Shown piece after piece: positions 1 to 42,773 of a DNA stretch of 42,773 nt. The notes under the pieces are model-generated. The model made no database searches. It was not told the DNA's origin and saw nothing but the letters and a program-made list of their open reading frames with translations. Where the stretch lies: positions 1-42,773 of the IMG/VR virus record IMGVR_UViG_3300011013_000028; one strand, 5' to 3'. Positions within the stretch are counted from its first letter, which is position 1, and every line of letters starts with the position of its first letter. Origin of the DNA: a virus. Made by a program: the position numbers and the translations under genes.

Positions 1-3000
1 TCTATAATAACATACTCAGTATTAACTGTATCACCTTCTTCAGTTTGACTGTTATCTAGAAGTCTAATATAGTTAATTTTTTGAGTAGCCATAGCATGGA
101 AGAATGATGATCTAAATTCTAGATCTCCTTCTAACCTAGCTACAATCTCCCTGTAATAAGGTTTGAATTTAGCTTGTTCATTTAAAGTAGCAATCATTGC
201 AGGCACACTGTAATGCTCTGTAAGTGAGTACTTTAAACCATTAAAGACTGCATCAAAATCCATTCTAGTAGGGAATCCTAAATCATCTTCATTGGCTACT
301 AATTCACCTTTATCATTTTCAACGTAGTCTTGGAAGCTAGATAACACCTTTTTAACTTTTGTTGTGGCAGTGTCTTTGGTAGACATGGAAGCTCTAGACA
401 TTTGCCAAGCTTCATAGGTGTTACCTTCTTCCATCATAAAGTTAAGAGTTTCCTCCATAGAATCAACAGATTCTACAGCTTCTCCCCTGACTCTTACTTT
501 AATTCCGTACTTCCTTAATCCATTAATAGCTTCTCCCATTAAAGGGCCAAACTTTGAAGGTTCTCCTTCTGCATCTACTTCCTCTATAAGACCTTCTAAA
601 GCATATTTAAGTTGTTCTACTTTATACTTTAAATCATTATCATTAGGGTTTGCATCCAACTCTTCTTTTAAAGGTTGGTAATACTCATAATAAACAGTTA
701 TATAAGCATCTTTATACATCTCAGGAAGTGATACATTCTTAAGAATTTCATTTATAGTTAAATCCTCATTATCAAGTTGTAGATCATTTAACTCCTCTAT
801 AACAAAGTGGTTAAACATATCTATTCTTGCAGCTTTCTGCATAGGATTCATACCAGGAATTCTCCATCTTACAACATCCTTAATGCTTTTAACTCCATCA
901 AGTTTATTTAACTTTCTATTTTTAAAGTTACCATCATTGATAGCTTTAAATAATCTGTCTATAGTGTAAGACTCTTTCCCTAAGATTCTATCTATAAGGT
1001 TTTTAAGTCTCCCAAAGAACCTATTGATCTTACCTTTAAGAGAATTATCAAATACATTAGTTTGAACATATTCCATAAAACCATCAGCCATCCACTCTTC
1101 AAGATCTACATCATCCTGTAGTCCTGTTTTAGTTTGAGCTTCTACTAATAAAGCATGTCTTTGTGCATCATTAAGGTATAACCAAAACACAGCGTGGAAA
1201 GCTTCATGTTGAGTTGTACCTTCAGCTGCGTTATCAGCTATATGAATAGCAGCATTTTTAAATACACCCCAAGCTATATCACCTCCATTATCAGAAATGT
1301 TTTGAATAGACTCAGCTACATGAACTGGAACTTTCTTAATAGTTCTTTTAGCCCATCTAAGCTCTTCCTCTCTATTCCACATCTTGTAAGAGCCCTTCTT
1401 AGCCATTCTAAAGCGCTTCTTTCCTTTTCCTAACTTAGGAGCCTTCTTAACTCTTTTACCTTTCTTAGAAGGCTTTAATTGATCTAATGGGTTTTTAGAT
1501 TTTTGAGTATCTACTGCAGGATCATCAAAAGGTAAATCACCTTCCACCTCAAGAAGTTCTGCTTCATTTCTTTCTACACCAAACCTGTCATTAACATTTG
1601 GTATTTTAACAGTCTTAACATCTTGATCAGTAGTTGTAGGCGCACCAAAATTAACAGGTTGAATATCAAACATTGCTGAATGTGTGTGGTTACCAGCATT
1701 CATGGTAGTTCTAACCTTATCACCATCTACCTGCTCATTATAATTTTCTCTATTAATTTTCTTTAAAGATACTTGAGCTCTTCTATCCCTAATAAGATCT
1801 AACACTTGTTCTGTGTTCATAGGATCTGACCAAGTATTATCACGCTGTTTAATCTTAAACTGCTGGTTATTAATACCTGTAGCATGAACATCTAGATATA
1901 CTATCTCATTAATCTTTTCTTGGAAAGGTATCCAATCTTTTTTGTTCTTAGAGTTAATATGTATATCAGATAATAACCCTGAAACTTCATCAAGTTCTGC
2001 AGGAGTTATTTTTCTTGTCTTAAGTCTGTTAGCAGTAAACTCATTATTAGCGCCTTTAACTATTGCGTATACAGCACCAGGAACTACTCCATTATAAGCA
2101 GGGAGTTTAATTGTAGTATTAGGAACTTCAATAACAACAGCATCGCCATAAGTTCTACCTACACCAAATATTAATTCCTCATCAGAACTAAGTACTTCAG
2201 AGACTGGCATAGCCTCTTCAAAAGAATCAATAGCTGTACTAAGAGCTATCCTACCTGTTCCTTTATATTTAACTTTTGAACTAAGTGATGAAGTGAAAGT
2301 TTCAGGAGCATTAGAAGTTACTCTATAGATATCTCCTTTTTTTGTAATATGTCCTGCATCTATTAGTTCTTTAATTATAAAGTTTCTAATATCAAGTACT
2401 TGTTTATTCTTAGCTTTATTATCTTTATTTACTAAAGAATCTTCACTAACATTCGCAGCAAGTCCTGCTGCATTAAATTCAACTCCATTATCTTTACTTG
2501 TAAGAGTTACATGGAAATTAGAATTAAAAGCTTTTTGATTCTCTATTGATTTGTGATATTTATCCTTACCACCAAATACTTTTTGAAGGTCTACCTTAAA
2601 ATTTATTTCAGAACCTTCTTGTAAAGTACTAGGGGAATTAACCTTATCCCAGTTTACATCAAAGAAGTTTTCTTCAGGTCTAGAAGTGTCTGCTATCCAT
2701 ACCTCTTTACCACTTGGTAGCGTATGCTTATCCATATGGTATTGTCTGGTAGCCCCTCTTAAAGGATTCTCCCAATAGCCTTCAGTATGTTCTTGATTAG
2801 TTAAAGGAGTATCAGCACCTTCTTCATCATTAGGGGTTTGAGGATCTTCATTATCTTTATGTTCATTCTCTAAAGTATCATCAACCTCTTTAGATACAGT
2901 AGCAAAGTAATCTTCTACTCCTTCTATTAAGTCTGTAAGATCCATATTGTAAGCCTTCTCTAAAGTAGTAATAAGTCCTTCTAGATCTAAACTATCAGAA

Positions 3001-5909
3001 ATATAAGGCATACCTGCTTTCATTGCTATATCAGCAAGGTCTTTAATCTCTTCACTAAATAACTCTGGCTTACCCTCATATCTTTTCTCTAAGACATTTC
3101 TAGTATCAGTCCTAAGAGTATCAGGACTAATAGGTGGAGTTGATATTCTACTTCTTTTAGCTTTTCCAGAAATCTTTTTGTTTACCTCATCACCAAAGAC
3201 TTCTCCTGCTTCATGTGCTTTTTCTCTAGCTCTGTCAATTTCTTCAGGAGTCTCTGCATTTTCTAAAGCGTGATCAGCAACAGCTTCTTGTCCTTCAATG
3301 AACTGATTAGCTAACTGCTCTTTGATCTTACCATCTAATTTAGCAAACTCTTGAGCGCCTTCTGGTGTACCTAAATATTTAAAGAAGTTAGAGAAAGTCT
3401 CTCTTCTGTTTTTAATCTTAACAAGATCATTAAGAATACCTTCTACCTCATTAAAGTAAATAGCTGCATCACTTGGGTTAGTTCTACTCCAGTTGTTTAC
3501 AGCTTCTTGAGCAGACTTTTGAAATTCAGTGTTATCAATGTATACGTTTTCATTGAACTTTTTAGAAGTAATTTCCTCTCTTACCTGAACATCCCCTACT
3601 AATTTCCTAAGTTCATTGTGATCAATAGCTGGTCCTGCCTCTATAAGAGATTCTAATGCACCTTTATCAATCTTTAATTTCTTAACTAACTTATTGAATT
3701 CTGCATTCTGTTCTTTAGTTAGTTCTTTCTTACCTTGTTTACTTTTAGCAAGTTTACTTAATCTTTCTACAGAGTTGTAGTAATAAGCTACTTTAGTAAT
3801 TTCATCAATAGTACCAGCCTCAATACCTGTAAGATCAGTAAGTCTATCTGTTAACTCACCTTCTCTACGATCTAAGTTATGGATAGTAGAAGCAGCGTGT
3901 ATCAAAGGATCTTTAACTGCCTCAGCAATTTTCCTATCAGCTATAGTACTGTCTGTAAGATCAGATACTACTTCTGCATACTCTTTAATAACCCTGGCCT
4001 TTTCAATGGCTTTGTCTATAATCTTATTTTTATTCTCTTCTGTAAACTCTGTAGCTTCACCTAAACTAAAGTCTTTAGAGAACTGTTCAAAGCTTACTGC
4101 CTTCATAGCATTAAGATCCTGTTCAACAGTATCATATAGATCAGCTTTAACTCTACTATTTACATAAGAGAAGAATTGATCATGCTCTAAGTTTTTAAAG
4201 CTAAAGATATCTCCAGATTCAATAGCTGCATCAATATCTTCTTGTAGGGTAATACCATTAACTAAGTTTTCAAAAGCAGCTTTAACACCTTGTTGTGCAT
4301 TAGGTTGTTTATTAAGATATTCAGCCATAGTAGCTACATTATCCTTATGTCTTTTGAAATCTCTTCTAGCTTCAAATAAACCACCAGTCATAGCAACTGC
4401 TCTCTTACTTCCTGCTAGTCTACCTGCTGTAGGCACACCTAACATACCTAGTAAGAAACCTAAGCCCATAGAAGTAGAAGCTTCATTATAGTCACCAAAG
4501 AACTCTTCAGTTCCTCTACCAAAGGATTCAAATAAGCTTACACCATTCTTAGCACTATTATAATCATGCTTTCTTTTGTAGTAATCTAAAGAGGTATGGT
4601 TTAATATACCTTGACTAGTTTCCTCTGCAGCTTCAATAACACCTCTACCTGAACCTTTTAAAAGAATCTTAGTACCAGTTACTAAACCTTTTTGGTTAGC
4701 TAACTTGCTAGTGTATTTACCTTTTGCACCTTTTTCTAATAATTTCTTGTATGCAGTAGCCTGTCCTTTATAACCCTTAAGGAAGATCTTAGGGAATTGC
4801 GCAAGGTTACCTAAACTCAAAATAGCCATGTTACCACCATAGGATAACCACTTAGCTTTATTAGCACTTTCTTCAATAGCTTTTAATGCTTGTCCTGTAG
4901 GAGGTGCACCATGCTCTTTAACATACTCCTCAGTAAGGAGTGTCTTCATTTCTTCTTGTGTCTGTCTAGACTCAACAGCTGCTTCATAGTTAGAAGAGAT
5001 TAATAGACTTCTAGCAGTTCCTGCTGCAGCTTTCCATTGATCCATCTTCTTAGCAGTACTAGCACTCTTCTGTAAAGTACTTAATATCTGAGCACCTTCA
5101 GCACTCTTATCAAGACCTCTAATAGATTTAATAATCTTAGAAGCTCCTGATAGTCTTTGCCATATACTACTACCTTGTCTAGCTAGTCTGGCAGTACCAG
5201 CAGCTTGAGTAGCTGTACCACCACCAAAAGTAGCAGCACTAATACCTGACATAATAGCTTCTTGTAATACAGCAGATGAGGCAAAAGAAACAGCATCAGC
5301 TACTTCATCCCCTATGAATTTACCAGGGTGGTAAGCAAGTTTACCAAAGAATCCTTTATCGTAATATTCATCTTCATTTGTATATATAGGAAGTGATTCA
5401 TCTAACCATGTATCAATACCTTCAGAGAAATCAAAGATAGCATTCTCCTGTAAAGCATTAGCATCCCAAGTAACAAGACCTTTAATCATACCCCATACAG
5501 TACCAGCTAAACCTAAGACAGCTCTATTGACAGTCTTACCTAATAATTTTCCTGTACCATTAATAGCTTCTTCATAAGTCTGCTCAGCATCAAGTTGTTC
5601 CATTCTAGCAACTCTAGCTTTCTGGAATCTTTCAGTAGATAGATCCATAAGTTTACCAAAGTCAGCATCTCTCCTAAGTTCTTCAGGATGTAATAACTTT
5701 GCATAATGAGGATCTGATTCAGCAGAAATTGCCTTAGATACATCTACAGGTTTAAGTAATTCTGTTACATCAAGATTAGTTACAGTACCAGAAGTCTGAG
5801 TTCTAGGTGCTGCAAGAGATTGTTTAAATCTCTCATTGATCCACTTTACATCATTAGACGGTTCACCATCCTCAGGTAAGTTTGTGGTTGGATTTAATTC
5901 TTCAGCCAT
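1..5909 (-). CDS. Giant cargo/ejection protein with zincin metalloprotease motif, 3' end outside window (partial)
   Basis: The frame is open from the ATG at 5909 to the left edge: at least 1969 codons with no stop. Glycine/alanine-rich hydrophobic stretches lie near residues 205-235, 360-372 and 478-493, as expected of a protein carried in the virion and ejected. HEAFH at residues 1568-1572, followed by EE at 1604-1605, fits a zincin (HExxH...E) metalloprotease of the phage polyvalent-protein type. The long middle is charged and helical. In crAss-like phages such giant proteins accompany or contain the virion RNA polymerase; no polymerase DxDxD-type catalytic motif is seen here, so that part, if present, lies beyond the edge. 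The start is 8 nt after the stop of the upstream cargo gene, with an A/T-rich leader. Role in the virion is inferred from family and position. Confidence 0.85.
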   Translation of the reverse strand, partial: MAEELNPTTNLPEDGEPSNDVKWINERFKQSLAAPRTQTSGTVTNLDVTELLKPVDVSKAISAESDPHYAKLLHPEELRRDADFGKLMDLSTERFQKARVARMEQLDAEQTYEEAINGTGKLLGKTVNRAVLGLAGTVWGMIKGLVTWDANALQENAIFDFSEGIDTWLDESLPIYTNEDEYYDKGFFGKLAYHPGKFIGDEVADAVSFASSAVLQEAIMSGISAATFGGGTATQAAGTARLARQGSSIWQRLSGASKIIKSIRGLDKSAEGAQILSTLQKSASTAKKMDQWKAAAGTARSLLISSNYEAAVESRQTQEEMKTLLTEEYVKEHGAPPTGQALKAIEESANKAKWLSYGGNMAILSLGNLAQFPKIFLKGYKGQATAYKKLLEKGAKGKYTSKLANQKGLVTGTKILLKGSGRGVIEAAEETSQGILNHTSLDYYKRKHDYNSAKNGVSLFESFGRGTEEFFGDYNEASTSMGLGFLLGMLGVPTAGRLAGSKRAVAMTGGLFEARRDFKRHKDNVATMAEYLNKQPNAQQGVKAAFENLVNGITLQEDIDAAIESGDIFSFKNLEHDQFFSYVNSRVKADLYDTVEQDLNAMKAVSFEQFSKDFSLGEATEFTEENKNKIIDKAIEKARVIKEYAEVVSDLTDSTIADRKIAEAVKDPLIHAASTIHNLDRREGELTDRLTDLTGIEAGTIDEITKVAYYYNSVERLSKLAKSKQGKKELTKEQNAEFNKLVKKLKIDKGALESLIEAGPAIDHNELRKLVGDVQVREEITSKKFNENVYIDNTEFQKSAQEAVNNWSRTNPSDAAIYFNEVEGILNDLVKIKNRRETFSNFFKYLGTPEGAQEFAKLDGKIKEQLANQFIEGQEAVADHALENAETPEEIDRAREKAHEAGEVFGDEVNKKISGKAKRSRISTPPISPDTLRTDTRNVLEKRYEGKPELFSEEIKDLADIAMKAGMPYISDSLDLEGLITTLEKAYNMDLTDLIEGVEDYFATVSKEVDDTLENEHKDNEDPQTPNDEEGADTPLTNQEHTEGYWENPLRGATRQYHMDKHTLPSGKEVWIADTSRPEENFFDVNWDKVNSPSTLQEGSEINFKVDLQKVFGGKDKYHKSIENQKAFNSNFHVTLTSKDNGVEFNAAGLAANVSEDSLVNKDNKAKNKQVLDIRNFIIKELIDAGHITKKGDIYRVTSNAPETFTSSLSSKVKYKGTGRIALSTAIDSFEEAMPVSEVLSSDEELIFGVGRTYGDAVVIEVPNTTIKLPAYNGVVPGAVYAIVKGANNEFTANRLKTRKITPAELDEVSGLLSDIHINSKNKKDWIPFQEKINEIVYLDVHATGINNQQFKIKQRDNTWSDPMNTEQVLDLIRDRRAQVSLKKINRENYNEQVDGDKVRTTMNAGNHTHSAMFDIQPVNFGAPTTTDQDVKTVKIPNVNDRFGVERNEAELLEVEGDLPFDDPAVDTQKSKNPLDQLKPSKKGKRVKKAPKLGKGKKRFRMAKKGSYKMWNREEELRWAKRTIKKVPVHVAESIQNISDNGGDIAWGVFKNAAIHIADNAAEGTTQHEAFHAVFWLYLNDAQRHALLVEAQTKTGLQDDVDLEEWMADGFMEYVQTNVFDNSLKGKINRFFGRLKNLIDRILGKESYTIDRLFKAINDGNFKNRKLNKLDGVKSIKDVVRWRIPGMNPMQKAARIDMFNHFVIEELNDLQLDNEDLTINEILKNVSLPEMYKDAYITVYYEYYQPLKEELDANPNDNDLKYKVEQLKYALEGLIEEVDAEGEPSKFGPLMGEAINGLRKYGIKVRVRGEAVESVDSMEETLNFMMEEGNTYEAWQMSRASMSTKDTATTKVKKVLSSFQDYVENDKGELVANEDDLGFPTRMDFDAVFNGLKYSLTEHYSVPAMIATLNEQAKFKPYYREIVARLEGDLEFRSSFFHAMATQKINYIRLLDNSQTEEGDTVNTEYVII

Positions 5910-5917
5910 AAAATTTC

Positions 5918-8185
5918 TTATTGTATTCCAAAGTTAGCTTTAATAAGCAATGCTTGATTAGCTAATGTAGTTTGAGGTATTTCTTGTATTTGCTCTCCTT
6001 TTGTAGGATACTCTGCTGTTTCTTTATCTAGCGACATCCATAGATGTACAGTATCTTTATGTCTACCTTTTCCTGTGTGTAAGTAAACTCCTTGTCCTTC
6101 AGGCGTAAGCCCTACTAAATCAGGCTGCATTGCATTGATTACTTGATCTCTTTTATAAGCAGAATGTTCTGATAAATCTTCTTCTGCTGTTTTATATTTA
6201 TTATAATAGTCAGGATATAATTGTTGTAAATATACTGAAGTAGCTTCTGCATCTTGAGTGGTTGATGAGATTTTACCCATAATACTCTGAGTAATAGCTT
6301 TATGTGATTGAGTATTTGCTTTAGGAGTAATCATAAGTTTATCACCTGTTACAGTTTTAAATACCAACGATTGATCCTCATCATTTAATATACCATCAAG
6401 TTCAAAACCTTTCTTCCAAATCTCTTTACCAGCTATACTACGTCTAGCATCTGCTTCTGCATATATCTTAAGAATCTCTTGTTCAGTAGCCCCTGCTTCT
6501 TTAGCATCATCAATTCTTTTCTGAATATTCTCAGGCTTAGCATACTGTAACACATCTATAGCTTCTCCTAAGTCAGCATAAGGCACTTCTTTATAGTCTC
6601 CTGTACTAGGATCATAAAGTCTTACGTTATACTCTTGAGGGTTATCTAACACATTCTCAGTAAGTCCACTGATTTCATCAGTAGCAATCTCAGATCTATC
6701 ACTATCTGTAAAGTGGAATACAGTATAGTCTTTACCTGTTGCAGCTCTTTCTGTAAGCTTGCCTTTTAATTGATCTTTAATTCTATAATCAAAATCTACC
6801 CAATCAGTAGAGGATATTTTATAAACAGTCTCATAGCCTCTAGCCTCAGCTTCTTCTGGTGTAATTTCATCAATATCAATAAAGTTTCCAGTAGCCTTAT
6901 CTTTATAACCTTGAGGATAATCTTTATCTTTATACAACATTTTATTATTATCTATACTAATAATATCATCAGCAACTTCAATGCCATAAGTGTTTGAATC
7001 TCCTAATACTTCTTGTATAGTTGAAGCTATAATATCTTTCTGTCTTAACTGAGTGTCTTCTGCAGTTTGTAACTCTCTTTGATTACTGTTATACTCCCCT
7101 TCAAGCTCCCCAACACGAGTTAAATTTTCAGGAGAAATAGTACCATCTGGATTCTTTAAAGAAGCTATTTGAGTTTGTAACTCTTCTCCTTTAGTTTTTA
7201 AATCTTCTATAGCGTTATACCTATCATTAAAATCATTAAGATAAGTATCAACAGTGTCACCAGTACTTACAAGTCTAGTTGTAGAGGTTGGATGTATAAT
7301 TCTTTTCTTATCAGCTTCTTTTTTAAGCTTGTCTTTATACTGCCATGTAGAATCAGTTTTAGTACTAGCATCTCTAGATTCCTCTTGATAACTATACTTT
7401 TCTGTAGCCCCACCAATAGCAGCTATTAAATCATTAACACTTGTATAACCAAGTCTTTCTCCTTGCTCTAAGTAGTTCTGTAATTCACCACTACCTTGTG
7501 CATATTGAGATAAAATACTTTGTACTCTTTCAGGACCTACTACTTCTAAAGCATGATTGAAGTCTCTAATATAACCATCACCTCCTACTTGAGAAGAGGC
7601 TGAAGCCATTACATCTGCTTTAATACCATCACCATACTTATTTGCAAAGTCTGTAAAATCTACATATTTAGCTAGGTCTTCTGTTTGGTATTGTGAATAC
7701 CTACCATCAGCACCTTCGCCAATACCTGTGTATTGAGAATCAAATACATTTAGAGCAGTGTCATATTGTTCTTGAGTAATCTCTCCTTTCTCTAATCTCT
7801 TTCTTTCGTTTTCCTTAAAGGTTTCTCTTGCTGCATAGTTAGACTGCATGGCTCCTATATCACCAAATTGTCCAAACCTCTTCTTAGTAGATCTTTGAAG
7901 TTTACTAAGCTCTGCCTTAGCTTTGCCTAAGTTAGTCCCATAGAGGTCAGCTATACTAGCCACACTCTCATCTAAAGAAGCTTGTGCTGCCTTAGCAGTT
8001 TCAAAGTCTTGTGGTAGGAACTTAAATTCCTTTTCCCCTAACTCTAATCTAGCTGCTTCTAGTTGGTCTAGTTGTTGTTGCTGTGCTGCTCCTGACATCA
8101 TTAATTCCTTATAAGGTAAAGGAACATATGTGTTCATTAAGGGCTGTTGAGCAGGTCTAGTATACCTTGTAATTCCGTTAGCCAT
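5918..8185 (-). CDS. crAss-like virion cargo (ejection) protein
   Basis: This 755-residue protein starts at ATG 8185, 1 nt after the stop of the preceding gene. An upstream GTG/TTG-type extension overlapping that gene is not needed. The N-terminus has the proline-rich PLPYKELMM segment followed by a glutamine-rich helix (QQQQLDQLEAAR), a layout I associate with cargo proteins next to the muzzle in crAss-like phages. The rest is charged, helical and rich in D, E, K, Q and T, with coiled-coil stretches around the LKTKGEELQTQIASL segment. There is no signal peptide or membrane segment. It is the third of four consecutive cargo genes and probably sits inside the tail or capsid before ejection. 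Its precise activity is unknown. Confidence 0.75.
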   Translation of the reverse strand: MANGITRYTRPAQQPLMNTYVPLPYKELMMSGAAQQQQLDQLEAARLELGEKEFKFLPQDFETAKAAQASLDESVASIADLYGTNLGKAKAELSKLQRSTKKRFGQFGDIGAMQSNYAARETFKENERKRLEKGEITQEQYDTALNVFDSQYTGIGEGADGRYSQYQTEDLAKYVDFTDFANKYGDGIKADVMASASSQVGGDGYIRDFNHALEVVGPERVQSILSQYAQGSGELQNYLEQGERLGYTSVNDLIAAIGGATEKYSYQEESRDASTKTDSTWQYKDKLKKEADKKRIIHPTSTTRLVSTGDTVDTYLNDFNDRYNAIEDLKTKGEELQTQIASLKNPDGTISPENLTRVGELEGEYNSNQRELQTAEDTQLRQKDIIASTIQEVLGDSNTYGIEVADDIISIDNNKMLYKDKDYPQGYKDKATGNFIDIDEITPEEAEARGYETVYKISSTDWVDFDYRIKDQLKGKLTERAATGKDYTVFHFTDSDRSEIATDEISGLTENVLDNPQEYNVRLYDPSTGDYKEVPYADLGEAIDVLQYAKPENIQKRIDDAKEAGATEQEILKIYAEADARRSIAGKEIWKKGFELDGILNDEDQSLVFKTVTGDKLMITPKANTQSHKAITQSIMGKISSTTQDAEATSVYLQQLYPDYYNKYKTAEEDLSEHSAYKRDQVINAMQPDLVGLTPEGQGVYLHTGKGRHKDTVHLWMSLDKETAEYPTKGEQIQEIPQTTLANQALLIKANFGIQ

Positions 8186-8186
8186 A

Positions 8187-9707
8187 TTATCCTGTATATT
8201 CGTCTTTATAATACATTTCACCTGTAGGTCTGCCTGAAGAAGAGTCTGTATAGTAACCATAACCACCATACATACCTTGTAGAGTCTTAGCTCTTATTTT
8301 ATCAGCTTCACTAAGGTTGCTCATATATCTATTCTGCTGTGCTAGCTGTGAAACTCCTGTAAGACCAGAGCTTAACATCTGCTGCTTAGCAGCTCTATTT
8401 CTATCATTGATATCTTGTATACTAAGATCAGTAGCAGCTCTTTGTTGACCAAAAGTACCATAAGCATTAGCTAACGCTCCTCTATACTGGTTTTCAATGT
8501 TCTGCTTTGTACCATAGGCTTGTGCATCTGCTGCCTGTTTTCTCCCTTGTGCAGCTCCTATATTGGCTAAGTAAGATCCTGCAGCTCCACCTGAAGCCCC
8601 AGCAATATTCCTACTCATTTGATTAAACCCTCTTCTATTAGCTTGTAACTGAGGATCAATATTATATTTCATGTTTGACATTAAGTCTAATGCCTTACCT
8701 TCATAAGGATTATAGAAATCCCTAGACTGTAACTCTTGTGGTTTTCTTAAACCTTGGAATATGTTATAAGCAGTAGGAGCTGCAGTAGCAGCACCATATA
8801 AAAAGTCACCAAACTTATTACCTCCACCTACAGTGTCATCTGTCGTAGTATTTGCATAAGGAGATGCAGTATACGAAGAGTAATCAGTTTCAGTTTTTGG
8901 AGTAACGTCATTAGGTGTTCCTGTTGGTTCTTGTCCTTGAAAGTTTAGTGTTTGTGAATCCATATTAGATACTAGTCTGCCTTGCTCATCTGCATAGGCT
9001 GTATCTCCTGCAACATTTCTAGTGTATTGGGTATCTACCCTAGGAGTCATTCCTCTATTCTCATAGAAGGCCTCTGGATTATATGCACCTACAACTTCTG
9101 GAGCTTGAAACCCTTGATTAGTTAAGTGTTGTTTATATACTTGTTCTCTTGCTGATTCAGGAAAGTTTGCTAAGTCAGGTCTGCTTTGTAAGAACTCTTC
9201 AAATGTAGGGGGTGTACCACCACCTTCTTGATAAGTATATCCACCATGCTCAAAGAAGTTAGTACCTCTTTTAGGTTTAACTGTTTGTCTTTTAGGAGTG
9301 AAAGTATTTCTCAACCTATCCCCTATAGTAAAGTAAGGGTGTAATGAAACAGTGCTATCTTCAGGGTTTAAATATTTTATGTCTGGATCAAGGTGATGAG
9401 ATTTACCTTGGAATTTCTTGTAGTCAACCATAGATGCTGGTGGTAATTGTCCACCATTTTGATATTCAAGATTACCTCCCATACCAAACTTCTCCATTAG
9501 CTTAGCTTGTTCTTTTTGAAAAGCTGCTTGTTTACCATCTTCTTGTGCTTGAAATAATTTATCTAGCTTAGACTGTAACCTAGGTAACATCTTCTCTGCA
9601 GTGGCTTTAGCAAATTTATCACCAGACTTCATGGCTTCCTCATGTTTGCCAATTGCTTTAGTTAGCTTGTCAGCTATATCTGCATATGTTTTTTTCTTAT
9701 TAGCCAT
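8187..9707 (-). CDS. crAss-like virion cargo protein with repeated GG motifs
   Basis: 506 residues, starting at an ATG preceded by ATAATT, 2 nt after the previous stop. The N-terminal ~60 residues form a basic helix. Residues 75-165 carry several short aromatic-x-x-GG elements (GMGGNL, YQNGG, FFEHGG, YQEGGG). The C-terminal half is rich in A, Q, N and G, with a helix-forming stretch (NRRGFNQMSRNIAGASGG onward) that resembles long ejected core proteins. The GG elements are shared with the next gene upstream (9710-11284), which suggests common processing or a common fold. Function beyond being a virion cargo protein is not known; the assignment rests on position between the muzzle and the giant zincin protein. 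Confidence 0.72.
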   Translation of the reverse strand: MANKKKTYADIADKLTKAIGKHEEAMKSGDKFAKATAEKMLPRLQSKLDKLFQAQEDGKQAAFQKEQAKLMEKFGMGGNLEYQNGGQLPPASMVDYKKFQGKSHHLDPDIKYLNPEDSTVSLHPYFTIGDRLRNTFTPKRQTVKPKRGTNFFEHGGYTYQEGGGTPPTFEEFLQSRPDLANFPESAREQVYKQHLTNQGFQAPEVVGAYNPEAFYENRGMTPRVDTQYTRNVAGDTAYADEQGRLVSNMDSQTLNFQGQEPTGTPNDVTPKTETDYSSYTASPYANTTTDDTVGGGNKFGDFLYGAATAAPTAYNIFQGLRKPQELQSRDFYNPYEGKALDLMSNMKYNIDPQLQANRRGFNQMSRNIAGASGGAAGSYLANIGAAQGRKQAADAQAYGTKQNIENQYRGALANAYGTFGQQRAATDLSIQDINDRNRAAKQQMLSSGLTGVSQLAQQNRYMSNLSEADKIRAKTLQGMYGGYGYYTDSSSGRPTGEMYYKDEYTG

Positions 9708-9709
9708 AA

Positions 9710-11284
9710 TTATAGTTCTAAGTCTTTTAGTAAGTTTTTATCTACATACAGTTTATCAGAGAATACTCTTTCTCCCCCTGACATTTGTACTCCTCCTTGT
9801 GCATGAGAGTTGCCATTTATCTTAGCTGAGTCTTGAGAGTTAGGAGATATCTGTCCTCCTGCATAAGCAGTAGGGATACCACCATCTACAACTTCTCCAC
9901 CTTCAGCTTCATAGACAGGCCCACCATGTTCTAATCTACAAAGTTTACCGCCATAAGCAAAGTAATCTTTTGCAGCAGCGGATTTAAAATCTTCTGGTCT
10001 GATTCTTTTTTGAACATCTTCATATACAGGTCTTCCTGATTGATCATAGCCTGTTAACACTCTATTAGAATCTACCTTTGTTTTATAAGTAGGAAATGCT
10101 GGACTAGTTCTTTTAAACTTCTCTAAATCTTTTCTAACAGATTTTTCAGGGGTAGGTGGTGTGTCAATCTCTGGTGTTGAGAATTGTTCTTTTAAAGGAG
10201 TAATATTTTCTTGTTGAAATTTCCTCCACGCTTTATTAGCTTCACTGCCTTCTTTTAATACTTCTCTTGCTTTGTATCCTGTAAACCCTGCATCTTTCAT
10301 AACAGTGGTTAAAGCATCTCTTTTAGCTTGTCTAGCTAATGAAGATTCACTTTTAGGTTTAGTCCCTTTAGTTTCAAAGGTAGACCCAGTATCAAAAGGT
10401 GTACCTGCTTTACCATATTTTTTAAGTCTTTCTTCTTGTTGACTTTCATCTAGCATATCCCAAGGAGTAATAGCCAATGGATCATATCTAAATAAATCTA
10501 CTAAGTCTTTTCCCTCAGGGTCTATTAACTGTTGATGAGAGGTGGGTGTAATCCTAGTATCGTATAAAGGAATAGGCGCACTAATATCTACTACATTGTG
10601 TTGCAAGTCTCTTTGAGAAAAAGTCTCAGGTGTGATTTGTTTTCTATATTGAGACCTTCCTAAAACACCTTGAGGCACTCCATAACCTTTTTGGTTTATG
10701 AAATGTGTGTTTTCTTTTTCTTGTTCTTTAATAGCTACCTCTCTATTAGCAGCTTCTAAATAATCTAAGTAGTTTTCAGGAGCAACAGCTTTACCTCTTT
10801 TATAAGGATTATAATCTTTAAAATATTCTGCAACTTCTTGTTCTCTTTGTAATAGATTTAAACTGTCTTGTCTAGTTGCTGGAGGTTCAATAGGCCCACC
10901 ATTTTGAAAATTCATAAACCCTGACATCTGTCCTGCCATACCTAATATAGGATCAGCAACTGTTTGTACATTACCATTAAAACCTTCAGTAGCTCCTATA
11001 CCTTGTTGTAATCCTCTAGCTCCTTGCTTGATAGCTCCTTGTACATTACCTGTAGCAGCTCCTGTAGCAATACCTCCTGCTGCTTGGCCAAAACCTCTAG
11101 CTGCTAACTCACTAGGAGACAAGCTTTTATCTATAGCTCCATGTAATCCATACACTCCTTTTTGAAGCATACCTCCTACACCAGGGATAGTACCTAATGC
11201 ACCCCCTAGTACACCTGCTCCTCCTGCAAGGATATCACCTCCAAGATTATATTCAGGTAAGTATTGTTTAACAGTCTGAGCCAT
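9710..11284 (-). CDS. crAss-like virion cargo protein, Gly-rich N-terminus and C-terminal GG repeats
   Basis: 524 residues. Residues 15-45 are glycine/alanine-rich and hydrophobic (LGGDILAGGAGVLGGALG), resembling membrane-active segments of ejection proteins. GG elements occur at residues 129-130 and repeatedly from 442 to 502 (FAYGG, LEHGG, EAEGG, VVDGG, AYAGG). The C-terminus holds NGNSHAQGGVQ followed by GGERVFSDKL, a motif I recall from several Bacteroidota phage proteins but cannot name. It is the first cargo gene of its unit: a TAnnTTTG promoter at 11293-11324 ends only 8 nt before the ATG. The middle is polar and probably disordered. Function is inferred from context only. Confidence 0.72.
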   Translation of the reverse strand: MAQTVKQYLPEYNLGGDILAGGAGVLGGALGTIPGVGGMLQKGVYGLHGAIDKSLSPSELAARGFGQAAGGIATGAATGNVQGAIKQGARGLQQGIGATEGFNGNVQTVADPILGMAGQMSGFMNFQNGGPIEPPATRQDSLNLLQREQEVAEYFKDYNPYKRGKAVAPENYLDYLEAANREVAIKEQEKENTHFINQKGYGVPQGVLGRSQYRKQITPETFSQRDLQHNVVDISAPIPLYDTRITPTSHQQLIDPEGKDLVDLFRYDPLAITPWDMLDESQQEERLKKYGKAGTPFDTGSTFETKGTKPKSESSLARQAKRDALTTVMKDAGFTGYKAREVLKEGSEANKAWRKFQQENITPLKEQFSTPEIDTPPTPEKSVRKDLEKFKRTSPAFPTYKTKVDSNRVLTGYDQSGRPVYEDVQKRIRPEDFKSAAAKDYFAYGGKLCRLEHGGPVYEAEGGEVVDGGIPTAYAGGQISPNSQDSAKINGNSHAQGGVQMSGGERVFSDKLYVDKNLLKDLEL

Positions 11285-11292
11285 AATTTATA

Positions 11293-11324
11293 CAAATATA
11301 CTAATTATTTTTTAAATAACCAAA
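11293..11324 (-). promoter_or_regulatory. Bacteroidota-type promoter before the cargo genes
   Basis: On the minus strand, TTTG (11321-11324) is followed by exactly 20 nt and TATATTTG (11293-11300). This matches the Bacteroidota housekeeping sigma consensus (TTTG at -33, TAnnTTTG at -7). Eight nt separate the -7 box from the ATG at 11284, so the leader would be only a few nt. The 72-nt gap after the muzzle gene holds this promoter and no clear terminator. Confidence 0.72.
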
Positions 11325-11356
11325 TTTTTAACGTAATACTTTATATTAGACAGCCC

Positions 11357-14300
11357 TTATCTAAAGGAAGGTCTAAAGGAATTTACAGCGTAATGTAATA
11401 CCATTCTATTATTAGCTGTATTATCATAGGTTGCTTCTACCTCCATATACTTATCTCTAAGCCTTTCTCTATTAGTTGTAGATCTAGGAACAGCCATTTG
11501 CCATGTTCTTTCCTTTCTTTTAACATTAGTACCTATTGTAAGGGTTTGTAAACCTGTCTCTTGGTAGTCTGTGTTAAAAGTAATAGTATCTAAAGTATCA
11601 TCTATACTAACACCTGTAGGAGTAGTTACTTCACTATGCCATGCAATGTTATCAAAAGTCTTTGTGTTTAATGGTAAGTCATTAGTTATAAACTTAAGAC
11701 TAGAATCATATACAGTCCCATAGAAGGAACATCTATCTCCAATGTTATGTTGGTATACACTTACTCTATCTAAGTGATTAGGAGAGAAGATATGACGCTT
11801 ATTGTGTGGGTATATCACACTCTTCTGATCATAGAAAGAAGTAAAGGCATCACCAAACTCATTAAAGGCTACTGTAAACCCATTAAATATAATATTAGCA
11901 TTAGCTTTTAAGTTTAACGCTGTAGCTGTAAAAGCTGTAGTTACCTCATAAGTATCAAACCCATCTACTACTAGATCACCTACTTGGTATGTTGAACCTA
12001 TATTAAACACTTGTGGCACAGTTGTTCCTACAAAAGTAAGTACTGCTTCATTATTAACACTATCATAATAACCTGTAATACCTCTACCAATAAGAGGATT
12101 ATCACCATCAGCAGCATCAGGAAGCCTTACTTCCCACTTTAAAGTATCATTGAAGTGTGAGTATAATCCTTTAATATCTGATAAAGGTTCTATACCTGAT
12201 CCTGTGAATCTATAAAACTTATTAGTGTTAATGTCTAACCAGTATAAAGATTTCTTACCAGTCACAATACCCCATTGATGTTTACATCCTATAGAGGTTG
12301 AAGCGTAGGTAAAGTCATGTAATACATTCCCTTCTCCTAACTCTAGGTTAATACCATCAGAACCTTGTACTACAGCTCTAGGATTAATAGCAACCATAGA
12401 GACTGCACAATCCTGAAAGGTAATCATAGAGTCATTTAATATAGATAGTTTATTTAAAGGTCCATATAACCCTTCTAAGTCAAGGAAATTATTAACCCTA
12501 AAGAATGTCCAGCTGTCTGTAGACTCACCATTAAACTTAATATCTGAGGCATATATCCTAGTATCAAATTCATTGTTCAGTATAAACTCTAAAGGTTTAG
12601 AGAAATATGAAATAGTATTATCCGCTAAAGAATATACTTTATTATACTCAAAGTCTTCACCTAAATCTATAGTTCCTGTTAATGTTTGGTTATTACCATC
12701 AGTAGTACTATTAGTACCATCATCTAATAGACCATTAGCAAATGGATACTTGTCAGTTCTTAAGTCTACATTAATAGGAGACTCTACAGGAAAGCCATAT
12801 ACTTGAGCCATTTTAGTATGTTCTACATCTAAAGCTAAAGTAGTATCCCATATCTTAATAAACTTCTGTGTATCAAATACACCCATAGATATATCACCAC
12901 CTTGTACATCAAATGTACTGCTTAGGGAACTATCATCATTAACAGCAATAAAATTACCTGTTCCTATATATATGTTGTTGGCTCTTTGTGCATAAGTATT
13001 ACCACCATATTGAGCAACCAAATCTCTTACATAGTTTACAATGTATTGATTGTATTTCCAAGTAGCCCCATTCAAACCACCAGAACCCACATACGTATGT
13101 ATACCTGTAGGGGTAGTGAATACGTCATCATCATACATTCTTACTAGAATAGTCTTCTCACCATAAGCACCATTAATAGGCGTAGGCGTGGAAGTCCTAA
13201 ATACCTGTGAAGTTTCATTTCTAAATTCTGTTCCATCAGGAAGTACTACAGCTCCTCTTCTAGGAACTTTAAAGAATTCTCCTATAAACCTAACCTCATT
13301 ATCAGCAGGGTCTACAAAAGCAGTAGGAGCTTGTCCATAAAGGTTACCTCCAGCACTCTCTTTATATACTTTTCTGATATTTATACTATATTCATCTTCA
13401 GTACTAGCTGCAGGAGTAGGTCTATAGTTATCATCTAATATACCACTTACAGCTATTGTAGTAGGAGTATAAGGGAATGTAGCATTACTATCAGTTATAA
13501 TAGCATTATCACATCCTAATACATCTACTGTTTTAATTTTATCTCCTGTTTTAAAATCAATATTATCAGTTAACATATGATCTGGAAACTGAATAGTCAT
13601 ATAACTTAAATCCTTTGTTTCTGCTGCAATAGAAGCACTAGCTGGAGTACCTCCTCTAGGGTCAGTTAAAGTAGTTAAAGGCGTATTTTGATCTCTATGA
13701 TTACTACCTGCAAACATATAAGTAGTAAGAGTCTCTAAATCATTAATAGTACTAGACACATCTACACCTCCTGCTTCATCAATATCAATCTTAGCCCCAA
13801 TAGGAAAGGCTAAACCTTGCCCTACAATAGTTTTATCTGCATCAGTTCTATCTACTCTTACAATAGTATATCCTGAAATCTTATCTTTTAAGTCCTGTGT
13901 AAGAGTCACATCAAACTCTACATAAGGAATATTCATCTCATAATTAATAGAGAAACTAGTATCAGGAGAAGCCTGTCTAATAGTTTTACCATCAAATGAT
14001 CCATTAATATAGTCATCAGTACCATATACAGATCTACGTGAATCAAATACTGGGGGTATTTTAACATCAGCAATCCAATTGGCAAAGCCAGGATTACCTT
14101 GTTTATCTAAAAATACTATAGCAAACCTATAAGTTTCATCTCTCATGTAACCCCTAAGTAGATCAAACATGTGGGGATTACGCATACCATCAGGGAATAC
14201 AGCAGACTGTGGGTAGGTTCTACCTTCACTTAAGTCTATATCTGTAGTAGTATTAGCCCCTACAGTTCTCATAGGTAACCCTTCATACTCAGAACCATCA

Positions 14301-15856
14301 GTAAATAATATCTTTTGGTCAGCTTTTAAAGTCCTAGTTTTTATCTCAAAGGATATATTAGGCCCTGTACCTCCATACAAAAACCCTCCATCCTTAAACT
14401 TGTATACATCAAAGTCATCATTAATAGCATCATCAGTCTCTTCTACATCTCCAAATTGAGCTGAAGTCCTTACTACCCCATCAACGCTAAAACTTCCTGC
14501 ACCATCAAAACCATAAGCTCTAGTATCATAGTCACCTATATCTATAGCTTCATTCCTAACATTCCCTACAAACAATCTGTTATCCTTTGCAGCTAATGTC
14601 TTAGCATGTGTAAAAGTGGTGGTGGCTAACCTGAATTCATCAACAGTTAACTCTATAGCATTCTGCTCAGAGCCTGTATGTGTAAAGGTTAACTCACCAT
14701 TAGCAGGGATATTCTCAGTAAATAAAGCAGTTACAGTAGGTTCTGTAAACTCATCTTTCTTATACAAAGCTACTATCTCAACAAAGTCAAAGTCTGTATC
14801 TAGATTTTCAATCTTCATTTGTACAGCTTTCCCTGTGGTTTGTTCACTATCACCCCCTACATACTCCCAATAGTTGGTTGTAGTCTCAGGATAAGGATTA
14901 ATAGGAATTATTCTAGATAGTCTTGAGAATGATGTTTCACCACCACTTGAAGCTCTTAGTCTATAGGCATACTGATACACTCCAGTAATTAAAGAACCTC
15001 CTGTAGTTATCTCTTGTAAGACAGCTACTGAGTGATCTATTACAGGTAATAAATCTAAGTTCTCTATAGGAGTACCAAATGCATTACTATCACTAATGTT
15101 TAAAAACCTTACCTTATTAAAGTTATCAGTCCAATACACCTTTTGAATCTCAGCTGTTTCATATCTAGCTAATGCTTCTATAGGATGTAGTATAGTGAAG
15201 TTAATATTGTTATTATACACTAGGGTAAGTGTAGTATTTCTAGTTATAGGGTCTATAACCAATCTCCATATTTGACCAGGGCCACCTACTGCAGTATCAT
15301 CATTAGTAGTAAATAATACTATATCATCTCTTAGGGCAGACCAGCCTATGATTTGTAAACCTGATTGTGGAGCTACTGAAGAAGATAAACCAATTAATTC
15401 AGGGCTTAATAGAGTTACTGAGAATGTAGAAGATATTGTAGTAGTAGTAATAACAATCATATCACTCTCACTAGCATAAGCTACAATACCAATAGCATTG
15501 AAATCTAGATTGGTATTAATAGCATCTACTAAAGAATCTCTATAAGTAGAATTGTCTATACCATCAACTGCTAATACTTCATTATGGGTAGTAGTACCCA
15601 CAGTAATCTCTATATTAACATTGGCTGGAAAAGGATCAGTAAAATCAGTTTGAAATTCAAATACCTCCATAGTTTGAGGTATTGTAAAGGACAAGTCATT
15701 ACCTTCTATATTGACTAAACCACCTGTAGCTATACCCTCCTCATCTGTGACAGGTCTAAAATTGACACTATCAAGAGTAGTATTCTTTGTATGAACAACC
15801 TTAGAGAGATCCTTATTCATCCCCCCTTCAAAAGTATTTACAGTAGCTTTAGGCAT
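11357..15856 (-). CDS. Muzzle / tail stabilisation protein
   Basis: 1499 residues, the largest complete gene in the window. It begins MPKATVNTFEGGMNKDLSKV, the 'GGMNKDL' type of start typical of tail stabilisation (muzzle) proteins of crAss-like and related podoviruses. These form the distal collar that closes the short tail and anchors fibres. The body is beta-rich, with many T, N, D and G residues, a likely propeller-like platform in the first half (DNFNKVRFLNISD, YQYAYRLRASSGGETSF) and further beta domains after residue ~900. No enzymatic motif is visible. The start overlaps the stop of the upstream hub gene by 1 nt, indicating translational coupling. Identification rests on size, N-terminal motif and position between ring and cargo genes. 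Confidence 0.83.
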   Translation of the reverse strand: MPKATVNTFEGGMNKDLSKVVHTKNTTLDSVNFRPVTDEEGIATGGLVNIEGNDLSFTIPQTMEVFEFQTDFTDPFPANVNIEITVGTTTHNEVLAVDGIDNSTYRDSLVDAINTNLDFNAIGIVAYASESDMIVITTTTISSTFSVTLLSPELIGLSSSVAPQSGLQIIGWSALRDDIVLFTTNDDTAVGGPGQIWRLVIDPITRNTTLTLVYNNNINFTILHPIEALARYETAEIQKVYWTDNFNKVRFLNISDSNAFGTPIENLDLLPVIDHSVAVLQEITTGGSLITGVYQYAYRLRASSGGETSFSRLSRIIPINPYPETTTNYWEYVGGDSEQTTGKAVQMKIENLDTDFDFVEIVALYKKDEFTEPTVTALFTENIPANGELTFTHTGSEQNAIELTVDEFRLATTTFTHAKTLAAKDNRLFVGNVRNEAIDIGDYDTRAYGFDGAGSFSVDGVVRTSAQFGDVEETDDAINDDFDVYKFKDGGFLYGGTGPNISFEIKTRTLKADQKILFTDGSEYEGLPMRTVGANTTTDIDLSEGRTYPQSAVFPDGMRNPHMFDLLRGYMRDETYRFAIVFLDKQGNPGFANWIADVKIPPVFDSRRSVYGTDDYINGSFDGKTIRQASPDTSFSINYEMNIPYVEFDVTLTQDLKDKISGYTIVRVDRTDADKTIVGQGLAFPIGAKIDIDEAGGVDVSSTINDLETLTTYMFAGSNHRDQNTPLTTLTDPRGGTPASASIAAETKDLSYMTIQFPDHMLTDNIDFKTGDKIKTVDVLGCDNAIITDSNATFPYTPTTIAVSGILDDNYRPTPAASTEDEYSINIRKVYKESAGGNLYGQAPTAFVDPADNEVRFIGEFFKVPRRGAVVLPDGTEFRNETSQVFRTSTPTPINGAYGEKTILVRMYDDDVFTTPTGIHTYVGSGGLNGATWKYNQYIVNYVRDLVAQYGGNTYAQRANNIYIGTGNFIAVNDDSSLSSTFDVQGGDISMGVFDTQKFIKIWDTTLALDVEHTKMAQVYGFPVESPINVDLRTDKYPFANGLLDDGTNSTTDGNNQTLTGTIDLGEDFEYNKVYSLADNTISYFSKPLEFILNNEFDTRIYASDIKFNGESTDSWTFFRVNNFLDLEGLYGPLNKLSILNDSMITFQDCAVSMVAINPRAVVQGSDGINLELGEGNVLHDFTYASTSIGCKHQWGIVTGKKSLYWLDINTNKFYRFTGSGIEPLSDIKGLYSHFNDTLKWEVRLPDAADGDNPLIGRGITGYYDSVNNEAVLTFVGTTVPQVFNIGSTYQVGDLVVDGFDTYEVTTAFTATALNLKANANIIFNGFTVAFNEFGDAFTSFYDQKSVIYPHNKRHIFSPNHLDRVSVYQHNIGDRCSFYGTVYDSSLKFITNDLPLNTKTFDNIAWHSEVTTPTGVSIDDTLDTITFNTDYQETGLQTLTIGTNVKRKERTWQMAVPRSTTNRERLRDKYMEVEATYDNTANNRMVLHYAVNSFRPSFR

Positions 15857-16689
15857 TATTTAATTCTTCTTCTTTGTTGTTGACCAAGATTTTTGAATCC
15901 TGCTTTGTGATGATTATAGCTTTGGTAAGTCCTAAGCATTTGATTCTTGATAGATTCTAACTGATCCACAGAATGTAGTTTAGCTTTATTAGCAGCTTTA
16001 CCAACATACCATGCCCATTCTTGTTTAGAATCATCGTATAACAATCTTTTCCCTTGACTAGCAGGTTGTTTTCTCCACTCTATATAATCAAGTTTCATAC
16101 TTAGATACTTTTTAACAGCTTCTTTATAAGAAACCATATCAGGTATTAAAGGTAATCCTTCTTCATCTACAGGGAATTCTAAATAAGCAATACAAACACT
16201 ACCTTCTTTTTGAGATAAGGTTAAGCAGTCTGCATTAATATCATAGGTTATATCTACACATGGTAAGCTACTAAACCTACCTGCATCAAATTCATTACCA
16301 AAACCATCAATATAAAAACCTGTAGAGATAGCCCCACTTACAGGACCTACATTAGAAATACCTGAAGTAGTGTTTTCACCTGTACAACATTCACCACTTA
16401 GAAGGTGGTGGAAGGAATCTCCTGAATATCTAGCTGCAAAGCCATTAACAGAGATCTGCTCAATCCTATGTAGATTACAAGGAAGCTTAGCTTTGAAGTC
16501 TTTAATCTCTAGATCAGGATTATCACCAGGACCAGTAACTCTTCTTCTATATTGTAAAGGGTGACCAATTAAGTTTAAGGCGTCTACAGACCATCTAATT
16601 AAATCTTCATATACAGGGTTGTAAGTATATCCATTATCTGCATATAATTCTTCTATGATTTGTTTAACTGATATGTATTGGCCTAGCAT
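15856..16689 (-). CDS. Tail ring/hub protein (P22 gp4-like family candidate)
   Basis: 277 residues. The N-terminus (VKQIIEELYADNG, then EDLIRWSVDALNLIG) matches the helical opening of crAss-like tail-tube or ring proteins located immediately upstream of the muzzle gene. A central beta domain carries conserved-looking cysteines (GECCTGENT, CVDITYD, DCLTL). The C-terminal helix is basic (YNHHKAGFKNLGQQQRRRIK). It would form part of the dodecameric ring stack or hub between portal and muzzle. The start has the recurrent ATAATTATG context, 2 nt after the preceding stop. Which of the ring or hub positions it occupies cannot be decided from sequence alone. Confidence 0.72.
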   Translation of the reverse strand: MLGQYISVKQIIEELYADNGYTYNPVYEDLIRWSVDALNLIGHPLQYRRRVTGPGDNPDLEIKDFKAKLPCNLHRIEQISVNGFAARYSGDSFHHLLSGECCTGENTTSGISNVGPVSGAISTGFYIDGFGNEFDAGRFSSLPCVDITYDINADCLTLSQKEGSVCIAYLEFPVDEEGLPLIPDMVSYKEAVKKYLSMKLDYIEWRKQPASQGKRLLYDDSKQEWAWYVGKAANKAKLHSVDQLESIKNQMLRTYQSYNHHKAGFKNLGQQQRRRIK

Positions 16690-16691
16690 AA

Positions 16692-17168
16692 TTATAAGTA
16701 ATAGTCGATTTCAAATTCGTTTTTAAGGATATACGCTAATTCTCTAGATAGATCCCTTGCAGGTTTAAAGTAATATACTGTTTTATTCTTTACTCTTGCA
16801 ATTGATTTGTCCCAGTATAGTTTATACTTATACCCATTTCTGTGATCATTTAAATGATACACAAGCTGTTTATTAAGCTTAGCTTCTTCATTTTCTTCCC
16901 ATAAGTCCTTAGTTGCTTTCCAATCAGGGCTAAGCTTATTAGGTTTCTTTAGATTAATCTTTCTCTTTCTAACCCTAAGAGACCCTAGATTACATGGGAA
17001 TTTTACTTCTGCAGAGTCGTATAAAAGAGTTTTAACAAGTTCTTTATTAAAGTCATTAAGTATCTCTGAGTATACTTTATAGTTTACTTGTAAGCCTTCT
17101 AATACTTCATCAGTATATAATGAATAGATGCTTGCTAATGTGTTATCTGATTTCTCTAATGCTGGCAT
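16692..17168 (-). CDS. Ring protein of the IHF-like crAss family
   Basis: 158 residues. The pattern around residues 30-75 (YSEILNDFNKELVKTLLYD, then FPCNLGSLRVRKRKI) is an HU/IHF-like fold signature found in structural proteins of crAss-like phages, where an 'IHF subunit' annotation is usual for genes in the tail-ring block. A basic C-terminal half follows. Given its neighbours (a ring protein on each side), a virion ring or adaptor role is more likely than a nucleoid role. It shares one base with the upstream gene's stop (17168). Similarity to the small IHF-like protein at 39289-39507 is in fold style only. Confidence 0.65.
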   Translation of the reverse strand: MPALEKSDNTLASIYSLYTDEVLEGLQVNYKVYSEILNDFNKELVKTLLYDSAEVKFPCNLGSLRVRKRKINLKKPNKLSPDWKATKDLWEENEEAKLNKQLVYHLNDHRNGYKYKLYWDKSIARVKNKTVYYFKPARDLSRELAYILKNEFEIDYYL

Positions 17169-17869
17169 TACTTAGTTACATTTGGTTGAGTATCATGATC
17201 TGCATTCCCAGTATCATCTGTAGGGGCTTGTGCAGCCAATCTTATATTAGTATTAAATATCATCTCTTTAAGAGGTTCTATCATCCATGCACTAACAGGA
17301 TAAAGAGTATCCTCAGTGTAACAAGGTTCCCCTTCACAAGTGCAAAACTCTGCAACTTCCTCTGGATATTGGAACACACCATCTAAAGAAATAAGTTCTA
17401 TTGTATTTACAACATCAGAATCTGCTATAATATAGATATATTCATTATGCAGAAAAGCTTTTGGGATATGCTTAGTAAATCTATTGTTACCAGCAAATTG
17501 AGCTCTACTATAAGGGATAAAACTAAAAGGAGTAGAACCCACGATAGCAGGTCCTACTCTTGTTATTAGATTTTTATTATGAAGCTCTATTGTGTTTGGT
17601 ATCTTCTTTACAGTCCTTAAGATTGTACAACCAGCTGCATAACAATTACACTCTGAAGCATCCACAGGAACCACTTCTAAACACCCTAAAGTCTGTACAA
17701 GATCAGGATTAACAGACCTATTCTTTTCTAAGTCTCTCCTAATAAGTAAAGATCTGGTATTGTCTACCCAAAACCCTACCTGTCTTAATGAGATATTTTC
17801 ATCATCAGATTGTTTACCACCTCTTACAGTGTTTAGAATGTCAAATACTAAGTGATTCTTTGTAACCAT
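17168..17869 (-). CDS. Tail/ring structural protein with RGG-SDD N-terminal motif
   Basis: 233 residues. The N-terminus FDILNTVRGGKQSDDENIS, followed by a helix ending in RSLLIRRDLEKN and then the CLEVVPVDASECN strand, is a widespread arrangement in Bacteroidota phage structural proteins placed next to ring genes. Six or more cysteines occur, including ECNCYAAGC and FCTCEGEPC. The C-terminal helix (MIEPLKEMIFNTNIRLAAQ) is followed by a polar tail. It lies between the metallophosphoesterase gene and the IHF-like ring gene, in one operon driven from the promoter at 18828-18859. Assignment to a ring or stabilisation component is by family resemblance from memory and context. Confidence 0.68.
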   Translation of the reverse strand: MVTKNHLVFDILNTVRGGKQSDDENISLRQVGFWVDNTRSLLIRRDLEKNRSVNPDLVQTLGCLEVVPVDASECNCYAAGCTILRTVKKIPNTIELHNKNLITRVGPAIVGSTPFSFIPYSRAQFAGNNRFTKHIPKAFLHNEYIYIIADSDVVNTIELISLDGVFQYPEEVAEFCTCEGEPCYTEDTLYPVSAWMIEPLKEMIFNTNIRLAAQAPTDDTGNADHDTQPNVTK

Positions 17870-17874
17870 TTATC

Positions 17875-18807
17875 TTATTTTAGTGTCATAGGAAGCACTA
17901 ATGGTAGTGTGCCTTTATCAAGTACTACCCCACAAGATATAACTGGTTTTTTAAATCGTTTACCATAAGCCATTGCATAAGATGTTCTATCAATACCACA
18001 TCCTACTTGCATGCCAAATATCTTAAAGTTAGAACCTACAGCAAACTCAACATAAGATTGTGTATGTGTATGTCCTTGTACTTGTGACTGTAACTCATTC
18101 TTCATTTTGGTTCTAGCAGTTCCACCTTCACCATGATTAAAGTTGATACCAAACAACTCAATTTCTTCTAGGAATTCCCATCCTGGAGTACCTAGTACTT
18201 CATCATATGCTCTTACCCATTTCTTAGATAAACCTGCAGATTGAGCTTTTCTATAAGCCATTCTGTCATGATTACCAATAAGTACTGTTGCTTCAGGAAA
18301 CACTTTGTACCATTTGGATATCTTATCAATAGCTCTTTCTAACTCTTCTCCTGCTGAATAACCATCAGGATCTGACTCATGATATGATGAAAAGTGATTA
18401 TCAATAACATCACCAATGAATATTACTGTACCACAATCAAATCTTTCTTGTTGAAATCTACAAAACTCTAAATAACCCTCTAATGTGAATGGTTCATGTA
18501 GATCTCCTATTACTAATATATTATCAGGATTACCTTCATAAGGCTTAGGAAGCCCTTTAAGCAACTCTTTTTTAGTTTCTACCTTAGCAATTGCTCTTTG
18601 ATTTTTATACTCTAAGAACTCTTTATATAAAGGATCAGAGTCTGCTGGCTTTTCTCCTGTACTAATTATAACTTTGTCAGTTAATTCTGACTTAATTTCT
18701 TCTATAGTTGACAAAGGTACATTAAATTTAGATGCTAACTTTGCCTTACCCCACTTCTTATATCCAGGGTTGTTAATTAAAAACGCTTTAATATTTTCTT
18801 TCTTCAT
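17875..18807 (-). CDS. HTH-metallophosphoesterase (calcineurin-like)
   Basis: 310 residues. The N-terminal ~45 residues look like a helix-turn-helix (KWGKAKLASKFNVPLSTIEEI). A complete calcineurin-like metallophosphoesterase follows, with GDLH (101-104), GDVIDNH (132-138), GNHD (178-181), the HGE block (225-227) and GHTH (245-248), so all metal ligands appear present. The reaction would be phosphoester hydrolysis using two divalent metals; the substrate (DNA end, nucleotide or protein phosphate) is not evident. The HTH suggests DNA binding. It is the first gene after the promoter at 18828-18859, with a ~20-nt leader, and is co-transcribed with ring genes, which is an unusual place for an enzyme. 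Family call is firm; role is open. Confidence 0.88.
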   Translation of the reverse strand: MKKENIKAFLINNPGYKKWGKAKLASKFNVPLSTIEEIKSELTDKVIISTGEKPADSDPLYKEFLEYKNQRAIAKVETKKELLKGLPKPYEGNPDNILVIGDLHEPFTLEGYLEFCRFQQERFDCGTVIFIGDVIDNHFSSYHESDPDGYSAGEELERAIDKISKWYKVFPEATVLIGNHDRMAYRKAQSAGLSKKWVRAYDEVLGTPGWEFLEEIELFGINFNHGEGGTARTKMKNELQSQVQGHTHTQSYVEFAVGSNFKIFGMQVGCGIDRTSYAMAYGKRFKKPVISCGVVLDKGTLPLVLPMTLK

Positions 18808-18827
18808 AATAAAATTTTAAATCTGTA

Positions 18828-18859
18828 CAAAGGTACTAAAAATTATTGAGAATTGCAAA
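18828..18859 (-). promoter_or_regulatory. Bacteroidota-type promoter before the metallophosphoesterase-ring operon
   Basis: Minus strand: TTTG (18856-18859), a 20-nt spacer, then TACCTTTG (18828-18835). The -7 box ends 20 nt before the ATG at 18807. The spacer contains TTCTCAATAATTTTT, similar to the A/T-rich spacers of the other six promoters. Confidence 0.72.
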
Positions 18860-18870
18860 TATTTTAGCTA

Positions 18871-19170
18871 TTATTTTTTGAGTTTATGGATCTCAGCAAT
18901 GATTTCTGTTTTGTTTTCTGCCATCTGAACTTTTAATGTAGCCATGTCAGCTTTAATCTCTGACACTTCTTCTGCTAGCTTCTCTGTTTTAGTCACAGCT
19001 TCTTTTTTACTTGCGTCAATTCTATTATGAAGAGTCTTATTTTCTTCTTTTATATTGGTTATTTCATTTTCCATAACAGCTACTTTAATTTTTACTGCAT
19101 AAAAAGTCCCTGCTAATGCCAATAATGATATTACTAATGAACCTATTACCCCTGCATTCTCCCACATCAT
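18871..19170 (-). CDS. Small membrane-anchored coiled-coil protein (holin- or spanin-like)
   Basis: 99 residues (97 if the second ATG at 19167 is used). One membrane segment near residues 8-26 (VIGSLVISLLALAGTFYAV) is followed by a continuous charged coiled coil to the C-terminus with a poly-basic end. This layout fits a small phage membrane protein such as a holin, antiholin or i-spanin subunit. It resembles the protein at 24351-24680, which lies next to the endolysin, so the phage has two such proteins. The start overlaps the stop of the DUF1353 gene by 4 nt. Specific function is not determined. Confidence 0.6.
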   Translation of the reverse strand: MMWENAGVIGSLVISLLALAGTFYAVKIKVAVMENEITNIKEENKTLHNRIDASKKEAVTKTEKLAEEVSEIKADMATLKVQMAENKTEIIAEIHKLKK

Positions 19171-19598
19171 TCTTTATTTTTTTGATTTCTATTATAAATT
19201 ATCCACCCAAAAGCTCTACAGCCTGCGTATCTAATATGGTTATCTACTATAAACCACTTCTTTCTGTTATTAGTAGCTTCTGACCATAAGAGCATTTCTT
19301 TGTCAGCAAACTTTCTATTATAAATTAAACTCCTATATAGATAATCATGTACCAAAGCAGCTATCTCAAAATCACCATCTGGTGGAAGTAACCACCACAA
19401 AGCTCTAGGAGTACTACTTAAGTCCCATTCAAAATCCTTAGGGATAACTATTACTGTATTATTAGATAGTTTTATATTAACATCTTTTAGGAGTTTATAT
19501 TTTCTCCATTTATTTGTAGGATGATATAAGCGCTCTTTCTGGATGACTCCACCCTTCTCAAGCTCTTCTCTTACGTTATCTAATGTTATAATTCTCAT
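19167..19598 (-). CDS. DUF1353 family phage protein
   Basis: 143 residues. The block DFEWDLSSTPRALWWLLP, followed by AALVHDYLYRS and an ADKEMLLW element, is characteristic of DUF1353, a family common in tail and lysis regions of tailed phages. The HDYLY histidine/aspartate pair and the preceding D-x-S-S-x-P motif are the conserved features; some authors suspect a hydrolase, but no activity is established to my knowledge. It overlaps the upstream gene by 1 nt and the downstream membrane protein by 4 nt, indicating tight coupling within the fibre-to-tail operon. Confidence 0.75.
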   Translation of the reverse strand: MRIITLDNVREELEKGGVIQKERLYHPTNKWRKYKLLKDVNIKLSNNTVIVIPKDFEWDLSSTPRALWWLLPPDGDFEIAALVHDYLYRSLIYNRKFADKEMLLWSEATNNRKKWFIVDNHIRYAGCRAFGWIIYNRNQKNKE

Positions 19599-19948
19599 TA
19601 TAACTCAGGATCAATAATAGTACAATTACCTACACCTACAAAAGTCTCAAGATGATCCTTAAGAATTGTTAGGGCAGTAGTGTTATTTAATGCGTCAAAT
19701 TCTATTTTAGTTAAATCATCTTTCTTATAATTAAGATTAAATTCATCAACTAAAGGAAGTACTATACCAGAATCATCTTTCCACTGTTGATGTGTTCTAC
19801 TAACGTATAATCCATATTCAACTGCATATGTGGCCACATTCCCAGCCCCATCAGAAGGTAATCTCTTACTTGTGAAATCACATGTAACAACAGCTCCTGA
19901 AGCAACAGCTACTCCACCAATATGTAATATTGCATTTACTTGTATCAT
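19598..19948 (-). CDS. Hypothetical virion-associated protein
   Basis: 116 residues with no recognised family. The first ~50 residues are predicted beta strands (AILHIGGVAVASGAVVTCDF), the C-terminal part contains a helix (NTTALTILKDHLETFVG) and a final cysteine. It has no signal peptide or membrane segment. It sits between small fibre-partner proteins and the DUF1353 gene, so a fibre accessory or chaperone role is possible but unproven. Confidence 0.6.
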   Translation of the reverse strand: MIQVNAILHIGGVAVASGAVVTCDFTSKRLPSDGAGNVATYAVEYGLYVSRTHQQWKDDSGIVLPLVDEFNLNYKKDDLTKIEFDALNNTTALTILKDHLETFVGVGNCTIIDPEL

Positions 19949-19959
19949 TTTCTTTTTTA

Positions 19960-20370
19960 TTAAATAGGTTGACTTAATATAGGAGTTACTAGATCAATTA
20001 CTCCTTGGCTGAAAGTATTATCTATTGGATCAGCCCAAATATTTTGCAAAGTAGCTTTTTTACCCATCTTAAAAGCTTGAATTGCAGCTTCTTTTAGTTC
20101 TGCATAGTCTTGAAATTCAGCAGTTGCTTGATCTATATTTGCCTGAGAAGGTACTCCTCCTGCAATTTCTACAGCTCTTTCTGTAAGACCTGCAGACCAA
20201 GCCTCTTCAAGAATACCTTTATTTTCTTCATAATTAACTCTAGCAATATCTTGACCATCAGGAATTTCCTTCATAGCCTTTACTTTTCCTCTTTTACTTA
20301 TAGTAAGAACATACCTCACTCCGTCTGCATCTGTTAATATTATACTTTTATTTGATACTTGAACTCCCAT
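19960..20370 (-). CDS. Hypothetical protein of the tail-fibre cluster
   Basis: 136 residues from the ATG at 20370, which has the recurrent ATAATTATG context and lies 2 nt after the previous stop; a longer TTG-started version would overlap that gene and is less likely. The first ~35 residues are beta strands (SIILTDADGVRYVLTISKRG). The rest is helical (EENKGILEEAWSAGLTERA, AELKEAAIQAFKMGKK). No known family is recognised. The small size and position behind the large fibre suggest a fibre-associated or assembly protein. Confidence 0.6.
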   Translation of the reverse strand: MGVQVSNKSIILTDADGVRYVLTISKRGKVKAMKEIPDGQDIARVNYEENKGILEEAWSAGLTERAVEIAGGVPSQANIDQATAEFQDYAELKEAAIQAFKMGKKATLQNIWADPIDNTFSQGVIDLVTPILSQPI

Positions 20371-20372
20371 AA

Positions 20373-20900
20373 TTATACTTTTAATATTTCTATTCCTATT
20401 ACCCAAACATTTCCACCATAACTGTCTGCACCTGCTCCTGTAGAGTTTCTTTCTATACTGAACATTAATTCGTCATCTCCTAGAACTCCTCCTGTTAAAT
20501 TTGTTCCAAAAGTATGTTCATAAATCTGTCCTGAAACTTCTGAACTAACATCAATAGTTTCATTAATAGTAGTACCTAAACCATCAGTATCATCTCCTAT
20601 TGTAACAAGTTGATATTGTAAATTAAGTTTTACATTATCAGTACCTCCACCATTACTAGACAATTGGTATCTAATTTTAATTTGAAGATCAGAACCATCA
20701 TAATCTACACCTGCATTCCTTAGAAGCTTATTAACACTCCACTCATCATCAGAAGAACTATCAAAAGACCATTGAAGTCCTCCTCCTAAAGCTCTTAAAA
20801 TACTTACTCCTGAAGTGGCTCCTTCTCCTAAGTTAATTTCAGGTGGAAACCATTGTGCTGGATTTTCTTGTTCTACACTATCTATTATTAATTTACCCAT
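20373..20900 (-). CDS. Putative fibre-associated beta protein
   Basis: 175 residues, beta-rich, G/S/T/D-rich, no cysteine cluster and no membrane segment. The segment LKLNLQYQLVTIGDDTDG-like region and the final VWVIGIEILKV strand suggest a carbohydrate-binding or jelly-roll-type fold. The start again has the ATAATTATG context and lies 2 nt after the fibre gene stop. It may be a tail-fibre tip or a receptor-binding partner; this is an inference from its fold-like composition and position only. Confidence 0.6.
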   Translation of the reverse strand: MGKLIIDSVEQENPAQWFPPEINLGEGATSGVSILRALGGGLQWSFDSSSDDEWSVNKLLRNAGVDYDGSDLQIKIRYQLSSNGGGTDNVKLNLQYQLVTIGDDTDGLGTTINETIDVSSEVSGQIYEHTFGTNLTGGVLGDDELMFSIERNSTGAGADSYGGNVWVIGIEILKV

Positions 20901-20902
20901 AA

Positions 20903-22612
20903 TTATGAAGTTTCTCCGTGTTTAGTGGCAGTCCAATGAACTTCCGTTAAATCGTTAATATTATTTACTCCCATATTAATTATAAAAGAACCTGCAGCTA
21001 CAGATTCAACTATAGGGACATAAGAAGTATCGTTTATAGTTTCACATATAACAGATATTGAATAATCAGCATCAGCAAAAGCAGTACCAAAAGTTACTGT
21101 TGCTGTTTTTGGATTTCCTGTAAAAGTAGCGTTAACTACTCTTCCTGACTTAGTAAATAACGTCCTTCCTTCAATATACTCTCTTGTAGTTAAGGCTGTA
21201 ACTGCTGCAGCATTAATCTCAGCAATAGTACATGTTGAAGCATCAAACACTCCATTAGATTGTACAACCCCTATTTCTGTATTCCCAAAAAAGAAAGATA
21301 AATTACCTTGTCCCCATCTAATTCCTCCTAAATCAGGATTTATAGGATGATTTCTACCATAAGAGATTAATTGATAAATATCTGCATCTGAATTTTTAGA
21401 TTCAATAATAGCAGCCTTTTGATCAGATGAAGATTGATGTGCTCTAATAGTGGCATCAATACTTCCTGCACTTGCTTCACTAATAATTCCTTCTCCTGAT
21501 AAGTACTTCGCATGTAATGCTGAATCAATACTTGTACCAGAGGTATGTCCTGAACCAACACCTACATTACGAGCATTACTGACTTTAAGAGCAGGAAGAT
21601 TTCCTGAAGATTCAACATATAAAGCATATGTAGTATTTAAACTATCTGCTCCTTTAATTTGAAATTGTCCATTTTGAACAATTACTGGCCCTACTGCAAT
21701 TCTATTATCATTAAATATTTCTATAGAGGTTGTGCTAGTGCTGTTTTGTAATAATAATTGTGAAGTTGCAGATGTTGCTCCTGTACCTTTAGCATGTATC
21801 ATAGCATCTGGAGATACTGCTAATGCAGCTGATCCACCTAAGTTAATTCCTATAGCTCCTTTACCAGCAACTGTAAAATAAGTTGTTGCGACTATTCCTG
21901 CAGATAGGTAATGGCTTGAAGTATAATCTACAGTAGAGGTAAGTATAAATGCTGATTTATTATTAACACCATCATTTCTAGTATTACCTAATTGGAATTC
22001 AATATTAGAAGCTCCATTAGCTGTTTGGATAAAATCATACCCACCAGAAGTTAAGTACATGTCATTAAAAGGCCTTGTGGTAGTACCTATTGTAGTACCT
22101 CCTACAGAGAATGGTCTAATAGCAGAAACATTAAAGGAGAAATCTGAAACAGTTCCAAGACCTTCAACTCCTGCTCCACTAATACCATCATCAGAATAAA
22201 AAGCAAAGCCATTTGCATCATTAGTGACAAGTCTAAAAGTTGTAGTTCCATTCCTAGAATTAAGTAGTAGATCAGTATCACCACTTACAGGATCATTAAG
22301 AGTTAATACATTTTTAAAAGCATCTCTATTTTGATTCTCAATAAACAGTAGATCACCATCAGTATCAGATACAATATTAAATACTGCAGTTGTTCCTGAA
22401 GCAATGCCTCCTTTACTAAATGTTATACTGTCTGTAATAGTGGCTATTCTAGCTGCTCCTATAGTGTCATTAGCAGTATATAAAGTATCACCTCCAGAAA
22501 GATCTGCTATAGTAGCAAATACATTCCCTGCACTGGGAGAAGCAGCTCCAATAGCTGCATTGAATTCGTCAATAGGTAAATACCTTGATATATTGCTATT
22601 AGCTGTACTCAT
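20903..22612 (-). CDS. Tail fibre protein (receptor-binding candidate)
   Basis: 569 residues, S/T/N/G-rich with repeating short strands. Two similar segments (MIHAKGTGATSATSQLLL and ALHAKYLSGEGIISEASA) suggest an internal repeat as in trimeric fibre shafts. The N-terminal ~35 residues (YLPIDEFNAAIGAASPSAGN) may attach to the virion. The C-terminal ~90 residues (TFTGNPKTATVTFGTAFADA onward) look like a compact H-type-lectin-like or similar knob domain with alternating strands. This is the best candidate for host-receptor recognition. It lies directly downstream of a small structural protein and upstream of three small partners. Confidence 0.75.
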   Translation of the reverse strand: MSTANSNISRYLPIDEFNAAIGAASPSAGNVFATIADLSGGDTLYTANDTIGAARIATITDSITFSKGGIASGTTAVFNIVSDTDGDLLFIENQNRDAFKNVLTLNDPVSGDTDLLLNSRNGTTTFRLVTNDANGFAFYSDDGISGAGVEGLGTVSDFSFNVSAIRPFSVGGTTIGTTTRPFNDMYLTSGGYDFIQTANGASNIEFQLGNTRNDGVNNKSAFILTSTVDYTSSHYLSAGIVATTYFTVAGKGAIGINLGGSAALAVSPDAMIHAKGTGATSATSQLLLQNSTSTTSIEIFNDNRIAVGPVIVQNGQFQIKGADSLNTTYALYVESSGNLPALKVSNARNVGVGSGHTSGTSIDSALHAKYLSGEGIISEASAGSIDATIRAHQSSSDQKAAIIESKNSDADIYQLISYGRNHPINPDLGGIRWGQGNLSFFFGNTEIGVVQSNGVFDASTCTIAEINAAAVTALTTREYIEGRTLFTKSGRVVNATFTGNPKTATVTFGTAFADADYSISVICETINDTSYVPIVESVAAGSFIINMGVNNINDLTEVHWTATKHGETS

Positions 22613-22613
22613 C

Positions 22614-23234
22614 TTATACTATAGTTATAATTACTAATTCTGTTCCTGTGCCATCATAGGCAAATGCTGCTAAGGTATCTTCTTCACCTCCTGCTACAAA
22701 GCTAAAAGATTCTCCTGGCTTAATATTATTAGTTCCTCCTAGAATATCTCCATCTGCTGCTCCTGCATTAAATACAGTGATGCTTCTAGCACCTGCTGCA
22801 ATTGGAGAGCCTGTAGTATCAGTTCTTCTAGCAATAGCTTGAGTCCTAGCAGTTGTAGCTAAGGATACTGGTTGAGTTTCTGTTAGGTCTGCTTTAAGCT
22901 CTAGTTCTGTTAGGATTGAAGTCAAGATTGCTGTAGTATCACATACCCTTAGATCTCCAGGAACTGGTGGTATCACTACTGTTCCAGTAGCGTCTACATA
23001 ATCTATAGTTATAGTATCATCTGTCTCATCTTTTTGCATTCTCATGAGATAGATAATACCTGTTGTGATATCTCTAACACATTTAACTTCAAAATCAAAG
23101 TCTTTGGCAAGTTCTGCCAATATCAATAATTGAGTAGCTTCAGTAGCCCCAGCACCAGCTGCAGCAACCATTTGATGTAGTATGAGATTTCTTTTATCGT
23201 TTGAAGTTGTTACTCCTCCTCTGTTTTGGCTCAT
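22614..23234 (-). CDS. Putative fibre/attachment structural protein
   Basis: 206 residues. The N-terminus is a short polar stretch (SQNRGGVTTSNDKRN), then a helix (LILAELAKDFDFEVKCVRD). A central linker rich in P and V precedes a predicted beta domain (ITVFNAGAADGDILGGTNNI onward) that resembles cupin-like or decoration domains in phage tail proteins. It overlaps the spanin-like gene by 1 nt and precedes the fibre gene with one intervening base, suggesting it is a fibre adaptor. No family is recognised with certainty. Confidence 0.62.
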   Translation of the reverse strand: MSQNRGGVTTSNDKRNLILHQMVAAAGAGATEATQLLILAELAKDFDFEVKCVRDITTGIIYLMRMQKDETDDTITIDYVDATGTVVIPPVPGDLRVCDTTAILTSILTELELKADLTETQPVSLATTARTQAIARRTDTTGSPIAAGARSITVFNAGAADGDILGGTNNIKPGESFSFVAGGEEDTLAAFAYDGTGTELVIITIV

Positions 23235-23836
23235 TACTTAAATTTTATTAGTTTCTTAAATCCTACATTATGTGTACCATCAATGAGTCCATATCTATAG
23301 GAGAATAAATTATCTTTCTTATCCTTAAAGCTTATTGCTGGGGAGATATTAAAAGTATTATTCCCACCACCAACTTCTAAACCTAGGTATGCTTGTCTAG
23401 TTTTAAGTACTAGTTCTGTAGTGTTAGTAACAATTCTATCTACAAAAATAGAATCTGTTTTCAATATATACTTAGGAAATTTAGGCACATAAGTAAGTTT
23501 CTGATCTACGAGTACACCATCTACTTTAGAGTGAATAGTTCCTACAATTAGAGAATCCTCATAAGGATTGTCATATACATTTAATTGAGTTATAGTGTCG
23601 TATACAGGGATTGTTACAAACACAGGAGTTTCTACTTCTATAGAATCATAAAAAGGCACAGTATCTGTAACAGTCTTATAATTATAATAAGTAGTAGTAT
23701 CAGTAGTTTGATTTAACACATGATACTCTCCTTCAGGACAAGGTTTTTCGATAATCCTATTCTCTTCACATCCTTTAAACAAGAATACGCAAATAGCTCC
23801 TACCACTACACCTGCTATGAAATCCTTATATACCAT
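23234..23836 (-). CDS. Membrane-anchored periplasmic protein (spanin-like candidate)
   Basis: 200 residues. A single N-terminal membrane segment (residues ~5-20, FIAGVVVGAICVFLFKGC) ends in a cysteine; the FKGC site is a poor lipobox, so an anchored rather than lipid-modified protein is more likely. The remainder is a beta-rich, Y/T/V/D-rich domain (TDTTTYYNYKTVTDTVPFYD) with strand-like C-terminus. Immediately after the endolysin gene (1-nt overlap), this fits a spanin or unimolecular-spanin-like role in outer-membrane disruption. That role is inferred from topology and location. Confidence 0.6.
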   Translation of the reverse strand: MVYKDFIAGVVVGAICVFLFKGCEENRIIEKPCPEGEYHVLNQTTDTTTYYNYKTVTDTVPFYDSIEVETPVFVTIPVYDTITQLNVYDNPYEDSLIVGTIHSKVDGVLVDQKLTYVPKFPKYILKTDSIFVDRIVTNTTELVLKTRQAYLGLEVGGGNNTFNISPAISFKDKKDNLFSYRYGLIDGTHNVGFKKLIKFK

Positions 23837-24351
23837 TAATTAGGTTTAATAAAGCCTAACATTCTTAGGCCATGATTTTTCTTAAAATCTATTTTTCTTT
23901 TCTTTTCTGCTACAGTATAGCCTTCTCTACCACCTCTAGCATTAGTATTACCTTCAATGGTTTTAATATAACCATTATCTAACACTTCTGCAACAATAGC
24001 TGCATGCCCTGTTGTTTTTGCTTTACCATCTCTATATGTTTGCCATATAACAACATCTCCTGGTTCTGGAGTCTTAGATGTCCAACCAAGACTTTTAAAG
24101 TGTCTAAAGGTTCTTACAGTTCCTGCAGAGAACTCTTCATCAATTATTTCAGTAGACTTATTAAAGTCTTTATAGGCTAATACCCAACATAATTCTGTAA
24201 ATAGACAGCACCACGCATAACCATCTTGGAAACCTACAGAGTCCATCTTATCCTCAAAATCTGCATCTTTGAAGCCCATGTTACCTTTCTTCTCTTCTTG
24301 ACCTATAAAGTCATAAGCGTAACTCAATATTCCTCCTCTAAGTGTTTCCAT
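23836..24351 (-). CDS. CHAP/NlpC-P60-type endolysin
   Basis: 171 residues. The catalytic core of a cysteine peptidase is visible: YAWCCLF with the nucleophile at C48 (or C49), GDVVIWQ, GHAAIV with H116, and the EGNTN block around N135. These are the Cys-His-Asn elements of CHAP and related amidases/endopeptidases that cut peptidoglycan. There is no signal peptide, so a holin is expected to release it; two small membrane proteins lie just upstream. The start overlaps the upstream gene's stop by 1 nt. Substrate bond specificity cannot be read from the sequence. Confidence 0.83.
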   Translation of the reverse strand: METLRGGILSYAYDFIGQEEKKGNMGFKDADFEDKMDSVGFQDGYAWCCLFTELCWVLAYKDFNKSTEIIDEEFSAGTVRTFRHFKSLGWTSKTPEPGDVVIWQTYRDGKAKTTGHAAIVAEVLDNGYIKTIEGNTNARGGREGYTVAEKKRKIDFKKNHGLRMLGFIKPN

Positions 24352-24680
24352 TAATATCCTTCTTTTCCTTTTATATACTCTAAGCTCTTCTCTAAGGTCC
24401 TCAATCTACTTTCATGGTCCTTACCTATCTCCATAGCTCTAGAGTATCTCTTATCGCTTCTTTGAGCTTGTAATTCGTGTTCTGTTGCTAACTCTTCTTT
24501 AAGGAGTTTAATTTCCTTATCAAATTTTTCTGTTAGCGTTTTAATTTCTTCTTTGTGAGCTTTCTCGTTATTCTTTATATTCTGTGTATTATCCCCTACT
24601 TGATAATAATTTAATATTAAAGCTATTCCAAGTATTGCTAAGTGAGGAGCATACTTACTCGCTGCCTCCTTGAATGTCAT
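24351..24680 (-). CDS. Membrane-anchored coiled-coil protein (lysis cassette)
   Basis: 109 residues from the ATG at 24680; a longer version would start at TTG inside the upstream holin-like gene. The region ASKYAPHLAILGIALILNYY is a membrane segment, followed by a long charged coiled coil (NNEKAHKEEIKTLTEKFDKE onward) to the end. The layout matches an i-spanin or a coiled-coil holin partner. It overlaps the upstream gene by ~26 nt and the endolysin gene by 1 nt, so it belongs to the lysis cassette. Confidence 0.66.
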   Translation of the reverse strand: MTFKEAASKYAPHLAILGIALILNYYQVGDNTQNIKNNEKAHKEEIKTLTEKFDKEIKLLKEELATEHELQAQRSDKRYSRAMEIGKDHESRLRTLEKSLEYIKGKEGY

Positions 24681-24870
24681 CTTTATCTGATTTTCTAAAA
24701 GAATCTCCAAAAATATAACCTGTACCTATAGATAGAATACCTGCTACACAAGTAGAAGCTAATCCTTCCATATCTTCTTTTACACCTGCCATAGCTAGAA
24801 ACCCTAGGAATACAATAACCCCTAAAGCTAATTTAAATCTGGTTTTCTTTGTGCTGTTTAAAAATTTCAT
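24655..24870 (-). CDS. Holin-like protein
   Basis: 71 residues with two hydrophobic segments: residues ~13-28 (LALGVIVFLGFLAMAG) and ~37-55 (STCVAGILSIGTGYIFG). The ends are charged (KKTR at the N-terminus, RKSDKDD at the C-terminus). Small size, two membrane spans and location one gene before the endolysin fit a class II holin. It starts 1 nt after the previous stop and overlaps the next gene. Confidence 0.66.
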   Translation of the reverse strand: MKFLNSTKKTRFKLALGVIVFLGFLAMAGVKEDMEGLASTCVAGILSIGTGYIFGDSFRKSDKDDIQGGSE

Positions 24871-24871
24871 A

Positions 24872-25186
24872 TTAACAAGTTTCTAATTCTGCTTCTGGTA
24901 ATGGGAAGCATATATCACAATATTCTGCAAACTTTTCAAATACATCATCTAATACACATGTATCAAAGATGTTAATGTCATCTTGTTCTGCTGTAGTTAA
25001 AGTATCATCTACAGTATAACATTTAAGTACTTCTAATAAAATAATAAAATATTCAAATAATTTAATCTCCTCTACACATGCAGTCCCAAACCTTTGTTTA
25101 TTCCTGATTACTGTCGCCTTTTCAGCAAGACAGCAGCCAATGAGCTGTAATCTAACATCAAAATTTTGTTTAGGTAATTTAATCAT
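24872..25186 (-). CDS. Small cysteine-rich protein of the fibre cluster
   Basis: 104 residues with 8 cysteines (LIGCCLAEK, TACVEE, LKCYTVDD, DTCVLDD, EYCDICFPL, and a C-terminal C). Helical, acidic at its end, with no signal peptide. Last of four consecutive cysteine-rich genes and overlapping the collagen-like protein by 1 nt. It resembles the C-terminal helical cysteine domain of the 26259-26831 product (paired CC, repeated acidic helix), hinting at a shared module. Function unknown. Confidence 0.62.
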   Translation of the reverse strand: MIKLPKQNFDVRLQLIGCCLAEKATVIRNKQRFGTACVEEIKLFEYFIILLEVLKCYTVDDTLTTAEQDDINIFDTCVLDDVFEKFAEYCDICFPLPEAELETC

Positions 25187-25671
25187 TATGCTATTTTAAA
25201 AATCATCCAAGAGAACTGCTTAGTGCTAATGTTATTAGCATTGTTCTTTAAGACTTTAACTTCAATGGTTTGACCATTAGTAACAGTTCCTTTATATACA
25301 AAACTGTCTGTAGTATAAAAAGGCGCTGATAAAGTTCCTTGTACTGAAGGTCCCCAGTTGGCTACTTCAACACCACTTACGAATAATTTGATGTTACCAC
25401 TAGCATCTGGATCATAAGTGTCAAGTAGATTAATCATTACAGCGTATTCACCATTAACCCCTGTAAGGGTATGACTCATACCTGTAACTACAGTATCTAC
25501 ACCATTTACCCAAGAGATATCTACAGCCTGTAGATCAAAGTGTTCAAATACTACACCATCAGAACCATCTGCACCTGCAGGACCTGTTGGACCTGTAGCA
25601 CCAGTTGCTCCTGTAGCTCCTGTGGCACCTGTTGGGCCTACTGGTAAACATGTACTGTTGCAATCACACAT
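25186..25671 (-). CDS. Collagen-like head/tail fibre protein with Cys-rich N-terminus
   Basis: 161 residues. The N-terminus is MCDCNSTC, followed by eight or more Gly-x-x triplets (GPTGATGATGATG..., residues ~12-38) forming a short collagen-like triple-helix shaft. The remaining ~120 residues are a beta domain (VVTGMSHTLTGVNGEYAVMI and EVANWGPSVQGTLSAPF) that probably forms a trimeric knob. Such short collagen-like fibres are typical of phage capsid or tail decorations. The 13-nt gap before the next gene contains only A/T-rich sequence. Confidence 0.72.
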   Translation of the reverse strand: MCDCNSTCLPVGPTGATGATGATGATGPTGPAGADGSDGVVFEHFDLQAVDISWVNGVDTVVTGMSHTLTGVNGEYAVMINLLDTYDPDASGNIKLFVSGVEVANWGPSVQGTLSAPFYTTDSFVYKGTVTNGQTIEVKVLKNNANNISTKQFSWMIFKIA

Positions 25672-25684
25672 AAGTTTTTAATTA

Positions 25685-26254
25685 TTAAGTTAACACTAAT
25701 TCAATGTCTTGAGTCCTTGTTCCACAAGTAGCAGTTGTAAAAGTAAGAGTAAAAGTATAAGTACCTACTGCAAGTGCTCCACCTGTCCAGCTTATCTGTA
25801 AGGCATTATTAACACCTGGGGTAGACTCTGTACCAGGAATAGTTAAAGTAGCCGCTGTAGGACCTCCTATTTCACCCATAACAAAGCTAGGATCTGGTGG
25901 GCTAGTAAATGATATAACAACATCTTCTGAACAGTTGTTTCTATCTAGCCATACACCCATATCATCTGCAGTACCTGCTGCTGCATCTCCTCCTAATAAG
26001 GAATGCCCTGGATTAGCTACACCGTCTGTAGCACTTGGAAGTAATAGGTTAAATGAGTTATTAACTCCTACACCTAGATTACCTATAAGAGTCCAAGTAG
26101 CTCCTATGTATTCATATACATCATTAGTATCTAGGTCTACATAAAAAATTTGATTGTTAGTTGGAGCTGCTACTGGAACACCATTTCCTGATGTCCAACC
26201 AAAACCAATTGGTCCTTGAGGACCTCTACTGCAACATGAAGTACAATTACACAT
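25685..26254 (-). CDS. Cys-rich fibre protein with GPQGP start
   Basis: 189 residues. The N-terminus MCNCTSCCSRGPQGPIG parallels the collagen-like neighbour, with four cysteines then a degenerate Gly-x-x stretch. Next comes a common fibre module (NNQIFYVDLDTNDVYEY, ATWTLIG), then an immunoglobulin-like beta domain with two cysteines (NNCSEDVVISF, TTATCGTRTQ). It is probably a head-fibre or decoration protein forming trimers stabilised through the N-terminal cysteines. The role is inferred from domain style. Confidence 0.68.
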   Translation of the reverse strand: MCNCTSCCSRGPQGPIGFGWTSGNGVPVAAPTNNQIFYVDLDTNDVYEYIGATWTLIGNLGVGVNNSFNLLLPSATDGVANPGHSLLGGDAAAGTADDMGVWLDRNNCSEDVVISFTSPPDPSFVMGEIGGPTAATLTIPGTESTPGVNNALQISWTGGALAVGTYTFTLTFTTATCGTRTQDIELVLT

Positions 26255-26258
26255 AAAA

Positions 26259-26831
26259 TTAACAATTTTTACACTGCTCTGGGTCAGTTAGTCTGTCTAT
26301 AATATCTATTAGGTCTTGGAATTTATCTACTTTACCACAGCAAGCTGCTGCTTTTAAAGCTAGTAAATATGTCCAAGCTAGTAATGCTTTATCCAATTCA
26401 TTATTTGGTTTTCCTGCACATGGATCACAACCACAATCTATATCTAGAGTAGCTATTAAATTATTAACAGCTGTAGCTGTGTTACAGTAAAAGAAAAAGG
26501 ACTTCGGTGTACTATAGCTACTGGCTGTAGTGATAGTCCACTCAATGTAATATACACCATCTGGAATAGCTGAACCTGCAGCTAAGCCTATTTGTGAAGG
26601 TAATACAGTGACTGCCTGATCATTTTGAACTTCTGTAGTAATATCAATTGCATACACTACATTGTTAGGATCAGTAATATTTAACGCACTAGCAGTTACA
26701 TCTCCCCTACCATCATTAGGGAATCCCCAACCACCTGTGTTGTCACTATTATTATAATCTCCTGTTAAGTCAACAAAAGTTAACTCATCACAACAGGAAT
26801 CAATACATACATTAAATTTGGGTTCTAGCAT
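26259..26831 (-). CDS. Cys-rich Bacteroidota phage structural protein
   Basis: 190 residues with 11 cysteines. The N-terminal motif (NVCIDSCCDELTFVDLTGDY, then GGWGFPNDGRG) is one I recall from several Bacteroidota phage structural proteins with a beta-sandwich. The C-terminus is a separate helical cysteine module (DCGCDPC, AACCGKVDKF, EQCKNC). No membrane segment. It opens the cysteine-rich fibre cluster just after a hairpin terminator. It could be the base or assembly platform for the two fibre proteins that follow; that is an inference. Confidence 0.62.
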   Translation of the reverse strand: MLEPKFNVCIDSCCDELTFVDLTGDYNNSDNTGGWGFPNDGRGDVTASALNITDPNNVVYAIDITTEVQNDQAVTVLPSQIGLAAGSAIPDGVYYIEWTITTASSYSTPKSFFFYCNTATAVNNLIATLDIDCGCDPCAGKPNNELDKALLAWTYLLALKAAACCGKVDKFQDLIDIIDRLTDPEQCKNC

Positions 26832-26844
26832 GAGAAAAGTATAA

Positions 26845-26865
26845 GGGCAGAGTTAGACCCTGCCC
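26845..26865 (-). terminator. Hairpin terminator/attenuator after the head genes
   Basis: GGGCAG and CTGCCC form a 6-bp GC-rich stem with a 9-nt loop. On the minus strand it is followed by TTATACTTTT, a weak U-tract. It lies in the 43-nt gap between the 327-residue head protein gene and the cysteine-rich fibre cluster, where no new promoter is visible, so it may only attenuate read-through. Confidence 0.55.
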
Positions 26866-26874
26866 ATTATTAAA

Positions 26875-27858
26875 TTACACTGCAATCGCAGCAAAAGCTC
26901 TATTGGTAGTTGCAATCCAAGGATTCAACTGTGCCAAAACATCTGCAGTTTGAGCTGCTGTATCTGGCAATACAAGTAGAGTCATTACTCTAGAAGGTTT
27001 AGTTCCTGAAACTGGATAGTTTTCAGAAGTGTCAAAAGACTCAATGGCAATAACATCGTAAGTCTCACCTACAACAGCATCAGAAGTACCTTCTGGCGCA
27101 GGGTGATGAACTCTGTTAATTACACCATAGAACCCATTTGCAAACCATTCATGTTCAGCAATTTGCTCATACACCCCTTGTCCTAGATCTCTAGGTGTTG
27201 GTGTAGTGTTGTCAGTAGTACCAAAGCCTGATAGTTGGATATCAAATAGCATTTTGTTATACTCGCGGTCTCCTAATTTAAAATCAAGAGGCTGACCAGT
27301 AAATTCAATACCAAAGTTAGCACCATCAGTAGTCTTAACTACAGCAGCTTCATAAAATTCAGAAGCTTCAATAAGTGCGATAAACGCATCTACAATAGTT
27401 TCTTGAGTATCTGAAGCACCAGTAGTGTAATAGAAAGCACGCTTATTAAGCTGCTCTGACCACATTTCTTTGTCTTGCTTGTAATTAATTGTTAGTTTGT
27501 AATCGTTGTAAGGTAATACATCAATCGCACCTGTAGCACCATCAGATCCTACATAAGATACTTGCTCTACTGGAGCTCTATATGATGTACCAGTAACACT
27601 GATGATATTATTACCATCAATAACTACTGAAGGTTTTAGACCATCTGTGCCTGCACCTCTTCCTTGTACAATCTTGATAGTAGGACTTTCAAGAGTTGTA
27701 TCACCAGGAGTTAAAGGAGCATCATTTTGATCTAAGATAAGGATTTCACCGTCAGCTATATAAGTAGCACCTGTTGCAGGGTCAGTAATCTGAATCCCAG
27801 CAGTTCTAGCGATATCTTTACCAATTAAAAGTTTAGTTAAATTATCTGCTTTAAACAT
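26875..27858 (-). CDS. Putative capsid decoration/auxiliary structural protein
   Basis: 327 residues. The N-terminal ~110 residues are beta-rich and include ATGATYIADGEILILDQND; the middle contains the helix DAFIALIEASEFYEAAVV. The C-terminal portion (GQGVYEQIAEHEWFANGFYG) resembles head auxiliary or tail-sheath-like assembly domains seen near capsid genes in Bacteroidota phages, but I cannot name a family. It is the last gene of the head unit before the terminator at 26845-26865, so abundant expression is likely. Head decoration is inferred. Confidence 0.6.
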   Translation of the reverse strand: MFKADNLTKLLIGKDIARTAGIQITDPATGATYIADGEILILDQNDAPLTPGDTTLESPTIKIVQGRGAGTDGLKPSVVIDGNNIISVTGTSYRAPVEQVSYVGSDGATGAIDVLPYNDYKLTINYKQDKEMWSEQLNKRAFYYTTGASDTQETIVDAFIALIEASEFYEAAVVKTTDGANFGIEFTGQPLDFKLGDREYNKMLFDIQLSGFGTTDNTTPTPRDLGQGVYEQIAEHEWFANGFYGVINRVHHPAPEGTSDAVVGETYDVIAIESFDTSENYPVSGTKPSRVMTLLVLPDTAAQTADVLAQLNPWIATTNRAFAAIAV

Positions 27859-27890
27859 TTTTGTCTATTTTAATTTGTTATTATTAATTA

Positions 27891-28208
27891 TTAGGATCTC
27901 AATACAATGTATAGATCACCTACTACAGCTGCACTAGGCTTAGTACCTGCAGTTACTACTGTTTCAAAAACTGTTGTTCCTGCTGCTGCTGGGATTTGCA
28001 CTAGTAAGTCTCCTACCAAAAGACCACCAAAGTCTGTAGTAGTACTCACAGAGGTTGCTACAATTGCATCTTGTACATGTGAACCAAGACCATTTAAATA
28101 ATCCACTACTGGATTAAAGTCTTGTGCACGAACATAGATATTATTGTTTACGCCACCTGTAAGCCTTTCTTGTCTTCTTACTACCGCTACTCTTTGTAAA
28201 TTTGGCAT
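27891..28208 (-). CDS. Small head auxiliary protein candidate
   Basis: 105 residues. An N-terminal basic region (RVAVVRRQERLTGGVNNNIY) precedes beta strands in the C-terminal half (GTTVFETVVTAGTKPSA). No cysteine, no membrane segment. It sits among connector and decoration genes directly after the head-tail connector candidate; the start has the AATTATG context. A capsid auxiliary or cement role is plausible. Confidence 0.58.
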   Translation of the reverse strand: MPNLQRVAVVRRQERLTGGVNNNIYVRAQDFNPVVDYLNGLGSHVQDAIVATSVSTTTDFGGLLVGDLLVQIPAAAGTTVFETVVTAGTKPSAAVVGDLYIVLRS

Positions 28209-28210
28209 AA

Positions 28211-28927
28211 TTATTCTATTTCATTTAATTCATTCTTATTAGTCGGATATCTTGGAGACTCAATGCCTTCAAGAGCGTTTTTCACAGCAATAGCCACAAT
28301 CTCTCTGTGAGTGTGATTAGACAGCTCACAATCCTGATCTGCTAAAGGAGTTTGATATATAGAGCCTTGTTGTATTCTGATTGGTTCCCTAGTGTACCTT
28401 AAATAATATCTAATTAAGGTTTCATTAGCTGAGGGTACTAATTCAAAAGCTTCAACATTGTTAACTCTTTCATATCCTAGTCTATAAACTACAGTCCTGT
28501 CAGGTTTATTAAATGGGTCTTTAATAATTCTATTGTACCTGTCATGTGTAGTTGGATCTACTTCTGGTCTTGTTATTACTGTACTGTTATTACAGTCTAC
28601 GTAAGAAACTTCTACCTCTTCCTCCATAGCATGTCTATAATCTGTTGGTAAGTTTACAAAACTACCATTAGGCTTATTATTGCTATTTTGAATGAATGTA
28701 GCTGAATCAAAGTTTTTTGTAATGTTTTTTAAATCATCTAACCTTTTTTGTGTTTCCTCAAGTCCTTGTCTTTTTGGGTTACCCCCATAAGCTCTCTGTT
28801 CAATGAACTGTTCTTGAGCATTGTTTAGGAAGATGTCTACCTCCTCTGGAAGAAAGTTAGGGACAGACAAAGAATCAACTTTGTCCAGCCCTATCTTAAA
28901 TTGTTCATGCATTTCTTGCACTGTCAT
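28211..28927 (-). CDS. Head-tail connector / ring protein candidate
   Basis: 238 residues. The N-terminal helical pattern (LPEEVDIFLNNAQEQFIEQR) and the central strand-rich region (VVYRLGYERV, LIRYYLRYTREPI), ending in a helix (HTHREIVAIAVKNALEGI), match the adaptor/ring proteins found next to crAss-like capsid genes. These sit below the portal. The stop-to-start gap to its upstream neighbour is 3 nt. Family call is from memory of the pattern. Confidence 0.68.
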   Translation of the reverse strand: MTVQEMHEQFKIGLDKVDSLSVPNFLPEEVDIFLNNAQEQFIEQRAYGGNPKRQGLEETQKRLDDLKNITKNFDSATFIQNSNNKPNGSFVNLPTDYRHAMEEEVEVSYVDCNNSTVITRPEVDPTTHDRYNRIIKDPFNKPDRTVVYRLGYERVNNVEAFELVPSANETLIRYYLRYTREPIRIQQGSIYQTPLADQDCELSNHTHREIVAIAVKNALEGIESPRYPTNKNELNEIE

Positions 28928-28930
28928 ATC

Positions 28931-29731
28931 TTAGACTTCCAGTTTACTTTTAAGAGTAATGTAAACCTCCTGATTTTCAGGGGCCTTTAAATATGCTATG
29001 GTATCTTCTATAGAATACCCAATGATGTCACCACCTTTAAGCATGTACTTAGAGCCACTCTTTACCAACGCATTTGCTGATAAACAGTTATCAATAAATA
29101 GTTTGGTTCTGAAATTTGGATCTTCCATTACTGCAACAAACCCTAATGGATCTACGTCAATAATTTTACCAATCTCAGCTTCCAACCAATCAGTTGATGC
29201 ATCTTTAGAAGGTCTCTTTCCAGTTACCTTCAGATAAGCTGCCATATCCTCTGTATTCATGCCTCCAAAAACCTTATAGGCTTTTCTCTTTTCCTGAACT
29301 TTCTTACTCTCTACTTTTGCTTCTTGTTCTTGACTAGTCAATACATATTCCGCGAAAGGAGAATCTTTCTTTTCAGCCTCTGAGTTAGCTACAAGTTGGT
29401 GTGCTTCTAACACCTTAATAGTTAAAGCTTCCTTAGGATTCTTTTTATTAAGTGTCATACCATCTTTGTGAATCTTAATTCTGTAAGATGCCCAATAGTC
29501 TTTATTATATCTGGAAAGTGTACCAGCAGGCAGGTTGAGCTTGGTTTCAAAGAGTCTTTCATCTTCTTCCGTCAAACCTGTTACAGGAAAACCTGAACTA
29601 TCTGCCTGTGGTAATATTTCCTCAAAACAATGGGTATAACGAAATTCACCATCATGTCCCTCAGGTAACCAGCCATTCTTACGAAATTGCTTTACAGTTA
29701 CCACCTCATCTCTAAATTCTATCTCTGTCAT
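28931..29731 (-). CDS. Conserved crAss-like head-region protein
   Basis: 266 residues. The C-terminal domain (residues ~190-266: DVDPLGFVAVMEDPNFRT, CLSANALVKSGSKYMLKGG, AYLKAPENQEVYITLK) has a layout common in Bacteroidota phage proteins coded beside the capsid gene. The N-terminal half is mixed alpha/beta with a basic, charged linker at ~130-150 (EQEAKVESKKVQEKRKAYK). No catalytic motif. Likely a minor head protein or assembly factor, by position immediately after the major capsid gene. Confidence 0.62.
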   Translation of the reverse strand: MTEIEFRDEVVTVKQFRKNGWLPEGHDGEFRYTHCFEEILPQADSSGFPVTGLTEEDERLFETKLNLPAGTLSRYNKDYWASYRIKIHKDGMTLNKKNPKEALTIKVLEAHQLVANSEAEKKDSPFAEYVLTSQEQEAKVESKKVQEKRKAYKVFGGMNTEDMAAYLKVTGKRPSKDASTDWLEAEIGKIIDVDPLGFVAVMEDPNFRTKLFIDNCLSANALVKSGSKYMLKGGDIIGYSIEDTIAYLKAPENQEVYITLKSKLEV

Positions 29732-29757
29732 TCGTTATAACTTTTAGTTATTTATTA

Positions 29758-31209
29758 TTAGAGTTGTGTTGAATAAATTAATTCAGCACATGACATAGGG
29801 TTCTCTATAATCACACTCTGGTTACACATACAGTGTAATTCATAACCATCAACAGCAGAGGCAGCGCCTTTACTGAATGACATGTTAGGCCCAAGTGGAG
29901 ATGTAGATCCCGCAATATGCCACATTAACTCTTTTCTTCCTTTTGGATATACTCTTCTAATATTTCGTTTCCCTTTATGAGTACCGAAGTTTAAGATTGT
30001 ATATCTGTATGATTCTACAGGACCACCATCTGGGTGTTGCAATCTGTTAGAAACAGGATTGTCATACTCAGGTAAATGGATAAGAGTAAACTTGATACCC
30101 TGAGGTCCCATGAATTCTCTGTATTGTCCTTGGAATCCTAGATTTTGTCCAGAACCAGTGATTCTTTTAGAATCTAATGGTTGGAATCTAGCTGAATGGT
30201 TTTCTAAAGCTCTGTGGAACTGAACCATACCTCTCTCACCTGTCAAGGCCACAAAGTGTCTTTGATCTTCTGGTAAGATATTAATAGATAAGTTCAATAG
30301 CACATCCTCTAACCAGTCAATTGAAAATTGAGTGTAAGAGAATTTATAAGCTGGAGAAATTTGCTGACGAATACCAGCACCTTCAATGATAGGGAAACCT
30401 GTAGCTCCTGACATGTTGTACATATCAGATGGCCCTTTGTTAGATTCCGCATATAAAAGGTTTCTGTTCTTCTCCTTGTACCATTGGCACATGAATTCCC
30501 ACTCTGCATACTGTGTCCAGATTTTGGTAGAGTTGTTAGACTTAGGGTCTAGCATCTCAATAACCAATGGTCTGTTGTGCATGTTACCAGGCACTGTATA
30601 CGTCTTTCTCAAAGTAGAGAAGTGGTTACGCATTTTGAATGGAGAAGTGAAGTTGGTTTCACCTGCAGTCTTAGAAAGAGTACGCTCTTGTGGAGAGTAT
30701 TCTTTAGACAATTGTCTACCAGCATCTAATAAAGTTACTGGAACAAATAATGTTGGATCACTTGTCATTAGGCTAACTCGGTAAACCCAGTCAGTACCAT
30801 TTGAAATTGGTTCATCCATAACACGAACTGCAAAGCGTCTGTCGTCAAATACTAGCTTGTCTGTATATGCAAAGTATTTCTCTGGCATGATGATTTCAAA
30901 CACAGTGTTATTAACACCTGGTCTGGCAGCATCTGTAGCATTAAATCCTACAATTGGAATAGCTTTTTCATCATCGCCTTTAAGATACCACTCAAAAGCA
31001 GCATCACTTGGTAATTCTTCTTCAGCTCCCATCATAGAGAATAAAGCATCCATACCTGCGTGAGAATACATTCCAAATACCCTAGACATAATATTAGAAA
31101 CAAGCGTAGGCTCCTCATTAAATACAGTACCTAAGTGGTTATCTGTAGTAAGCCCTGACCAACTTTTTTGTTCGTAAACTTGTAAAGTATTAATCGATTG
31201 ATTAGGCAT
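29758..31209 (-). CDS. Major capsid protein (crAss-like HK97 fold)
   Basis: 483 residues. It lacks a signal peptide and begins MPNQSINTLQVYEQKSW; signatures of crAss-like capsid proteins include the FGMYSHAGMDALFSM helix, ALTGERGMVQFHRALENHS and the C-terminal segment ELIYSTQL. Position after the portal and scaffold-like genes supports the call. The protein would form the icosahedral shell. It is preceded by a 19-nt A/T-rich gap without its own promoter, so it is expressed from the promoter at 32450-32480 together with the scaffold-like gene. Confidence 0.87.
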   Translation of the reverse strand: MPNQSINTLQVYEQKSWSGLTTDNHLGTVFNEEPTLVSNIMSRVFGMYSHAGMDALFSMMGAEEELPSDAAFEWYLKGDDEKAIPIVGFNATDAARPGVNNTVFEIIMPEKYFAYTDKLVFDDRRFAVRVMDEPISNGTDWVYRVSLMTSDPTLFVPVTLLDAGRQLSKEYSPQERTLSKTAGETNFTSPFKMRNHFSTLRKTYTVPGNMHNRPLVIEMLDPKSNNSTKIWTQYAEWEFMCQWYKEKNRNLLYAESNKGPSDMYNMSGATGFPIIEGAGIRQQISPAYKFSYTQFSIDWLEDVLLNLSINILPEDQRHFVALTGERGMVQFHRALENHSARFQPLDSKRITGSGQNLGFQGQYREFMGPQGIKFTLIHLPEYDNPVSNRLQHPDGGPVESYRYTILNFGTHKGKRNIRRVYPKGRKELMWHIAGSTSPLGPNMSFSKGAASAVDGYELHCMCNQSVIIENPMSCAELIYSTQL

Positions 31210-31228
31210 TTTTCTTAGTTTTTAAATT

Positions 31229-32395
31229 TTAAATATTAAGTGCTTTCCTCGCAATACTCAAGTTCATCCCTTTCAAATTATTGGCTCTTTTGCTAGAACC
31301 AGACCCACTATTGGACGATGCTTTTTCTTTGAGGTTTCTAGTAGCTTTAGTCTCTGCTGCAGCAACTAGTGAAGAAAAGTCTCCTTTCATGATAGTAGCT
31401 AAATAAGCTACTTGCAAATCAAAGTCAGGATTTTCTCTTCTATATCTCACAATAGCATTTTCACCATTCTTATCAAGTTTGGTAATACCATTGTAAAGTT
31501 CTTTTTTCTGTTTTTCATTAAGCTCAAGGCCTGGTATAATTTCGTCTCTCTTATTAATATCTTCTTTAAGAGTTCCTAACCATTCATTATATTGCTCTCT
31601 GTCTTGAATAGCTTTTTCCTTTTCAGCTTTAACAAGTTGCTCTTTCTTGAAAGTTTCATGCTTTCTAATTTTAGTAAGAGCTCTTGCTGCTTGCTTTTCT
31701 AACAAACCTGAATCTTCATAGTCCACTAACATATCTTTAATGTCCTCTTCTGATTCACCTTGTCTAAAAAGGTTTTCAGCAATTAATTTTTTTTGTAGAT
31801 CTTCATTACCATCTAATGAATCATCAGTAATAGAATCATAGTTATATGCTTCTTTTTCTGCTTGAAGTAATGCTCCCAATGGAACACCATCATCATAGTT
31901 GTCAAGTAATGATTTGATCTCTGCAGGTAAAGATTCTTTATAATCTTCAATACCTGTTTCAATTTCTTGTTTAGATTTAGCAGATGCTTTTTCTAAAAGC
32001 CAAGCGATATCTCTATCTTCTTCTGCGCTTAACTCATCTTCATCTAAAGCGATGATTCCTTGATCTGCAAATGCCTTAAAGAAAGCATTAGGATCATCAT
32101 CTGTATCATCTGAGAGAGATGCACCTTCGTCACCTTCTCCATCTCTAATACCAATTTGTCTGGCTAGAGAATTATCTTCAAAAGGAGTATCTGGAGTATC
32201 TTCTACTACAGGGTCATTCCCTTCATTCCCTACTACGGGAGTTGTATCCTCTACTGGAGGAGTTTCTACTGGTGGAGTATCTTCTACATCTCTAACCTCA
32301 AAGCTACTTCCAGTAGCTCCTGTTGGAGTACCTAAAGCACTAATGTCGAGACCTTGTAAAGGATTTTCCATACTGTCATTAATATTTTCTGGCAT
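31229..32395 (-). CDS. Putative scaffolding protein
   Basis: 388 residues, strongly acidic in the first ~130 residues with a proline/threonine/valine/aspartate-rich low-complexity segment (VEDTPPVETPPVEDTTPVV). The second half is a charged coiled coil (ETFKKEQLVKAEKEKAIQDR) ending in a basic C-terminus (SGSSKRANNLKGMNLSI). This architecture, together with its place between portal and major capsid genes, is that of a phage scaffold. No protease motif is visible. First gene after the promoter at 32450-32480, with a ~50-nt leader. Confidence 0.72.
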   Translation of the reverse strand: MPENINDSMENPLQGLDISALGTPTGATGSSFEVRDVEDTPPVETPPVEDTTPVVGNEGNDPVVEDTPDTPFEDNSLARQIGIRDGEGDEGASLSDDTDDDPNAFFKAFADQGIIALDEDELSAEEDRDIAWLLEKASAKSKQEIETGIEDYKESLPAEIKSLLDNYDDGVPLGALLQAEKEAYNYDSITDDSLDGNEDLQKKLIAENLFRQGESEEDIKDMLVDYEDSGLLEKQAARALTKIRKHETFKKEQLVKAEKEKAIQDREQYNEWLGTLKEDINKRDEIIPGLELNEKQKKELYNGITKLDKNGENAIVRYRRENPDFDLQVAYLATIMKGDFSSLVAAAETKATRNLKEKASSNSGSGSSKRANNLKGMNLSIARKALNI

Positions 32396-32449
32396 AATTT
32401 AAATTTGGGTTTCTTTAACTCTTTTCTCTATCACGTACCCAACAAAAAA

Positions 32450-32480
32450 CAAATATACTAAATAATTTTGTAAAATGCAA
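32450..32480 (-). promoter_or_regulatory. Bacteroidota-type promoter before scaffold and capsid genes
   Basis: Minus strand: TTG (32478-32480), 20 nt, then TATATTTG (32450-32457). The leader to the ATG at 32395 is 54 nt and can form a long-loop TTGGGT/ACCCAA hairpin. This gives the abundant capsid genes their own promoter. The 124-nt gap after the portal gene contains no convincing terminator. Confidence 0.72.
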
Positions 32481-32519
32481 CCTTTTTAACTAATATACAT
32501 TTTAAATTATAGCGCTAAC

Positions 32520-34889
32520 CTATTTTTTGTCATTCTTTTTCTTCTTGGCTTCAGCTTTTTTCTGCTTAAGCTCTTTCTCTTTTAAATCTTTCTGTTGTTT
32601 TAGCTTATCTCTTTCTAAGTTTAATTTATCCGCATTAAAATCAATTTGTGCTTTTAACTTTGCAATCTCTAATTGATCTGGAATTCCATTATCATTTGAA
32701 TCTTGATCTTCTTGAAATTTAAAAGAATTAATTTCAGCAACTGTAATCTTAGTTTGGTTATCTGAATCAATCTTATAATAATCTTTCTGAAGTTCTTTTT
32801 CAGCCATTGCATTTTCTTGAGCTGCAATTTTCTCGCCTGCTTCAAGTTCTGCTTGTTGTGCTTGTTCAGTTCTGGCTTGCATGTCTTGCTCCATTGTCAT
32901 AAGCTTAGACTTAATATCAGATAAGGACTCTGATGCATACACATCTGCAATAGATGACAACATAATCTTTTCATTCTGCATAGCAGCTTGTGTCATATCT
33001 TTAAGCATTTGCAATGCCTCAACATCTTTAGAAGCGTCTGATACAAATACTCCAAACTCAGAATTGTTAAACTCATTACCATCTACGCTAAAAAATACAG
33101 AGGCTAAATCATCAGTAACATACTGAAGTTTTTTACTTCCATCTTTCCACGCTTCTTTAGCTGCTTCAACTAAACACTCTAATACTCTTTTCTTAGTCCA
33201 GTTATGCACTTGAAACCATTTCTCTGTAATATGTGAAGACTGTACTGTTGCATGTCTCACACCCCCTACAGTTTCAGAAGCAGATACTGCCCCCATTCTT
33301 TGATCAGTAACTCCTGATAGTTCTTGTAGTTTAGTCTCAATAAATTCAAGTAATTGAACATGGCCTTGTATAGCTGCCCCTGTTTCTAGATCTAGGGACT
33401 TATTCTGGTTGGAGATATTACCAGCGAGTTTTCCAGTAGATTGACCTTTAACTCCTTCATTGAATGAATCAACAAATCCAAACTTCATTGCTGATGCGTA
33501 GTATAACCATTTCTCAATTTCCCATCCTTCAGGAATAAGAGCAAGGTCAATAAGCGCAATCTTACCTTGGTTGGCTGCAATCAATAGCTCTGTTCTATAC
33601 CACATTGTAATATACAGATAGATCCAAGGAACTAATCTGTCCATAAGTGATACTGACTGAGCATTAGTAGCATTATATACAGTTCCAATATATCCAGACT
33701 TACAAGCTGAAATATTATCCATTCTTCTGAATTGCATTTTCTTAGGTCTGATATTAACATAAATATCTGCACCAATCTTAGTTCCTTCCCAATACTCGTT
33801 GATCCAGAACCATTTTATCTTTTCACCTGATAATGGCTTGTACTTCTCATCAACTACTGTACTTTGTTCAACACCATTCTCATCAGTAAATGTCAGCTCT
33901 CCTACCTTCTTTTTTGATTTCCACGTAACATAACACACTCGAATATTACCATCAGAATCATATATAGAAGAGTCATCTAATAGGGGAGAAGGGGAATCAG
34001 AAGTACCTATTACAGCTCTGTCAGGAAGTATAAAATTGCTTTGATTGATGGTATGGATGTTTGACTCTTCATCTTCTATTTTGTCAATTTGTGCAGGAGT
34101 TAAATCCTCATAGAAGTTGTCCACTATCTCTGAGATAGATAGCCACGTTTCTTCTACTATTACTTCTGCTTCATCCAGTATATCCAAGTTGTGAGGTAGG
34201 AGAGCATAAATCTCTACTGGGTTGCATCTCTTTACTAAAGGTTCGTTTGCAATAACTTCTACTTTGTAAACTTCCTCTCCTGCAAGTAATGCATCCTCCC
34301 AGCCTTTTTGGAATTTTCTATTTAAATCTTGTTGCTTCTTCAGGTAGTTAAGAGATTGTGTTGCCACATGTTCTCTCATGTCCTGATAATTATATTTATA
34401 ATAATTTAAAATATCCTCTGGCTCTTGGCCTGACTCTTGTAACTCTTGTGCCTCTTCTGGAAGTATTGAAGATAAGACCTTAAGCTTAACTGCTTCCATG
34501 ATCTCTTCTTTCCTTTGTTTTTCTTTTCTAGTAATAGCCTCTGGGTTAACAGCTCTTACTACATAGGAGAAGTGGCGCTTAGACTCTTCACCAAATAATA
34601 AATCAAAGATTGGTGTAGCAATAGGATAGTATTGCATGTTTGCTGGAAAATCAAAACCTTCATCTGCAATACCAAATGGATTACATACATACTCTAAGTC
34701 TTGTTTATCAAACTTACCATTATAAAGATTATAATTTCTAATCTTCTTATATCTAGGTGATCTCCTTGTATAGTCATATAGGGTAGTATAATGCAATGCT
34801 GCATCTATACAGTTCTCTCCCCAGTTCTGAGTTTTCTTTCTCAGAGAGACTTTTTGTTTAGGAAAATTTAAAAATGTGCTTGAGGCCAT
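32520..34889 (-). CDS. Portal protein
   Basis: 789 residues. Located directly downstream of the large terminase, as in crAss-like phages. The N-terminal ~280 residues are alpha/beta, the middle contains the region IYLYITMWYRTELLIAAN and DQRMGAVSASETVGGVRHAT, the latter typical of portal proteins. The last ~140 residues are a charged coiled coil (QARTEQAQQAELEAGEKIA) ending in a lysine-rich tail (KAEAKKKKNDKK), consistent with the C-terminal barrel or DNA-facing end. It forms the dodecameric ring for DNA entry and exit. Expressed from the promoter at 34906-34937, 16 nt upstream. Confidence 0.87.
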   Translation of the reverse strand: MASSTFLNFPKQKVSLRKKTQNWGENCIDAALHYTTLYDYTRRSPRYKKIRNYNLYNGKFDKQDLEYVCNPFGIADEGFDFPANMQYYPIATPIFDLLFGEESKRHFSYVVRAVNPEAITRKEKQRKEEIMEAVKLKVLSSILPEEAQELQESGQEPEDILNYYKYNYQDMREHVATQSLNYLKKQQDLNRKFQKGWEDALLAGEEVYKVEVIANEPLVKRCNPVEIYALLPHNLDILDEAEVIVEETWLSISEIVDNFYEDLTPAQIDKIEDEESNIHTINQSNFILPDRAVIGTSDSPSPLLDDSSIYDSDGNIRVCYVTWKSKKKVGELTFTDENGVEQSTVVDEKYKPLSGEKIKWFWINEYWEGTKIGADIYVNIRPKKMQFRRMDNISACKSGYIGTVYNATNAQSVSLMDRLVPWIYLYITMWYRTELLIAANQGKIALIDLALIPEGWEIEKWLYYASAMKFGFVDSFNEGVKGQSTGKLAGNISNQNKSLDLETGAAIQGHVQLLEFIETKLQELSGVTDQRMGAVSASETVGGVRHATVQSSHITEKWFQVHNWTKKRVLECLVEAAKEAWKDGSKKLQYVTDDLASVFFSVDGNEFNNSEFGVFVSDASKDVEALQMLKDMTQAAMQNEKIMLSSIADVYASESLSDIKSKLMTMEQDMQARTEQAQQAELEAGEKIAAQENAMAEKELQKDYYKIDSDNQTKITVAEINSFKFQEDQDSNDNGIPDQLEIAKLKAQIDFNADKLNLERDKLKQQKDLKEKELKQKKAEAKKKKNDKK

Positions 34890-34905
34890 GTTACGAAAAT
34901 AAATA

Positions 34906-34937
34906 CAAATGTAGTTAAAATATTTCTAAAAAGCAAA
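34906..34937 (-). promoter_or_regulatory. Bacteroidota-type promoter before the portal gene
   Basis: Minus strand: TTTG (34934-34937), a 20-nt A/T-rich spacer, then TACATTTG (34906-34913). The -7 box ends 16 nt before the ATG at 34889. It lies in the 79-nt gap after the terminase gene, where no terminator is seen. Confidence 0.72.
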
Positions 34938-34968
34938 CATTATTATAAAATAACATTCTTAATTATAG

Positions 34969-37260
34969 CTAAAAGAATTTTTTCTTCTTTCTTAAGCCTT
35001 TATTAAAAAAGTCAGAATTACCAATATAAGTGTTTTTTGCTTTGGATTTTTCTCTTACTTCAATTTTTCTAGTCTCTTGTATAAAGTACATCACCATCAT
35101 AAAAGCCATGACCCTATCAAAGTTACCATCAGTATTATAAGCTGCTAACTCTTTAATAAGAGGCAAACATCTTATCTCATGCAAATTAAGCTTCTCTGAG
35201 CCCTCTTCGTCATTATAAGGCTCTAGGAGCCATGTTTTAATTAATTCTTCACCATAACGCTTTAAAGACTTATTCATGTGCATACCATAGTTCCTGTTAA
35301 CCCTAGTAGTTTGTAGAACGTCTTTAATGATCTCTGGTTGTTCTTGAAGCATATAAACACACTTCTTCTTCTCAAAGTAATCGTATATACCCTTTCTCTC
35401 ATTCTCATAAAGAAGTCTAGCATTATAATATTTCAATAACTTCCTAACCTCTTCGTAATATTTATTGGCTGTCTCTGGTCTACCTGTATACTCTGCTACC
35501 ACTTGTTTACTAAGCTTGTCGTAAACAATAGTCGAACCTAAGGAACCTGTACCTGCATCATCATGATCATAAGGGTCACAGCCTGCTATATATCTACCAT
35601 ACATTACATCCCCATACTCATCTTCATAAGGATGTTGGTATATAACTACTGCCCCTTCTACTCCACGTTTTCTATCTTCTTCTTTTAGAGGAAAGTGTTT
35701 AATAGGTCTTGCAGTAGGGTCTAGCTTCCATTCTACTTGGTCTGTATCAGGATTACCAACCAGCTTACCTATGTACTCTGCGTTAGCATACTTCTCATTA
35801 CCATCAACTTCAGCTTCACGTTCTTTTAATAAGGCTATAGGGAATATGTTACCCACTTTACTTAAGAACATCTCTGAAGGCACTAAAGGGTAGTTAAGCA
35901 TCTCAAGGTCAATAGCAGATGTATCTTTAGATCTCATCTTCTTCTCTCTGATCTTCTCCTTATAGGCTAATGCTCCTTCTATATCAGTATTACCATTCTC
36001 ATCCTTAAACTGGTTAAGTCCATATATAGCTGGTACAAACCATCCTGTTTTCCTTTGGTCATTCTCCCAAGGGTTATCAAAAGCTAAGAAATCAAACCCT
36101 TCTGGATCATAGAACATTACTTGTGATTCTACAATTTTTTCCATATTACCACCAGTACCTAGATACACGCAAGAACCAAACTGATTCTCACCCTCCATCA
36201 TACATGCTGTATTAGAACCATGAATAGTTAGGATATTAGGACATAACCCAACCTCTTCTACTACAATTACTGCATGACGACCACCAGCACCAGCTTCAGG
36301 ATTCTCTGTTGTAAAGGTAACATGTTTTAAATTGGACTTAGTACCCTCTTTAATCCATTGTCCCCCAACCTTTTTATCATACCAATGCTGCCATAGGTTT
36401 TTACCATTATTAGGCTTTAGGGAGCCTGTCATCTCCTTATAGAATGGAGAAGGGGTAAACTCTGAACTATCTCCCCAGGAACCTGGTATATTGTCAATAG
36501 CTTCTTTTACCTTTGCTAATAAATCTGAAGACTTAGAAGAGAGGGCTGCACCCACCAATAACTCATTCTTAGCTGGATTATTTATTGATTCTTGCGTGTA
36601 ATATCTTGCCCCATCAAACAATATTTCATATAGGATTATTCCAACTCCTACCATGAAACTTTTGCCAAACCCACGAGCCCCTAACATAAATAGGTTTGTA
36701 GCTTGGTTTTCCCATAAAGCCTGTCCATAAGGTTTAGAGTGTGTCTTTCGTAGATATTCCCTAGCTGTAATATAAGTTTTTACTTCACCTTTGGAATTAT
36801 AAGCTGACTTGTCTATAGTAACTGAATCATCTGTTTCTGCCTCTATAACACTTCTATGACAAGTAAATTCATCGTCATCTTCAAATCCAGAGAAACCCCT
36901 AGCTTCTGCCCAGTTATAAAAGAACTCCCACTCAATATCCCTTAGGAAGGGTCTCATTCTTTTCTTAGGGGCTGTCTTTGGTGCATCAGGTGGGTTGTGT
37001 AGGATTGTACCAAAGTTTACATAAAAGTAAAGGTTGGGAGTCATCCAACGCCAACCTTCTTTATGCTTTTTAACATGTGCACTAAAGTCTCTGTCTTCTA
37101 CCTCAATATCAGCTGCTGTAGAATCAAGTGACCAAAGCCCCTCTATACATCGTTGTTTATGCTTACGCCAATAGGCAACATAATCATTAGACTCTGGATG
37201 ATAGGACTTTACTTCCTTTATTAGGAAATTGTTTCTGTTATTTATTCTTATAAAACTCAT
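34969..37260 (-). CDS. terL: Terminase large subunit
   Basis: 763 residues. Walker A is GARGFGKS (residues 194-201) and the Walker B strand with acidic residues is AVIVVEEVG (330-338). The nuclease domain begins near GCDPYDHDD (560-568), with the first metal-binding aspartate at 562. The N-terminal ~180 residues are an extension seen in crAss-like terminases. It packages phage DNA into the prohead by ATP hydrolysis and cuts the concatemer. It starts directly after the upstream gene (1-nt overlap) and is expressed from the operon promoter at 40798. No small terminase gene is recognised. Confidence 0.93.
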   Translation of the reverse strand: MSFIRINNRNNFLIKEVKSYHPESNDYVAYWRKHKQRCIEGLWSLDSTAADIEVEDRDFSAHVKKHKEGWRWMTPNLYFYVNFGTILHNPPDAPKTAPKKRMRPFLRDIEWEFFYNWAEARGFSGFEDDDEFTCHRSVIEAETDDSVTIDKSAYNSKGEVKTYITAREYLRKTHSKPYGQALWENQATNLFMLGARGFGKSFMVGVGIILYEILFDGARYYTQESINNPAKNELLVGAALSSKSSDLLAKVKEAIDNIPGSWGDSSEFTPSPFYKEMTGSLKPNNGKNLWQHWYDKKVGGQWIKEGTKSNLKHVTFTTENPEAGAGGRHAVIVVEEVGLCPNILTIHGSNTACMMEGENQFGSCVYLGTGGNMEKIVESQVMFYDPEGFDFLAFDNPWENDQRKTGWFVPAIYGLNQFKDENGNTDIEGALAYKEKIREKKMRSKDTSAIDLEMLNYPLVPSEMFLSKVGNIFPIALLKEREAEVDGNEKYANAEYIGKLVGNPDTDQVEWKLDPTARPIKHFPLKEEDRKRGVEGAVVIYQHPYEDEYGDVMYGRYIAGCDPYDHDDAGTGSLGSTIVYDKLSKQVVAEYTGRPETANKYYEEVRKLLKYYNARLLYENERKGIYDYFEKKKCVYMLQEQPEIIKDVLQTTRVNRNYGMHMNKSLKRYGEELIKTWLLEPYNDEEGSEKLNLHEIRCLPLIKELAAYNTDGNFDRVMAFMMVMYFIQETRKIEVREKSKAKNTYIGNSDFFNKGLRKKKKFF

Positions 37261-37607
37261 TAAGCTCTTGTAGGAGTGTCTTTGCTTATTTCTTGATTAT
37301 AATTTATAGAAACTAATGATCTACCAATAACTTTATTAGATCCTCCATCTGCTGCAAATAAATGCTCTATAATTTTTACTCCAGGAACAAAGGTAATTGC
37401 TTCTGCTACATTATCATATTGTTGTGTTGTTACTTGTACTACACAACCTACACCAGGAATTTCCATTGCTTTAGTAGATTTCATCCACTCTTCTCTCTTT
37501 GAAGAAGCTTTACTAATTAATTTAAAAGTATCTCCATTGCCCCAAAATTCAATATCTTTAACTTGTTTTGTTGCTCCTTTTGTATCTGTATTATTTAATG
37601 TTTTCAT
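37260..37607 (-). CDS. Hypothetical protein upstream of terminase
   Basis: 115 residues, no family recognised. A beta-rich domain covers residues ~20-100 (DIEFWGNGDTFKLISKASS, GVGCVVQVTTQQYDNVAEA), with one cysteine and no membrane segment. It is short, non-acidic and overlaps the terminase start by 1 nt. A DNA-packaging accessory role is possible from position, but there is no small-terminase-like HTH. Confidence 0.58.
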   Translation of the reverse strand: MKTLNNTDTKGATKQVKDIEFWGNGDTFKLISKASSKREEWMKSTKAMEIPGVGCVVQVTTQQYDNVAEAITFVPGVKIIEHLFAADGGSNKVIGRSLVSINYNQEISKDTPTRA

Positions 37608-37611
37608 ATTC

Positions 37612-37872
37612 TTATGCTTTTACTTCTACTCCTGCTTCGTTAATAGAATCTAAACTTACTTTAATTTTTTCAAATATAATCTCATCATACTCTAAAGTAT
37701 AATCTGTACCTCCTATGATAAGAATCATTGTTAATTCATCACTCTCTTCAATTAAGTACATTCCTTGTACTGCGTCTTCTGTAAAATAGAAGTCAGTATA
37801 CTGTCTTTGATCTTCTAAGTTGAACATTTCTTCAACAGATCCTTCAATAGTAAATTTTAATTTCCCTACCAT
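37612..37872 (-). CDS. Small acidic beta protein
   Basis: 86 residues, strongly acidic, with strands suggested by KLKFTIEGSVEEMF and LTMILIIGGTDYTLEYD. No cysteine, no membrane segment. It shares 1 nt with the upstream gene's stop (37872) and ends 4 nt before the next gene. Family and role unknown. Confidence 0.58.
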   Translation of the reverse strand: MVGKLKFTIEGSVEEMFNLEDQRQYTDFYFTEDAVQGMYLIEESDELTMILIIGGTDYTLEYDEIIFEKIKVSLDSINEAGVEVKA

Positions 37873-38408
37873 TATATAATTTTTTTCTCTGAAAGAGATT
37901 CTTTTCTATTACCTTTAGTCTTACCCTCTACTTCTTCTGCTGAGATCTTAGCTAATATCATCTCATACTGATCATACATAGCTGGATGATTAGTTATTAA
38001 TGTATCAAACTTCTTAGCTTCTTCTAAGGTTAGTTCTTTGTAATCTATAGATAATAAGTATCTCTCTCTTTCTTCTAGTTTTAAATTCCAAGTATCCAAG
38101 GTTCTTTCAGCTTGAGTCATATTAAGCTTCTTATAAATCTTAATAGGTTCTTCTAATTCTTTCCAGTCAAAACCTTTGATAGTTATTATATCACTTTCTA
38201 TAACTTTCTTCTTCTCAGCTGCTTTATATTTATATAACCTTGAGTCTGGATCAATATAAAAGGCTACAGCCCACATCTTTTGTGAGCTGCCTCTTTTGCC
38301 TTTAGTTTTGTCTGAGTCGTATAAAGTTTTAAAAGGTTCAAACGCAGTTAACTGGGGATCTAAGTCCCAATAATTTGCATCCTTACTATAGTTCTTTATT
38401 ACACTCAT
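37872..38408 (-). CDS. Hypothetical protein of the packaging cluster
   Basis: 178 residues, helical and charged. Long helices (YKYKAAEKKKVIESDI, LEERERYLLSIDYKELT) make up most of it; an N-terminal tract (NYSKDANYWDLDPQLTAFEP) precedes them. The C-terminus is lysine-rich. No known family is recognised, though such proteins recur upstream of terminase in Bacteroidota phages. A terminase partner is possible; no HTH or nuclease motif supports it. Confidence 0.58.
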   Translation of the reverse strand: MSVIKNYSKDANYWDLDPQLTAFEPFKTLYDSDKTKGKRGSSQKMWAVAFYIDPDSRLYKYKAAEKKKVIESDIITIKGFDWKELEEPIKIYKKLNMTQAERTLDTWNLKLEERERYLLSIDYKELTLEEAKKFDTLITNHPAMYDQYEMILAKISAEEVEGKTKGNRKESLSEKKII

Positions 38409-38410
38409 AT

Positions 38411-38707
38411 TTACACTTGTTCAATATATTCTTGAAATTCTGCTAACTCTAAATTCTTAATAGTCCAAGCCATGTTCCCTGCTTTTGCTCTAATAAGTTT
38501 CATGTCAGCGTCTTCAAATTCAAAGGGTTTCTTTTTCTTAGTATTTTCAATTACCTCTTCAATCTTACAAGTCTGCATAATCAAGTTTTTATCCCAACCC
38601 TCTTTAGGAGTTGCATTTATACAGATCTTAATTAGATCGCCATAATCTACAAAGTCATCTTCTGAATCTTTTGTGATTGTAGTTATCTTGTTCTCTACTG
38701 TTACCAT
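38411..38707 (-). CDS. Small hypothetical protein
   Basis: 98 residues. Begins with a T/E/D-rich strand region (VENKITTITKDSEDDF), then a helix with MQTCKIEEVIENTKKKK and a C-terminal WTIKNLELAEFQEY segment. It has a cysteine pair (CINATP, CKIEEV) but no clear metal site. Shares 1 nt with the GroES-like gene's stop (38707). Unrecognised. Confidence 0.55.
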   Translation of the reverse strand: MVTVENKITTITKDSEDDFVDYGDLIKICINATPKEGWDKNLIMQTCKIEEVIENTKKKKPFEFEDADMKLIRAKAGNMAWTIKNLELAEFQEYIEQV

Positions 38708-39015
38708 TACGCTTTAACTGCTTCTTTAGTTTCTTCTTTTTCTACTACACAAAACACACCATACTCTGTAAGTCCACCATAACGTATACCTTCATAATTA
38801 ATGATAGCTACTGAAGGCACAGCTAAGATAACCTCATCGCCTTCCTTAACTTTAGTCACCTCTTCTCCTGTAGACACTACTTTAACAATGTGTAATTTTC
38901 CTTCTTCCTCTTCTAACATTTCAGGTGATTTAATAATCCCTGCTGCTGTCTTATCGTCAATCTCTGGTAATAATACTAAAATGTTATTACCAATACATCT
39001 TAAATCTTTTGTCAT
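38707..39015 (-). CDS. GroES-like co-chaperonin (Cpn10-like)
   Basis: 102 residues, the usual Cpn10 length. GNNILVLLPEIDDKTAAGII fits the first beta strand and mobile loop region, followed by VVSTGEEVTKVKEGDEVIL and a C-terminal YGGLTEYGVFCVVE, the signature order of the GroES beta-barrel. Like T4 gp31, it would cap the host GroEL chamber and help fold a phage protein, most likely the capsid or another large virion protein. It overlaps the next upstream gene by 4 nt. Phage-encoded Cpn10 with divergent loop is a confident call by motif order. Confidence 0.8.
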   Translation of the reverse strand: MTKDLRCIGNNILVLLPEIDDKTAAGIIKSPEMLEEEEGKLHIVKVVSTGEEVTKVKEGDEVILAVPSVAIINYEGIRYGGLTEYGVFCVVEKEETKEAVKA

Positions 39016-39296
39016 TTTGTTCTAATTTTAAATCCTGCTCTTGTTAATTCGTCTTCTTCTTTTAATTCTACTATCTCCTTATAAGGATGCTTTAAAAGTA
39101 TATTACCTCTTTCTGCGTGATAAATAAAACATCTACTTTTATAAGGATTTCCATTTCTGTTTAAAGCTTCTGTAACTGATACTATACTGTCTACATAAAA
39201 GGAGTCTCTGATAACAGCGTCTCTCTTTAAGAGAATGTCATTACCATCCTCATCCTCATCGTATACATCTACTAGTTGCTTGAATTCTCTAAACAT
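39012..39296 (-). CDS. Small conserved phage-type protein
   Basis: 94 residues, alpha/beta mix, acidic middle (DVYDEDEDGNDILL). The segment SVTEALNRNGNPYKSRCFIY and the C-terminal TRAGFKIRTK end it. No family is named. Overlaps neighbours by 4 and 8 nt, indicating tight coupling to the co-chaperonin and IHF-like genes. Confidence 0.57.
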   Translation of the reverse strand: MFREFKQLVDVYDEDEDGNDILLKRDAVIRDSFYVDSIVSVTEALNRNGNPYKSRCFIYHAERGNILLKHPYKEIVELKEEDELTRAGFKIRTK

Positions 39297-39507
39297 TTTT
39301 CTTCTTTTCTCTTTGTGCTAATCTTTTCTTTGATGGTATAAATTTACCTAAATACCTTATTCTAAAATTTTCAAAGTCTCCACTCTCAATTGTATCTCTT
39401 AAGAATTTAAATTGATGCATTATCACCAATTCGACCTTCCATTTAGGGATACCCTTTTCTTCTGATATCTTATCTATTATCTTCTTTATATTCTTGTCCA
39501 TTCGCAT
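39289..39507 (-). CDS. HU/IHF-like DNA-binding protein
   Basis: 72 residues from the first ATG at 39507 (70 from the ATG at 39501; an earlier TTG start would overlap the winged-helix gene further). A helix (KKIIDKISEEKGIPKWKVEL) is followed by a region IESGDFENFRIRYLGKFIP, matching the G-x-x-V-x-L-x-x-x-G-x-F strand of HU/IHF family proteins, and a basic tail (KKRLAQREKKKNV). It may compact or bend phage DNA, or act in packaging or transcription. Overlaps the upstream gene by ~38 nt. The match is by motif spacing only. Confidence 0.66.
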   Translation of the reverse strand: MRMDKNIKKIIDKISEEKGIPKWKVELVIMHQFKFLRDTIESGDFENFRIRYLGKFIPSKKRLAQREKKKNV

Positions 39508-39862
39508 CAAAGTATTTTCCTTGGCTATTTTCAAAAATTAAACTATACTTGATATCAAAATCATTGAAATGCAGGTTACTAGTTATGAGTGGATTTAACT
39601 GCCCATTCATAAAGACTTGCTTATCCCTAAGTTGTTTGAGGTGATTATTGAATGAAGGCTCTGACATACCTATACGCTCTCTGATTATTTTCTTCTGACC
39701 AGAGTTCATAAGATCCTCTTGAGCTCCACCTAATCTAATATGCAATTTTAGATATTCTACTAGTAATTCCTTCTCTCTCTTTTTTAATTTTAAAATAGGA
39801 TTAAGCAATTCTACATATACACCATACACACTCTCAGAGTGTACTTTAATAGGTACATTCAT
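39470..39862 (-). CDS. Winged-helix-like DNA-binding protein candidate
   Basis: 130 residues from ATG 39862 (a TTG start ten codons upstream would overlap the preceding gene and is unlikely). The helical block LLVEYLKLHIRLGGAQEDL precedes RERIGMSEPSFNNHLKQLR, which has the helix-turn-helix pattern of phage replication-initiator or regulator winged helices. A final beta hairpin (DIKYSLIFENSQGKYFDA) would be the wing. It may act as a regulator or initiator. It overlaps the upstream stop by 1 nt and the IHF-like gene at its 3' end. Confidence 0.6.
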   Translation of the reverse strand: MNVPIKVHSESVYGVYVELLNPILKLKKREKELLVEYLKLHIRLGGAQEDLMNSGQKKIIRERIGMSEPSFNNHLKQLRDKQVFMNGQLNPLITSNLHFNDFDIKYSLIFENSQGKYFDANGQEYKEDNR

Positions 39863-40065
39863 TATTTCTTTATAATTTTTGTTGCTCTCCAATATTCTTC
39901 CACATTCTCTCTCTCCAATGTTATTTCAAACCCAAACTTATTATAATCAAAACTAGTCTGATTTGCACCAAATCGTTCTAAATCCTTAGCTAGGTACTCC
40001 ATTAAAGGGTTTAATTCATTATAGTTTTTAACACCTTCAACATCATCTAAATCTACTAATATCAT
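39862..40065 (-). CDS. Small acidic hypothetical protein
   Basis: 67 residues. Begins MILVDLDDVEG, contains GANQTSFDYNKFGFEITLERE and ends WRATKIIKK. Mixed alpha/beta, no family. Its stop overlaps the next gene's ATG by 1 nt and its start overlaps the upstream stop by 1 nt, so it is translationally coupled on both sides. Confidence 0.55.
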   Translation of the reverse strand: MILVDLDDVEGVKNYNELNPLMEYLAKDLERFGANQTSFDYNKFGFEITLERENVEEYWRATKIIKK

Positions 40066-40262
40066 CAGTTCAATAGGTTTTTAGGGATTAATTTAGCTCT
40101 AACCAACTGCCAATACCCTTCATCAGTCTTCTGAAATACGAACCTGTAATCATCAACTACAGTTTCTACATTAGGCATACCTATATCTAAAGCACCTTCT
40201 GCATCCTTCTGAATAATCTTCTGAACAGCTATAGCATATTTGTCTATAAAGCTTTTAATCAT
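40065..40262 (-). CDS. Small hypothetical protein
   Basis: 65 residues. An N-terminal helix (YAIAVQKIIQKDAEGALD) is followed by strands (ETVVDDYRFVFQKTDEGYWQ). No cysteine or membrane segment; unrecognised. Overlaps neighbours by 1 nt each. Confidence 0.55.
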   Translation of the reverse strand: MIKSFIDKYAIAVQKIIQKDAEGALDIGMPNVETVVDDYRFVFQKTDEGYWQLVRAKLIPKNLLN

Positions 40263-40570
40263 TACTCCTTTAGGTTTGTTTTAACTTTTTCTACTGATTT
40301 CCAATACTCTCTTGCAATATCTTCTGCAGTATCTTCATTTACTCTTACCCAGTGTAGCTTATGTTCATCTTCAGTATCTAAACCTTCTGGCATAACATAT
40401 GTACCTGGAGGAGCTTTTACTTCTACTAAGTTCTCAACAATAGGATCTTTATACAATTCCATATGAGGTGTAATAGGATAAAACATCCCCCCCATATAAA
40501 TGTATTCTAAGTTACTATCATTAGGGTCTACGTAGAGCACTCCTTCTTCGAATTCTTTATTCACCATCAT
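40262..40570 (-). CDS. Small acidic hypothetical protein
   Basis: 102 residues (101 if the second ATG at 40567 is used). Acidic, with a beta region (EEGVLYVDPNDSNLEYIYM) and a C-terminal helix (EDIAREYWKSVEKVK). Not recognised. Overlaps the upstream gene by 14 nt. Confidence 0.56.
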   Translation of the reverse strand: MMVNKEFEEGVLYVDPNDSNLEYIYMGGMFYPITPHMELYKDPIVENLVEVKAPPGTYVMPEGLDTEDEHKLHWVRVNEDTAEDIAREYWKSVEKVKTNLKE

Positions 40571-40793
40571 TTAATGCTTTAGTTAGTTCTGCAGCAAGCG
40601 CTTCTCCAGCTATTTGCTTTCCAATTTGGATTCCTATCTCTACTAATTCTGATAAATCTCTGTCTAATGTTAGATCTTCTGGAAAATCTATATTTGAATG
40701 ATTAGGCCACTCCCCTATAACTTCTCCATTATATTTAATGGCAACCATACCATACCCATCATCTACATTACTATAGTCATATTCTAAATTCAT
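40557..40793 (-). CDS. Small acidic protein, nearly leaderless first gene of the terminase operon
   Basis: 78 residues from ATG 40793 (MNLEYDYSNVDDGYGMVA). A longer reading from TTG at 40808 would run back through the -7 box, so the ATG is preferred. The -7 box of the promoter at 40798-40828 ends only 4 nt before the ATG. It is acidic with a C-terminal helix (GIQIGKQIAGEALAAELTKA) and is not recognised. It opens the run of coupled genes leading to terminase. Confidence 0.62.
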   Translation of the reverse strand: MNLEYDYSNVDDGYGMVAIKYNGEVIGEWPNHSNIDFPEDLTLDRDLSELVEIGIQIGKQIAGEALAAELTKALNDGE

Positions 40794-40797
40794 GATA

Positions 40798-40828
40798 CAA
40801 AGGTACAAAAAATATTTGACATATGCAA
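40798..40828 (-). promoter_or_regulatory. Bacteroidota-type promoter before the terminase operon
   Basis: Minus strand: TTG (40826-40828), 20 nt, then TACCTTTG (40798-40805). Four nt separate the -7 box from the ATG at 40793, predicting an almost leaderless mRNA. The spacer starts CATATGTCAAATATTTT, sharing the TTGSATATGTCAA block with the promoter at 41347-41378. No other promoter is seen until 34906. Confidence 0.72.
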
Positions 40829-40879
40829 GTTTTTTAGTAACTTTTTTTATAATAAATTAAAATATTATTAGTATATGCA

Positions 40880-40905
40880 AAAAAGAAGGGAAACTAATCC
40901 CATTC
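40880..40905 (-). terminator. Weak terminator candidate overlapping a stop codon
   Basis: On the minus strand GGGATTAGTTTCCC forms a short 4-bp stem across the TAG stop at 40894-40896, followed by TTCTTTTTTGC. The stem is weak but the U-run is good. It lies just before the promoter at 40798-40828 and would separate the upstream small gene from the terminase operon. Confidence 0.4.
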
Positions 40906-41085
40906 TTCATTATCCTCCCATGCAGCCATTACATCTACATCGAAGCCTAAGTCCTCTATAAAGCATCTGAGGCCTTCTGGAGTGGCATCAAAGTCATCTA
41001 TGTGACCTTCATAAAGACATTCATCTTCTCCACCTCTCTCTTTAAGTATGGCGTAGCTATCACCACTTACTAATATTCTAATCAT
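40894..41085 (-). CDS. Small acidic hypothetical protein behind a structured leader
   Basis: 63 residues from ATG 41085 (MIRILVSGDSYAILKERGG); a TTG start 24 nt upstream lies in the hairpin and is not favoured. Acidic with many D and E, including DFDATPEGLRCFIEDLGF and AWEDNEEWD at the end. No family recognised. It is the only gene between the leader at about 41101-41343 and the weak terminator, so the leader may regulate it. The small acidic composition would fit an inhibitor or DNA mimic, which is a guess only. Confidence 0.6.
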   Translation of the reverse strand: MIRILVSGDSYAILKERGGEDECLYEGHIDDFDATPEGLRCFIEDLGFDVDVMAAWEDNEEWD

Positions 41086-41100
41086 TTGTTTATTATTTAT

Positions 41101-41343
41101 GGAGAGCAATATCCTCTCCCTGTTTTTTTGCTCTTATTCTTCACCAAAAGACTGCTGTAAGTTTCATACACCAGTAAACTAACCATAACCTATTTTAGTT
41201 TATTTGTTCTATCCTCTTAAAAGAGGTTTTACCTGATCCAACAATCTTCCAACTTTTATTAGGTGATTGAAGTTTTGGAATGCCCCTAGACTAATTTGCT
41301 TTAACAGTGTCTAAGGGACTAACTTCCTCAAGTAATTAAACAT
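41101..41343 (-). ncRNA. Hairpin-rich leader or ncRNA candidate
   Basis: About 245 nt without a good gene. From 5' to 3' on the minus strand: a 9-bp stem (41309-41317 with 41283-41291, one G-U pair only on this strand), a stem CCAA-AACTT/AAGTTGG with a 2-nt bulge (41270-41278 with 41249-41255), CCTCTT/AAGAGG (41221-41226 with 41213-41218), an 8-bp TAAACTAA/TTAGTTTA stem (41195-41202 with 41175-41182), and GGAGAG/CTCTCC (41114-41119 with 41101-41106) 15 nt before the ATG at 41085. A promoter at 41347-41378 would start it near 41343. It may be a 5' regulatory leader or a small RNA. No known RNA family is recognised. Confidence 0.45.
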
Positions 41344-41346
41344 ATA

Positions 41347-41378
41347 CAAAGATAATGAAAATAATTGACATATCCAAA
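41347..41378 (-). promoter_or_regulatory. Bacteroidota-type promoter of the structured leader
   Basis: Minus strand: TTTG (41375-41378), 20 nt, then TATCTTTG (41347-41354). The spacer shares GATATGTCAATTATTTT-like sequence with the promoters at 40798 and 42273. A 15-bp perfect palindrome (41373-41387) covers the -33 element. Confidence 0.7.
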
Positions 41379-41387
41379 TTATTTGGA
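41373..41387. promoter_or_regulatory. Palindromic operator candidate over the -33 box
   Basis: TCCAAATTATTTGGA is a perfect 7-bp inverted repeat around one base. It includes the -33 TTTG of the promoter at 41347-41378 and lies 7 nt before the stop of the upstream gene. Placement over a promoter element suggests repressor or activator binding; it could instead act as a hairpin with the nearby T-run on the plus strand. Confidence 0.45.
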
Positions 41388-41394
41388 CACTTTT

Positions 41395-41655
41395 TTAACA
41401 ATCAATACCATTTCTTATTAATAGTTGTTCTAATTCATTAGCATTATTAACAATTGTAACTAGTCTAAAGTCATATATTGTTCTACCCTTACCATACACT
41501 ACAGCAACTTTTCTAGTCATTGTATCATAAGTTAAAGTGTATTGCTTGTTAATATAAGTTTGTTCTGTTGACAATTCCCTAACTAAAGTGAATCCTAATG
41601 CTTGGAACTCTGCTGAGGTTATTACTGCTATTGCTGTTGTACTTGTAGTTGACAT
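41395..41655 (-). CDS. Small hypothetical protein
   Basis: 86 residues. S/T-rich start (STTSTTAIAVITSAEF), strands (YTLTYDTMTRKVAVVYGKG) and a helix at the end with a final cysteine. No family. It begins 2 nt after the upstream stop in an A/T-rich context. Unrecognised. Confidence 0.56.
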   Translation of the reverse strand: MSTTSTTAIAVITSAEFQALGFTLVRELSTEQTYINKQYTLTYDTMTRKVAVVYGKGRTIYDFRLVTIVNNANELEQLLIRNGIDC

Positions 41656-41657
41656 AT

Positions 41658-41879
41658 TTATTTCTTTTCTAAGTGTAGAGTATAAGCATCTACTGCTGCA
41701 AACATAGTTCCTGCTGGAGATTTACCTCCTCTAGTAATCATACCATTAACTACTTCAGTAATTTTATACTCATCTAAATTAATACCTTTCTTATTTGCAA
41801 TATCTATTTCACATTGATACCAATCCTCATTGTATTTATCAGTTGTTGCCATATTGCCTGTTATTCTAATTGTTTCCAT
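41658..41879 (-). CDS. Small hypothetical protein
   Basis: 73 residues, mixed alpha/beta (TIRITGNMATTDKYNEDWYQ to VDAYTLHLEKK). One cysteine, no membrane segment. Next gene upstream ends exactly one base before its start, so the pair is coupled. Not recognised. Confidence 0.56.
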   Translation of the reverse strand: METIRITGNMATTDKYNEDWYQCEIDIANKKGINLDEYKITEVVNGMITRGGKSPAGTMFAAVDAYTLHLEKK

Positions 41880-42050
41880 TTAGTCTTCTTTAAATTTCAT
41901 TCTATACACCCAATGACCATCTTTTGTCATAGTAGGCTCTTCATTTGGATCTAAGAAACCTGCCTTATGAATTTTACCATCCATCTCTATTTCTATAAAG
42001 TATTCATCATCATAGAATTCTTCTACTTCCTTTTTCTTATTCTTTCCCAT
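41880..42050 (-). CDS. Short hypothetical protein
   Basis: 56 residues from ATG 42050, too short to be obvious but open, with phage-like codon use. The N-terminus is lysine/glutamate-rich (MGKNKKKEVEEFYDDEYF), the rest FIEIEMDGKIHKAGFLDPN and a basic end (HWVYRMKFKED). It overlaps the preceding gene by 14 nt and abuts the next. Not recognised. Confidence 0.55.
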   Translation of the reverse strand: MGKNKKKEVEEFYDDEYFIEIEMDGKIHKAGFLDPNEEPTMTKDGHWVYRMKFKED

Positions 42051-42267
42051 TATCTAAATTTTTTATTATTCTATCTGCAGCTTGTTTAAATGCTTCATCC
42101 CATTCTTTACATGAAACACAACTAGGATCATTACATAGGTTTAAAGCTTCTGGAGTCCTAGTTACATACCCCTTAGTTTTACAACCTTGTCCTATAACAA
42201 ATTCTCTTTTAGATTCATTTCCTAAAGTAAGTTCTAATAAATATTTTTCTAACTCCTTTTCACTCAT
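42037..42267 (-). CDS. Small Cys-containing protein, nearly leaderless
   Basis: 76 residues from ATG 42267 (MSEKELEKYLLELTLGNES). A longer reading from 42315 would have a hydrophobic start and run through the promoter, so it is rejected. Cysteines occur at QGCKTKGY, LCNDPSCVSC (C-x5-C-x2-C), which may bind a metal. The -7 box ends 5 nt before the ATG. It opens the first run of small minus-strand genes. Function unknown. Confidence 0.6.
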   Translation of the reverse strand: MSEKELEKYLLELTLGNESKREFVIGQGCKTKGYVTRTPEALNLCNDPSCVSCKEWDEAFKQAADRIIKNLDNGKE

Positions 42268-42272
42268 AATTG

Positions 42273-42304
42273 CAAATATACAAAAAATAAATGAGAATAC
42301 CAAA
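42273..42304 (-). promoter_or_regulatory. Bacteroidota-type promoter of the first small-gene run
   Basis: Minus strand: TTTG (42301-42304), 20 nt, then TATATTTG (42273-42280), with an A/T-rich UP-like tract upstream. The -7 box ends 5 nt before the ATG at 42267, giving an almost leaderless mRNA. Confidence 0.72.
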
Positions 42305-42385
42305 TATAATATCAAAAATTTTTTTAGGATGTTTAATAAGTTTTTCCTTTACTCTTAGGATAATACTAGTACCCCCTGGCAAATT

Positions 42386-42541
42386 TTAAAAAATTAATGT
42401 AAGATAGTTATTGTGACCCTCCAACAATCTAAGACCCCCTTTGATTACTGATGACCTCTGTACCCCGTACAAAGTCTCTGCAAAGGTGATAGCTTGCAGT
42501 CCTTTAGGAACAATGGTCATTGTATTCTTATTTAAACTCAT
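42386..42541 (-). CDS. Possible small ORF in the divergent region
   Basis: 51 codons from ATG 42541 to TAA 42386. The product begins MSLNKNTMTIVPKGLQ, and its later part (TLYGVQRSSVIKGGL) reads like a plausible small protein. The DNA is less AT-rich than usual intergenic sequence here. No family is recognised and no TAnnTTTG promoter precedes it, so it may be chance. It contains a 6-bp hairpin, CTGCAA/TTGCAG (42478-42499). The ATG is 20 nt from the plus-strand gene's ATG. Confidence 0.4.
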   Translation of the reverse strand: MSLNKNTMTIVPKGLQAITFAETLYGVQRSSVIKGGLRLLEGHNNYLTLIF

Positions 42542-42561
42542 ATAAATTAAAAACTAATATC

Positions 42562-42773
42562 ATGAATAAAGCAATTATTGTAGATGCATTACACCCAGTT
42601 ACTGCTGAATTAAATGCACAAAGAGCCAAAAAAGGTAAGTCTCAATTGAATGTTGATTATGTTACTATGGAGTTATCAACTGATCCTATCACTAATCCTA
42701 ATGCTGGAGGTAATGGTGCCTCAGGTGCTGTAAGCCAGTTATTAAGAGGTGGATTTGAGAAGAAGAGAACTAA
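42562..42773 (+). CDS. First gene of the opposite (plus-strand) block, 3' end outside window (partial)
   Basis: The only well-supported plus-strand gene: 70 complete codons from ATG 42562 to the edge with no stop. The product begins MNKAIIVDALHPVTAELNAQ, then a basic stretch (RAKKGKSQL) and a polar region (NPNAGGNGASGAVSQLLRGGF). It faces the minus-strand structural block across a ~290-nt divergent region, the arrangement typical of two-block crAss-like genomes. No TAnnTTTG promoter is visible upstream, hinting at a different polymerase. Family unknown. Confidence 0.7.
   Translation, partial: MNKAIIVDALHPVTAELNAQRAKKGKSQLNVDYVTMELSTDPITNPNAGGNGASGAVSQLLRGGFEKKRT

Follow-up and report, generated by a model that had tools for sequence, protein, structure and literature searches.

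The locus and its predicted fold

The window, part of a crAss-like phage genome with a length of 42,773 nucleotides (42.8 kb), contains a stretch of approximately 245 nt (41101-41343) that a preliminary description had read as a hairpin-rich leader or a non-coding RNA of an unfamiliar kind. The question is whether this stretch specifies a structured RNA, on which strand, and whether such an RNA would serve the gene behind it or act on its own.

Genes for the large terminase (terL, 34969-37260), the portal (32520-34889) and the major head protein (29758-31209) were identified on the minus strand by matches to the PHROG families of the same names, and the portal retrieved crAss-like phages at approximately 36% identity. 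The RNA locus lies approximately 4 kb upstream of terL, on the same strand as these late genes. Its reported position between a promoter and a small acidic gene was confirmed: a Bacteroidota-type promoter precedes it, and the ATG (41085) of an acidic 63-codon ORF follows 15-19 nt after the RNA 3′ end on the minus strand. An 86-aa gene upstream yielded one short relative only in a homologue search.

Table 1. Features of the RNA locus, in window positions
Feature	Position	Strand	Elements	Remarks
Promoter	41347-41378	minus	TTTG (41378-41375), 20 nt, TATCTTTG (41354-41347)	Bacteroidota -33/-7 type
5′ hairpin P0	41283-41317	minus	CCCUUAGAC (41317-41309) / GUCUAGGGG (41291-41283)	Folding and relatives
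Conserved core	41229-41278	minus	Approximately 49 nt	R1 model match 69.5 bits, E 5e-17 (R1 E-values are rough)
Hairpin P2	41213-41226	minus	CCUCUU/AAGAGG	RNAalifold, unconstrained alignment
Hairpin P3	41176-41201	minus	AAACUAA/UUAGUUU	Compensatory arms in six crAss-like members
Hairpin P4	41151-41175	minus	ACUG-GUGUAUGAAACUUACAG-CAGU	Sequence kept in L003, L004 and L007
3′ stem S3	41104-41133	minus	GAGCAA (41133-41128) / UUGCUC (41109-41104)	A-rich and ACAGGGAGAGGA linker inside
Acidic 63-aa ORF	40894-41085	minus	ATG at 41085	Adjoins the RNA; homologue searches empty

Folding of positions 41080-41345 as the minus strand gave -63.1 kcal/mol, against -49.6 ± 4.6 for shuffled sequences (z -2.9; 1 of 200 shuffles folding as well), so that the five or more stems claimed for the region are present beyond chance. 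The plus strand gave a z of -1.75. Single-sequence folding thus modestly favours the minus strand; the decisive evidence for structure is comparative.

P0 is the 9-bp stem on which the choice of strand had originally been based, and it pairs completely, with one G-U, on the minus strand only. Its arms differ yet stay complementary in the related loci L003, L004 and L007, and the P0 arms of L004 are CCUCCAAG/CUUGGGGG against CCUCCAAG/CUUGGAGG in L003, a difference that again yields a G-U fitting the minus-strand RNA only. The core consists of an invariant ACUU (41273-41270), the stem P1 (CAAU/AUUG), an apical loop with ACCUAAUAAAAGUUGGAAG, an invariant UUGGAUCAG (41241-41233) and GGUAA; the invariant ACUU and UUGGANCAG lie unpaired on either side of P1. 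P4 varies little, its support being the sequence kept in L003, L004 and L007. The S3 region may pair with an upstream U-rich stretch to form a pseudoknot in the window, where an automatic pseudoknot search was not significant against 30 shuffles. The pseudoknot is clear in L091, L096, L121 and L156 and in L203-L205, and the automatic search exceeded all 30 shuffles in some members of groups C and E only (groups are described below); L098, L206 and L207 also exceeded 30 shuffles, with helices other than S2 and S3.

Two further elements were noted around the RNA. A perfect palindrome, CCAAATAATTTGG (41374-41386), overlaps the -33 element of the promoter, and ATTTGGATA-GTCA at this palindrome is retained in L003 and L004; it is a possible operator. 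On the plus strand, opposite to the nearby genes, positions 41101-41128 contain a terminator-like hairpin followed by a T run. This hairpin (GGAGAG/CUCUCC) scores as a terminator, and was set aside as absent from relatives such as L007, where S3, at the same location, is kept.

Covariation, known families and group architecture

When 80 terL loci were searched with a profile of the region, clear relatives were identified in L007, L003, L004/L005, L009 and L033, and weaker ones in L072 and L066; TerL identity to the phages of these relatives was 46-69%. The shared letters CCTAAN{4,5}GNNGGANGNNNNTTGGANCAG were then used as a search pattern in which stem pairing was not demanded. The pattern matched more than 119 stretches of viral contigs, which is a lower bound, and 11 stretches of genome contigs, three of which (L202, L208 and L212) fall within genes and are attributed to chance. 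Redundancy in IMG/VR was considerable, 140 members reducing to 104 distinct ones. As the pattern was seeded by CCTAA, GGA, TTGGA and CAG, letters that are also called conserved, the argument escapes circularity only for P1, for ACUU and for the distances.

The covariation that had been suggested as a check on the RNA proved very strong. In 40 distinct cores the four pairs of P1 were formed in 99.4% of cells, against 51.0% when the 3′ letters were shuffled and 27-62% in controls with slid partners. Doubly compensated cells numbered 81, compared with 27.6 in shuffles, and every one of the four pairs changes on both sides. ACUU, 5′ of P1, was not part of the pattern, yet it does not vary. RNAalifold, given eight crAss-like members aligned without constraints, recovered P1, CC/GG pairs inside P1, and P2. 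The arms of P2 show compensatory differences in eight members and S3 covaries in six; the P3 arms of six crAss-like members pair at 1.00 with their own partners and at 0.54 when crossed. Taken together, the P2, P3 and S3 arms pair at 0.98-1.00 within sequences against 0.48-0.65 across sequences, figures that serve as supporting evidence only because the arms were picked by eye. The second candidate core helix, an ACCU/AGGU pseudoknot, showed zero double changes and is unproven.

No Rfam family matched the window at gathering score, and permissive filters gave sub-threshold chance matches only. Ten member loci likewise had no non-tRNA match to Rfam, whose families include GOLLD, ROOL, tmRNA, 6S, riboswitches and ribozymes. 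ARAGORN detected no tRNA or tmRNA in the window, and only ordinary tRNAs, elsewhere on the contig, for 14 member loci. The statement that no known riboswitch or tRNA is present was therefore upheld, and text searches of the literature for this RNA found nothing. GOLLD and ROOL are orphan structured RNAs of phages and prophages, with pseudoknots and a function that is not known, often located near tRNA genes (PMC12286853). The locus has the characters of such orphans, a covarying structure in phage genomes and no coding frame, and it is a new family of that kind rather than a homologous member of a known one. Like GOLLD and ROOL, it is a phage-borne non-coding RNA with pseudoknots that is sometimes found beside tRNA genes, the RNAs of L009 and L033 lying right behind a tRNA array. 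It differs from these 600-800+ nt RNAs in its length of about 130-350 nt, its occurrence in Bacteroidota phages, the lack of any sign of multimers and the absence of an Rfam match to either.

The members share a layout that begins with P0 and ACUU, continues with P1, whose apical loop is large and conserved, and UUGGANCAGGUAA, and closes with a 3′ part that varies among five groups. Group A, crAss-like and of the window type, has P2, P3, P4 and stem S3 around ACAGGGAGAGG. In group B, which comprises other crAss-like members (for example L019, L022, L041 and L078), the apical loop is substituted or deleted, and the 3′ part contains a pseudoknot of AAUUGAAA/UUUCAAUU with AGUGGC/GCCACU, followed by short U/C tracts. 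Group C (siphophage-like; L091, L096, L121, L156 and L175) has a pseudoknot in which S2 is GUAAAUUU/AAAUUUAC and the S3 pairs are GCUAGC/GCUAGC, GCUGAC/GUCAGC and GCAGAC/GUCUGC. Group E, found in Flavobacteriales chromosomes, has a pseudoknot of GUACAUUU/AAAUGUAC or AUACGUUU/AAACGUAU with UGCGCC/GGCGCA, or alternatively CUCUUAGUU/AACUAAGAG with GUACCCC/GGGGUAC; the distances of S2 and S3 from the core are similar in C and E. Group D, siphophage-like and the most numerous, carries a pyrimidine mirror repeat.

The mirror repeat was unexpected. It is near-perfect in all 68 of 68 pyrimidine-tract members (including L086, L089, L095, L104, L106, L147, L154, L158 and L161), lies approximately 45-120 nt behind the core, and has arms of about 18-27 nt and a spacer of 2-6 nt. 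Each of the 68 exceeds 20 dinucleotide shuffles. The arms vary between phages, but a change in one arm is mirrored in the other, even where G (L104) or A (L158, L186) is involved; the repeats may be a signature of H-DNA or of an RNA-DNA triplex.

Genomic sites and spread

Viral contigs with the core number more than 100, and a few chromosomes of Flavobacteriales also have it. The carriers are uncultured Bacteroidota phages, including crAssphage relatives; the assignment of Bacteroidota hosts is drawn from promoters, matches in MAGs and relatives, and the contigs are read as environmental from these hosts and relatives, not from a record for each contig. Upstream sequence of 6 kb or more was available for 26 crAss-like terL loci, and 21 of these have the RNA, in the orientation of terL and 2-6 kb upstream of it, the weakest match being L014 at 21.7 bits. 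Near-complete phage genomes contain one strong match each.

A whole-genome model search of named crAss-like phages, among them crAss001, phi14:2, DAC15 and cr7_1, did not find the RNA, which is therefore dispensable for crAss-like phages in general. Searches of named phages by blastn with the leader, the consensus core and a tail-antisense member returned promoter-like or chance pieces only, and no cultured phage among the named genomes tested has the RNA. A match in ProJPt-Bp1 (E 0.012) was rejected as it sits in apparent coding sequence.

In Flavobacteriales MAGs the copies are intergenic. The family of one carrier MAG has the RNA in 4 of 35 genomes, with three copies in one of them. The related genomes of L251, L253 and L254 have a common downstream neighbourhood, with an HTH-bearing protein and further shared genes (a HAD-type hydrolase follows in L253 and L254); the HTH-bearing protein is also found in L250. 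Upstream content is variable and includes such genes as those of a type I restriction system, or a recombinase. The RNA of these four loci adjoins this variable stretch and precedes a conserved HTH-bearing protein (RTSW...), a site that is possibly an integration hotspot. Elsewhere in the window, a 310-aa protein (17875-18807) is 57% identical over 200 aa to a protein of the siphophage-like contig G048, a likeness between otherwise unrelated-looking phages that perhaps reflects gene exchange between phage lineages.

Of 101 members, 70 have TAnnTTTG upstream of the core, where shuffles gave 8.3, and 46 of these 70 have it 24-25 nt ahead of ACTT. The RNA itself lies 10-25 nt behind a promoter in most members. 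This spacing would suit a cis-acting 5′ leader, either a riboswitch or an antitermination site of the put/nut type, that controls the downstream operon. In the put RNA of phage HK022 and the lambda nut sites, a phage promoter is immediately followed by short RNA hairpins that have invariant parts, an arrangement shared by the new RNA; unlike put and nut, it is single copy, has a large 3′ domain, and is sometimes found without a same-direction operon downstream. A leader would also account for the location near the start of the late module in crAss-like phages, and for the ORF that begins approximately 10-50 nt after the last stem in the window, L003, L004, L009 and L033; in the window and several crAss-like relatives the ORF soon after the RNA has no promoter of its own. 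However, no constant same-direction gene or gene family lies behind the RNA. The first downstream ORFs are unrelated among the window, L003, L009, L072 and others, and mostly unrelated within group A; in L121 and L105 the RNA is antisense in a gap of approximately 400 nt between tail genes, with no same-direction gene behind it, and the host-chromosome copies have none directly behind them. In L007, L088, L097, L106 and L167 the gene that comes next is separated from the RNA by a TAnnTTTG promoter. Only one copy is present per genome although phages have many operons, and groups C and D have homologous proteins but different RNA sites, the RNA of group D lying between a holin-like gene and ninG.

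Single copy, differing sites, unrelated downstream genes and own promoters favour an autonomous RNA gene. A stand-alone RNA thus fits better than a leader, which we consider unlikely; of the two parts of the original suggestion, the non-coding RNA is borne out by the sites and downstream genes, and the leader fits less well. In the window, the RNA and the 63-aa ORF may yet share one transcript, and a cis effect on this ORF is possible.

A homologous crAss-like protein of 121-127 aa (MKKEF..EREVFRMYVELIRPFLKGLRPREADVFAE) was found behind the RNA in five contigs (L007, L011, L033, L160 and L258), at a distance of 210-640 nt; its first 70 residues had no Pfam match.

Possible functions

The reading that we favour, and hold to be probable, is that the locus is a non-coding RNA gene of approximately 245 nt with its own host-type promoter, belonging to a new and widespread family of trans-acting phage RNAs. 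It builds on the observed minus-strand structure, conservation, promoter, single copy per near-complete genome and unrelated positions, and its weight lies on an autonomous, trans-acting, structured RNA gene, not on any particular partner. Host RNA polymerase would transcribe the RNA during infection, and the RNA would fold into P0, P1 and a 3′ S3 or pseudoknot domain. The invariant unpaired ACUU and UUGGANCAG beside P1 could then be the binding site for a partner, of host or phage origin and widespread in Bacteroidota, such as a protein or the ribosome, and the bound RNA may serve as a decoy or scaffold that aids takeover or acts against defence; what it binds and how the phage benefits are guesses. 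Thus the new phage RNA that had been proposed is supported by covariation and the lack of an Rfam match, while the term regulatory is unproven. Like phage morons, which are autonomous promoter-bearing units and typically protein-coding, the new unit has its own promoter and occupies different sites in related phages; it differs from them in encoding an RNA.

Other explanations of the locus were weighed against this one. An element of replication, either a priming RNA or an origin, in which the mirror repeat would help to unwind the DNA, would agree with the single copy per phage, the own promoter, the frequent location at module borders near replication genes and the H-DNA-type mirror repeats of 68 members. 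It is nevertheless very improbable: neither the window nor groups C and E show such a mirror repeat, chromosomal copies exist, and sites differ between related phages. An origin in particular was rejected, as two siphophage-like contigs have no turn of GC skew where the RNA lies. The AT-rich sequence and modest global z-score might have suggested a short coding region or mere chance structure, a proposal contradicted by the covariation of P1; a conserved reading frame was looked for and none was found, no frame of more than 33 codons crossing the region, and we regard this explanation as practically negligible. An anti-CRISPR RNA that imitates a Cas13b repeat, suggested by a likeness between the two, was discarded because the required second hairpin is missing from the pyrimidine-tract group. 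Separately, UUGGAUCA behind a hairpin resembles the 3′ end of 16S rRNA, mimicry being an idea only; the host genomes yielded no 16S end for comparison.

A more speculative proposal, to which we give a small chance, extends the autonomous RNA gene to a new class of mobile phage RNA genes that moves between unrelated lineages of Bacteroidota phages, crAss-like and siphophage-like, and whose RNA targets some conserved machine of the host in trans. The pyrimidine mirror repeat that one branch has in the 3′ part would form a triple helix with DNA, either as H-DNA or by the RNA copy of one arm joining the DNA duplex of its counterpart, which could tie the RNA to its own gene or stop polymerase. If true, a phage would here be making use of an RNA-DNA triplex.

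The most abundant viruses include Crassvirales and the marine phages of Bacteroidota, whose non-coding RNAs are, to our knowledge, almost undescribed. The family would be an independent case of structured RNA genes travelling between phages. With its large size, very strong covariation and compact invariant core, its partner is directly searchable by RNA pull-down. The mirror repeats form an unusual natural set in which symmetry is kept while the sequence changes.
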